A stretch of 45,809 bases of DNA from Planctomycetota bacterium (GTDB lineage Bacteria; Planctomycetota; Phycisphaerae; Sedimentisphaerales; Anaerobacaceae), in assembly GCA_025459125.1 (NCBI GenBank), contig JALORE010000010.1:1-45809 (forward strand). The letters run 5' to 3'. The translations under genes and the position numbers were made by a program. This document shows, in pieces, positions 1 to 45,809 of this stretch (position 1 is its first letter; each line of letters begins with the position of its first letter). The notes beneath the pieces were generated by a model. It worked only from the letters and a program-made list of their open reading frames with translations, did not search any database and was not told where the DNA came from.

Positions 1-2
1 AG

Positions 3-668
3 GGTGCGGCACAGAAGAACACGGAGGAGGAAGGCTTTGTGCCTCTGTTCCCGAAGGACGGCGTCGTGAAGGACTGGCTGGTGCGGAGTTGGAGCGACGT
101 CAACAAGCCCGCCGATCCCCGGACCACCTGGGTGGTCAAGGACGGCATTCTCCACGGCGGCGAGCCGCGTGGGAGCTGGCTGCTGAGCAAACAGGAATAC
201 GGCGACTTTGTCCTGAGATTCGATTTCAAGCTGGGCCCGACCGGCAACAGCGGCTGCGCCCTGCGGGCGCCACTGTTCGGCGATCCCGCTTTCGATGGCT
301 TGGAGCTGCAGATGGCCGACTACCGGTACAACACGCAGGCCAAGGATTCCGAGCTCACCGGCGGCCTCTACCGGGCGATCGCGCCGCGCCAACAGGTCTA
401 TAAGCCGACGGAATGGAACTCGTACGTGGTGACCCTCCAGGGCGCGCGTCTGCACATCGTGCTCAATGGCACGGTCATCCACGATCTGAACCTGGACGAG
501 CAGAACCAGAAGGTCCTCCGGCACAATGGACAGCCGTGCCCACCCGTGAAGGATCGGCCGCGCAAGGGACATATCGGCTTCCAGGAACTCAGCCGCGGCG
601 CCGAGCACGTGCAGATCCGCAACGCGCGGATCAAGGTGCTGGACCCGCCGGCCGCCGGGAAGAAGTGA
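3..668 (+). CDS. DUF1080 (3-keto-disaccharide hydrolase-like) protein, 5' partial
   Basis: The frame is open from the left edge of the window to a stop at 666-668, so the start and any signal peptide lie outside. A GTG at 39 is an internal valine in a well-conserved stretch and is unlikely to be the start. The translation matches the DUF1080 / 3-keto-disaccharide hydrolase jelly-roll (concanavalin-like) family: an early GFVPLFPKDG segment, then W-V-KDGILHGG, a central GPTGNSGCALRAP strand pair, the GLELQMAD strand and the C-terminal KGHIGFQELSRGAEHVQIRN strand typical of the fold's end. Planctomycetes carry many secreted copies, thought to act on glycans; the substrate cannot be read here. 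About 221 residues are visible, close to one complete domain. The gene converges with the minus-strand gene ending at 681. Confidence 0.85.
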   Translation, partial: GAAQKNTEEEGFVPLFPKDGVVKDWLVRSWSDVNKPADPRTTWVVKDGILHGGEPRGSWLLSKQEYGDFVLRFDFKLGPTGNSGCALRAPLFGDPAFDGLELQMADYRYNTQAKDSELTGGLYRAIAPRQQVYKPTEWNSYVVTLQGARLHIVLNGTVIHDLNLDEQNQKVLRHNGQPCPPVKDRPRKGHIGFQELSRGAEHVQIRNARIKVLDPPAAGKK

Positions 669-680
669 ACCGCCCGGATA

Positions 681-1718
681 TCACACACCCCAGCCCAGTT
701 TGTCCTTTTGCCGCAGGTAGAACCGCCCGAGCAGGTGACCGGCAATCCATAGAGAATACAGGTAGCCCGCGTAGAAGAAGACCCGGGGCAAACCCCAGCG
801 GCTTGCGTTCCAGTGGAATGCCCCCGCGGACGCCAGCAACAGGGTCAGTCTGCCCAGCAAACCGAGATAAGCCGGCAACGTGGCAACGATCGAGCGAACG
901 ATCAGTACCGGATTGAACGCTTCTCTCCCATCGCACAGGGTACAGGCCAGCACCAGTGTGGGCAGGACGAACACCCCCAGACCGGCAAGAGCCCAGAAGC
1001 GCAGTGTCATCCCCCATAGGGCGCCGCCAATGAGGGCCGGGACAAAGCACAAGATCACCGCACCGCCCAATAGCAACAGTTGCACGAGCGGATTCAGGCG
1101 GATGGGCCAGTACCAGGTTGCGACCATGGGAGCACGCGTTTCGCCCTGGGTACTGTCCAAGATGCACAATTCAAAATAGAGTACCGCATAGCTTACGATC
1201 ACGTAGTACCAGGGCAACGCCAGTGATACCAGCAACACCGTACCGCGCACGTCACCCCGGAAGACCGGGCCCAGCCCGCTCATGAGCAGGTGCAGCAAAG
1301 ACAAGCCGAAGGCCATGGGCAACGTGTGAACGAGACCGTCGAGGTTCAGGGGGTATTGGAGGACATCAATCAGGCGGGCCCGTGACACGGGAACCGGCTC
1401 AGGTTTCTCAGGGACCGCCACGCCGGAGTCGGCAGGGGCCGGGCCCTGGGTTTCGCAGTAGAATGCGATCTTCTCACGCGCATGCCGGTCCGGCTCGGAG
1501 GGATCGCGCACCAGTTCCAGCGGCCGGCCGGCCTGGGAGGTGTGGCGCGACATCGGATGGGGCTGGGCGGGAGGGTCCATCGGGTCCGCCGGCGGAACCT
1601 GACCGACCTGCGGGACCTGCGTCATCTGCCGGCACAAGGGACACCGGCTCGTCCTTCCCGCCTGGGCCGCGCCGATACTCAGCCATTCCCGACAGTGCTC
1701 GCACCGGAAGCGGATCAT
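681..1718 (-). CDS. Zinc-ribbon-headed multi-spanning membrane protein
   Basis: This 345-residue protein starts MIRFRCEHCREWL; an ATG four codons upstream (1730) is also possible, but the later Met better fits proteins of this kind. A CxxC pair (CEHC) followed by CPLC about 20 residues on forms a small zinc ribbon. A Pro-rich, charged linker follows (to about residue 125). The remainder has five to six hydrophobic segments, for example LLVSLALPWYYVIVSYAVLY, LLLLGGAVILCFVPALIGGA and FWALAGLGVFVLPTLVLACT, so it sits in the inner membrane with the ribbon probably cytoplasmic. The arrangement (ribbon, linker, YIP1/DUF4013-like membrane domain) is common in planctomycetes but has no assigned function. 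It converges with the DUF1080 gene and has no close partner on its own strand. Confidence 0.7.
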   Translation of the reverse strand: MIRFRCEHCREWLSIGAAQAGRTSRCPLCRQMTQVPQVGQVPPADPMDPPAQPHPMSRHTSQAGRPLELVRDPSEPDRHAREKIAFYCETQGPAPADSGVAVPEKPEPVPVSRARLIDVLQYPLNLDGLVHTLPMAFGLSLLHLLMSGLGPVFRGDVRGTVLLVSLALPWYYVIVSYAVLYFELCILDSTQGETRAPMVATWYWPIRLNPLVQLLLLGGAVILCFVPALIGGALWGMTLRFWALAGLGVFVLPTLVLACTLCDGREAFNPVLIVRSIVATLPAYLGLLGRLTLLLASAGAFHWNASRWGLPRVFFYAGYLYSLWIAGHLLGRFYLRQKDKLGWGV

Positions 1719-1902
1719 GGACCTGAGCATACCGGGCCCGTCCCGCCGCCGTCAACCTGCACCTGGCCCCGTTCCGGGCAGACACGCGTTCGGTCATGGA
1801 GCACCGCAACTCGATGAAGACGGGGCGTGCCACACACCCGGCCAGGCTGAGGCCCTGCCTTGCATGTATGGTGCGTGTCACACATCATTCAACCACCCGG
1901 CA

Positions 1903-2034
1903 GGGTGGCAGCGGCAAGCGGAGCCGGGACGCCAAACGCGATTCATCGCGTCTGCAAACCCTCATCGGAGCGTGCCGATGGTGGCTGCGGCTGTCCCACG
2001 GGCCATCGGCAAGCTGCGCTTGCCGCTGCCACCC
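1903..2034. repeat. Dispersed palindromic repeat, copy 1 (perfect 18-bp arms)
   Basis: Perfect inverted arms (GGGTGGCAGCGGCAAGCG at 1903-1920 and its complement at 2017-2034) enclose 96 bp. The reverse complement of the right-hand 44 bases matches the start of the copy at 44928-45022 almost base for base, including CAGCTTGCCGATGGCCCGTG. The element lies in the gap 1719-2311, for which no gene is supported: open frames there overlap each other and resemble no family. The rest of the gap holds only GC-rich sequence. Confidence 0.75.
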
Positions 2035-2311
2035 ATACTTGGGCCTGGAATGCAGGAAAAGGCTACGCCCCACTCTTACAGGGCCGGGCGCGCTTTACAC
2101 ATCATGCAACGGTGGCAGAACCGATACGACCCCCGGCGCTGGGTTGTCGCACGGGGGTTTGGAAAGAAAGTAAACATGATAACCATCCGGGCTTTGACAC
2201 CCGTGTCCCTGTGGCTTCGTGCCTCCCCGGCACTCGGCCTGGTTAGTAATAGATACGAAGGGTCTCATAATAAGTGCGGAGCAAACCGAGAAATTCAGGC
2301 ATTCCGCGCGC

Positions 2312-3028
2312 CTACCGGGATACGACCTCGGTTTCGCGGTCGCGCAGCAGGTCGATCATCTCCCCGGGTGTGTCGGCCGCGGTGAGTCGGGAGACGAAGC
2401 TGCTGTCGTAGAGCATCCGGCACAGGCGGGCCAACAGGTGCAAGTGATAGCGGTCGTCCTGCGAAGCCGTCAGGAAGAACAGGCTCGTCAGGCGGCCGTC
2501 CGGGGCACCGAACACGATCCCCTGCGTCGTGCGCCCGACCGCCAGGATCGGCTCGGCAATCGCATACGGTAGCGGCCGGCGCGGGTGCGGAATCGCGATC
2601 CCGCCTTCCATCGCCGTGCTGCACAGCTCCTCGCGGTGAAGGACCGCCTCCATAAGCTCCTGGGTATTGAGGACCAGGCCGGTCTTCTCGGCGAGGACCA
2701 CCAGCTCGCGCAACGTGCTGTCCTTCGTGCGGGAGCCCAGGTGGGTCGTGACCGCCTCGGGCCGCAGCAACGGGGTGACAATCATGTCGTCCAGCTCCGC
2801 CGCGCGCTGCTGGGTCATGCCCGCATCGACTTCGGCCAAGTGCTCGTCGCTCATGCCGCCGACCCGCTGCTGGAGCCATTCCGTGATCTCGGCGCGGTTG
2901 AAACGGAAATGCCCGCCGACCTTCTGGCAGGGAATCTCCCCGCGCCGGGCCATGCGCTCAACGCGCCGCGCATCCGCGCCCAGCATCCGCGCCACGTCTT
3001 GAATGTTCAGGCTCTGGTATTGCGTCAT
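2312..3028 (-). CDS. Excisionase/MerR-type HTH fused to PTS EIIA (PtsN-like) domain
   Basis: The 238-residue protein starts at the ATG at 3028 (MTQYQSLNIQ); the frame runs 65 codons further upstream but through repeat DNA. Residues 6-55 form an excisionase-type winged helix (NIQDVARMLGADARRVERM, then IPCQKVGGHFRFNRAEITEWL), a DNA-binding fold. From about residue 80 a PTS EIIA type-2 domain follows; GIAIPHPR places the phosphorylatable histidine at residue 148, as in PtsN. A sugar-transport role is unlikely because no EIIB or EIIC is visible in the window. The simplest reading is a DNA-binding regulator whose activity is set by phosphoryl transfer from HPr; EI, HPr and a free EIIA are encoded near 34-36.6 kb. 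DNA target and phosphorylation are inferred. Confidence 0.85.
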   Translation of the reverse strand: MTQYQSLNIQDVARMLGADARRVERMARRGEIPCQKVGGHFRFNRAEITEWLQQRVGGMSDEHLAEVDAGMTQQRAAELDDMIVTPLLRPEAVTTHLGSRTKDSTLRELVVLAEKTGLVLNTQELMEAVLHREELCSTAMEGGIAIPHPRRPLPYAIAEPILAVGRTTQGIVFGAPDGRLTSLFFLTASQDDRYHLHLLARLCRMLYDSSFVSRLTAADTPGEMIDLLRDRETEVVSR

Positions 3029-3126
3029 ACCCGGTAGTCTATCCGCCGAGGCCCGACGCCGCAATCCCTTCTGCGCCGACGGCTTCCGTGCTTCCGCGTG
3101 CTCCGGTCCAACAAACGCCATGACTC

Positions 3127-3226
3127 CGGGTGGCATCGTCAAGCCCGTCAGGGCTTGGCGATGGTCCAGCGCGTAAGCCATCCGCCCGCGCCAAGCTCCG
3201 CAGGCTCCGTTGGACGATGCCACCCG
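3127..3226. repeat. 100-bp palindromic repeat, TGGCATCGTC family
   Basis: Perfect 14-bp inverted ends (CGGGTGGCATCGTC at 3127-3140; complement at 3213-3226) enclose 72 bp with an inner hairpin (AAGCCcgtcaGGGCTT). The right end directly abuts the kinase remnant that follows. Related pieces occur at 39128-39160 and at about 44793 (TTGGCATCGTCCAGGCC), so this is a dispersed family. Confidence 0.75.
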
Positions 3227-3835
3227 CTACTTTCAGATGATCGGCGTGCCGGAGTACATGAGTCCCGAGCAGGCCCAGATGAGCGGGCTGGATATCGACA
3301 CGCGAACGGACATCTACTCGCTCGGCGTCCTGCTCTATGAGCTGCTGACCGGCGCGACGCCCTCCGCCAGCTCGACGCTGCGCGACGCCAGTTACGCCGA
3401 GATGCAGCGGATCATCCGGGAAACCGATCCGCTGAAACCGTCCACCAAGATCCGCACGCTGGGCCGGAGGTCGCCGCCAACGCCCACTTTCTGTTCGCGC
3501 GGATCTACCTGGAGGGCGACCCCAACGATCCCCGGATCGCCGGCAAGGCCCAGATTCATCTGCAACAGGGCGAGCGGTTGATGCCCAAGACCGCGGAGGC
3601 CTATCTCCTGCGGGCGATGACCGTACCACGGCGGCGGTTTGTGGATCTATGACGTTCAGAAAAAGGACGCGTCCAAAGTCCTGGACGGCGCCTACGCGTG
3701 GTGCGCCTGGTCCGACCCGCAACGCAGCCGAATGGCGATGGAAAAGGTCTACGCCCAGTGGCACCACGAGATCTGGGTCACCGACCGGCCGGTCGGCACA
3801 CTCCCGGCGGTTTCGCGCAGGCACGTAGCCCCAAA
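3227..3835 (+). pseudogene. Remnant of a Ser/Thr kinase-TPR-PD40 multidomain protein
   Basis: Three pieces in three frames follow one another. At 3227-3460 is a kinase C-lobe fragment: [12 protein letters not shown] (activation segment end), [19 protein letters not shown] (subdomain IX) and [11 protein letters not shown]-like sequence; the ATP-binding N-lobe, HRD and DFG motifs are missing. At about 3464-3620 another frame reads [18 protein letters not shown] and [19 protein letters not shown], a TPR-like fragment. At about 3621-3800 a third frame reads GGGLWIYDVQKKDASKVLDG and HHEIWVTD, a beta-propeller (PD40/TolB-like) piece. Planctomycete kinases often carry such C-terminal modules, so I infer one large gene collapsed by internal deletions and frameshifts. 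No intact product can be made. The upstream junction is the 100-bp palindrome. Confidence 0.8.
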
Positions 3836-3988
3836 CAGGTAGTTGATATCGGTGGCAAAAAGCATGGGCCGGTGAGCCTCTTGATTTCGGCAACAGCCTC
3901 ACCAGCCCGGACCTGCCCACGGCGCTCGGTTTGCGCGCTCGGAGACAGGACCCACGAATTCCACCGCAAACCGGAGGGGACGGCAAGC

Positions 3989-5010
3989 ATGAGGACGACG
4001 ATCATGAGCGTCAGGAGAACATGGCAGATGACAGCACTGGCAGGGCTGACCCTCGCGTCGGCCTGGACGGGACAGGCATAGGGGACTTCATCCTTGGGAC
4101 CCCGCAGAACCTGGGCCCGCAAGTCAACAGCTCCGATTTCGAGTATGATCCAGCCGTCTAGGCCGATGGTCTGGAGCTGTATTTCCAATCCCCGCGTCCC
4201 GGCCGCTGCGGGCAGGCCGATCTCTGCGTCACCACCCGGGTGACGGCCCAGGACCAATGGCAGGCCGCCCAGAACCTCGGGCCGCTGTTCAATACGAGCG
4301 CCAGCGAATACGGGCCCAGCCTCTCCGCGGATCGTCTGACGTTGTACTTCACTTCCAACCGCCCCGGCGGTGTCGGTGGACATGACCTGTACGTAACGAC
4401 GCGTGAGAGCCGCCAGGGACCCTGGGGCAAACCGGTGAACCTCGGGGCGGTCGTCAACAGTGAATTCGACGAGGTCAACCCGAGCATCTCCCGCGACGGA
4501 CTGGCTCTGTGTTTCTCCGACGTCGAGACCAGCACCGTCGTTGCCCGCCCCGGCGGCCTGGGCGACACCGACGTCTGGGTGACGACGCGCGCCAGCCTCT
4601 CCGCTCCCTGGGGTCCGCCGGTGAATCTCGGCGCGCCCGTGAACGGCGGAGGGGCCGATGGCTCGCCGGAGATCTCCGACGACGGCCTGCTGCTGTTCGT
4701 CAACCGCTGGCTCCTCGGCAGCGCGTCCGGTGCCCTGATGACCGAGCTGCGCAGCGGCGGCAGAGTCGGCGCGACGCTTGCTTCGCTGGCCGTCATCACA
4801 GATGGTAACTGGCACCGGGTTGCTTTTGTGTGGGATGGGGGCAATCGAACGCTGTACGCGGACGATGCTCCTGTTGCCACCGACGTGCAGGATGGCCTCC
4901 AGCGGGCGTACGGCGACCTGCTCATCGGGGCCGGTCCCGGCCTCACGGCCGGCGCTCTCCACGGGCCGGCCCTCTTCTCGTTCAACAATTCGTACAAAGA
5001 CCAAGACGGA
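3989..5010 (+). pseudogene. Secreted PD40 beta-propeller / LamG protein, inactivated
   Basis: An ATG at 3989 behind GGAGGGG encodes a 30-residue signal peptide (TALAGLTLASAWTGQA), but that frame stops at TAG 4079-4081. The mature part continues in another frame from about 4075 (LGTPQNLGPQVNSSDFEYDP), meets an in-frame TAG at 4159-4161 where the repeat pattern expects a serine (TCG), and then runs open to 5095. Repeated units (PSLSADRLTLYFTSNRPGG, then LGAVVNSEFDEVNPSISRDG) are WD40-like PD40 blades. Near 4740-4960 the sequence switches to a LamG / concanavalin-like segment (NWHRVAFVWDGGNRTLYADD) that lacks its last strands and fades into repeat DNA. The frameshift, nonsense codon and truncation mark a dead gene; a sequencing error could explain one lesion but hardly all. 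A shortened product from an internal start cannot be excluded. Confidence 0.75.
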
Positions 5011-5041
5011 AGCGTGGCGAGATCGGGTGGCCGCACCAGGG

Positions 5042-5072
5042 AAGATCGCCAGGTTCGCGCTTTGGCGATCTT
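5042..5072. repeat. Palindrome of the GAAGATCG family
   Basis: AAGATCGCCA (5042-5051) and TGGCGATCTT (5063-5072) form a 10-bp perfect stem with an 11-base loop. It is a variant of the element 40 bp downstream and of the cluster at 39498-39631. Confidence 0.6.
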
Positions 5073-5108
5073 GGAACCAGAGGATCGCCGATATTGAGCC
5101 AAAATCGC

Positions 5109-5150
5109 GAAGATCGTCAAGATCGCCGAGGTTTCTCGTTGACGATCTTC
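5109..5150. repeat. Palindrome of the GAAGATCG family; possible bidirectional terminator
   Basis: GAAGATCGTCAA (5109-5120) and TTGACGATCTTC (5139-5150) form a 12-bp perfect stem. It lies just beyond the stop of rho (5175, minus strand) and after the plus-strand pseudogene, a place suited to a shared terminator. There is no clear T-run, so a terminator role is only a guess. Confidence 0.6.
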
Positions 5151-5174
5151 AACGACCCTCGCTCTCCGGGCACT

Positions 5175-6305
5175 TCAGTACGCCGGCTGGCCGCCGCGCG
5201 ACATAGCGTCGAGGAACTGTTCGTTCGTCGGGTACTTGCGGAGCAGCTTGAAGAGGGCCTCCATGGCGTCCCGCGGTTGGTAATTGGCAATGACGCGCCG
5301 CAGCGTGACCAGACCCTTCATATGCTGCGGGCTGTAGAGCTTGGCCTCTTTGCGAGTGCCGCTGGCCGGGATGTTGATAGCTGGGAAGATCCGCAGCTCG
5401 GCCAGTTGCCGATCGAGCACCAGTTCGCTGTTGCCCGTGCCCTTGAACTCCTCGAAAATCATCTGGTCCATCTTGGAGCCGGTATCGACCAGGCACGTGG
5501 CGACGATCGTGACGGAGCCGCCGTCCTCGATGTTGCGGGCCAGTCCGAACAGGCGGCGCGGAATCTCGAGGATGCCCGCCTCCAGGCCGCCGGTCATGGT
5601 GGGACGGGAGGATTCGCCGCCGCGCCGCGGCCGGCTGTTGAACGCCCGGCCGACCCGCGTCAGGCTGTCGATCATCAGAACGACCTCGTGGCCGCACTCC
5701 AACTCCGTCTGCACGTGGGCCAGCATCAGCTCGGCCAACTCGCAATGCTCCTCGGCCACGTGGTCGCTGGTGCTCGCCACCACCTCGACCCCCTCGCAAC
5801 TGCGGCGAAAATGCGTCACCTCTTCCGGCCGCTCATCGATCAGCAGCACGACGATCCGGGCATCCGGGGAATCGTGCAGGATCGCGTGCGACATCTGTTC
5901 CAGCAGAACCGTCTTGCCCGCCTTGGGCGGCGAGACGATCAACTGCCGCGTGCCCTTGCCGATGGGCGACATCAGGTCCACGATCCGCATGCTCTCCTGC
6001 TTGCAGGCGCCGAGGTTGAACCGCTCGAAGGGATCGACCGCCACCAGATCGCTGAAACGCGGGCGCGCGCGGAACGCCTCCGGCCGCAGGCCCCCGACCG
6101 TATCGACGGAGACCAGCACCCGTTTCCCCTTCTTCTCGTCCACCTGCCCGACGACCATGGCCCCTTCGACCAGTCCAAAACGACGGACCAAGTCGGGCGA
6201 AACCGACGCCATCTTCGGCCCGGGACGATAGGAACGGTCCCCCGTCCGCAAGGAGTACTGGTCCTTGTTGATGCGTTTCAAGATTCCCGTAGTTGTTTCG
6301 CTCAT
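5175..6305 (-). CDS. rho: Transcription termination factor Rho (short form)
   Basis: Rho is the hexameric RNA-dependent ATPase that ends transcription at unstructured RNA. The protein is 376 residues. The Walker A motif SPPKAGKT lies at about 125-132, followed by VLLIDERPEEVTHF, the Walker B region VVLMIDSLTRVGRA and the block DTGSKMDQMIFEEFKGTGN with the R-loop and arginine-finger region. RPTMTGGLEAG and IPASGTRKEAKLYSP are typical Rho C-terminal landmarks. Compared with the 419-residue E. coli protein, Walker A is about 50 residues earlier: the N-terminal helical Rho_N domain is missing while the RNA-binding cold-shock-like domain (about residues 20-90) seems to be present. The ATG at 6305 follows AGGGAAGG, so the short N-terminus looks genuine. 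The gene appears monocistronic; its 3' flank holds the 5109-5150 palindrome. Confidence 0.95.
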   Translation of the reverse strand: MSETTTGILKRINKDQYSLRTGDRSYRPGPKMASVSPDLVRRFGLVEGAMVVGQVDEKKGKRVLVSVDTVGGLRPEAFRARPRFSDLVAVDPFERFNLGACKQESMRIVDLMSPIGKGTRQLIVSPPKAGKTVLLEQMSHAILHDSPDARIVVLLIDERPEEVTHFRRSCEGVEVVASTSDHVAEEHCELAELMLAHVQTELECGHEVVLMIDSLTRVGRAFNSRPRRGGESSRPTMTGGLEAGILEIPRRLFGLARNIEDGGSVTIVATCLVDTGSKMDQMIFEEFKGTGNSELVLDRQLAELRIFPAINIPASGTRKEAKLYSPQHMKGLVTLRRVIANYQPRDAMEALFKLLRKYPTNEQFLDAMSRGGQPAY

Positions 6306-6862
6306 CGAAGACCTTCCCTGGGAAAAAAGGGGCCCGACGCGATGGACTGCGTTGGGGGGCCCGATTACATTCCAGACACATGTGGTCGGCCCTTATCATA
6401 CCACAGTCTTCGCCCCTGGCAACCCCCTTCAGGCAATTTGCGCCAGGAATATGCAGGGCCCTGGTCGTGTGCTCATAAGAGCATCATCGTTGGTAGTGAC
6501 GCCGTCAGGCGTTGTCCTCAAGGGTTTGAAGTGTGAAGTATGACGTGTAAAGCAAGAACGCGGATGCCTCGGCGCCAGCGTTTTCCGTCTTAAAACTTCA
6601 GACTTGAAACTTCACACTACTTCTTCTATGCCCATACGGGCACACTACGAACCCAACCCTCGCCGCGTTCGCCGGAAATCCCGGCTTCGGGCGGTGCGGA
6701 ACCGCGCAAACGCGGGACTGCCCACAGGGTAGCCCACGCCGTCCACTCATCCATCCGCTGGCCCAAGCCGCGTTTCGGGGATTCCCCAGTCATCGTTCCC
6801 GATGACAACAGCGTAAGCTTCGTCGAAACCGCCCCCATTCGAGGAGGACCACGCGGCGACGA
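6306..6862. other. Intergenic stretch without a supported gene
   Basis: Between rho and the CPBP gene I see no convincing coding sequence. Around 6530-6615 there is a loose inverted repeat (AGTGTGAAGT on the left, ACTTCACACT on the right). A short minus-strand open frame at 6626-6838 resembles no protein and is rich in Arg, Gly and Trp, as expected of chance frames in GC-rich DNA. The rho promoter must lie at the left end. Confidence 0.4.
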
Positions 6863-8161
6863 TCAGTATTCCCCGCCTTCCAGCTCTTTGAGTCCCTCCT
6901 CGGCGGCGATCCTGGCCCAATCGATGGCCGAGTACACCCGCAGGACCTCGTTGAAGGCATCCCGGCTCCCGGCGTAATCGCCCAGATCCCGATAGGCATC
7001 GGCCTTGGTGAGAGCCGCATTGGCGCAGGACTCCGGCTGATCCGGATACGTGGAGAGGACGCGATTCGCCTGCACGATCGCTCGGCGCGGGTCCCTCAAA
7101 TAGACGCGATAGATCATGGCGATGCCGTCGCGGGCCTGGGCGCACGCCTGCCGATCATTGGGAAACCAGGCGCAGACCGCTTCCATTGCACGGATTTCCT
7201 GTTTCCACAGGTGCAGCCCTTTGCTTCCCCATCTTTCGATCGCATGGAGTCTCTGTGCCTCTCCGTTGGCCTGCTTCTCGATAGGCACGAGGGTCGTGCT
7301 CATCCAGGCAGGCGGTTGTTCTGCTTGCTCCCATGTCCGGGCCGCCGTGTGGCTGTTGAGGATCATCAACACCAGGATGGGCCCGGCGAACAGGAGATTG
7401 TGCAGGCTGTGCAGGGCGATCGGCGCCCAGAGGGTCCTGCGCCATTCATATATGCCCACCAGGACAATCCCCAGAAAGAACACGACGACAAGGTCGCGGA
7501 CTTCGGCATAGGGCGACTGGTAGTGGATGAGGGCAAACACGGCGGCCTGAATCGCGACGGCCAACAGAGGCGCCATCCACCGCTGCAGGGCGTTGTACAG
7601 GAAGCCACGGAAGAACAGCTCTTCCGCCAGCGGGCCCAGAGTGAACATGGGGACCAGCAGAAGGTACAAACGCGGCTCATTGGGCGCGTTCCGCAGAGGC
7701 GCCAGCGCGGCTCCGAATTCCGTGGTCGTCCCCAGAAGGTGCGTCAGGACCGCTATGAGTGCCATCTCTGCGACCAGGACACCGATGAGCAGAGGGACGG
7801 CAACGATGAACTCCAGGGCCACGCGCCCCACGCGCGGCCAATGCAGCATCCGCTCCCGCCATGTCACCGCCAGGGGGAGAACCGCCATGAAGAAAAACAT
7901 CGCCGGCCAGAGGAGCATGCTCACCGTGAGAAGGCCGGCCCGCCCCTCCATTCTGCCGAGCACAAGAAACACACCCTTGAAGGCGGCCAGCACGACCAGA
8001 CCGGCACAGCAGAGTTGCAGCGACCACGGCGTCCGGATGAACGTATCCAGGCGTCTGACTCGCCCCGGTCCCGCACCGGAAAGGGCGGGACAGGGTTCTG
8101 TTGGGACATCGCCCGTGGGCTCCGTCGAATGTTGCGGTTTCCCTTCTTCCTGCATTCTCAT
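6863..8161 (-). CDS. CPBP-family intramembrane metalloprotease with C-terminal TPR-like tail
   Basis: A 432-residue protein. After a charged N-terminus (1-45) come about eight hydrophobic segments to about residue 275. The CPBP (CAAX protease / Abi) signature is present: EELFFRGFLYNAL (glutamate pair plus arginine), then ALIHYQSP and LHSLHNLL supplying the metal-binding histidines. These enzymes cleave within membranes; roles range from prenyl-protein processing to bacteriocin immunity, and the substrate here is unknown. Residues about 310-432 are soluble and helical with TPR-like pairs (AIVQANRVLSTYP, AALTKADAYRDLGDYAGSRD), an unusual addition that may recruit partners. It lies 84 bp downstream of the membrane gene at 8246-9034 on the same strand, so the two are probably cotranscribed. 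Confidence 0.85.
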   Translation of the reverse strand: MRMQEEGKPQHSTEPTGDVPTEPCPALSGAGPGRVRRLDTFIRTPWSLQLCCAGLVVLAAFKGVFLVLGRMEGRAGLLTVSMLLWPAMFFFMAVLPLAVTWRERMLHWPRVGRVALEFIVAVPLLIGVLVAEMALIAVLTHLLGTTTEFGAALAPLRNAPNEPRLYLLLVPMFTLGPLAEELFFRGFLYNALQRWMAPLLAVAIQAAVFALIHYQSPYAEVRDLVVVFFLGIVLVGIYEWRRTLWAPIALHSLHNLLFAGPILVLMILNSHTAARTWEQAEQPPAWMSTTLVPIEKQANGEAQRLHAIERWGSKGLHLWKQEIRAMEAVCAWFPNDRQACAQARDGIAMIYRVYLRDPRRAIVQANRVLSTYPDQPESCANAALTKADAYRDLGDYAGSRDAFNEVLRVYSAIDWARIAAEEGLKELEGGEY

Positions 8162-8245
8162 CTCCGCATATCAGACAAGGGCCGCGTTCGCCTGTGCGGC
8201 GCGGGCCCGATCGTGACTGTTGATCGCCTCCCACCACTTCCACGG

Positions 8246-9034
8246 TTAGAATTTCATTGTGCCTCCCCGGTCATGTCCCCCCTTCTCAGCGGTGCGGAGG
8301 AAATCGAGGCCTTGGGCCGTCAGGTGGAGGCTCTGCTCGGTCACTCGGATCAGGGCCAGGCGTGACAGCAGGTTGCGGATGGGCTCGTCGACGATCGCGC
8401 GGCTGAGCGAGTTGTCCTGATCCGCCGCAAGTTTGCACAGGAGCCGCGCCGCGACCCGAACCTCGGCGGGTTGCGGCGGGAACCACAACCACGAGGCCGA
8501 GAAAAGCTCGCGGTAGGCCGAGGTGATCAGGTTGGGGATGGCCAGCGCCAAAGCGGCCTTGGGGTTCTCCTCCCGCAAGGCATAGTCCGGCGGCAGGACC
8601 TGGCTGACAAAGCCGAGCGTCAAGAAACCCAGGACGGCATACGTCACACCGAACAGCCTGGGCCACGCGCGCGGCAGTGACGTGGCGTACGTCAGAACGA
8701 GCAGCACCACCAACAGGATCACGCCGAAGAGCCACATCTTCTCGAGCCGGAAGTCCTCCGTGGACGCGTTCGAGCCTCTTATCGTCGCGGCCACCATATA
8801 GGCCAGAAAGAAATTCAGAGCCGTGTAGAACGTCATGGTGTCCAGGTCCAACTGACTTGCCCCCTGGTAGTTATGGACGATGTAGGCCGCCACAAACACG
8901 GCAAATACGGCGCCAATCACGGCAAACGCCGGCGTGCACAACACGGTCAGGAGCGTGTACTCCAGGGCCTTACGCCGCTCACTGTTCAGTGTGGCCTCCA
9001 GACGGCGTGTTACGGTCTCGATCTCCGGTTCCAT
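8246..9034 (-). CDS. Uncharacterised membrane protein with C-terminal soluble domain
   Basis: A 262-residue protein not assigned to a family. Four to five hydrophobic segments are visible: TVLCTPAFAVIGAVFAVFVA, FYTALNFFLAYMVAATI, MWLFGVILLVVLLVLTYATS and FGVTYAVLGFLTLGFVSQV. Residues about 165-262 are soluble and end in a winged-helix-like pattern (NLLSRLALIRVTEQSLHLTA), with AARLLCKLAADQDNSLSRA before it. The N-terminal 25 residues are charged and helical. It is encoded just upstream of the CPBP protease and about 170 bp downstream of an AbrB-type gene on the same strand. A membrane-anchored regulator is possible but unproven. Confidence 0.65.
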   Translation of the reverse strand: MEPEIETVTRRLEATLNSERRKALEYTLLTVLCTPAFAVIGAVFAVFVAAYIVHNYQGASQLDLDTMTFYTALNFFLAYMVAATIRGSNASTEDFRLEKMWLFGVILLVVLLVLTYATSLPRAWPRLFGVTYAVLGFLTLGFVSQVLPPDYALREENPKAALALAIPNLITSAYRELFSASWLWFPPQPAEVRVAARLLCKLAADQDNSLSRAIVDEPIRNLLSRLALIRVTEQSLHLTAQGLDFLRTAEKGGHDRGGTMKF

Positions 9035-9203
9035 CCCGCTCCCTTGCCCTACAGACGTACGATGTCACGCCGGCCGTGCGTGCGCACTACGTCAGACCTG
9101 CGCCGGCGCCCCCGGCTCAGGCAACATCTTACGCCGGCCTCGGCCGCAAGGCTATCTACTTCTTCACGAACCAGACACGACCAATCCGCTCCAAGCGTGA
9201 GAT

Positions 9204-9410
9204 TCACGCGCGATCCTTCTCCCGGCGGATGTCCGTCTCGATGCCCCGGAGAGACCCTCTCGTGCTCTTGATCTCCCGTACCGGCACGAATTCGATACGG
9301 TCGGGGAAGTGCAGAACCTGCAACCGCTGTCCGGGCCGGATCCCCAGTTCCTCCCGGACTTCCTTGGAAAGGACAACCCGGTACTTCGACGAAACCTTGA
9401 CCGTGAGCAT
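9204..9410 (-). CDS. AbrB/MazE-type swapped-hairpin protein, solitary
   Basis: A 68-residue protein starting MLTVKVSSKYRVVLSKE at 9410, eight bases after AAGGA. The pattern VSSKYRVVLSKEVREELGI followed by RPGQRLQVL is the AbrB/SpoVT swapped-hairpin DNA-binding domain of MazE/VapB antitoxins and transition-state regulators. Its basic tail (GIETDIRREKDRA) would carry the toxin-neutralising part in an antitoxin. No PIN, MazF or other small toxin gene lies directly downstream: the next minus-strand gene is the membrane protein at 8246-9034. It is therefore an orphan antitoxin or a small transcription regulator. The frame is open far upstream, but that stretch is not protein-like. Confidence 0.8.
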   Translation of the reverse strand: MLTVKVSSKYRVVLSKEVREELGIRPGQRLQVLHFPDRIEFVPVREIKSTRGSLRGIETDIRREKDRA

Positions 9411-9594
9411 ATACTCATCCTTATGTGAATCCACTTTACGATGAAATATCTCGATCGAATCTGTGGATGTCACGCAACCGGAGACGCCAGCAGAAACCGA
9501 TTCCGTTGCGTGAGACCGGCTCGGGCCCGTGCGAATCACTCCCAGGATCGTTCCCCGCATGGGCGGACCCGGCTGCGCCGGAAGACTCTCAAAA

Positions 9595-9608
9595 CCGCCT
9601 GAAGGCGG
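9595..9608. terminator. GC hairpin after the 9623 gene
   Basis: CCGCCT/GAAGGCGG forms a short GC-rich hairpin 15 bp beyond the stop of the minus-strand gene at 9623. No T-run follows, so it may be a dispersed hairpin repeat rather than an intrinsic terminator. Confidence 0.4.
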
Positions 9609-9622
9609 AACTCCGAACGAAT

Positions 9623-10024
9623 TCAGATCGCCAGGTACTCCAGGATGTGCAGCAGGCGGGGATAGTACAGATGATAGCCCCAGATATTGTACCAGGCGGC
9701 CCAAGTGTACATGATGATCACCGGGATGAAGATGAAGACCGCCCAGCGGCGCAGGAAGACCGTCAGGGTGATGACAACGATGACCTGTACGGCTTTGCCG
9801 AACACCGGGCCAAGCACGGGCCCGAAGAACTGCGCGGCAAATCGCACCGTCGGGTGCCACTCCCCCTCCGGACCCGTGGCCATCATGAAATGGATCGTCG
9901 AGGCCATGTCCGCCAGGGAAGCCAGCACCACCAGGATCAGGAAGATGCGGTACTCGTGCGCGTACCCCACCCAGTTTTCCCGCAGGCGGGTGACAATATC
10001 ATCCATCGATCGAAGCTGCGACAT
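9623..10024 (-). CDS. Small integral membrane protein
   Basis: A 133-residue protein, start chosen at MSQLRSMDDIVTRL (10024) with AGGA just before it; the longer open frame upstream is low quality. Three hydrophobic segments are visible: YRIFLILVVLASLADMAST, a central GPVLGPVFGKAVQVIVVITL, and WAVFIFIPVIIMYTWAAWYN, ending in an aromatic YHLYYPRLLHILEYLAI. It resembles small DUF5658-like membrane proteins in the ADMASTIHFM motif, but I do not make a firm family call. Function unknown. Confidence 0.65.
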   Translation of the reverse strand: MSQLRSMDDIVTRLRENWVGYAHEYRIFLILVVLASLADMASTIHFMMATGPEGEWHPTVRFAAQFFGPVLGPVFGKAVQVIVVITLTVFLRRWAVFIFIPVIIMYTWAAWYNIWGYHLYYPRLLHILEYLAI

Positions 10025-10396
10025 CTTCCTGGCCACGGTTCCCACATGCGCCTGACTGGTAATCCGCTTCGGGAAGGCGGCCCCCTTCCCGTCTTCTTCC
10101 CAGCGATTATCGACGCACGGGAACAGAATCCCACAGCCCGGGGCCGCGGTTTTGCCTGTATCCGGCAGGGCAAAGCACTTGCGTAGCACCACCCGCCCGG
10201 CAGTCAACGTGTCATCATGAGGCGGCGCGTCCGCCCTGTCAACAAGCAGGAATCATGGGCGGATGTTCGGATAGGTAATTCCCTCACCGCGGTCCCGCTC
10301 TCAGGCCGTGTCACATACGTAGTGCGAATTACGAGGAGAAACACCAGGATCGATTACGTGACGTGACTTCTGCTTAACACGGCTTGTGCCTTCGTC

Positions 10397-10693
10397 GTGC
10401 CGGCCTGCTTCCTCAGGTGGGGGCGGGGCCGGGCAAACGCGGAGCATTGGGCGCCGATGTTCAGAATCTGTGGCCTGGCTTCGACAATCGGCGGGTTCGC
10501 GATGGCTTTCACCTGGCCTATTTGCGCCCCGTTCAGCATGGCCTACAGCGAGATGTCCGTGCTGCTGGGCGTACTGTCTCTTGGGACGGCCTGGACGCTC
10601 GCCCGCGGGTGGAGCCTGCTGCCGGTGCCCGAGGAGATCCGGCTGCCGTTTGAGATCAACGTTTCGAAGATCATCGAGATGTACACCAGATAG
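10397..10693 (+). pseudogene. Membrane-protein C-terminal fragment (possible remnant)
   Basis: From a GTG at 10397 the frame encodes 98 residues with two hydrophobic helices (FRICGLASTIGGFAMAFTWP and MSVLLGVLSLGTAWTLARGW) and a sensible amphipathic end (IRLPFEINVSKIIEMYTR). No ribosome-binding site precedes it, and the sequence just upstream (FVVPACFLRW) looks like part of another helix, so I read this as the tail of a larger membrane protein whose front is lost; a genuine small protein is the alternative. The 370-bp stretch 10025-10396 otherwise holds nothing recognisable. Confidence 0.35.
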
Positions 10694-10696
10694 TAG

Positions 10697-10780
10697 GCAG
10701 TTGAGAGTTGACAGTTGTCAGTGGATAGCCGGCGGTTGAAAGCATGCTGTGATCTGTCAACTGACAACTGACCACCTGCA
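10697..10780. repeat. CAGTTGACAG-type dispersed repeat, intergenic copy
   Basis: Dense direct and inverted copies of AGTTGACAGTTGTCAGT and GATCTGTCAACTGACAACTG. The 14-mer GATCTGTCAACTGA recurs exactly inside the neighbouring gene at 11233, linking this repeat to the in-frame insertion at 11146-11262. Confidence 0.7.
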
Positions 10781-11929
10781 TTACCAGCAGTGCACGCGTC
10801 CCTTGAGCGGCCGGCGCTGCTGTACGGCTTGCACCGCCAGGTCGCGATCGAAGCCGATCAGGTTGATGCCCCGGTCCACCGTGCTGCGCAACAGCACCTC
10901 CACGTTGTTCAGGCCCGGCTGGGTCGTGTTGATAGCATACAGGCCCGGCAATTGCGCCATTCTGCCGATCAGGTGGTCCCCGCGCCCGCAGAAATGAATC
11001 GCGCCACCCCCCAGTTCCTCAAGCAATCGCTGGTCGAAGGGCCGGATGAACTCGTCGTACATTGCGGGCGACAGGTTGGTCGCCGCATCATTCCGCACCA
11101 TGATCCGGCCGCGGTGCAGCATCGACCAGTGGACGGCGCAGGAAGTGGTCGGTTGGCAGTTGGCAGTTGTCCGTTGCGATCCCTCAGCCAACTGCGATCT
11201 GGGAACTGGCGACTGTGAGCTGCGGTTACTACGATCTGTCAACTGAGAGCTGTCAACTGTCATCTCCTCCCACCGCTTCATGAACCGGACGTAGGTCTCG
11301 GTGATCAGCGCCAGGAACTCCCGCACGAGATCGGGCTTGTCGTACAGATCGACATAGAGCGAGCTGCCCCACAGCATCTCGCACACGTTGATCGGCCCCT
11401 GCAGATCGGGATGGTAGAGATGGACATGCCGCCGGAGACGCGGATAGTCCGCCAACAGCCGCACGAAGTACCGCCCCATCTCAAACGTCCGGGCACCCTG
11501 GCCGGCGTCCCGATCAGGTATACCCTTCGCTACGACGCGTTTCACCGCCTCGGCGCCGCCGTCCAGGGGCCGGCAGGCAGGGAGCGTGTCGATCTCCCGG
11601 TCCATGAGGAACCGCTCGCCGCCGAAGAGCGAGGGCAGAATCCCGGTGCCATAATTGCAGCGGACTGCCAGCAGCGCCCCCGTACCTTCGGCCAGCGCGT
11701 TGGAGCATAGTTCCAACTGCTGCAGGGCCATCGCCTCGAAATCCTCGAGGGCATCGTTGACCAGCACGTGCGGCCACGCCACCGACGGCGGCGCCGGCTC
11801 GGGTCTTCGGGGTGAGAAGACCTCCTCCCGGCATCGGCCGTCGGCGAAAGCCCGCCACTCGTCCCACAAGTTCTCCTCGACCTCCGGCGTCAGCCGGCGC
11901 TCCAGATCTTCCAGGTAGTTCTCAATCAT
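10781..11929 (-). CDS. Uroporphyrinogen decarboxylase-like / corrinoid methyltransferase-like protein with repeat insertion
   Basis: A 382-residue member of the UroD superfamily (TIM barrel), in the branch of corrinoid- or CoM-type methyltransferase-like proteins common in planctomycetes rather than heme-pathway HemE. Landmarks are LAVRCNYGTGILPSLFG, LYHPDLQGPINVCEMLWG, KPDLVREFLALITETYVRFM, AVHWSMLHRGRIMVRND and GGGAIHFCGRGDHLIG, the last providing the His/Cys pair often involved in metal binding. Residues about 223-261 (Ser/Thr/Gln/Asn-rich, for example SSQLTDRSNRSSQSPVPRSQ) do not look like the family and are encoded by repeat DNA (11146-11262), inserted between helix MKRWEE and strand AVHWSM without breaking the frame. 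The start ATG at 11929 has no strong ribosome-binding site. The protein may still fold, since the insertion falls in a loop. Confidence 0.8.
   Translation of the reverse strand: MIENYLEDLERRLTPEVEENLWDEWRAFADGRCREEVFSPRRPEPAPPSVAWPHVLVNDALEDFEAMALQQLELCSNALAEGTGALLAVRCNYGTGILPSLFGGERFLMDREIDTLPACRPLDGGAEAVKRVVAKGIPDRDAGQGARTFEMGRYFVRLLADYPRLRRHVHLYHPDLQGPINVCEMLWGSSLYVDLYDKPDLVREFLALITETYVRFMKRWEEMTVDSSQLTDRSNRSSQSPVPRSQLAEGSQRTTANCQPTTSCAVHWSMLHRGRIMVRNDAATNLSPAMYDEFIRPFDQRLLEELGGGAIHFCGRGDHLIGRMAQLPGLYAINTTQPGLNNVEVLLRSTVDRGINLIGFDRDLAVQAVQQRRPLKGRVHCW
11146..11262. repeat. CAGTTGACAG-type repeat inserted in frame in the UroD-like gene
   Basis: About 117 bp made of CAGTTGGCAGTTG, GATCTGTCAACTGA and AGCTGTCAACTGTC units in both orientations, matching the intergenic repeat at 10697-10780 and unlike the flanking coding sequence. 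The length is near a multiple of three and contains no stop in the gene's frame. Confidence 0.7.
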
Positions 11930-12041
11930 TTGCCATTTATGAACTATGAGTTACGAATTATGATCCACTATAATCAGCCGCGGATATGATCGTGCAGACG
12001 TCGCGTGGGATCAACCCTAATCCGGAAGAAAGGAGGCGGTC

Positions 12042-13907
12042 GTGAAGCGGACGATACTGTTGGGATTGCTGTTCTCGTGCGTTCTGGTGCTCTCGCTAAT
12101 GGCCCGAGGCGGCGAGTCTCGCAGGCTGGACATCTACTTCCTCGACATGGCCGGCGGGGCCTCGACGCTGATTGTGACGCCGCTGGGCGAGTCGGTCCTG
12201 ATCGACACCGGCTCGCTCCGCCCGGAGCACCGGGACGCCGACCGCATCCTCCGGGCTTGTCAGGACGCAGGCCTCACGCAGATTGACTATCTCGTCACAA
12301 CCCACTTCCATTCGGACCACTTCGGCGCCATCCTCGAAGTGACGCAGAGAATCCCGGTGAACTGCTTCTTCGACAAGGGCGCCCGCGCCCCTGCCGGGGA
12401 GGGCAACAACAAGCAGTCCCGAGAATTGTACGCTCGGTATGAGCAGGCAACCAAGGGCAATGTCAGGACCATTCGGGCCGGGGACGGCATCCCCCTGAAG
12501 AACGATCCCTCCGGCAAGCTGCCGACGATCCGCCTGCATTGTGTCGCTGCCGAGAAGAGGGTTGAGGGCTTCGCAGGGGACGTCGACGCGCCGATCGATG
12601 GCGCCGAGATGAAACCGCCCGACCAAACCGACAACGCCCGCAGCATCGCCCTGCTCCTGACCTATGGCCCTTTCAAGTTCTTTGCCGGCGGCGACATCAC
12701 CTGGAACGTGGAGCATCAGCTCGTCCACCCCGTCAACCGCATTGGCAAGGTGGACCTGTACCAGGTGGCGCATCACGGCCTGGACCTGAGCAACAATCCT
12801 CGCCTCCTCCGGGCCCTCGACCCCACGGTCGCGGTGGCCATGAACGGCCCGCGCAAAGGCGTCCAGGCCCGGACCTTTACCGACCTGACCGCCCTGCCCA
12901 ACCTCCAGGCCCTCTACCAGATCCACTACAACACCACCCGCCCCGACGAGGGCAACACCCGGCCGGAACTCATCGCCAGCCCCAGAGACAACCCTGACAA
13001 GGGCGAGTTCATCAAAGCTTCCGTCGATGCCCGCCAGGGAACGTTCGTTGTCCAGGTGGGCGCAACGGGTCCGCGACGCACGTTCGCCATCCAGCAATCT
13101 CCGCCGGATATAAGCCGATGCACGAGAATCGAGATCAGGTGGTCCGAACCGGTGCTGGAGACAGCCTACCCAGTCGCAGGCAACCACAAGTCGCTGAACA
13201 CGGCGGAAGCGGCGTACCTGGAATCGCTGCGACCTGCGGTCCTGGAGGACCCGACGCGCATCCACGCCCTGGCGGACAGCATCCGATCCGCGCAGTATCG
13301 GGGCGTACGGAGAGGTTTCCCCGCCATGAAGCCATTCGCCCACGTGGCCGGCTATCGCGATGGCAAGCTCCAGGAAAGCTTCACCATGTATGGCAGTCTG
13401 CTGATACATCAAGAGCGTCAGTTCGAGCATGAGAGGTATTTCTCCGGTCTCTGGGGCCTCACCCCAAATGAGAAGACACCGGAATTGCAGCCCTTCATCT
13501 TGCGCGTGGACTGCGCGGAGAAGGCGTCACAACTCGGTTGGTACTTCTGGGGACGGTCACTCGACAAGAAGGAATACCCGGACGCGGCCCGGTGGTGTGA
13601 TGCCATCACCCAGGACGACTTGTCGGCCGGTCGCCTAACGACGAAAGAAGAGGTGGCAAGCCAGTTCCGGTGCCCTGCGGCCGGGGAGGGCCGATGCCAT
13701 TACGCGCTGAATCCCAACTGCCGGTGGAAGTCCGCCGAAGATGTCGTCCTGCTGTTCGAAACGAAGGCCGGCTGGAACCAGCACGGCGGGCCGGAACTGT
13801 TCACGATTGACCATCATGACCCCAGGGGAGGCTGCGTCGTCCTGAATAACACCTCCGTGCAGTTCATCCGCTCTGAGCAGGGACTCCGACAACTGCGGTG
13901 GAAATAG
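12042..13907 (+). CDS. Secreted metallo-beta-lactamase-fold hydrolase (ComEC/Rec2-like) with C-terminal planctomycete extension
   Basis: A 621-residue protein. The GTG start at 12042 follows AAGGAGGCGGTC. Residues 1-24 are a signal peptide (ILLGLLFSCVLVLSL). The metallo-beta-lactamase domain, residues about 28-300, shows TTHFHSDHFGAI (metal ligands His88, His90, Asp92, His93), KFFAGGDITW (bridging Asp) and LYQVAHHGLDLSNN, the arrangement of ComEC-like hydrolases. Residues about 360-621 are a separate domain ending VVLLFETKAGWNQHGG, HDPRGGCVVLNNTSVQFI and LRQLRW; this resembles the H-x9-DG segment that closes many planctomycete prepilin-like DUF1559 proteins, though the DG is replaced by NN. 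The protein is probably extracytoplasmic; its substrate (nucleic acid or phosphoester) is unknown. It is transcribed away from the UroD-like gene and appears to be alone. Confidence 0.85.
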   Translation: MKRTILLGLLFSCVLVLSLMARGGESRRLDIYFLDMAGGASTLIVTPLGESVLIDTGSLRPEHRDADRILRACQDAGLTQIDYLVTTHFHSDHFGAILEVTQRIPVNCFFDKGARAPAGEGNNKQSRELYARYEQATKGNVRTIRAGDGIPLKNDPSGKLPTIRLHCVAAEKRVEGFAGDVDAPIDGAEMKPPDQTDNARSIALLLTYGPFKFFAGGDITWNVEHQLVHPVNRIGKVDLYQVAHHGLDLSNNPRLLRALDPTVAVAMNGPRKGVQARTFTDLTALPNLQALYQIHYNTTRPDEGNTRPELIASPRDNPDKGEFIKASVDARQGTFVVQVGATGPRRTFAIQQSPPDISRCTRIEIRWSEPVLETAYPVAGNHKSLNTAEAAYLESLRPAVLEDPTRIHALADSIRSAQYRGVRRGFPAMKPFAHVAGYRDGKLQESFTMYGSLLIHQERQFEHERYFSGLWGLTPNEKTPELQPFILRVDCAEKASQLGWYFWGRSLDKKEYPDAARWCDAITQDDLSAGRLTTKEEVASQFRCPAAGEGRCHYALNPNCRWKSAEDVVLLFETKAGWNQHGGPELFTIDHHDPRGGCVVLNNTSVQFIRSEQGLRQLRWK

Positions 13908-14045
13908 CCCGTGCGCCGTTCTCACCCATTGGTCTCCGGAGGCGGTTCATGGGCTGAAATTTTGGTAAGACGGCCCATACGCGGATTCCTGTGGAAGGAG
14001 TCTCACTTGAAGGCTGCGCCTTCTTGACTCGGCTCTGATCCGCTT

Positions 14046-14073
14046 GTGCCCGGTCTCTTGTCATTCCGGGCAC
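14046..14073. terminator. Hairpin in the intergenic region after the metallo-hydrolase gene
   Basis: GTGCCCGG (14046-14053) pairs with CCGGGCAC (14066-14073) around a 12-base loop. A smaller stem, AAGGCtgcGCCTT, precedes it at 14010-14022. The 13908-14222 interval has no supported gene; these hairpins may end transcription of the gene stopping at 13907. Confidence 0.4.
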
Positions 14074-14222
14074 GTGTGATCTTTCCAACCACACGCACGC
14101 TCCCAGGCATCCGGCTCCACGACCCCGTAGGCGTGGAACGGCCCACCGTCCCCGCCCCCTGAACCGCCTCTTCTCTTGGTGGGCTTTGATGGGTTGCAGG
14201 GCTATTTCGGCCCCGCTGTCAC

Positions 14223-14235
14223 GGGCGAAACGCCC
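14223..14235 (-). terminator. Short hairpin beyond the APH-like gene
   Basis: GGGCG-AAA-CGCCC lies directly after the minus-strand stop at 14239. The stem is short, with no marked T-run; it may belong to the GGGCnnnnGCCC hairpins scattered through the window. Confidence 0.35.
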
Positions 14236-14238
14236 ATG

Positions 14239-15267
14239 CTACGAAAGCATGACCTCGCGGAGCTCATGGCGGTGGCGACGGAGCCATTTGGTTTTGCGGA
14301 GGATCATCTGGAGGAAGTCCAGGCCCGAGTGGTTACCGAAGAAGCCCGTGGCGGCGACCGGCAGGACGGCCTCGGCGATCATCGTCTCGATCATCAGGTC
14401 CACCAGGCCGTAACGCTTGCGCTCGCTGAGTCGGACGATCTCGCGGTAGCCGGCCAGGAACTGGAAGAGCCGGCCCCGATCAAAGTGGGCGGGCCAGCGG
14501 GCCGGGTCCGGCTGGTCCGCGAGGATGGAGAACTGGAGCATGCCGTTGGCCAGGTCCGTGACCGGCGGTGCAACGCGAATCGAGTCGAAATCCACGACCG
14601 CCACGATCTGTTGGTCCGAGAATAACAGGTTGCCCGGATGCCAATCGCCGTGCACGACCTGGCGTTTCCAGGAGGCGAAACCCAGTTCGTTCACACGAAC
14701 GCTGGATTTGTCGTAACGCAGCAGTAGTTCCTCGGCGACAGTCTGAGCCTGGCAGGATGCCTCGGTGCGCTTGTCGCAGCAGATCAACTTCAGGTGCCGC
14801 CGGACCATTGCAGAATCATGAAAACACCAGGGCGATCTCTCGTCCCCGGCATTGAAATCGGCCAGATGCTTGTGGAGCAGAGCCAACTGGCGCCCGGCCT
14901 CCCGCGTGGCCTCGGCGGAGCCGTCATAGCGCGCGCCGGCGACGAAGCGAAAGAACTCGTAAATGTGGTTCTCCAGGCTCAGGGCGGTGGTTTGCTCGTG
15001 GGTCGTCAGCAGCAGGGACGTGACGGGAAAGGCCTTCTGGGCCAGGTGCCGTTGCACGCCGTGGGCAAAGGCGACACGCTGCTGGTCATCCCGGCCACGG
15101 GGGCGGCGCTTCAGCAGAAAGACCCCCTTGTCCGCGGTGACGATCACCTTGGGCGCCCGGCGGTTCCCCGCCGTCAGCGGCTTGACCCTATGCACGATCC
15201 CGATGTCATAGTGGCTCAAGACGCGAACCAGTTCCTCGGACGAAAAATTGGCTCCACCGCGGGGCAT
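14239..15267 (-). CDS. APH/CotS-family phosphotransferase
   Basis: A 342-residue protein of the aminoglycoside phosphotransferase / choline kinase / CotS superfamily. The N-lobe has a glycine-poor entry (VKPLTAGNRRAPKVIV) and KGVFLLKRRPRG with the ATP-contacting lysine. The catalytic loop VVHGDWHPGNLLF supplies the base Asp and Asn, and VVDFDSIRVAPPVTDLA holds the metal-binding Asp. ATREAGRQLALLHKHLADF is the usual helix before the C-lobe. Members phosphorylate small molecules (homoserine, choline, aminoglycosides, spore-coat-like targets); nothing nearby reveals the substrate. It follows the Ser/Thr kinase gene on the minus strand after a 93-bp gap with a hairpin, so readthrough cotranscription is possible. 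Confidence 0.85.
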   Translation of the reverse strand: MPRGGANFSSEELVRVLSHYDIGIVHRVKPLTAGNRRAPKVIVTADKGVFLLKRRPRGRDDQQRVAFAHGVQRHLAQKAFPVTSLLLTTHEQTTALSLENHIYEFFRFVAGARYDGSAEATREAGRQLALLHKHLADFNAGDERSPWCFHDSAMVRRHLKLICCDKRTEASCQAQTVAEELLLRYDKSSVRVNELGFASWKRQVVHGDWHPGNLLFSDQQIVAVVDFDSIRVAPPVTDLANGMLQFSILADQPDPARWPAHFDRGRLFQFLAGYREIVRLSERKRYGLVDLMIETMIAEAVLPVAATGFFGNHSGLDFLQMILRKTKWLRRHRHELREVMLS

Positions 15268-15308
15268 AAACCTCTATATCGGCACGCGCTCGGGGGAAGA
15301 TCTGTAAG

Positions 15309-15324
15309 ATGGGCTTCCGCCCAT
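15309..15324 (-). terminator. Hairpin between the Ser/Thr kinase and APH-like genes
   Basis: ATGGGC-ttcc-GCCCAT forms a 6-bp stem with a tetraloop in the 93-bp gap. The surrounding TGTAAGATGGGCTTCCGCCC resembles the left arm of the repeat at 42561-42586. Confidence 0.45.
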
Positions 15325-15360
15325 GCCGCCAGCTCCATCATTCCAACATCCCACCCCAAA

Positions 15361-16590
15361 TCACAGCACCAGCATCAGGACGATGATCATGACCGAAACG
15401 GTCGAGACGGCGCCGAGAATCAGCAGGTATAGCCGGTAGCGAGTGATGACTTCTTCCGTGTCCTCCGGCTGCACCGCTTCCACGGTGTCGCCGTTTTCGA
15501 GCTGCTCGAGCACGGAGACGTCGAAGCGTTTGTGGGCCTGCAGCGGCGGGTGGCCCGCGCGGAGGGCCTCGAGGTCCAGGAGCAGTTCCTCGACGTTGTT
15601 GTAGCGGTCCTCGCGGTGCTTGGCCATCATGATCTCGATGACCTCGGAGACGCCGGCGGAGAGGCTGGTATTGATGTGATCGGGCGGGACGAGCTTTTCC
15701 TTCAGGTGCTTGCGCATGATGGCGGCCGAGTCGTCGCCGGTGAAGGGCACCTTGCCGGTGACCATGTGGTAGAAGGTGGCGCCGAGGCCGTAGATATCGG
15801 CCCGGCCGTCGATGTCGATCTTGCCACGGATCTGCTCGGGGGAGATATAGTACGGCGTGCCGTAGGCCTTACCCTCCTCGCTTTGGGCGGCCTCGATGTC
15901 GGTCGTCTCGCGGGCCAGACCCATATCCGCCAGCTTCACCACCCCCTGCGTGTTGATCATGATGTTCTTGGGCTTGACATCCCGGTGCACCAGACCATGC
16001 GCGTGCGCGTGCTCCAGGGCATGGCACACCTGGATGATCATCTCGATGGCCTCCTTCTCGCCGAAGACCTGGCCGTTGGCGAGATCATCGGCAATGGTCT
16101 TGCCCTCGACGTACTCCATGACGAAGTAGTGGTACCCCCCCGCCTCACCGACGTCGATCGCCTGGACGATATTCGGATGGTTGAGCTTGCCGGCGGCCTG
16201 ACCTTCCTTGTAGAACCGCTGGACGTACTCCGGATTCTCGGTGAACCGCTTGGGCAGGACCTTGATCGCCACGGTGCGGTTGAGGCTGAGCTGCTTGGCC
16301 TTGTAGACAACCGCCATGGCACCGGCGCCGAGCTTGCCCAGGACTTTGTAGCCGGGGATCTGCTGGGCCGCGACCTTGCTTTCCTTGATGCTGGTCTTGA
16401 GCCGCTGGGCCTGGCTGGCGGTGATGTAGCCCAGCTCGACCATGAGGTCTTGGAGCATGAGCGGATCGCGTTTGCGGCGTTCCTTGTACTCCTGGATGGC
16501 CTTGCGCAGCTCGTCATCCGTGCAGAGCCCCTGATCCACCGCCATCCGGCCGAACATCGTATCGTAACTGGTTTCGCCCGTGCTCGTCAT
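15361..16590 (-). CDS. Planctomycete-type Ser/Thr protein kinase, membrane-anchored
   Basis: A 409-residue protein. Residues 1-75 form a small helical domain (FGRMAVDQGLCTDDELRKAI, then LMVELGYITASQAQRL) resembling the two-helix GspE/MshE N-terminal module. The kinase domain (about 80-345) has the P-loop GKLGAGAMAVVYKA, the ATP lysine in VAIKVLP (Lys110), catalytic loop HRDVKPKN (202-209), DMG in place of DFG (222-224), and YISPEQIRG closing the activation segment, so it should be active. After a linker, residues about 388-409 are one transmembrane helix (LYLLILGAVSTVSVMIIVLM) at the extreme C-terminus, leaving the kinase cytoplasmic and tail-anchored with almost nothing outside. Input probably comes through the N-terminal module. 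A promoter is visible upstream (16688-16715). Confidence 0.93.
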   Translation of the reverse strand: MTSTGETSYDTMFGRMAVDQGLCTDDELRKAIQEYKERRKRDPLMLQDLMVELGYITASQAQRLKTSIKESKVAAQQIPGYKVLGKLGAGAMAVVYKAKQLSLNRTVAIKVLPKRFTENPEYVQRFYKEGQAAGKLNHPNIVQAIDVGEAGGYHYFVMEYVEGKTIADDLANGQVFGEKEAIEMIIQVCHALEHAHAHGLVHRDVKPKNIMINTQGVVKLADMGLARETTDIEAAQSEEGKAYGTPYYISPEQIRGKIDIDGRADIYGLGATFYHMVTGKVPFTGDDSAAIMRKHLKEKLVPPDHINTSLSAGVSEVIEIMMAKHREDRYNNVEELLLDLEALRAGHPPLQAHKRFDVSVLEQLENGDTVEAVQPEDTEEVITRYRLYLLILGAVSTVSVMIIVLMLVL

Positions 16591-16687
16591 TCACAATCCC
16601 CCGACTGGCCCGGGGGCCGCATCCTTTCGCCAGGAAACCTCAATTCGGCTCCGGTGGCATTGTCCAACCGCTCGGGGCCGTGAGGTC

Positions 16688-16715
16688 ATTATCGGCCCAT
16701 CTGGATGGCTGTCAA
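16688..16715 (-). promoter_or_regulatory. Sigma-70-like promoter of the Ser/Thr kinase gene
   Basis: On the minus strand TTGACA (16715-16710) is followed after 16 bases by GATAAT (16693-16688), five of six matches to the -10 consensus. The implied start is near 16680, giving a leader of about 90 bases before the ATG at 16590. Confidence 0.5.
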
Positions 16716-16840
16716 ACCAAATCTGCCGATCTTCGTATAAACCTCCCGGCCTGGAAATGCTTCGGCGAATTCTCGATGGGACTTGAACCGTTTTTATACG
16801 ACCCTGCACGACCCGGGTTCGGCCCACCCGAACTTTTGGG

Positions 16841-16868
16841 TTGACCGCAGCGTCAAGGCCGGTACATT
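16841..16868 (+). promoter_or_regulatory. Possible sigma-70-like promoter of the etf operon
   Basis: TTGACC (16841-16846), a 16-base spacer and TACATT (16863-16868; TACATTAT) lie about 130 bp before the etfB start in the divergent 409-bp region shared with the kinase gene. The -10 match is only four of six. Confidence 0.35.
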
Positions 16869-16999
16869 ATGCCTGCCGGGTGGCAGGGCTCGTGGCGCGG
16901 CTGGCGGTGGCGGGGTTGGTAACCTCTGATGGCGGGCCCCAACCGTCGCGAGCCGCACCCCCGGTCGACGTGTGACGATCCTGAAATAGGAGACCTTAG

Positions 17000-17911
17000 G
17001 TGGGCTACAACTGCGTTGTGCTGGCCAAGCAGGTGCCGGATACGCACCGGATCACAGGCCAGGTCATGAAGGATGATGGGACGGTGGACCGCGCGGCGTT
17101 GCCGGCGATCTTCAACCCCGAGGATTTGAACGCGCTGGAGCTGGCGTTGCAGATCAAGGACCGCCACGGCGGCCGCGTTACCGTGATCACCATGGGACCT
17201 CCCGGGGCCGTCCGAATCCTGCGGGAGGCGCTCTATCGCGGTGCGGACGACGCCATCTTGCTGACGGACCCGCGCGGCGCCGCCAGCGACACCCTGGCCA
17301 CCAGCTACATCCTGAGCCGCGCCGTCCGCAAGCTGGACCATGACATCGTTCTGTGCGGCCGGCAGGCCATCGACGGCGACACCGCCCAGGTCGGTCCGCA
17401 ACTGGCCGAGAAGCTGGGCGTTACGCAAATCACCTACGTCGAGGCCCTGGAAAGCCTCGCGGGCCAAACGCTCACCGCCCGGCGCAACCTCGGCAACGGC
17501 TGGCAGCGGGTCAAGGCCCGGCTGCCGGTCCTGCTGACCGTTACGGGCGACGCGAATACCCCCCGGGTGGCAGCCGCCCGCAAGATGATGAAGTACAAAA
17601 ACGCCCATACCCGGGCCGAGATCGAGCAGCAGATCAAAGCCACCGATCCCACCGCCGATGACTCAATGGTCCGGAAGCTCGTGCAGGAACAGGCCGGGGC
17701 ACTGGAGCGCCAGGGTTTGCTGATCCGGCAGTGGAACCTGGATGACCTCCAGGCCGACCTCGCCTGGTGCGGCCGCAACGGCTCGCCCACCAAAGTGCAC
17801 CGGGTTCAGAGCGTTGTGCTGGCCGCCAAGGAGAGCAAGGACGTCGCCCCCACCGATGACGGCATCGCCGGCCTGGTCCACGAACTGATCCAGGACAAGA
17901 TCATCGCTTGA
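17000..17911 (+). CDS. etfB: Electron transfer flavoprotein subunit beta
   Basis: EtfB binds AMP (or FAD in bifurcating types) and pairs with EtfA to carry electrons from acyl-CoA dehydrogenases. The GTG start at 17000 follows AGGAGACCTTAG. The 303-residue protein opens with CVVLAKQVPDTHRITGQVMK, then FNPEDLNALELALQIKDRHG, VTVITMGPPGAVRILREALY and GADDAILLTDPRGAASDTLA, followed by the nucleotide-loop region LCGRQAIDGDTAQVGPQLAE, all standard for the subunit. It is about 45 residues longer than typical EtfB at the C-terminus (from about 215), ending with a helical tail. In most genomes etfA follows directly; here the next reading frame starts 23 bp later but is an unrelated gene, and etfA comes only after another 1.4 kb. 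Confidence 0.95.
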   Translation: MGYNCVVLAKQVPDTHRITGQVMKDDGTVDRAALPAIFNPEDLNALELALQIKDRHGGRVTVITMGPPGAVRILREALYRGADDAILLTDPRGAASDTLATSYILSRAVRKLDHDIVLCGRQAIDGDTAQVGPQLAEKLGVTQITYVEALESLAGQTLTARRNLGNGWQRVKARLPVLLTVTGDANTPRVAAARKMMKYKNAHTRAEIEQQIKATDPTADDSMVRKLVQEQAGALERQGLLIRQWNLDDLQADLAWCGRNGSPTKVHRVQSVVLAAKESKDVAPTDDGIAGLVHELIQDKIIA

Positions 17912-17934
17912 GCAACAAGGAAGAGCGTGAGGAT

Positions 17935-18915
17935 ATGAGCAAGCTATGCCCGGTGTGTCGTTCAGAGACATCTGAGTTCAAGGATGTGGCTATTTCCTCG
18001 CTTGGACTTCATGGCTCCTACTGCTCATGCCCGAGATGTGGAGAATACCAGATTGAGAGCTTTACGGTTGCACAGGTCAAGGATCTTCGGCTTAACCTTC
18101 AGACAATGGCAGTCCTAAGCCATTGGATTCGGACAGAATATGAGTCAATAAAGAGAGGCAGCCGGGAGGACCCCATAATACTGACCGGGGAACTCGTGCA
18201 GGACATTATTAAGAACCCCCGGCCATCCCTTCCAGAGCAGGCGGACTACTATATTCGCTGGATAGGCGATAACGTAAAGGTAGGCGGTCAATACACCGGT
18301 GTCCACCCGTTGGCCATTCAGGCCGTTGTCGGGTCGGCAACGATAGAGGAGTTTGAGCTTGTTTCCAGCCACCTAAGAGATGCAAGACTCATCAACCATG
18401 GGTCAGGTGCTGGCGCTTGGAGAGATGTGACCCTATCCTTCGCTGGTTGGGAGTACTACCGCAAGCTCGAGCGTGCAACCGGCGACAGCCACAGAGCGTT
18501 CATGGCCATGGAGTATAATAGAGAACCACTGGAGGGCGTCGTCGACAGGGTGTTCAGGAACGCTGTTCGACAAACCGGCTTTGACTTGTTCCTGCTCCGA
18601 GATAGACCTGTAGCAGGACTCATAGATAATAGGCTCAGGGCAGAAATCCAAGCAGCCCGCTTCCTCATTGCCGACCTGACAGATAGGAATCCGGGCGCCT
18701 ATTGGGAAGCAGGTTATGCTGAGGGGCTGGGGAAGCCCGTCATCTACACGTGCGAGAAAGGAGTATTCGAAGACTCTAAGCGTAAGCCTCACTTCGATAC
18801 AAACCACCATCAGACGGTTCTCTGGAGCGCGGGAGACCCGAAGACCACTGCCAGCGACTTGAAAGCCACGATTCGAGCGACATTGCCAGCGGTGGCCAGG
18901 GCGACAGATGACTGA
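17935..18915 (+). CDS. Zinc-ribbon / winged-helix / nucleoside-deoxyribosyltransferase-like protein, foreign insert in the etf operon
   Basis: A 326-residue protein. I choose ATG 17935 (after GTGAGG); a TTG at 17908 overlapping the etfB stop is possible. Residues 5-35 carry CPVC and CPRC pairs, a zinc ribbon. The middle (about 60-195) looks helical and ends in a winged-helix-like VTLSFAGWEYYRKLERA. Residues about 210-320 match the nucleoside 2-deoxyribosyltransferase / TIR-like fold: IQAARFLIADLTDRNPGAYW and EAGYAEGLGKPVIYTC, with Asp247 and candidate catalytic Glu258. Enzymes of this superfamily cleave N-glycosidic bonds of nucleosides or NAD, and several relatives act in phage defence. Codons are rich in AGA, ATA and TCA, unlike the GC-ending usage of etfB and etfA, pointing to recent transfer. 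It sits between etfB and etfA with a MITE-like element after it. A defence role is inferred, not shown. Confidence 0.8.
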   Translation: MSKLCPVCRSETSEFKDVAISSLGLHGSYCSCPRCGEYQIESFTVAQVKDLRLNLQTMAVLSHWIRTEYESIKRGSREDPIILTGELVQDIIKNPRPSLPEQADYYIRWIGDNVKVGGQYTGVHPLAIQAVVGSATIEEFELVSSHLRDARLINHGSGAGAWRDVTLSFAGWEYYRKLERATGDSHRAFMAMEYNREPLEGVVDRVFRNAVRQTGFDLFLLRDRPVAGLIDNRLRAEIQAARFLIADLTDRNPGAYWEAGYAEGLGKPVIYTCEKGVFEDSKRKPHFDTNHHQTVLWSAGDPKTTASDLKATIRATLPAVARATDD

Positions 18916-19010
18916 CGTGCAGGAAACCTCTGATATGAAGCCGAGGCCGTTCTCGCGTTTCTTTGGGCCTGCCAGCGTCCAACGACCGGGGACTCTGTCC
19001 CCGGACCCCT

Positions 19011-19232
19011 GGCATTTTTCGCTTTGGGCCAATAGCATGATTCAGAGGCAAGGCGATGCCGGCTCAATCACGGCATCGCCCATGCTACTGGGTGCTGTGG
19101 CGCTCGGGGTGCTTGCCAGCAGAGCCCTATCCTCCACAGCAGCAGTCATAGGCTATCAATATCGTTTGCAGCCCGCAAGAAGCAAGGCGAGCGATTCTGC
19201 TATCATGCTATTGGCCCAAAGCGAAAAATGCC
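19011..19232. mobile_element. MITE-like element with perfect 31-bp inverted ends
   Basis: GGCATTTTTCGCTTTGGGCC plus 11 further bases (19011-19041) is repeated exactly in inverse at 19202-19232. Similarity continues outward with mismatches (ACCCCTGGC on the left against ACCCCCGGC on the right in complement), next to GC-rich hairpin sequence (CCGGGGACTCTGTCCCCGG on the left, GGGGGCAGAGCCCCC on the right). The 160 bp between the arms encode nothing recognisable. The whole 18916-19361 interval has no gene. Size, inverted ends and lack of a gene fit a non-autonomous transposable element. Confidence 0.7.
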
Positions 19233-19361
19233 GGGGGTTTGGGGGCAGAGCCCCCAAAGGGCGACGGGTAGGCAATGCGATCTCGCCTCTCGTCACCCGC
19301 CCAGGGATGACATAGAGGAGCTTGTTCTGTAAGATGCTCTCCCGACGGTTGTATAGATGCA

Positions 19362-20414
19362 ATGGATGAGATTCGAGTTATGATTGATGTGAATCGACAA
19401 GGTGAAGTGTGGGTGTTTGCCGAGCAGCATGGCGGGCGGCTGGAGGAGACGCCGCTGGAGCTGATGAGCAAGGCGCGGTATCTGGCCGATACGCTGCGGG
19501 TGCAACTGGCGGCCGTGCTCCTGGGCGACGGCGTCGCGAGCCTCGGCAGCAGACTGATCCAGCACGGGGCCGACAAGGTCTACCTCGTCGAGCATCCCTC
19601 TCTCGGGGCCTACCAGACCAACAGTTATGCCAAGGTCATCTTTGACCTGATCCATAAGCACAAGCCTCAGATCGTGCTCTACGGCGCGACCGTGTCGGGC
19701 CGGGACCTGGCGCCGCGGATCGCCAGCGCGGCCAAGGCGGGGCTGACCGCCGACTGCACCGATCTGCAGATCGGCGACCATACGACGGCAAAGGACGGGG
19801 CGGTTCACCAGAATCTCCTTTTCCAGATCCGGCCGGCCTTCGGCGGAAACATCATCGCGACGATCATCAACTACGACCGCTGGCCGCAGATGGCGACCGT
19901 CCGCGAGGGCGTGATGCCGATGCCCGAGGCGGACACGAAGCGTCGCGGCGAGATCGTCAAGGAGACGGTCAAGCTGGCCAATGGCGATTTGCCGCTGGAG
20001 ATCCTGGAGGAACACACCCGGCCGAAGAAAGTTGACCTCAAAGCGGCTCGCATCATTGTCGCCGGCGGCGCGGGGGTCGGCAGCCGGGACAACTTCAAGC
20101 TGATCTGGGACCTGGCCAATTGCCTGGGGGCAGCGCCCGCCGCAACGCGGGCGGCGGTCGATCTGGGCTTCATCGATCATGACCACCAGGTGGGCCAGAC
20201 CGGCACCACGGTCCGTCCCAGCCTGTACATCGCCATCGGTATCAGCGGCGCGATCCAGCACCAGGCGGGGATGACCCAGAGCCAGAAGATCGTGGCGATC
20301 AACAACGATCCGGACGCTCCCATCTTCCACGTCGCCCACTACAAAATCCTGGGCGACCTGAACGAGGTCGTGCCGCGGATGATCAAGGCGATCAAGGAAA
20401 AGGGAGTGAAGTGA
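19362..20414 (+). CDS. etfA: Electron transfer flavoprotein subunit alpha
   Basis: The 350-residue protein contains both EtfA domains. The N-terminal half reads WVFAEQHGGRLEETPLELMS, LGDGVASLGSRLIQHGADKV and YGATVSGRDLAPRIASAAKA, followed by LTADCTDL. The C-terminal FAD-binding half has IIVAGGAGVGSRDNF, the FAD loop GQTGTTVRPSLYIAIGISGA, IQHQAGMTQSQKIVAINNDP and ADAPIF-like DAPIFHVAHYKILGDL. With EtfB it passes electrons from the downstream acyl-CoA dehydrogenase to the quinone pool or another acceptor. The ATG at 19362 lacks a clear ribosome-binding site; a second ATG at 19380 is also plausible. The weak initiation region directly follows the inserted DNA, so the insertion may have removed the native signal. 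Confidence 0.95.
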   Translation: MDEIRVMIDVNRQGEVWVFAEQHGGRLEETPLELMSKARYLADTLRVQLAAVLLGDGVASLGSRLIQHGADKVYLVEHPSLGAYQTNSYAKVIFDLIHKHKPQIVLYGATVSGRDLAPRIASAAKAGLTADCTDLQIGDHTTAKDGAVHQNLLFQIRPAFGGNIIATIINYDRWPQMATVREGVMPMPEADTKRRGEIVKETVKLANGDLPLEILEEHTRPKKVDLKAARIIVAGGAGVGSRDNFKLIWDLANCLGAAPAATRAAVDLGFIDHDHQVGQTGTTVRPSLYIAIGISGAIQHQAGMTQSQKIVAINNDPDAPIFHVAHYKILGDLNEVVPRMIKAIKEKGVK

Positions 20415-20469
20415 TTTGTGATCATTGAGAATCATAAATCATAAATCGTAAATCATAATTGGGAACGGC

Positions 20470-22272
20470 ATGGGCAACTTCTACACGGACAACGACGATA
20501 TTCGGTTCCTGTTCCGCCATATCGACCTGGGACCATTGGCCGAAGCCTTCGAAGAGGGATTCCGCTTCACGCGGGAATTCGACTATGCCCCGGCCAACGA
20601 GGCGGAGGCGATCCGCAATTATGAGATGGTGCTGGAGTCGCTCGGCGAGTTGTGCGCCGATTTCATCGCGCCGCGGGCCGAAGGTGTGGACCGCGCAGGC
20701 AACCGGCTCAACGAAGACGGCACCGTGACCCGCCCCCAGGGCATCGCGGAGGCCCTCGAGAAGCTGGGCCAGGCCGAGATCATGGGTTTCACCCTGCCGC
20801 ATCGCTTCGGCGGCCTGAACTTCCCGAACCTCGTCTACTCGATGGCCAACGAGATCCTCTCCCGGGCCGACGCCTCCTTGATGAACATCTTCGGGCTCCA
20901 GGGCATTGCCGACACGATCAACGCCTTTGCCTCCGAGGAGATCAAGCAGAAGTACCTGCCGGCCTTTGCCAACGGCAAGGTCACCGGCGCCATGGTGCTG
21001 ACGGAGCCGGATGCCGGTTCGGACCTCCAGGCCGTGAAGCTGCGGGCATACCAGGATGGCGAGGGCCGCTGGTTCCTGCACGGCGTCAAACGCTTCATCA
21101 CCAACGGTTGCGGCGATGTCCTGCTGGTCCTGGCCCGGAGCGAGCCGGACCGCAGCGGCGGCCTGGGCCTGAGCCTGCTTTTGTGCGAGCCCGGCCCAAC
21201 GGTCCATATCCGCCGGCTCGAAGACAAGCTCGGCATTCACGGCTCGCCTACGTGCGAGATCTTCTTCGACCATACCCCCTGCGCGCTGATCGGCGAGCGG
21301 CAGCGCGGCCTGGTGCCTTACGTGGCCACGCTGATGAACGGGGCGCGCATCGGCATCGCGGCGCAGTCGCTCGGGATTGCCGAGGCGGCCTATCGCGTCG
21401 CCCGCGATTACGCGGCCAGCCGTAGGCAGTTCTCGGTCGCCATCGAAAAACTGCCGGCGGTGCGGGACATGCTGATCGACATGAAGATCGCCCTCGAAGC
21501 CGGCCGGGCCCTGCTCTATGACACCTCCCGCGTGGTGGATCTGGCCATCGCGTACAACAACGAGGTCGAGAACCGTCCGCCTGAGGACAAGGACGCGCAG
21601 AAGAAGCTCAAAGACAAGGCCCGGATCTACAAGCGGTACGCGGGCATGCTGACGCCCATGAGCAAGTATTACTGCTCCGAGATGTGCAACCGGGTCGCGT
21701 ACGACGCGCTCCAGGTCCTCGGCGGCAGCGGCTTCATGCGGGACTACGCCTGCGAGCGGCACGCCCGCGATGCGCGAATCACGACGATCTACGAGGGGAC
21801 CAGCCAGTTGCAGGTCGTCGCGGCGGTCCGCGGCGTGTGCAGCGGCACCGCGGAAAAGTACCTGGCGGAGCTGGCCGCCCTGCCGTACGACCCGCAGGTC
21901 AGCGACCTGCGCGCGCGGCTGGCCGAGGGGACGCAACAACTGCTGGCGGCGATCGAATTCACCAAGGCCCAGGGCAACGACTACATGGACCTCTACGGCC
22001 GGGCGCTGGTCGATGTCGCGATCGACCTGATCAACGGCTACCTGTTCTGCGGCCAGGCGAGCACGATGGTCGAGATGAACGTCCCGGTCGCGGGCGGGGA
22101 GGCCCGCAATGGCCAGACGATCCCGATGAAGCAGCGGAAGGCCGCGCTGGCCCGGCGTTACATCGAGAAGAACGCCCCGAAGATCCAGGCCCTGACCGAC
22201 CTCATCCGTCAGGGTGACAAGAGCACGTTCACCGAGTATGAGGCCCTGGTGGGACCGGTGCCGGAAGCGTGA
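20470..22272 (+). CDS. Acyl-CoA dehydrogenase, large (about 600-residue) type
   Basis: A flavoenzyme that introduces the alpha-beta double bond into acyl-CoA and hands electrons to ETF. The three ACAD domains appear in order: helical N-domain (20-150, ending GLQGIADTINAFASEEIKQK), beta domain (GAMVLTEPDAGSDLQAVKLR, LHGVKRFITNGCGDVLLVLA) and C-terminal helices (GIAAQSLGIAEAAYRVARDY, LQVLGGSGFMRDYACERHAR). TTIYEGTSQLQ places the catalytic base at Glu442. At 600 residues it belongs to the long subfamily with an extra C-terminal helical domain, which includes 3-methylmercaptopropionyl-CoA dehydrogenase (DmdC-like) and others; the substrate cannot be read. It follows etfA by 55 bp, with a short ATAAATCGTAAATCATAATT stretch between, so the three form one functional unit. 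Confidence 0.93.
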   Translation: MGNFYTDNDDIRFLFRHIDLGPLAEAFEEGFRFTREFDYAPANEAEAIRNYEMVLESLGELCADFIAPRAEGVDRAGNRLNEDGTVTRPQGIAEALEKLGQAEIMGFTLPHRFGGLNFPNLVYSMANEILSRADASLMNIFGLQGIADTINAFASEEIKQKYLPAFANGKVTGAMVLTEPDAGSDLQAVKLRAYQDGEGRWFLHGVKRFITNGCGDVLLVLARSEPDRSGGLGLSLLLCEPGPTVHIRRLEDKLGIHGSPTCEIFFDHTPCALIGERQRGLVPYVATLMNGARIGIAAQSLGIAEAAYRVARDYAASRRQFSVAIEKLPAVRDMLIDMKIALEAGRALLYDTSRVVDLAIAYNNEVENRPPEDKDAQKKLKDKARIYKRYAGMLTPMSKYYCSEMCNRVAYDALQVLGGSGFMRDYACERHARDARITTIYEGTSQLQVVAAVRGVCSGTAEKYLAELAALPYDPQVSDLRARLAEGTQQLLAAIEFTKAQGNDYMDLYGRALVDVAIDLINGYLFCGQASTMVEMNVPVAGGEARNGQTIPMKQRKAALARRYIEKNAPKIQALTDLIRQGDKSTFTEYEALVGPVPEA

Positions 22273-22278
22273 CAGATT

Positions 22279-22959
22279 ATGCTGCAAGCCGTGATATTCG
22301 ACTTCGATGGCGTGATCACCGACTCGGAGATCCTGCACTTTCGCGCCTTCAACGCAGTCCTGACGCAGTACGGCTTCCAGCTCACCAAGCCCCAGTACTA
22401 CCAGAAGTACCTCGGCATGAGTGACGCCGACTGCTTCCGGGCGTTGATCGCCGAGGGCCGGCTCCCGATCCCCGAGGCACAGATCGGCGGCCTCGGCCAG
22501 CAGAAGACCCGCGTCTTCGAGAAGCTCGCCCGTACGGAAGGCAAGATCATCGAGGGCGTGCGGGAGTTCCTGGGGATGTTGGCGGTCGCCCAAATCCCCA
22601 TCGCTATCTGCTCCGGCGCCCTGCGGGCCGAGATCGAGTTGATCCTCCAGGAATCCGGCTTGCGCGACCGCTTCGATACGATTGTCTCCGCCGAAGAGGT
22701 CCAACGAGGCAAACCGGACCCGGAGGGCTTCCTGCTGGCCCTGCAGAGGCTCAACGAACTCTGGCCCGCACCGATCACCGCGCCGCGCTGCATCGTCATT
22801 GAGGACTCGCACTGGGGCCTCAAAGCAGCCCAAGCCGCCGGCATGCACGCCATCGCCGTGACGAACAGCTACGAGGCCCCGCAATTGAAACCCGCCGACC
22901 GGGTCGTCGCCCGCCTCGACGAGCTGACGATGGACGACCTCCAACGCATCTGCGCATAA
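22279..22959 (+). CDS. HAD-superfamily hydrolase, beta-phosphoglucomutase-like
   Basis: A 226-residue subfamily I HAD phosphatase/phosphomutase. Motif I is FDFDGVITDSE with the nucleophile and acid/base aspartates, motif II is ICSGALRAEIE, motif III the lysine in RGKPDPEGF, and motif IV IVIEDSHWGLKAAQAAGM. An alpha-helical cap occupies about residues 15-85. Members include beta-phosphoglucomutase and phosphoglycolate or sugar-phosphate phosphatases. It begins seven bases after the acyl-CoA dehydrogenase stop, so it is probably cotranscribed with the etf unit although no metabolic link is obvious. Confidence 0.9.
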   Translation: MLQAVIFDFDGVITDSEILHFRAFNAVLTQYGFQLTKPQYYQKYLGMSDADCFRALIAEGRLPIPEAQIGGLGQQKTRVFEKLARTEGKIIEGVREFLGMLAVAQIPIAICSGALRAEIELILQESGLRDRFDTIVSAEEVQRGKPDPEGFLLALQRLNELWPAPITAPRCIVIEDSHWGLKAAQAAGMHAIAVTNSYEAPQLKPADRVVARLDELTMDDLQRICA

Positions 22960-23310
22960 GGATGATGGGCGACGGCCATTTCTCGCAGGTACCCACGAGC
23001 CCGGAGGACCATATGATCGTCAATAACCCCGTCGCCCGCGCGAGAATGTGAAATGTGTAGGTTTGAGCCCTGAATCCCGAGCTGAGAAAACGGGCGAAGA
23101 ATTCGTTACGATAGTTGGAATTTGTGCAACATACTACCATCGACTAACGTCTATAGTAAGGCGGTAGCTGGTAGGGGCTGTACGGACAAGGCCAAGAGGC
23201 GGTAGGCAGTAGGCCGCAGGCGTTAGGAGAATTGTTCGTGCCCAAAAAAGCCAACGGGCCACGGGGCGCCCGGGAATGGGCGCGAGCAGAGGCTGCGTGA
23301 GAGGGCGATT

Positions 23311-23952
23311 GCGCCGAACAAAGCCAAGACCCACCGCGTGGGACGGGCCTCGGGGGCGTGGGACGCGGGGTGTTGTACGAACGAACCCAAATGGCGGTAG
23401 TCGGTGGTCAGTAGGAGGACCGATTATTCCACTGTTCCATCATTCGACCATCCCAATTCCCCGCCAATCGTGCGAAACAAACCCAATTTGGGCAGGGTCC
23501 ATCTGGAGGACAAGTGTTGGTTGGATAAGGACTTGTGATGGGTCGGACACCGGGAGGACGCGGAGAAAACAAACCCAATTTCCGGGTCCTGGAGGGGGCA
23601 GGCGGACACGGCTGTCCCCTTTGCCGGAAGCGACTTCCGGCGTCACTGCGAACCGTGCTGCTGCGCCGAACAAAGCCAAGGGACGGTAACCCGGTGGGCC
23701 GGGGGCGGGCGGCCGTGAGAGAGCGAATTGTGCGAAACAAACCCAATTTTGGCAAAGGGTGTTTGGAGAACAAGTGCTGCACTGGTAAGGACTTGCGGCC
23801 ATTTGGACGCGGGGAGAGCCTCGGAAAAACAAAGCCAATTCGGGGGACGCGGCCGGCGGGTCGAGGGGCGGGGGAAGAGGACTGGAAACATCCCGCCCCC
23901 CGTCCCGCAGACCTCGCCCCCCATGCGCAGGGCGTCGAACAAACCCAATCGG
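23311..23952. repeat. Degenerate repeat field built on AAACAAACCCAATT
   Basis: Eight copies of a motif close to GCGAAACAAACCCAATTT lie at 23311, 23374, 23471, 23563, 23662, 23729, 23822 and 23932, all in the same orientation and 63-110 bp apart. Some carry AAAGCCAA in place of AAACCCAA. The spacers are related in pairs: after the copies at 23471 and 23729 similar text follows (GGACAAGTGTTGGTTGGATA against GAACAAGTGCTGCACTGGTA, then AGGACTTG), suggesting a diverged tandem duplication of about 250 bp. The full 22960-24060 gap has no supported gene; its left part holds GGCGGTAGG-type short repeats, and at about 23425-23455 a CCATCATTCGACCAT stretch resembles the repeat at 30491-30553. Confidence 0.7.
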
Positions 23953-24060
23953 CGGAATCGTTGACGGCGGTGGGCCGACTTGATAGGATGCTCGGGCTTG
24001 GTCGCCCCCCAGGGGTTTGAAGGATCGAATTGAGTGTCTTTGCGTTGGCGAGGAATCAGG

Positions 24061-27000
24061 ATGAAGTACGTACTGGCACTGTGCGTGGCGGCTCTGGCAG
24101 GTCTCACTCCGGCTTGGGCGGGAACGGAAGCCCGACTGCTGCGATTCCCGGCGATCCATGGGGACCAGATCGTCTTCACCTACGCGGGGGATCTCTACAC
24201 GGTCGCCGCCACCGGGGGTACGGCCCGCAAACTGACCAACGGTGAAGGTTTCGAGATGTTCGCCCGGTTCTCGCCCGACGGGCAATCGATCGCCTTCACC
24301 GGCCAGTACGACGGCAATACCGAAGTCTACCTCATGCCCGCCACCGGCGGCGTCCCGCAACGGCTGACCTACACCGCCACGCTCGGGCGGGACGATGTGG
24401 CCGACCGCATGGGGCCAAACAATATCGTGATGACCTGGACGACGGATGGACGGAACATCATCTTCCGGTCGCGGATGCACTCGTTCAATCCGTTTCTGGG
24501 CCGGCTGTATTCCGTCCCGCTGAGCGGCGAGCTGCCGGCGGAACTGCCGCTGCCCCGCGCGGGGTTCTGCTCGTTTTCGCCGGACGGCAGAAAACTCGCC
24601 TACAATCGCGTCTTTCGCGAGTTCCGCACCTGGAAGCGCTATCGCGGCGGCATGGCCGACGATATCTGGATTTACGATTTCGACGCCAAGACCACCGAGA
24701 ACATCACGAACAACGCGGCGCTCGACATCATCCCGATGTGGCACCAGGACCGGATCTACTTCCTCTCGGATCGGGACGGCCACACACGGATGAACCTTTT
24801 CGTCTACGACACGAAGTCCCAAGAGACCCGCCAGCTCACGGATTTCGCCGAGTTTGACGTGAAGTTCCCGTCGCTGGGCCAGAATGCGATCGTCTTCGAG
24901 AACGGCGGCTATCTCTACCGCTTCGACCTGGCCACCGGCCCGTGCACGAAGCTGAGCATCTTCATCGACGACGATCTCCAGGGCGGCCGGGGCGGGCTGG
25001 TCAATGTTACCGATAAGGTGACCAATTACGAGATCGCGCCGGATGGCAAGCGGGCCCTGTTCGGCGCCCGCGGGGACGTGTTTACCGTTCCCGCCAAGTA
25101 CGGGGCAGTCCGCAACCTGACCGCCTCGCCCGGCGTGCACGAGCGGAATTCGAAATGGTCGCCCGACGGCAAGTGGATCGCCTACATCTCCGATGCCTCC
25201 GGGGAGGATGAGATCTGGATCGTCCCGCAGGACGGCCGCGGGCCCGCCCGGCAGGTCACGAAAGATGACGCGATCTACAAATACGAGATCGAATGGTCGC
25301 CCGACAGCAAGAAGATCCTCTGGGCGGACAAGGCCCTGCGGCTGCGCTTCGTGAACGTCGAGACCGGCCGCATCACCGACGTCTGCCAGTGCGAGAAGTG
25401 GGAGTTCAGCGAGTACGCCTGGTCGCCGGACAGCGCCTGGATCGTGTACACTCAGCCCGAAGTCGCCTGCATGAGCAAGATCTACCTCTACTCGCTGAAG
25501 GACCAGAGCTCGCACGAGCTGACCGACGGCTGGTACGACTCGTCGAACCCGGTCTTCAGCTCCGACGGCCGCTTCGTGTTCTTCGTCTCCGATCGCGATT
25601 TCAATCCCATCTACAGCCGGACCGAATGGAACCACGCCTACCAGGAGATGTCCCGCATCTACCTGATCACGCTGGCCCAGGCCACGGAATCGCCTTTCAA
25701 GCCCCGCAGCGACGAGGTCGGGGTGAAGGCCGCGGACGAGAAGGAAAAGCCGGCGGACGAGGCAAAGCCGGCCCCCGAGAAAGACGCCCAGAAGCCGGAG
25801 GCCAAGGACGCCAAGAAGAAGGATGAGCCCGAGCCGATCAAGGTCGATCTGGAGGGGATCAAGGATCGGATCGCGGTGCTGCCGGTGGAGGTGGCCAACT
25901 ATCGCCATGTCGGCGCGGTGAACGATCAGGTCTATTACATCCGCCGGGCGGGGCGAGGCGACCGGGCACAGTTGTGTCTGTACGATCTGAAAGAGCGGAA
26001 AGAGACCGAGCTTGGGCAGATCGACGGCTACGAGATCTCCGCGGACCACAAGAAGATGCTGGTGGCCGCGAGTCACAAGTACGGGATCATCGATCTGCCC
26101 AAGGGCAAGGTCGAGTTGAAGGACACGCTGGACCTGTCCCAGATGGAGGTCCAGCTCGACCGGCGGGCCGAGTGGCGGCAGATCTTCCACGAGTGCTGGC
26201 GGCAGATGCGGGACTTCTTCCACGTCCCGAACATGCACGGCGTGGACTGGCCGGCGATGCGGGCCCGCTACGAGCCGCTCGTCGCGCACGTGAATCACCG
26301 GGCCGATCTGACCTACATCATTGGGGAGATGATCGGCGAGCTGAACGCCGGACATACCTACGTCGGCGGCGGCGAATGCCCCACGCCCGAGCGGATCGCG
26401 ACGGGCCTGCTCGGGGCCGAGCTGACCCGTGATCCCCAGTCCGGTTACTACCAGATCGCCAGGATTCTGCGGGGCAAGAACTGGGAGAAGGAGGCGCGGT
26501 CTCCCCTGACGGAGATCGGCGTCGAGGCGCGGGAAGGCGACTACATCCTGGCGGTCGACGGCCGCTCGACCGCGGACGTGAAGAACCTGTTCGAGCTGCT
26601 CGTCAACAAAGCGGGCCGGCAGGTGACACTGAAGCTCAACGCAAAACCGGAGCTCGAAGGCAGCCGCGAAACCATCGTTGTGCCCACCGCCAACGAGGAA
26701 AGCCTCTATTACTACGGCTGGGTCCAGGGCAACATCGAGAAAGTCACGAAAGCCACCGGCGGCAAAGTCGGCTATCTCCACGTCCCGGACATGAGCGCCG
26801 CCGGCCTGAACGAGTTTGTGGAGCACTTCTATCCGCAGATTCGCAAGAAGGCCCTCATCATCGACGTGCGCGGCAACGGCGGCGGCAACGTCTCGCCCAT
26901 GCTTATCGAGCGGCTGCGGCGTGAGGCGGTGATGATCGACTTCGCGCGCAACGCGGCCCCGGCCCCGGACCCAGAAGAGATGATTTATGGGCCGATGGTC

Positions 27001-27363
27001 TGCCTGGCCGATGAGTTCTCCGCCTCGGACGGTGACCTGTTCACCTACCGTTTCAAGCAATACCAACTCGGGAAAGTCATCGGCAAACGCACCTGGGGCG
27101 GCGTGATCGGCATCCGCGGCTCCCTGCCGCTGCTGGACGGCAGCTACCTGAACAAGCCCGAGTTCTCCCGCTACGATGTGGCCGGCAAGCAATGGATCAT
27201 CGAGGGCCGGGGCGTCGAGCCGGACATCGTGGTGGACAACGATCCCGCGAAAGAGTACGCCGGCATCGACCAGCAGCTCGACAAAGCGATCGAAGTCATT
27301 CTCGAAGAGCTCAAGACCAAGGAGAAGACCATCCCGCCCCTGCCGCCCTATCCGGTGAAATGA
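24061..27363 (+). CDS. Tricorn-type S41 serine protease, secreted
   Basis: A 1100-residue tricorn protease homologue. The ATG at 24061 follows AGGAATCAGG; residues 1-20 are a signal peptide (YVLALCVAALAGLTPAWA). The first 560 residues form a beta-propeller with SPDG blades (FSPDGQSIAFTGQYDGNTEV, WSPDGKWIAYISDASGEDEI). A charged Lys/Glu/Ala/Pro linker at about 565-600 leads to a second set of propeller strands, a helical C1 core, a PDZ domain (about 800-880, EGDYILAVDGRSTADV) and the C2 S41 core. The His of NAGHTYV (about 765) and the Ser of SASDGD (about 989) fit the tricorn catalytic pair, and RTWGGVIGIRG forms the end of the active site. Such enzymes trim peptides; with a signal peptide it acts outside the cytoplasm. 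It is convergent with the lptC-like gene. Confidence 0.93.
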   Translation: MKYVLALCVAALAGLTPAWAGTEARLLRFPAIHGDQIVFTYAGDLYTVAATGGTARKLTNGEGFEMFARFSPDGQSIAFTGQYDGNTEVYLMPATGGVPQRLTYTATLGRDDVADRMGPNNIVMTWTTDGRNIIFRSRMHSFNPFLGRLYSVPLSGELPAELPLPRAGFCSFSPDGRKLAYNRVFREFRTWKRYRGGMADDIWIYDFDAKTTENITNNAALDIIPMWHQDRIYFLSDRDGHTRMNLFVYDTKSQETRQLTDFAEFDVKFPSLGQNAIVFENGGYLYRFDLATGPCTKLSIFIDDDLQGGRGGLVNVTDKVTNYEIAPDGKRALFGARGDVFTVPAKYGAVRNLTASPGVHERNSKWSPDGKWIAYISDASGEDEIWIVPQDGRGPARQVTKDDAIYKYEIEWSPDSKKILWADKALRLRFVNVETGRITDVCQCEKWEFSEYAWSPDSAWIVYTQPEVACMSKIYLYSLKDQSSHELTDGWYDSSNPVFSSDGRFVFFVSDRDFNPIYSRTEWNHAYQEMSRIYLITLAQATESPFKPRSDEVGVKAADEKEKPADEAKPAPEKDAQKPEAKDAKKKDEPEPIKVDLEGIKDRIAVLPVEVANYRHVGAVNDQVYYIRRAGRGDRAQLCLYDLKERKETELGQIDGYEISADHKKMLVAASHKYGIIDLPKGKVELKDTLDLSQMEVQLDRRAEWRQIFHECWRQMRDFFHVPNMHGVDWPAMRARYEPLVAHVNHRADLTYIIGEMIGELNAGHTYVGGGECPTPERIATGLLGAELTRDPQSGYYQIARILRGKNWEKEARSPLTEIGVEAREGDYILAVDGRSTADVKNLFELLVNKAGRQVTLKLNAKPELEGSRETIVVPTANEESLYYYGWVQGNIEKVTKATGGKVGYLHVPDMSAAGLNEFVEHFYPQIRKKALIIDVRGNGGGNVSPMLIERLRREAVMIDFARNAAPAPDPEEMIYGPMVCLADEFSASDGDLFTYRFKQYQLGKVIGKRTWGGVIGIRGSLPLLDGSYLNKPEFSRYDVAGKQWIIEGRGVEPDIVVDNDPAKEYAGIDQQLDKAIEVILEELKTKEKTIPPLPPYPVK

Positions 27364-27458
27364 GCCCGGTCACGGCAGGAGCGACGGACCGAAGAAGACA
27401 CGGCCCACGCCACGGCGGCTAACACCGCGTGCTGCGAACCTGTATTCACGCGCGGGGG

Positions 27459-29927
27459 TTACTGGGCCGATCGTGGTGGCGCCGGGAGCGTGCTGGGGGT
27501 GGGGAATTCGGTCTTGACTTGGCCGGTCTTGAGATTCAGCTCAACATAGGGGACCTGGGTGCCGTTGAAGTAGCACCGCTGCTCATCGTCGCCGCGGACC
27601 AGCACCTGGGATTGGGCGTGATCGTACCACAGCGAGGCGCCGGAGAAGCTGAGCTGGCGGGCCTCGTCCTCGTACTCGATGCCGTCGGAAGCGGCCAGGG
27701 AAACCAGCTCCAGGCTGCCTTGGGCCGCCTCCTGCAGCAGCGCTTCGACGTGCCCCGCAACGGTGCGAGTGTGCCGATCGTATTTGCCGTCCGCCAGGGT
27801 GAAGTAGTCGAGTACAAGCTGGCGTGCATCGTCCTCGGCAATGACATGGTTCGTGGCAGAGAAGTAGATCAGCTTGTCAAAGCTGGTCAGACGGGCCACG
27901 CACGGCTGCCGGAGGCTGAACCGATTCGGGTCAGCCTGAGGTTCGAGGTTCTCCTCGTTGCGGATCCACAGTTCGCCGGGACCGACGGCGGTGAACTGCG
28001 CTCCCTGCATCGGGCCGGCCGTCCCAACCACGGGCCCGCGCGGATCGAGCTCGTATTCCAGTCGCGCGGCATCCAGTTGGGTCCCGCCCAGCAGCCGATC
28101 GGGGCTGCGACGCAGGATGCGCAGGGCCGCCGGACCGCCCCGCGTCACGAGCTTGCGGGCACTGACCGCCGTCTCTTTCGGCCGATTGGCGTCGGACATG
28201 AGGTACATCACCATCTGCGGAGCGGTGAGCGTGTACTCCTGTAGCGCATTCGGCTCGGGCTTCGACATGACGACCTTGCAGTCGCCTTCGAACAGGACCT
28301 CGTCCACCGCCGCCACGAAGCGGACGCGGTCCCGGGCGGTCACCGTCATCGGCACCGTGCCCGCCATCGGCTTGCGCGCCGGGGCGCCGTTGGGGTCGAG
28401 CGGAATGACCATCTGGACCGGACCCGCCAGCGTGGTATCGGTGCTCAGGGCGTCGAAGAGGATCTCCGCGGCTGTCGTACGCTGCCGACTCAGGGGTTCC
28501 GGAGCGGCCGGCCGGGCGACGTCCGGCAGCGGACCCTCTCGCGTAACCTGACCCATCTCGGGGCCTTTGGGCTCCCGATCATCGGTCCTCGGCTCCGGCG
28601 GCGGCACCTTCTTGCCCTCGGGTGTAATCATGAGGCCCCCATCGCAGGTGATGACCGTATCGAAGAACTCCGCAGGAATCGAGCTGATGACCAGATGCGA
28701 CGAGGCACTCGTGTCCAAGGCGGGCGGACCGGGGTACGGAGCCGAACTGGCCTCCTCAGGCTTCTTCGACACCGCCGGCTTCGGGGCCCCCTGGGCCGGG
28801 GACTTCGCACCGTCCGCAGCCTTCGCCGCTGTTGGCGCCACCGGCTCCGGCGCCGGCGCGGCCGGAGTCTTCTCCGATGCCGCCGGCCCCGCATGGGGCG
28901 CCGCCGGGACCGGGGTCTCCGCCTGGCGCGAGTCCAACCACACGAGGTGTGCGATCGTGAGTCTCTCCTGCGCCGTAATGAGGTCGTTCGGCGTCTGAAT
29001 GACAACGTTCTTGCGGAAGACGCACTGATAGCGGTCCGGCGGCCGCGGTCCGCCCGCGGCGTTCATCGGCGTCTGCGCCGGGGCAGGTCCCGCGGCGCGA
29101 GTCGGAACCACGGAACTCTGTGGCGCTGCCGCAGGCCTGGGCGCCGCCATCCCGGAACCGGGCGACACCGGAGGCTTCCGTGCCGCCACGGGAGGACTGG
29201 CCGACGGTGCAGCCTCGGGGGATCGACGTTGCGGCGTCAGATCAGCCAGAGAGCCCAATTCCTCGAAGCGCGTTCGCAGGCTCTCCAACTCGAAGATCCG
29301 GAACAACTCGAGCCGATTGCGGCCCTCATCATACAACAGGTCCATGCCCTTGCCGGTCAGTTGCGCCCGGCGGGACAGAAACCGCACCGATCCGGCGGAG
29401 GTGAACAGCGACCGGGACGCGATGAAGTCCACCTCGTCGAGATGGATGAAACCCTCCAGGGCTTCGTTCGGCTCCATGGGAACGATGTGGATGACGACGT
29501 TCCCGGTGAAGGTGGCATCGCCCGCGACCACCCGGGAGAACGCCGTATCGACCTGAACCCTGCCCCGGTTGGCCGTCACGGTACAGCGAAACGTGGGCAG
29601 GAACATCTGCAGATACGGGTTGGTCGTCTCCCACTGGCTGCCCCGCCGGTGCACCAGCCGCTCGAATCCGAAGATCCGGTCCACCTCGTTTTTGTCGTTG
29701 CGGTGCACGAGTCGGGTCTGCTCGACCCGATCGATCCCGACGTTGAGGATCGTGCCCACCTCGTTGGGCGAGCCGCCGGCGGTGCGCGCCGGCAGTGCGG
29801 GCAGCGATTCGGCGACCTCCGTCGGCATGGGCGGCGTCCGATTGACCTGCAGGTAGAACCAGTAGACCCCCCACAAGACGGCCAAGGCGAACAAGCCCAC
29901 CACGAGTTTGCGAATGGTCCCTTTCAT
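27459..29927 (-). CDS. LptC-like LPS export protein fused to further OstA/LptA-like segments
   Basis: An 822-residue protein. Residues 8-26 are a single N-terminal transmembrane helix (VVGLFALAVLWGVYWFYLQV), as in LptC. Residues about 55-240 look like an LptC/OstA beta-jellyroll (VQVDTAFSRVVAGDATFTGN, IHLDEVDFIASRSL, LTGKGMDLLYDEGRNRLELF). Pro/Ala-rich linkers at about 245-330 and 365-440 separate more strand-rich blocks with OstA-like phrases (VVIQTPNDLITAQERL, FEGDCKVVM, TAPQMVMYL, LSFSGASLWYDHAQSQVLV). LptC is normally about 190 residues, so this one may build a long periplasmic LPS bridge by itself; that is inference. It lies 18 bp after kdsC, the standard kdsD-kdsC-lptC order. No lptA or lptB follows: the strand ends against the tricorn gene. 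Confidence 0.7.
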   Translation of the reverse strand: MKGTIRKLVVGLFALAVLWGVYWFYLQVNRTPPMPTEVAESLPALPARTAGGSPNEVGTILNVGIDRVEQTRLVHRNDKNEVDRIFGFERLVHRRGSQWETTNPYLQMFLPTFRCTVTANRGRVQVDTAFSRVVAGDATFTGNVVIHIVPMEPNEALEGFIHLDEVDFIASRSLFTSAGSVRFLSRRAQLTGKGMDLLYDEGRNRLELFRIFELESLRTRFEELGSLADLTPQRRSPEAAPSASPPVAARKPPVSPGSGMAAPRPAAAPQSSVVPTRAAGPAPAQTPMNAAGGPRPPDRYQCVFRKNVVIQTPNDLITAQERLTIAHLVWLDSRQAETPVPAAPHAGPAASEKTPAAPAPEPVAPTAAKAADGAKSPAQGAPKPAVSKKPEEASSAPYPGPPALDTSASSHLVISSIPAEFFDTVITCDGGLMITPEGKKVPPPEPRTDDREPKGPEMGQVTREGPLPDVARPAAPEPLSRQRTTAAEILFDALSTDTTLAGPVQMVIPLDPNGAPARKPMAGTVPMTVTARDRVRFVAAVDEVLFEGDCKVVMSKPEPNALQEYTLTAPQMVMYLMSDANRPKETAVSARKLVTRGGPAALRILRRSPDRLLGGTQLDAARLEYELDPRGPVVGTAGPMQGAQFTAVGPGELWIRNEENLEPQADPNRFSLRQPCVARLTSFDKLIYFSATNHVIAEDDARQLVLDYFTLADGKYDRHTRTVAGHVEALLQEAAQGSLELVSLAASDGIEYEDEARQLSFSGASLWYDHAQSQVLVRGDDEQRCYFNGTQVPYVELNLKTGQVKTEFPTPSTLPAPPRSAQ

Positions 29928-29945
29928 GATCTGTATCCGGGACGA

Positions 29946-30473
29946 CTAGGTCTCATAGCGTTCCATCAAGCTCTGCCATCGGCCGGAGCCTTTGAGGATA
30001 TACTCGATCACCTCGCGTACGGCCCCGTCGCCGCCGGCACGCGTCGTCACGTAATCCGCCTGCGCCTTGACTTCGTCGACCGCGTTGGCCACGGCCGCAC
30101 CGAACCCGACGTGGCGGATCACCGGCAGATCCATCACGTCGTCGCCGACGTAGGCAACGCGGCCCGCCGGCACACCGATCTCCTCCAGCAGTTTCTGCAA
30201 GGCCGGCAGCTTCACGTGGCAGTCCTGCAAGACGTACGGCACCTGCAATTCCTCCGCCCGGCGGATCGTCGCCAGCGAGTGGCGTCCGCTGAGCCAGGCC
30301 ACCTTCAGACCGGCCCGCTGCCACATGCGGATGCCGTGCCCGTCGAGAACGTGAAAGCACTTGCTTTCGGTGCCATCATGATGCGTGATGATCCGCCCGT
30401 CTGTCAACACGCCGTCCACGTCCAGCACGAGCATCGCCAGAACGCCAAGATCAACTTTCAGCTTCTGGTTCAT
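29946..30473 (-). CDS. kdsC: 3-deoxy-D-manno-octulosonate 8-phosphate phosphatase
   Basis: KdsC removes phosphate from Kdo-8-phosphate, giving Kdo for the LPS inner core. The 175-residue protein is a capless HAD phosphatase of standard length. Motif I is LVLDVDGVLTDGRI (nucleophile Asp18, Asp20), followed by the family-specific FHVLDGHGIRMWQRAG, motif II WLSGRHS, VLQDCHVKLPALQKLL with the motif III lysine, and motif IV AYVGDDVMDLPVI. TRAGGDGAVREVIEYIL at the C-terminus is the Gly-rich tail that closes over the active site of the neighbouring subunit in the tetramer. It lies between kdsD (upstream, 112-bp gap with a palindrome) and the lptC-like gene (18 bp downstream). Confidence 0.93.
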   Translation of the reverse strand: MNQKLKVDLGVLAMLVLDVDGVLTDGRIITHHDGTESKCFHVLDGHGIRMWQRAGLKVAWLSGRHSLATIRRAEELQVPYVLQDCHVKLPALQKLLEEIGVPAGRVAYVGDDVMDLPVIRHVGFGAAVANAVDEVKAQADYVTTRAGGDGAVREVIEYILKGSGRWQSLMERYET

Positions 30474-30490
30474 AATTGGCCGGAAGAAAC

Positions 30491-30553
30491 TGGAATGATG
30501 GGTGGTTGGATCAGGCGCGTAGCCTTCAGCGTGACCAGTATTCCATCATTCCA
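30491..30553. repeat. TGGAATGATGG palindromic repeat between kdsD and kdsC
   Basis: TGGAATGATGG (30491-30501) and its exact complement CCATCATTCCA (30543-30553) flank 41 bp. Similar CCATCATTC text occurs near 23440. The repeat sits inside the operon without an obvious terminator T-run. Confidence 0.55.
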
Positions 30554-30585
30554 CCCTTCCATTGTTCCCGTCTTCGCTCTTCCCT

Positions 30586-31560
30586 TCATCCCACCACTTT
30601 GATTGTAACGATGTCCTGCACATCGATCAGCCCCACGGGCCGGTTCTCGGCATCCACGACCGGCAGCTCGTCGATGCGGTATTTGTGGAAGAGGGCCGCG
30701 GCCTCGGCGGCGAGGGCATCGGCCCGGATGCGTTTGCAGTCGGCCGTCATAACGTCGCCGGCCTTCCGATCGAGCGCCTTCGGACCACAACGCGTCAGCA
30801 GCCGCCGCAGGTCGGCGTCCGTGAGGATCCCGGCCAGCCGGCCGGCCTCGTCCACGATCATCACCGCCCCGTGCCGTTTCACGTCGCGGGTCGCGTCGAG
30901 CATCCGGCGGATCGTGTCGCCGGCAGCCGCCAGCGGCAGCTTCTCTCCGGGGCGGAACATCATGGATTGCGCCACCGTCATCAGCTTCACCCCGAGCGAA
31001 CCCCCCGGATGGAAGCGGACATAGTCCTCCACACGGAACCGGCGCGCCTTCATCACGGTGAACGCCAGGGCATCGCCCACCGCGAGCATGCAGGTCGTCG
31101 AGACGCTGGGCGCTACCCCCAGCGGGCAGGCCTCGTTCACCTTGCCCAGGCATAGGACCACATCGCTGTATCGACTGAGGGTCGAGTCCTCGTCGCCGGT
31201 GATCGCGATCAGCTTGATCTGGAGTTGCTTGACCAGGTTGATGAGCCGGATGATCTCATCGGTCTCGCCGCCATAACTCAGGACGATCACGATATCCTCT
31301 TTCCGCAGACGTCCGAGGTCGCCATGGACGGCTTCCGCGGGGTGGAGGAAATGGCTCGGCGTGCCCGTCGAGGCCAGCGTGGCACTGATCTTGCGCCCGA
31401 TGATTCCCGCTTTGCCGATACCACTGACGATGGAGGAACCGGTGCCGTGGAAGATCATGGCCGCCGCGGTCGCGAACGCCTCGTTCACGACCGGGGTCAT
31501 CGCTGCGATCGCTTCCGCCTCCGCCAGGATGACGCGCCGGGCATAGTCGAGATCGAACAT
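30586..31560 (-). CDS. kdsD: Arabinose-5-phosphate isomerase
   Basis: KdsD converts ribulose 5-phosphate to arabinose 5-phosphate, the first committed step to Kdo. I take the ATG at 31560 (MFDLDYARRVILAEAEAIAA), preceded by AGGAAG, giving 324 residues, the family size; the open frame reaches 31620 but starts with Arg/Gly-rich text. The SIS domain (about 35-170) contains GTGSSIVSGIGKAGIIGRKI, ASTGTPSHFLHPAEAVHGDL and VLSYGGETDEIIRLI, and PLGVAPSVSTTCMLAVGDAL is the family signature. Two CBS motifs follow (about 205-320; GAVMIVDEAGRLAGILTDAD and ELPVVDAENRPVGLIDVQDI). It lies 56 bp downstream of rng and 112 bp upstream of kdsC. Confidence 0.94.
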   Translation of the reverse strand: MFDLDYARRVILAEAEAIAAMTPVVNEAFATAAAMIFHGTGSSIVSGIGKAGIIGRKISATLASTGTPSHFLHPAEAVHGDLGRLRKEDIVIVLSYGGETDEIIRLINLVKQLQIKLIAITGDEDSTLSRYSDVVLCLGKVNEACPLGVAPSVSTTCMLAVGDALAFTVMKARRFRVEDYVRFHPGGSLGVKLMTVAQSMMFRPGEKLPLAAAGDTIRRMLDATRDVKRHGAVMIVDEAGRLAGILTDADLRRLLTRCGPKALDRKAGDVMTADCKRIRADALAAEAAALFHKYRIDELPVVDAENRPVGLIDVQDIVTIKVVG

Positions 31561-31616
31561 CACTGTCTTCCTGCCGCGTGGCGCCGCCCCGCGCCCGCCG
31601 GCCCGCGGACGGCCGC

Positions 31617-33152
31617 TCAAAGCTTCACCTCGCTGCCGCGATCATTGAAGCACAGCAAGGTCCGCTGCTCGCCGCGCACCTCGGACGAGGCGTGAATGAT
31701 CACCCGCTTGTCCGTCGACTGCTCAATCTGGGCGATGGCCGCCCGCTTTTCGTTCTGCAGGTAATCGCCCACCTCCTGGGAAACGGTCAACTCGATCCGG
31801 CGGATGTGCTCCCGCGAGACAGCCAGGTTCAGGAGGCGAATGATCTCGAGAGCCAGCGATTCGTGGCTCTTGACGAACCCCATGCCGGCGCAGTGGGGAC
31901 AGGCCAGGTAGGTGCTGAACTGCAGCGAGGGGCGCATGCGCTGGCGTGTCATCTCGACCACGCCGAAACGGCTGATATGGAGGATCTTCGACCGAGCCCG
32001 GTCGCCGCGGACCGCGTCACGGAAGGCCCGCTCCACCTCCTTGCGGTGTTTGGGATTCCGCATGTCGATGAAGTCGCAGACGATCAGGCCGCCCAGGTCG
32101 CGGAGCCGGAGCTGGCGGGCGATCTCGGCGGCGGCCTCCATGTTGTTCTCGAAAGCCGTCTGCTCGGCGTTCTTCTGCCGGCGGAACCGCCCGCTGTTGA
32201 CATCGATCGCGACCAGCGCTTCGGTCTGCTCGATCACGATGGAGCCGCCGCTCTTGAGCTCCACCTCGCGGGCTTGAATCTTGGCGATCTCCTCCTCAAT
32301 CCCGTGCTTGTGAAAGAGCGGGATCTTCTCCTCGTAGAACACCACCTTGGGTTTGAGACGCGGCGTCGCGATCGCGAGGAAATCCATGATCTTGCGAACC
32401 ATGGCATCCGAATCGCAGATGATCTTGATGATCTCGTTGCCGAAGAGGTCGCGCAGGGCACGGATCACCAGGTCCGATTCCAGGTAGATCTCACCCGGGG
32501 CCTTTTCGGTCTCCATCCGCTGCTGCATGGCGCGCCAGAGCCGGTCCAGGTACTTCAGATCCGCCTGGATATCGCGTTTCGAGGCGCCCTCCCCGGCCGT
32601 GCGGATGATGAATCCGTGTCCTTTCGGAGCCTTGCTCTCGTCGAAAAGCTGGGCCAGTCGTTTGCGCTCCTCCTCGTCCTCGATCTTGTGCGAGATGCCG
32701 TAGTTCTTCATCCAGGGCATCATCACCAGGTGCTTGCCCGCCAGAGCCAGATAGGTACTGAGCGTCGGCCCCTTGGTCTTGAGCCCCTCCTTGGTCACCT
32801 GTACAATGATCTCCTGGCCGCGGCGCAGACAGTTCTGGATCGGCGGCCGGTCCTTGAGGGCCTGCCGGCGGCCAATGACCTCCAGCACACCGTTCTTCCC
32901 ACCCGGGAAATACCGGGGATGCAGATCGCTGATATGCAGGAAACCGTTCTTCTCGATTCCGAGGTCGATGAACGCGGCCTGAATCCCCGACTCGATATTG
33001 ACGACTCTCCCCTTGTAGATACTGCCGACGTGGGTACCGGCGCTGGCACGCTCGACATAGAGTTCCTCCAGCTTGCCGTCTTCCACGACAGCGACCCGGC
33101 ACTCCTCCGGCTCGGCGACATTGATCAACATCTCACGTGGCATCTTCGACAT
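31617..33152 (-). CDS. rng: Ribonuclease E/G family endoribonuclease
   Basis: A 511-residue RNase E/G catalytic-core protein that cleaves single-stranded RNA in rRNA maturation and mRNA decay. The S1 domain (about 38-130) includes GSIYKGRVVNIESGIQAAFI and DLGIEKNGFLHISDL. The DNase I-like catalytic part has VAIDVNSGRF and GGLIVCDFIDM with the two magnesium-binding aspartates, and CPHCAGMG is the zinc-link motif used for dimerisation. There is no long RNase E-type C-terminal scaffold, so it is RNase G-like. An ATG three codons in (33143) has better spacing to GAGGG and may be the true start. It sits between the DUF2344 gene and kdsD. Confidence 0.93.
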   Translation of the reverse strand: MSKMPREMLINVAEPEECRVAVVEDGKLEELYVERASAGTHVGSIYKGRVVNIESGIQAAFIDLGIEKNGFLHISDLHPRYFPGGKNGVLEVIGRRQALKDRPPIQNCLRRGQEIIVQVTKEGLKTKGPTLSTYLALAGKHLVMMPWMKNYGISHKIEDEEERKRLAQLFDESKAPKGHGFIIRTAGEGASKRDIQADLKYLDRLWRAMQQRMETEKAPGEIYLESDLVIRALRDLFGNEIIKIICDSDAMVRKIMDFLAIATPRLKPKVVFYEEKIPLFHKHGIEEEIAKIQAREVELKSGGSIVIEQTEALVAIDVNSGRFRRQKNAEQTAFENNMEAAAEIARQLRLRDLGGLIVCDFIDMRNPKHRKEVERAFRDAVRGDRARSKILHISRFGVVEMTRQRMRPSLQFSTYLACPHCAGMGFVKSHESLALEIIRLLNLAVSREHIRRIELTVSQEVGDYLQNEKRAAIAQIEQSTDKRVIIHASSEVRGEQRTLLCFNDRGSEVKL

Positions 33153-33196
33153 CCCTCTGGGACTTGCGCTTACGGTTCCTGCTCCTGCTGTTCATC

Positions 33197-33904
33197 TCAT
33201 GACTCCGGCCGCGTGGCTCCGGCGAGCTCCCAGTGCACGTTCCTCCGGCGCACCTGTCCATCCAGGTCCGCCGTCCGCAGCTCGAAAAGCCGCAGGATCT
33301 CGTCCACCCGCACGGACCCGGTCGTGCCGGTCCGATGCTGCACGATCAGAGCGCCGTCCTCCAGCCGGATCGAGCACAAAAAGGGACGAACGTCGATCGT
33401 ACGCGCAGGTCCGCCCTCCGCGGCGGCTCTCTCCACTGGGCAGTGTTCGCTCCCCATCACCCGGGCGATCGTGTCCTGCAGCCGGGCAGTGAGCCCCGTC
33501 TCCGCCGCCATCCGGACGGGGAACACGTACTCGGCCGACGTCGGCTGGAACGAGGCGCCGGCCGCCGTCAGGGTCACCGCGAGCACCTCGATTCCCTCGG
33601 GCAACGCGGCGGCGAGAGCAGCGTGGAGGGCGGCCTCCGGCTCGGCCCCGCCGGCGGCCGAGCCGCTCTGCCGGACGTCATCGAGCTTGACCACCAACAG
33701 TTCCTCGTCGGCTTCCACCCCCACCGGCCGGGGCAACGGCAGGGACAGACGCGGGTGCGGATTGAATCCCTCCGAGTACCGCACGGGGAGCCCCGCCCGG
33801 GTACAGGCCCGCTGCCACACGCGCGACATCTCCGCATGGGAGAGATACCGCGCTGCTCCCGTGATCCGGAACCGGATGGCGGCCGTGGCCCTCGAGTCAC
33901 TCAT
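33197..33904 (-). CDS. DUF2344 / TIGR03936 radical-SAM-linked protein
   Basis: A 235-residue protein matching the DUF2344 (TIGR03936) domain: AAIRFRITGAARYLSHAEMS, then QRACTRAGLPVRYSEGFNPH and PRLSLPLPRPVGVEADEELL. In many bacteria this domain is fused to, or encoded next to, a radical SAM protein, and the pair commonly precedes an RNase E/G gene; here only the DUF2344 part and rng are present. Its role is unknown; a link to RNA modification or processing is inferred from that context. The ATG at 33904 is preceded by AAGGA with nine bases' spacing. It follows ptsI by 21 bp. Confidence 0.85.
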   Translation of the reverse strand: MSDSRATAAIRFRITGAARYLSHAEMSRVWQRACTRAGLPVRYSEGFNPHPRLSLPLPRPVGVEADEELLVVKLDDVRQSGSAAGGAEPEAALHAALAAALPEGIEVLAVTLTAAGASFQPTSAEYVFPVRMAAETGLTARLQDTIARVMGSEHCPVERAAAEGGPARTIDVRPFLCSIRLEDGALIVQHRTGTTGSVRVDEILRLFELRTADLDGQVRRRNVHWELAGATRPES

Positions 33905-33925
33905 TCACAACGATCCTTCTTCCCT

Positions 33926-35728
<1,803 letters not shown>

Positions 35729-35753
35729 CCTCTGAATTTCGTTGCCCTCCGCG

Positions 35754-36056
35754 TCACGGCGGCGGCTCGCCGAACATCTGCACTTCCACGAGGTCGCGCA
35801 GGGCCTCGAGTGCCTGGTCCGCGTCGGTGCCCTCGGCCCGGACCTGCAGGCGCGTCCCGCAGGTGGCTTCCAGCATGCTCATCTGCATGATGCTCTTTCC
35901 ATCGGCCTCGTGCGGACCATTATGGACCGTGATCTTGCAGTCGAAGCGGCTGGCCAAGTCGATGAACTTCATGGCCGGGCGCATGTGGAGACCTTCGGCG
36001 TTCTTGATCTCCATGGTTGTTTCGCGAACCAGTTTCTCCAAGACCCTGTCTCCCAT
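35754..36056 (-). CDS. ptsH: Phosphocarrier protein HPr
   Basis: HPr relays phosphate from EI to EIIA proteins. NAEGLHMRPAMKFIDLAS contains the active-site histidine (His24 in this numbering), and EADGKSIMQMSML contains a serine 31 residues later (Ser55), exactly the His15-Ser46 distance of classical HPr, so an HPr-kinase site may be retained. The predicted 100 residues exceed the 85-90 of the family; starting at the internal Met15 (36014, MEIKNAEGLH) would give 86 and is likely the real start, though neither ATG has a strong ribosome-binding site. It lies 43 bp downstream of ptsN and 25 bp upstream of ptsI. Confidence 0.93.
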   Translation of the reverse strand: MGDRVLEKLVRETTMEIKNAEGLHMRPAMKFIDLASRFDCKITVHNGPHEADGKSIMQMSMLEATCGTRLQVRAEGTDADQALEALRDLVEVQMFGEPPP

Positions 36057-36099
36057 CAGCAGGCCAAGTCCGGTCGTCCCACGACGGTTCCGGTGCGGC

Positions 36100-36573
36100 T
36101 CACCACGAAGGGTTCTCGTCGGCCTCTTTGAGCAGATCCTCGAGCGCCGGAGGCGTATGGCACTGCCGCAGGAATTTGCGGAATTTCTCTTTTTGCAGAT
36201 GACGGAATACGTTCTCCATCGCCTGCAGATGCTTGTCGGGATTGTTGACGGGACTGATCAGCAGAATCACCGAGTAGACCGGCTGCTCATCCAGCGAGGC
36301 GAAGTCGATTCCCACGCTGCTTTGACCGACGGCCGCGACCACGTTCTTCGCTGCCGCGTGCTTGACGTGAGGCACGGCCACTCCCTTGCCCATGCCCGTG
36401 CTCGCCTCATTCTCTCTCTTGATAACGGCCTTCGCCACCTCTTTGGCGGACTCACTCGGGATCTTTCCCGCGTGCGCCAGAGCGGAAACCAATTCGGTGA
36501 TGGCCCCGTCGCGATCCGTCGCCTGCAGCTCCGGGATCGTCGCCTCGAAACACACAAACTCGTCGAATCTCAT
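36100..36573 (-). CDS. ptsN: PTS EIIA domain protein (PtsN/EIIA-Ntr-like)
   Basis: A single 157-residue EIIA type-2 domain, the size of PtsN (EIIA-Ntr). GMGKGVAVPHVKHAAAKNVV contains the phosphorylated histidine (His69), and VYSVILLISPVNNPDKHLQA is the conserved strand-helix after it. PtsN-type proteins regulate potassium transport, nitrogen or envelope functions through their phosphorylation state and do not carry sugar. It lies between hpf and ptsH, as in the proteobacterial hpf-ptsN-npr order. Together with the HTH-EIIA fusion at 2312-3028 it is one of two EIIA domains in the window that could be fed by the same HPr. Confidence 0.92.
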   Translation of the reverse strand: MRFDEFVCFEATIPELQATDRDGAITELVSALAHAGKIPSESAKEVAKAVIKRENEASTGMGKGVAVPHVKHAAAKNVVAAVGQSSVGIDFASLDEQPVYSVILLISPVNNPDKHLQAMENVFRHLQKEKFRKFLRQCHTPPALEDLLKEADENPSW

Positions 36574-36641
36574 TTTCTTCGCGTCCAGCTAATCCAATAC
36601 GGCACCTGCCAACCAACGCGCCGGCAGCGATGCCGACACCA

Positions 36642-36986
36642 TCAAGCGAGTTGGGTCGACCCTGCGGAACTGCTGCCTTCGCCCATGTGCTTGTCGTCTC
36701 TCTCCTTCGCCTTCTTCTTGCGCAACTGCTGTTCCAGCTTGTGGACGGCTCCATCGATACACGGATAGGCGCCTTCGCCGGTCCCGGTCGCCACGAAAAC
36801 CACCCCGTGTTCCCCTCGTGCTATGATCTCCACGATCATTTTGTTCGCCCCGCGGCTGCTGTCAACGACCACTTCCACCTGGCTGACGCCGTCATAATAA
36901 CGCGGGAGCTTCGCGGTCTTCTCCTGAGCATAGGCCCGGATGGCCTCGGTTATCTCGATGTGCTTGCCTGAGATCGTGAACTGCAA
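36642..36986 (-). CDS. hpf: Ribosome hibernation promoting factor (HPF/YfiA family)
   Basis: HPF binds the 30S decoding site and silences or dimerises ribosomes under stress. I choose the TTG at 36986, seven bases after AAGGAG (TAAGGAGATCACCCTTG), giving 114 residues that open LQFTISGKHIEITEAIRAYA as the family does; the ATG at 37058 would add 24 unrelated residues. KTAKLPRYYDGVSQVEVVVD and GEGAYPCIDGAVHKLEQQLR complete the beta-alpha-beta-beta-beta-alpha fold. It is a short-to-medium form without the long-HPF C-terminal dimerisation domain. It appears to be the first gene of the operon leading to ptsN, ptsH, ptsI, rng and the kds/lpt genes. The 241 bp upstream (36987-37227) show no convincing promoter. 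Confidence 0.9.
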   Translation of the reverse strand: MQFTISGKHIEITEAIRAYAQEKTAKLPRYYDGVSQVEVVVDSSRGANKMIVEIIARGEHGVVFVATGTGEGAYPCIDGAVHKLEQQLRKKKAKERDDKHMGEGSSSAGSTQLA

Positions 36987-37227
36987 GGGTGATCTCCTTA
37001 AATTAGTTTTCGTCTGATGAGTTGAGAGCAGGTTTATTCCCTGCCTGAACGGCACCATCTCCCCGGGCCGACACCCAGAGGGTCAGAGCCGCCGGCGACC
37101 GAAACGCCGACCCCCGCAACAGACACCACTTGACGTTCGTAACTGCACTCATCCAACCACAACAGCCGCCGGCTGCCATCCATGAAGCCCTGGAGGCCGG
37201 GTGTACCGGTCCCATTACGGCGATAGC

Positions 37228-38277
37228 CTAATTGGCGGTCTCCCGGCCGTCAACAGAAATCTCCTCCCGGGGCAGGTGGGTACCGAGCAAGTGGATCACC
37301 CCCCCGGGCAACGACGCCAGGACCCAGATCAGCCGCTGGCAAAGCGCCAGGGCCAGAGCTTTCTCCCGCGTCGTTCCCGCCAGCGACACGAACAACCCGA
37401 CGGTGCTCGCCTCTACCACCCCCAATCCGGCGACGCTGACCGGCACCGCCCCCACCACCCAGACGACCGGGAAGATGAAGAAATAGTGGCTCAGTCGCGC
37501 CTCCACCGTCAAATCCCGCCCGATCAGCCATATGGCCACGATCGTGAGGCTCTGGGCGACGAAGGTCAACAGCATGGTCCCCAGGAGCGTTCCCGGCTTC
37601 GAACAGTAGACCACGAAAGCATCTTTGGTCCGGTACAGTAGCGAAAGGCCCCTGCGCCGGACAGTCTGAATTGCCCCCGAGAGCCTGGCTCGACCTGCGG
37701 GGAGCACCAGCACCGCCAGAAGGACCGCGGCCACGGCAAGGGACGCCCAGACCAGCGCCGCCCGGTGTTGCGTCAGCCATCCGGGCGCCTCGACCTGCTC
37801 CGTCTCCGTTTTCGGTACGATTTCGCCCCGCACGAACACGAAATACGTGAAAGCGGCCATCAGAACCAACCCCACCAACCCGACGCACCGGTCCACGAAG
37901 ACGCTCAACACTCCCTCCAGCCTTTTGTTCGTGTGCTTGGTCACGTACCAGGCCTTGAGCACGTCGCCGCCAACCGCCCCCGGCATCACGTTGTTGTAGA
38001 ACAGTCCCAGAAAGAACAGCCGCACCGCGGCCAACACGGGAATGTGAATCGATTGCGCCCGGAGCAGCAGCCACCAGCGAACACCCAGAAGTGCCTGCAC
38101 CGACGTGTAGAGAACCAGACTCAGCGCGAAGTACCAGGGATCCAGGTTCTGAAGCACCCCGGCCAACTCCCGCCAGTCCTGCCCCCACAGGACCCATAAA
38201 ATCGCGGCCACCGCGACCGCAACCCGAGCAATCAACGACACATGCCCTTTCCTGCCGGCGTTCTGTGCATCCTGCAA
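37228..38277 (-). CDS. Flippase-like membrane protein (UPF0104/AglD, LPG-synthase TM domain)
   Basis: A 349-residue protein with about eight transmembrane segments matching the lysylphosphatidylglycerol synthase TM / UPF0104 family (PF03706). Diagnostic pieces are RWWLLLRAQSIHIPVLAAVR, the strongly conserved FFLGLFYNNVMPGAVGGDVL with KAWYV after it, DRCVGLVGLVLMA, and VVWVVGAVPVSVAGLGVVEA near the end. Members are thought to move or help synthesise lipid-linked glycans or aminoacyl-lipids; no C-terminal synthetase domain is present here. It lies 241 bp upstream of hpf on the same strand, so it could share transcription with the LPS/PTS operon, but the gap makes that uncertain. Confidence 0.88.
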   Translation of the reverse strand: MQDAQNAGRKGHVSLIARVAVAVAAILWVLWGQDWRELAGVLQNLDPWYFALSLVLYTSVQALLGVRWWLLLRAQSIHIPVLAAVRLFFLGLFYNNVMPGAVGGDVLKAWYVTKHTNKRLEGVLSVFVDRCVGLVGLVLMAAFTYFVFVRGEIVPKTETEQVEAPGWLTQHRAALVWASLAVAAVLLAVLVLPAGRARLSGAIQTVRRRGLSLLYRTKDAFVVYCSKPGTLLGTMLLTFVAQSLTIVAIWLIGRDLTVEARLSHYFFIFPVVWVVGAVPVSVAGLGVVEASTVGLFVSLAGTTREKALALALCQRLIWVLASLPGGVIHLLGTHLPREEISVDGRETAN

Positions 38278-38499
38278 GATGTATCTCCCAAAAATCGCTT
38301 GTCATGATAAATGATAGCCCGTAAAACCTGCGATGACAAGATGTTGCCAACCAGGAATTTCACGCGGAAAAAGATCGGCGGGTTCCTGAGGGGCCGCCGG
38401 CCGCCCGGCATATGGGTGGCCGGCCTCCTGCTGTAACCGCCGGAGAGCTTGGCTCGGGAGTATTCGGGATCAGGTCCTGTTGAGTTGACGAGGAGTCGA

Positions 38500-38919
38500 A
38501 TGTCGTCGGAATCGAAACATGTTGAAGAAGGTTTGCAGTTTACGCCCAAGTTCGACGCCCAGGGTCTGATCCCGGCCATCGCTCAGGACGCCGAGACCGG
38601 CGAGGTCCTGATGTTTGCCTGGATGAACCGCGAGGCCCTGGACCGCACCATCGAAACCGGTCGGGCCACCTATTTCAGTCGCTCCCGGGGCAAACTCTGG
38701 CTTAAGGGCGAGCAGTCCGGACATTTCCAGGCCGTCCGCCAGATCCTCGTCGACTGCGACCAGGATTGTCTGATCCTCAAGGTCTGCGTCAGCGAAGGCC
38801 AGTGCCACGTCGGCTATAAGTCCTGCTTCTACCGGTCTTTGAAGCCCGCCACCAAGACCGACCTCGACCTGGTGGCCCGGAAAGTCTACGACCCGTCCGC
38901 CACGTACAAGAAGCCATAG
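38500..38919 (+). CDS. hisI: Phosphoribosyl-AMP cyclohydrolase
   Basis: HisI opens the adenine ring of phosphoribosyl-AMP in the third step of histidine synthesis. The 139-residue protein starts at ATG 38500, preceded by AGGAG. It carries the family motifs [38 protein letters not shown], the metal-site segment [11 protein letters not shown] and [13 protein letters not shown] with the zinc-binding cysteines. It is the stand-alone cyclohydrolase without the HisE pyrophosphohydrolase domain. No other histidine genes are nearby, as is common for scattered his genes. Transcribed divergently from the flippase-like gene. Confidence 0.95.
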
Positions 38920-38943
38920 CCTGACCACGCGAATCTCCGCAAA

Positions 38944-38987
38944 GTACTCAAGGTGCTGAAGTTTGTAGAGTTGAGCACCTTGAGCAC
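38944..38987 (+). terminator. Hairpin downstream of hisI
   Basis: GTACTCAAGGTGCT (38944-38957) pairs with AGCACCTTGAGCAC (38974-38987), 13 of 14 bases, 25 bp after the hisI stop. The loop contains GTTTGTAGAG. No clean T-run follows, and AGGTGCTCAA recurs at about 39680, so it may be a repeat rather than a dedicated terminator. Confidence 0.45.
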
Positions 38988-39127
38988 CTCAGAAGAAGGC
39001 GCAGGTCAACGAAGAACCCGCCTGTGCCTGCGTCCTGCCCTGTCCAACTGGCGCACAAGCTGCTTTGCATACAAGGCTTATGACAGGTTGCAACCCTGTG
39101 GTACTCCGTCCATCCTAAGCTGCCGTG

Positions 39128-39160
39128 TGGCATCGTCAAGGCTGCAGGCCTTGGCGATGG
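39128..39160. repeat. TGGCATCGTC family hairpin
   Basis: CATCGTCAAGGC (39131-39142) pairs with GCCTTGGCGATG (39148-39159) with one G-T mismatch around a 5-base loop. Its start matches the ends of the 100-bp palindrome at 3127-3226. Confidence 0.6.
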
Positions 39161-39178
39161 CGGACGGGCTAATCGCGT

Positions 39179-39232
39179 CGTAGATGCGCAAGGAAGACCG
39201 TAGATGCGCACGTTCTTCCTTGCACATCTACG
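39179..39232. repeat. GTAGATGCGCAAGGAAGA hairpin
   Basis: CGTAGATGCGCAAGGAAGA (39179-39197) is complementary to 39214-39232 in 18 of 19 positions. The loop contains a further direct copy of CGTAGATGCGCA. Confidence 0.65.
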
Positions 39233-39497
39233 GCGGATGTTGCGCGCCTACGGGTCTGGGCGGTCAAAACCGGAGGAGCCCTGTTTCTGGAGCCGAGCAA
39301 CTGCTTGTGAGCAGGAATCCTTCATGGCTCGTCCGGTTTTCGCGTACTTCGATGCCTTACCGGGTGAGCCGGGATTGTGTCACACGCCAAGGCGCCGGGA
39401 CGCAGGGTCCAAACACCCGGTGTGGTCCGAGCGCCACCCGGATGACCCCGACCACCCGGTCGAAAAGCGGGCGCGCGGTGCGGTTGCGGCGGCCGCC

Positions 39498-39631
39498 GGT
39501 GAAGATCGTCAAGTTCCAGCGTTGACGATCTTCACCCCGCAAAAACCCTGAAATCACGCGAAAAACGTGAAGATCGTCAAGATCGTCAACGTTTTACTAT
39601 GACGATCTTCAGGGCTTTGACGATCTTCAGG
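39498..39631. repeat. Cluster of GAAGATCGTCAA palindromes
   Basis: A 15-bp perfect stem (GGTGAAGATCGTCAA at 39498-39512; complement at 39522-39536) is followed by GTGAAGATCGTCAAGATCG from 39567 and two inverse copies TTTGACGATCTTCAGG-like at 39598-39631. The same motif forms the palindromes at 5042-5072 and 5109-5150. Confidence 0.7.
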
Positions 39632-39700
39632 AAACTGGACGATCTGGCGGTCTGACGGTGCCGCCACACTCAGGACCCAAGGTGCTCAACGTTTGTTCGG

Positions 39701-39795
39701 CTCATCCGGTTCAAGCGTACTTGCCGCCCCGGAAGGGCCCAACCCCCTGGAGGCAGAGCCCCCCAGAGTGAGTGAAGTACGCTCAAACCGGATGA
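39701..39795. repeat. CATCCGGTTTGAGCGTACTT inverted repeat
   Basis: TCATCCGGTTCAAGCGTACT at 39702 and the inverse TACGCTCAAACCGGATGA (39776-39793) form arms of about 21 bp with two mismatches. A third diverged copy (CGTCCGGTTTTCGCGTACTT) lies near 39328. The loop carries GGGCCCAACCCCCTGG and GGCAGAGCCCCCC, GC-rich pieces resembling the flanks of the 19011 element. The region 38920-39802 has no supported gene. Confidence 0.6.
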
Positions 39796-39802
39796 ACCTC
39801 TT

Positions 39803-40677
39803 CTATCTTTGAATTCCCCGGACCGGCGATACAAGCCAATCATACGTCGGAACAACGACGCCGTCCTTTCGAACGATGCCCCGATCGTTCATCAACATCC
39901 CGTGGTCGGAGCCGGCGGAGTGCGTCTTGATGGCCTGTATGCCAAACTCGATGACCGGTTGAACCTCGCCGGGATCGGAACGGCCGTTGGAGTTCCGGTC
40001 GAAACAGACGCCAACGCCCCGGAGTTCCGAACCGGACAGCGACCCATCCCGGTCGTCACCGAGGGCGTCCAGGGCGGCGTACCCGTTCCGGAACAGGAGC
40101 CACCAGGTCACAGAACCGAATAAAGGCCGTTGTTCGGGTCCAGGTCCAGTGCCCTTTCGAAGTTGTCCACCGCCGTCCCCGCATGGGTCAGGATTCTACT
40201 GGTGTCGAGGTACTCTGCTTTCCAGCCCTGGTCCTCCAACTCCTTCGCTTTGACCCAGACCTCGTCATTAAACTGCGCCAATCGCGACGCCGGCACATCC
40301 TCCACGGCAGCATAACCCCATGCCTCCAGGACGAGTCGCCGGGCCTGGTCGTAGCGCACATCCCACAGCAAACGATCGACGATGGACGCGCGCGCCGGGT
40401 CCGTCTGCCAGTCGGCCGCAACGTTGTCGGGGGGAGATGCGTCAGGCTTGGTGGTTGCGACAAGCGGGAGCCGGTTCAGAAAGGTGAAGTAATGCATGCG
40501 TGCCAGAGTGTAGTACCCTTGCGGGTCACTCGGGTGGTCCCTGATAAAGGCCTCGGTGTTGGCGATGAGCCGGTCAAAGGGCACGTACCATGCCGCCGGG
40601 AAGAGGGAACCGCCGCGCCCCAGGCAAACCGCCGGCAGCAAGAAGACGACCGTCACCAATAGGATTCCGCGCTTCAT
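39803..40677 (-). pseudogene. Secreted TPR/EF-hand protein gene, internally deleted and frameshifted
   Basis: From ATG 40677 (after GGAGGTGGAGATC) the frame encodes a signal peptide (GILLVTVVFLLPAVCLG) and a helical TPR-like region (SDPQGYYTLARMHYFTFLNR, NFERALDLDPNNGLYSVL) and stops at 40108. A second frame, overlapping it and running to 39803, encodes what looks like the end of the same protein: TWWLLFRNGYAALDALGDDR, an EF-hand-like DRDGSLSGSEL, a second loop DRNSNGRSDPGEV and VRKDGVVVPTYDWLVSPV. The junction at about 40110-40125 joins DPNNGLYS directly to VTWWLLF, so I infer deletion of the middle of the gene plus a frameshift. A truncated 189-residue secreted product could still be made. 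Confidence 0.7.
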
Positions 40678-40955
40678 GATCTCCACCTCCGACTTCCACA
40701 CGATGTGGCGGGCCTGAGTCGGCACGTCCTCCGCCGGCCCTGGCCTGGCCGCGTGCCGACGACCCCAACCATGGTTCATTATAGGCCCTCCGCCGCGACC
40801 GTGCACATATGGCGAGCGAACGGGACTTTTTGACCTTGAGATCGGTCGGTCCGCGGGGTATATTGCCGGTGCGATGATGTCGTGCCGGCGCGTGGGAACG
40901 CACGCGGGCACCGACGCTTCGACCGGCTTCTCGAACCTGGATAAGGGGATGACAC

Positions 40956-42536
40956 ATGACAAAACAGAACGAGACACAACATCCGATGCGAACCACGTGC
41001 TGTCCGTGCGGCTGCGGCGCGGGGCATTCCGGTGACGGGCTCAGCCGTAGAGGCTTCCTGCAGGGCGTCAGCGGCGCCGGGGCCGTGGGCGCGGCCCTGA
41101 GCGGTCTGACCTGGTCGGCGGTCTCGGCCGCAGCCCAGACCGGGGACTGGGCCGGCCCGCAGCGCCGGGCCCTGGTCGTCAGGCCCATCCTGGTCTACAA
41201 CATCCCGATGCGCCGGCCCCAGACGAGTTGGCGCAACTGGGGCGGCATCCAGACCCAGCAGGACGCCGAGAACGAGTTGGCCCGCATCCAAGGGGAGCTC
41301 AACGCTCTGAAGCAGCGGGCGGACTTCCCGGTCGAATTTGCCAAGCCGATCGGCATCCGCGGCACCAAGGAAGTGGCGCAGATTGAGGGCCTCGAGAAGG
41401 CCGATGTCTGCATGGTCTATGCGGCCGGCGGGGGACAGGACACCTTCGATGAACTCGCCAAGCGCAGCAAGAACATGATCTTCTTCTGCCGGCACAAGTC
41501 GGGGCCGGTCTACCTGTGGTACGAGATCATCAGTCCCCGCTATCTCCGCCAGCACACGGATGCCCTCAAGGTCCAGGGTCTCGACGACGGCGACGTGATC
41601 GTCGACAACCAGGACGAAATCCTCTGGCGGCTGCGGGCCCTGTGCGGACTGCAGAACACCCTGAACACGCGGATCATCGCCATCGGCGGTCCCGGCGCCT
41701 GGGCCCAGCCCAAGGACGTCGTGCCCAACCTCGTCAAAGAGGTCTGGAAGTTCGATATGCAGACGGTCGCCTACCCGGAATTGGGCAAGCTGATCAAAGC
41801 GGCCCGGGCCGACAGCGCCGCGGTGAGCCGGTCCAAGGGACGGGCGGCTGAGTACCTCAAGGCCCCGGGCGTCAAGCTGGAGACCAAGCAGGAATTCGTC
41901 GAGAACGCCTTCCTGCTCGAAGAGGTGTTCATCGGCCTGATGAAGAAGGCGGACTGCCGGGCGCTGACGATCAATGGCTGCATGGGCACGATCATGCCGA
42001 TGGCCGAGACCTCGGCCTGCCTGACACTGTGCCTCTTGAACGACGCCGGCTACCTGGCGTTCTGCGAGTCGGACTTCGTGGTGATCCCCTCGGGCGTGCT
42101 GTTGGTGAACATCTCGGGCAAGCCCATGTTCCTGAATGATCCGACCTATCCGCACGACGGCGTCATCACCCTGGCCCACTGCACCGGCCCCCGCCGCATG
42201 AACGGCAAGGACCTGGAGCCGGTCCGCATCCTGACGCATTTCGAATCGGATTACGGTGCTTCGCCGAAGGTCGAGATGCGTAAGGGCCAGATGACCACCA
42301 ACATCATCCCGGACTTCCTGGTCAAACGCTGGGTCGGCATCAAAGGGCCCATCGTCGATGTTCCTTTCATGGACATCTGCCGGGACCAGATCGACATCAG
42401 CTTCACCTGCGACAGCAAGCTGCTGGCCGAGCGGATGCCGGGATTCCACTGGATGACCTGCTACGGCGACTACATGAAAGAGATCGGCTACGCCTGCAAG
42501 AAGCTCGGGATCCAGTGGGAGGACCTGACGGCGTAG
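40956..42536 (+). CDS. Tat-exported protein, sugar-isomerase-like (L-fucose isomerase fold suspected)
   Basis: A 526-residue protein. ATG 40956 follows AAGGGGATGACAC. A Cys-rich start (TTCCPCGCGAGH) precedes a twin-arginine signal (LSRRGFLQGVSGAGAVGAAL), so it is folded in the cytoplasm and exported. The mature part has Rossmann-like alternation (ALVVRPILVYNIPM, ADVCMVYAAGGGQDTFDELA, RIIAIGGPGAWAQP) and a conserved core DCRALTINGCMGTIMPMAET followed by ACLTLCLLND, recalling the L-fucose/arabinose isomerase fold with a metal-site-like C-terminus (HFESDYGASPKVEMRKGQMT). I do not claim isomerase activity; planctomycetes have many Tat-exported relatives of sugar enzymes. It precedes two secreted beta-helix genes by a repeat, suggesting a polysaccharide-related context. 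Confidence 0.65.
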   Translation: MTKQNETQHPMRTTCCPCGCGAGHSGDGLSRRGFLQGVSGAGAVGAALSGLTWSAVSAAAQTGDWAGPQRRALVVRPILVYNIPMRRPQTSWRNWGGIQTQQDAENELARIQGELNALKQRADFPVEFAKPIGIRGTKEVAQIEGLEKADVCMVYAAGGGQDTFDELAKRSKNMIFFCRHKSGPVYLWYEIISPRYLRQHTDALKVQGLDDGDVIVDNQDEILWRLRALCGLQNTLNTRIIAIGGPGAWAQPKDVVPNLVKEVWKFDMQTVAYPELGKLIKAARADSAAVSRSKGRAAEYLKAPGVKLETKQEFVENAFLLEEVFIGLMKKADCRALTINGCMGTIMPMAETSACLTLCLLNDAGYLAFCESDFVVIPSGVLLVNISGKPMFLNDPTYPHDGVITLAHCTGPRRMNGKDLEPVRILTHFESDYGASPKVEMRKGQMTTNIIPDFLVKRWVGIKGPIVDVPFMDICRDQIDISFTCDSKLLAERMPGFHWMTCYGDYMKEIGYACKKLGIQWEDLTA

Positions 42537-42560
42537 GCTGAAAATTGATAGGGTAGACAT

Positions 42561-42637
42561 TGTAGGATGGGCTTCAGCCCATGCGGCCGGCGCGTATACG
42601 AGCCCAACCATCCGCATGGACTGAAGCCCATCCTACA
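42561..42637. repeat. TGTAGGATGGGCTTCAGCCC inverted repeat
   Basis: Arms of 26 bp (42561-42586 and 42612-42637) match in complement at 25 positions; each arm contains the small palindrome GGGCTTCAGCCC or its variant. It lies in the 141-bp gap between the Tat protein and the first beta-helix gene. A related half-copy is at about 15303. Confidence 0.75.
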
Positions 42638-42677
42638 TCCATTCGTCCGCCCGAGTGACGTACGTGGAGGTAACGGA

Positions 42678-44783
42678 ATGGGCATGCAACGATCAACTCT
42701 CGTGCTCTTGGGCCTGGCCTTGACCGCCGTCGGGACATTGCCGATGCGTGCGGCGGCCGCGACGATCTACCTGGCGCCGGAGGGCAAGGACACCTGGTCC
42801 GGCGGTCTGGCTCGACCCAATGCCGCCGGCACCGACGGCCCCGTGGCCACCCTCGAACGCGCCCGTGACCTTCTGCGACAGAAAGGCGCGGACGCGGAGA
42901 AGCGGATCATCGTGGCCGACGGCCGGTACACCTTGACCGAGCCTCTGATCCTGACCCCTGAGGACAGCGGCCTCGCCGTTGAAGCGGCCCCGGGCGCCCG
43001 GCCGATCTTCTCCGGCGGCAGGGTCATCCGCGGCTTCCGCGCCGGCGACAATGGGCTCTGGGTGGCCCGCGTTCCGGAGGTGGCCGACGGCTCCCGGTAC
43101 TTCGATCAGTTGTTCGTCAACGGCCGACGCGCTACCCGGGCGCGCACGCCGAACAAGTTCTACTCCTACATGGGACCGACAGGAGAGGTGCCCATCGAGG
43201 GTAAGCCCGGCCAGTTCCTGCGGACGACGCATGTGCCCGCGCAGGTTCTGGCGCCCCTGAAAGGTCTGCAGGAAGCGGCAATCCGCGATGTCGTCCTCGT
43301 CGCCTACCACAAATGGTGCATCACGCGGAGATACCTCGGGCAAGTCAAGTTCGACACGAACCAAATCGTCACCACCGGCGAGAAGCTGGCCAGTTTCTCC
43401 AATTGGCCGGAAGGCACCCGCTTCCACCTGGAGAACTTCCCGGCCGCTCTGGACGAACCGGGCGAGTGGTTCCTCAGCCGCGACGGAACGCTTCTCTATA
43501 AGCCTCGGCCCGGTGAAGACATGGCCCAGGCCGAAGTCATCGCGCCCATGGTCACGAAGCTGCTGGCTATTGAGGGTCGGCCCGAGGCCGGCCAGTTTGT
43601 GACGGGCGTCAGACTCCAGGGGTTGACGTTCCGCCATCAGCAGCGCGTCCTGCCGGCAACCGGCTACGCTCCCTACCAGGCGGCCTTCGCCACCGACGCG
43701 GCGGTCACGGTTGACGGTGCCCACAACGTCGCGATCCTGGATTGTGAGATCGGGCACACGGCGGAGCATGCCTTATGGTTTCGCCAGGGCTGTCGGGAGT
43801 GTCGCATCGAGCGCAGCTACCTCCACGATCTCGGCGCCGGCGGCGTCCGCATCGGCGAAGGCCGGGCACGGCCGGATGAGAATTCCCACACGGATCACAT
43901 TACCGTGGATAACAACATCATCCGCAACGGTGGACGGATCTACCTGGACGCCGTTGGAGTCTGGATCGGCTGGAGCCCGGACAACGTTGTCACGCATAAC
44001 GACATCGCCGATTTCTTCTACACGGGCCTGTCCGTTGGCTGGCGTTGGGGTTATTCCGACAGTCTCGCCAAACGCAACAATCTCAGCTTCAACCGTGTAC
44101 ACCATCTCGGCTGGGCGGTCCTCAGCGACATGGGCGGCATCTACACCCTCGGGCCCTCCGAGGGGACGATCATCGGCAACAATGTCTTTCACGACATTTA
44201 CGCTTACTCCTACGGCGGCTGGGGCCTCTACACGGATGAGGGTAGCACCGGCATTGTGATGGAGAAGAACCTCGTCTACAACACCAAGACCGGCAGCTTC
44301 CACCAGCATTACGGCAAGGAAAACGTCATCCGCAATAACATCCTGGCCTTCAGCCAGCTCCATCAGATCCAGGCCACCCGGGTCGAGAAGCACCGGTCGT
44401 TTGCCTTCGAGAAGAACATCGTCTACTGGGACACCGGCGCGGTGCTCTCCGGACGGTGGAAGGAGATCGACATCCAGATGGACCGCAACTGCTACTGGAA
44501 CGCCGCCGGCGCACCGGTGAAGTTCCTGGACCTGTCGCTGGAACAATGGCGCGAACAGGAAGGCCATGACCAGACTTCTGTGGTCGCGGACCCCGGCTTC
44601 CTCGATCCCAAGAACCACGATTTCCGCCTGAAGCCGGACTCCCCGGCTCTGGCGCTCGGCTTCGAGCCCTTCGATTACACCCAGGCCGGCGTCTACGGCG
44701 ACCCCGCCTGGGGCGCCAAGGCGAAAGACGTGACCTACGCGCCCGTGGACTGGCCCCCGCAGGGCCCCAAGGGCGCACAGTGA
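42678..44783 (+). CDS. Secreted right-handed beta-helix protein (polysaccharide lyase-like), first of a tandem pair
   Basis: A 701-residue protein. ATG 42678 is seven bases after GGAGG; the frame continues upstream through the 42561-42637 repeat, which I exclude. Residues 1-28 are a signal peptide (STLVLLGLALTAVGTLPMRA). The mature start ATIYLAPEGKDTWSGGLARP, then GPVATLERARDLLRQKG, is the common DUF1565-type entry to parallel beta-helix proteins, followed by IIVADGRYTLTEPLILTPED. Residues about 390-620 show the coil repeats (VAILDCEIGHTAEHALWFRQ, NNIIRNGGRIYLDAVGVWIG, LSFNRVHHLGWAVLSDMGGI). The fold is shared by pectate lyases, alginate-type lyases and glycoside hydrolases; the substrate is unknown. 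A paralogue follows directly downstream. Confidence 0.9.
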   Translation: MGMQRSTLVLLGLALTAVGTLPMRAAAATIYLAPEGKDTWSGGLARPNAAGTDGPVATLERARDLLRQKGADAEKRIIVADGRYTLTEPLILTPEDSGLAVEAAPGARPIFSGGRVIRGFRAGDNGLWVARVPEVADGSRYFDQLFVNGRRATRARTPNKFYSYMGPTGEVPIEGKPGQFLRTTHVPAQVLAPLKGLQEAAIRDVVLVAYHKWCITRRYLGQVKFDTNQIVTTGEKLASFSNWPEGTRFHLENFPAALDEPGEWFLSRDGTLLYKPRPGEDMAQAEVIAPMVTKLLAIEGRPEAGQFVTGVRLQGLTFRHQQRVLPATGYAPYQAAFATDAAVTVDGAHNVAILDCEIGHTAEHALWFRQGCRECRIERSYLHDLGAGGVRIGEGRARPDENSHTDHITVDNNIIRNGGRIYLDAVGVWIGWSPDNVVTHNDIADFFYTGLSVGWRWGYSDSLAKRNNLSFNRVHHLGWAVLSDMGGIYTLGPSEGTIIGNNVFHDIYAYSYGGWGLYTDEGSTGIVMEKNLVYNTKTGSFHQHYGKENVIRNNILAFSQLHQIQATRVEKHRSFAFEKNIVYWDTGAVLSGRWKEIDIQMDRNCYWNAAGAPVKFLDLSLEQWREQEGHDQTSVVADPGFLDPKNHDFRLKPDSPALALGFEPFDYTQAGVYGDPAWGAKAKDVTYAPVDWPPQGPKGAQ

Positions 44784-44884
44784 ATCAATCCACATTGGCA
44801 TCGTCCAGGCCAGCGTCCGGTGTTCCGCGTTCACGCGGGTCCGAATCTTCCGAGCCGCTTGAAGTGGCACGAAGGAGACATGCA

Positions 44885-45809
44885 GTGAGAGAATACAGAT
44901 GCAGTCTGTCGGCTGCTCCAAAATCGCGGGTGGCAGCGGCAAGCGCCAGCTTGCCGATGGCCCGTGGGACAGATGCAAACGCCAGCGGCAAGCTCCGAAG
45001 ACCCCGCTTGCCGCTGCCGCCCCAGTTTCTCACCCTTGCAGGGCTGGTGACGCACACCCTGCCGCTCCTGCTGGCGACGGTATGCGGGTTCTCGCTGCGG
45101 GCCGGGGCCATGACGCTTTATGTGTCGCCCGCGGGCAACGACGCGTGGTCCGGCCGATCCGCGCAACCCAACGCCGGGCGAACGGATGGCCCCGTGGCAA
45201 CCCTGGAGCGGGCACGCGACATTCTGCGCCAGAGTAGAGGCGGCGGTGAGCTGCGCGAGCCGGCGCGGGTCGTCGTGGCCGACGGGACCTACACGCTGAC
45301 GACGCCATTTGTCCTGACGCCGCAGGATAGTGGTACGGAACGATCGTCCGTCGTCTACGAAGCGGCTCCCGGCACGCGGCCGGTATTCACCGGCGGAAGG
45401 ACCATCACCGGCTTTGCGCCGACCCCGGACGGTGCCTGGAAGGTCCGCGTCCCGGAAGTCGCCGCGGGGCAATGGTACTTTGAGCAGCTCTTCGTGAACG
45501 GCCGCCGGGCGGTGCGGGCCCGTACGCCCAACAAGTTCTATCACTACATGCTCAATGTGGAGGAGGAAGTCCTCGAGCAGGGCCGTGGTCAGAGAGCGCT
45601 CCGGGCTCGGCAGACCGTGACCGTCGGGCCCGAAGATCTCATGCCCCTGCGGCAACTGAGCGATCCGGAGTTGCACGACGTCCAAATGGTCATCTATCAC
45701 AAGTGGGACAACACGACCCGCTTCATCGAGGCCATCGACGGGTCGAGTTCCACGATCATAACGACCGGCGAAGGCCGCAAGTCCTGGAACTCCTGGGGCA
45801 AAGGCGATC
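44885..45809 (+). CDS. Secreted beta-helix protein, second of the pair, 3' partial, repeat in the leader
   Basis: The gene runs off the right edge. The start chosen is GTG 44885, seven bases after AAGGAG. After about 14 residues the reading frame crosses the palindromic repeat at 44928-45022 (encoding VAAASASLPMARGTDANASG-like text), then gives a signal-like hydrophobic stretch (FLTLAGLVTHTLPLLLATVC) and the mature protein TLYVSPAGNDAWSGRSAQPN, GPVATLERARDILRQSRGGG, VVVADGTYTLTTPFVLTPQD and EQLFVNGRRAVRARTPNKFY, which match the upstream beta-helix gene block by block. The signal sequence would begin about 45 residues from the start, unusually deep. Alternative starts after the repeat (TTG 45008, GTG 45047, ATG 45110) lack a ribosome-binding site or a complete signal. 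Confidence 0.8.
   Translation, partial: MREYRCSLSAAPKSRVAAASASLPMARGTDANASGKLRRPRLPLPPQFLTLAGLVTHTLPLLLATVCGFSLRAGAMTLYVSPAGNDAWSGRSAQPNAGRTDGPVATLERARDILRQSRGGGELREPARVVVADGTYTLTTPFVLTPQDSGTERSSVVYEAAPGTRPVFTGGRTITGFAPTPDGAWKVRVPEVAAGQWYFEQLFVNGRRAVRARTPNKFYHYMLNVEEEVLEQGRGQRALRARQTVTVGPEDLMPLRQLSDPELHDVQMVIYHKWDNTTRFIEAIDGSSSTIITTGEGRKSWNSWGKGD
44928..45022. repeat. Dispersed palindromic repeat, copy 2, inside a coding region
   Basis: Arms GGGTGGCAGCGGCAAGCG (44928-44945) and complement at 45005-45022 differ at one base. The first 44 bases match the inverse of copy 1 (1903-2034) with a single indel, but copy 2 is shorter (95 against 132 bp). It lies in frame within the leader of the beta-helix gene starting at 44885. 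Confidence 0.75.

Follow-up and report, generated by a model that had tools for sequence, protein, structure and literature searches.

The question raised by this locus is how a UroD-like enzyme came to contain, within its reading frame, DNA that resembles a repeat lying between genes nearby. The gene was found in a 45,809-nt stretch of a planctomycete genome (the whole stretch is referred to here as the window, and its genome as G000), on the reverse strand at 10784..11929, as an open reading frame of 382 codons with a match to Pfam PF01208 (E 1.8e-6). Full-length orthologues at 66–68% were identified in three genomes of the same genus. Our preferred reading, to which we assign a probability of about 0.72, is that palindromic, often heptamer-built repeats colonise insertion-tolerant loops and get rewritten there, and that only the in-frame, stop-free versions survive.

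The insert, together with remnants of the native linker, spanned 11141..11263 on the reverse strand (residues ~223–263), as delimited by lag-7 and hairpin tests and by linker comparison, and this agreed to within a few bases with the original prediction (11146–11262, residues 223–261). It is composed of degenerate CAGTTGA/CAACTGA heptamers forming two arms of opposite orientation. Both are given here on the gene strand: the 5' part (11182..11263) was read from the sequence as ~11 degenerate heptamers ending in CAG (ATGACAG, TTGACAG, CTCTCAG, TTGACAG and so on), and the 3' arm (11141..11176), recognised by its inverted-partner score, as CAACGGA, CAACTGC, CAACTGC, CAACCGA and CCACTTC. Over its best 21 nt the insert had 81% matches at lag 7, and none of the remaining lags tested (4 to 10) exceeded 43%. 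Its score was reached by 0 of 200 shuffles, which in all period-7 tests preserved base composition only. The lag-7 segment (11140–11215) overlapped the inner portion of the 5' part, and segment 11141–11179 had an inverted-partner score of 13 versus at most 10 in 40 controls. A different heptamer family, TTATGAACTATGAGTTACGAATTATGA, was read as a short stretch on the forward strand at the 5' end of the same gene (11923..11965).

Comparison with homologues from outside the genus indicated how short the native linker is. The stretch from W220 to H267, which in the window protein is 46 residues long and rich in Ser, Thr and Gln, was a linker of 12 residues without an insert in both L044 and G053. 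The L044 protein (348 aa) was 54% identical to the window protein over the aligned residues, a net gain of 34 residues for the latter (382 versus 348 aa), and the G053 homologue was ~48% identical in the flanks. The flanks had been predicted to be contiguous in relatives; the insert was indeed absent from these two homologues, but strict contiguity did not hold, as the 12 residues lie between the flanks. With the lag-7 and inverted-partner tests, this linker supported the proposal of an in-frame insertion stemming from a repeat family resident in the genome: the UroD insert is in frame, is made up of heptamers, and is absent from the out-of-genus homologues.

Within the genus, an insert was present in all four of the other orthologues that covered the site (G001, G003, G005, and G007). 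The linker residues numbered 46 in the window's genome, 37 in G001, 28 in G007, 28 in G005 and 43 in G003, and the inserts of all five congeners were significantly period-7 in the shuffle test. Those of G001, G007, G005 and G003 were mostly of other heptamers (CGCATGA, CGAGCGA, and GACGTCA). The UroD flanks of G001 and G007 were 89% identical in DNA and 91% identical in residues, yet their loops were almost wholly unlike. From the 12-residue linkers outside the genus, the variable congeners and this G001/G007 contrast, it follows that the native linker is short, that the site is occupied within the genus and that its content turns over. Since every covered congener was occupied, the first insertion was probably older than this species and the present sequence was probably rewritten later.

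The original prediction also held that the insert shares DNA with an intergenic repeat. This was borne out by GATCTGTCAACTGA, an exact match common to 10751–10764, between genes, and to 11233–11246, in the insert. The intergenic copy (10692..10780), recovered by an inverted-repeat search and by RNA fold, is a hairpin of the same heptamer family with 29-nt arms and a 25-nt spacer, and had an inverted-partner score of 15 versus 11 in controls. A search of nine congeneric genomes with the window insert, of the kind proposed with the prediction, returned only short or diverged matches and no near-identical copy, the best being 74% over about 75 nt in G003; at the level of families, arrays were found in other genes. 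The absence of a full-length copy indicated that what the genome shares is heptamer families and not copies of one element. It counts against our preferred reading, in that transposition of whole copies would be no more than a candidate route. The window insert is made of degenerate heptamers arrayed in inverted arms and does not replicate the intergenic element beside the gene.

Heptamer arrays proved to be frequent well beyond this gene. We scanned sampled stretches that added up to 481 kb in G000, among them the window, and to 352 kb in G005, with genes called by a simple script. In the G000 sample lag-7 arrays far outnumbered those at other lags, and in the G005 sample lag 9 was about as frequent as lag 7; relative to Markov simulations there were 25 lag-7 arrays versus 1–3 in G000 and 11 versus 0–2 in G005. 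Although the samples were 83–87% coding, most arrays lay between genes or overlapped gene ends, and 32 of the 44 had an inverted partner scoring above all 40 controls. Several heptamer families were present in each sampled genome. In the window these include AATCATAAATCATAAATCGTA, found between genes by the lag-7 scan (20411..20469), and an inverted repeat resembling the GAAGTGT/ACACTTC family, found by the inverted-repeat search (6530..6618; no gene was called in 6306–6862).

The family of the UroD insert agreed with the genome's own pattern counts in G000, G001 and G005. The ACGCA type occurred at four places in G001, including the UroD insert, and at none in G000, G003, G005 or G007; its reversed-pattern control was uninformative, the pattern being identical when read backwards. 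The ACGAG type, absent from G000, had nine matches in G005, and the sole ACGAG triple of G007 was its UroD insert. The CAACT type matched five times in G000 and not at all in G005, and here only zero versus non-zero contrasts between genomes were used, because the reversed control matched as often across the genus, being itself a heptamer motif (TCAAC). In a scan of the phylum, ACGAG triples were present in 40 of 294 genomes, a result that says only that arrays occur widely and patchily, since the reversed-letter control also matched in some. Two genomes in that scan from outside the window's class, G071 and G203, stood out by the very high number of their ACGAG triples (127 and 153, respectively) and may be richer model genomes.

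Comparable in-frame inserts were found at one loop each in four further proteins, which, from sequence motifs, we take to be RlmN, PstS, MalQ and an anti-sigma-like protein. In-frame heptamer arrays were also present in two presumed sigma-factor-like proteins and one presumed HemW-like protein. With the arrays across the genome, these inserts bore out the suggestion of a general process in place of an accident. RlmN had heptamer inserts in G001, G004, and G006, and in G015 of another genus, and a native loop in G000, G002 and G008. PstS inserts were present in G006 and G005 and, in shorter form, in G001, and were absent from G000, G002 and G008. In MalQ there was a GGATTGC hairpin insert in G008; the loops of G002 and G003 were longer and diverged, and those of five congeners and of the outgroups were native. 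The anti-sigma-like loop had heptamers in G000 and G003 and other, non-heptamer hairpins in G006 and G002. Inserts picked by homology, with no regard to heptamer content, were heptameric (0–1 of 200 shuffles each) in UroD of G001, G003, G005 and G007, RlmN of G004, G006 and G015, PstS of G005 and the anti-sigma-like protein of G003. Loci L131, L135, L136 and L137 were selected by their match to heptamer patterns, and so show existence, not frequency.

Both the recurrence of inserts of different sequence at the one UroD site and the inserts in several enzymes are direct observations. In a species tree of four proteins, G001, G004, G005, G006 and G007 stood apart from G000, G002, G003 and G008; the RlmN and PstS inserts are consistent with acquisition in the first of these groups, that of MalQ with acquisition inside the second. 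The RlmN insert of G001 was a mosaic of a CTCGTCG array joined to an ACTTGAA array. Separately, we noted L140:1491-1629 and L148:1432-1696, each pieced together from several heptamer families. L140 contains a REP-like piece too, and such composition suggests growth of element within element. The mosaic arms at these three places suggest that occupied loops take up further elements or are rewritten. Other arrays were observed at gene margins: a CTCGTCG array at a gene end (L054:6852-6897), an array supplying the N-terminus of a PyrD-like protein in G000 (L034:19200-19248) and one just before a prepilin-type FTLIELLVVI motif in G005 (L050:13130-13175), in the last two of which the start site may be misjudged.

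The properties of heptamers may help to explain the survival of inserts in genes. Every heptamer tested gave identical residues in all three frames: as 7 and 3 have no common factor, any frame of a pure heptamer array is translated into the same seven residues, so that a given strand is open in all three frames or closed in all three. Open frames numbered 2–6 in the elements within ORFs and 0–3 in the intergenic ones, among elements that were hand-picked, partly by heptamer family. The higher number in genes supports a filter, whereby elements arise or land anywhere and those that keep the frame, lack stops and fall in tolerant loops persist.

We propose that the genus carries many families of palindromic repeats of ~70–130 nt, mostly degenerate 7-nt units in two inverted arms. 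These would build up mainly between genes, yet could insert or grow within genes too, where the survivors would be those that kept the frame, contained no stops and lay in a loop the protein could extend. Such an occupied loop may then serve as a tolerated landing pad, to be rewritten by expansion, by replacement of an arm or by a second element, and rewriting after the first occupation would leave a species-specific insert at one common place. Slippage and template switching in hairpins would be our preferred source of the heptamers and route of their movement or growth, and the REP-like type may depend on Y1/RAYT transposases. An AlphaFold2 model of the window protein with one relative was too poor for use (mean pLDDT 37), and the surface position of the UroD loop was therefore judged from its variability; a profile search of solved structures with the UroD-like protein gave no match at E 0.01. 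Insert-bearing loops presumably lie at the protein surface, and the inserts would be functionally near neutral. A bolder version, which we consider rather unlikely, is that heptamer hairpins are a separate class of element produced or renewed by a dedicated process stepping in 7 nt (an enzyme or a polymerase mode), with new families in each lineage and frame-neutral units that would be a continual source of new protein loops.

Of the alternatives, a single ancient insertion in the ancestor of the genus is the one that we regard as a real, if lesser, possibility. The insert would since have only drifted, its heptamer look would stem from local slippage, and there would have been no new insertions. 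The occupation of every covered congeneric UroD orthologue is consistent with this, as are the weak similarity of the G007 and G005 UroD loops (z 4.4), the outer heptamers common to the PstS inserts of G005 and G006 and the CTCGTCG left arm common to the RlmN inserts of G001, G004 and G006, whose right parts were unlike. It accounts poorly for the G001/G007 loops between closely matching flanks, and for the fit of the heptamer family to the genome's own in G001, G005 and G000. It also does not explain non-heptamer hairpins at the same place: in G005, a relative of G001, G004 and G006, the RlmN loop is a REP-like hairpin. This hairpin and the anti-sigma element of G006 (for the pair, TAGTGTGCCCGTAAGGGCAT...) resemble the REP class, and the anti-sigma-like loop of G002 holds another hairpin.

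Retention of the elements as RNA hairpins acting in mRNA stability, attenuation or as RNase sites, the coding inserts then being regulatory, seems to us quite unlikely. The intergenic hairpin at 10692–10780 (z -3.46 and -3.32) and the G001 UroD insert (z -4.1) did fold far better than shuffles, and the majority of arrays are intergenic or over gene ends. The fold of the window insert, by contrast, was ordinary (z 0.02 for the gene strand and -1.41 for its complement), no significant inverted partner was found for the UroD insert of G007 or the RlmN inserts of G001, G004 and G006, and the host genes belong to unrelated pathways. The ordinary fold and the missing partners count against our preferred reading as well, as does the absence of heptamer arrays near the four best Y1-transposase loci. 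An Rfam search around the UroD-like gene returned no match.

A native, functional, fast-evolving loop, for example a binding surface, with an incidental repeat look, is largely refuted, even though the UroD site is filled in each covered congener. Such a loop should be conserved in length among homologues, and this one is not (12 versus 28–46 residues). The alignment of orthologues put forward for recognising a native loop, by an insert of the same length and unrelated sequence, gave instead inserts of varying length, heptameric and mostly of differing families, and none outside the genus. Period 7 was significant in all five congeneric inserts, the same repeat families are intergenic in the same genomes, and comparable inserts occur in unrelated enzymes. 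An assembly or binning artefact has a negligible chance of being the cause: the majority of the genomes are fragmented drafts, but different inserts occupied one codon position in independent genomes, always in frame, and G000 and G005 are of high completeness and low contamination.

Repeats of other kinds were also present. Of hairpins with a GTAG-type tag and arms of at least 10 nt, one was present in the 481 kb of G000 and none in the G005 sample. A near-perfect palindrome with 26-nt arms, TGTAGGATGGGCTTCAGCCCATGCGG, at 42561–42637 lies over the start of a called gene (42567–44783) and is GTAG-REP-like. The palindrome pair GGGTGGCAGCGGCAAGCG had two copies in the window (1903–2034 and 44928–45022), and a similar hairpin was found no more than about 1 kb from G000's best Y1 match (L187, 2564–2597); given this proximity, it may be the REP of that transposase. 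The region 38920–39802, with no called gene, was dense in inverted repeats (39176–39252, 39500–39628, and 39699–39798).

With these findings, palindromic repeats inside genes, of which Rickettsia is the best-known host, are extended to large-genome bacteria. Their build is new, with 7-nt units that read alike in every frame and different elements at one loop in close relatives. The creation of new protein segments by repeat insertion thereby becomes testable with ordinary enzymes (RlmN and MalQ). The findings are also a warning that what looks like functional sequence in a predicted protein loop may, in these genomes, be repeat DNA.

The combination of heptamer palindromes, in-gene position and turnover at a site was not found in the literature searched, which covered few subscription papers; several known systems share parts of it, and in behaviour the Rickettsia elements and intragenic REPs come nearest. 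The Rickettsia palindromic elements (RPE) were reportedly described by Ogata et al. in 2000. They are ~100–150 bp long, occur between genes and in frame in unrelated conserved genes, and are considered to have next to no effect on the protein (PMC10969869, PMC2229807). As with RPE, the palindromic elements described here are dispersed over genic and intergenic sites and are inserted in frame in conserved genes that have insert-free homologues. They differ in that RPE families have a consensus over the whole element, whereas the heptamer elements share 7-nt units only; a genome has many such families, related species hold different elements at one and the same site, and the hosts of the two are unrelated. 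Perfect inverted repeats of up to 284 bp inside protein-coding genes of nematomorph mitochondria (PMC6649704) are likewise in-gene, but mitochondrial, and the accessible part of that paper mentions no heptamer units. MITEs are marked by terminal inverted repeats and a target-site duplication. Inverted arms were observed here; at the window insert no target-site duplication was seen by eye, and no empty site was close enough for comparison.

The tandem 7-nt period, dominant in G000 and inside the insert, is shared with the TAACTGA heptanucleotide arrays, which are mostly intergenic, with a small number of sets within ORFs, chiefly near the ends of proteins (MacGregor 2015, PMC4679880, which also cites Mrazek 2007 on long simple sequence repeats). 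Those arrays are direct and of one heptamer, whereas here the arms are inverted and degenerate, the families many and the inserts mid-enzyme. GTAG/CGTC-tagged REPs are short palindromes that in some cases lie inside genes, where their presence in loops has been proposed to be neutral (Di Nocera et al. 2013, PMC3733652). A GTAG REP has a terminal tag and a perfect short stem; the window insert is a heptamer array without a terminal GTAG tag, and this reading of it was rejected for that reason. Y1 transposases are present in the window's genome (12 Y1_Tnp matches), as would suit such REPs, but at the four best Y1 loci no heptamer array lay near the gene, unlike the association of GTAG REPs with a RAYT gene. 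The recB genes of two Xanthomonas species have different REPs at about the same site (PMC3733652), and they are a precedent for recurrence at one site, as in the UroD loop.
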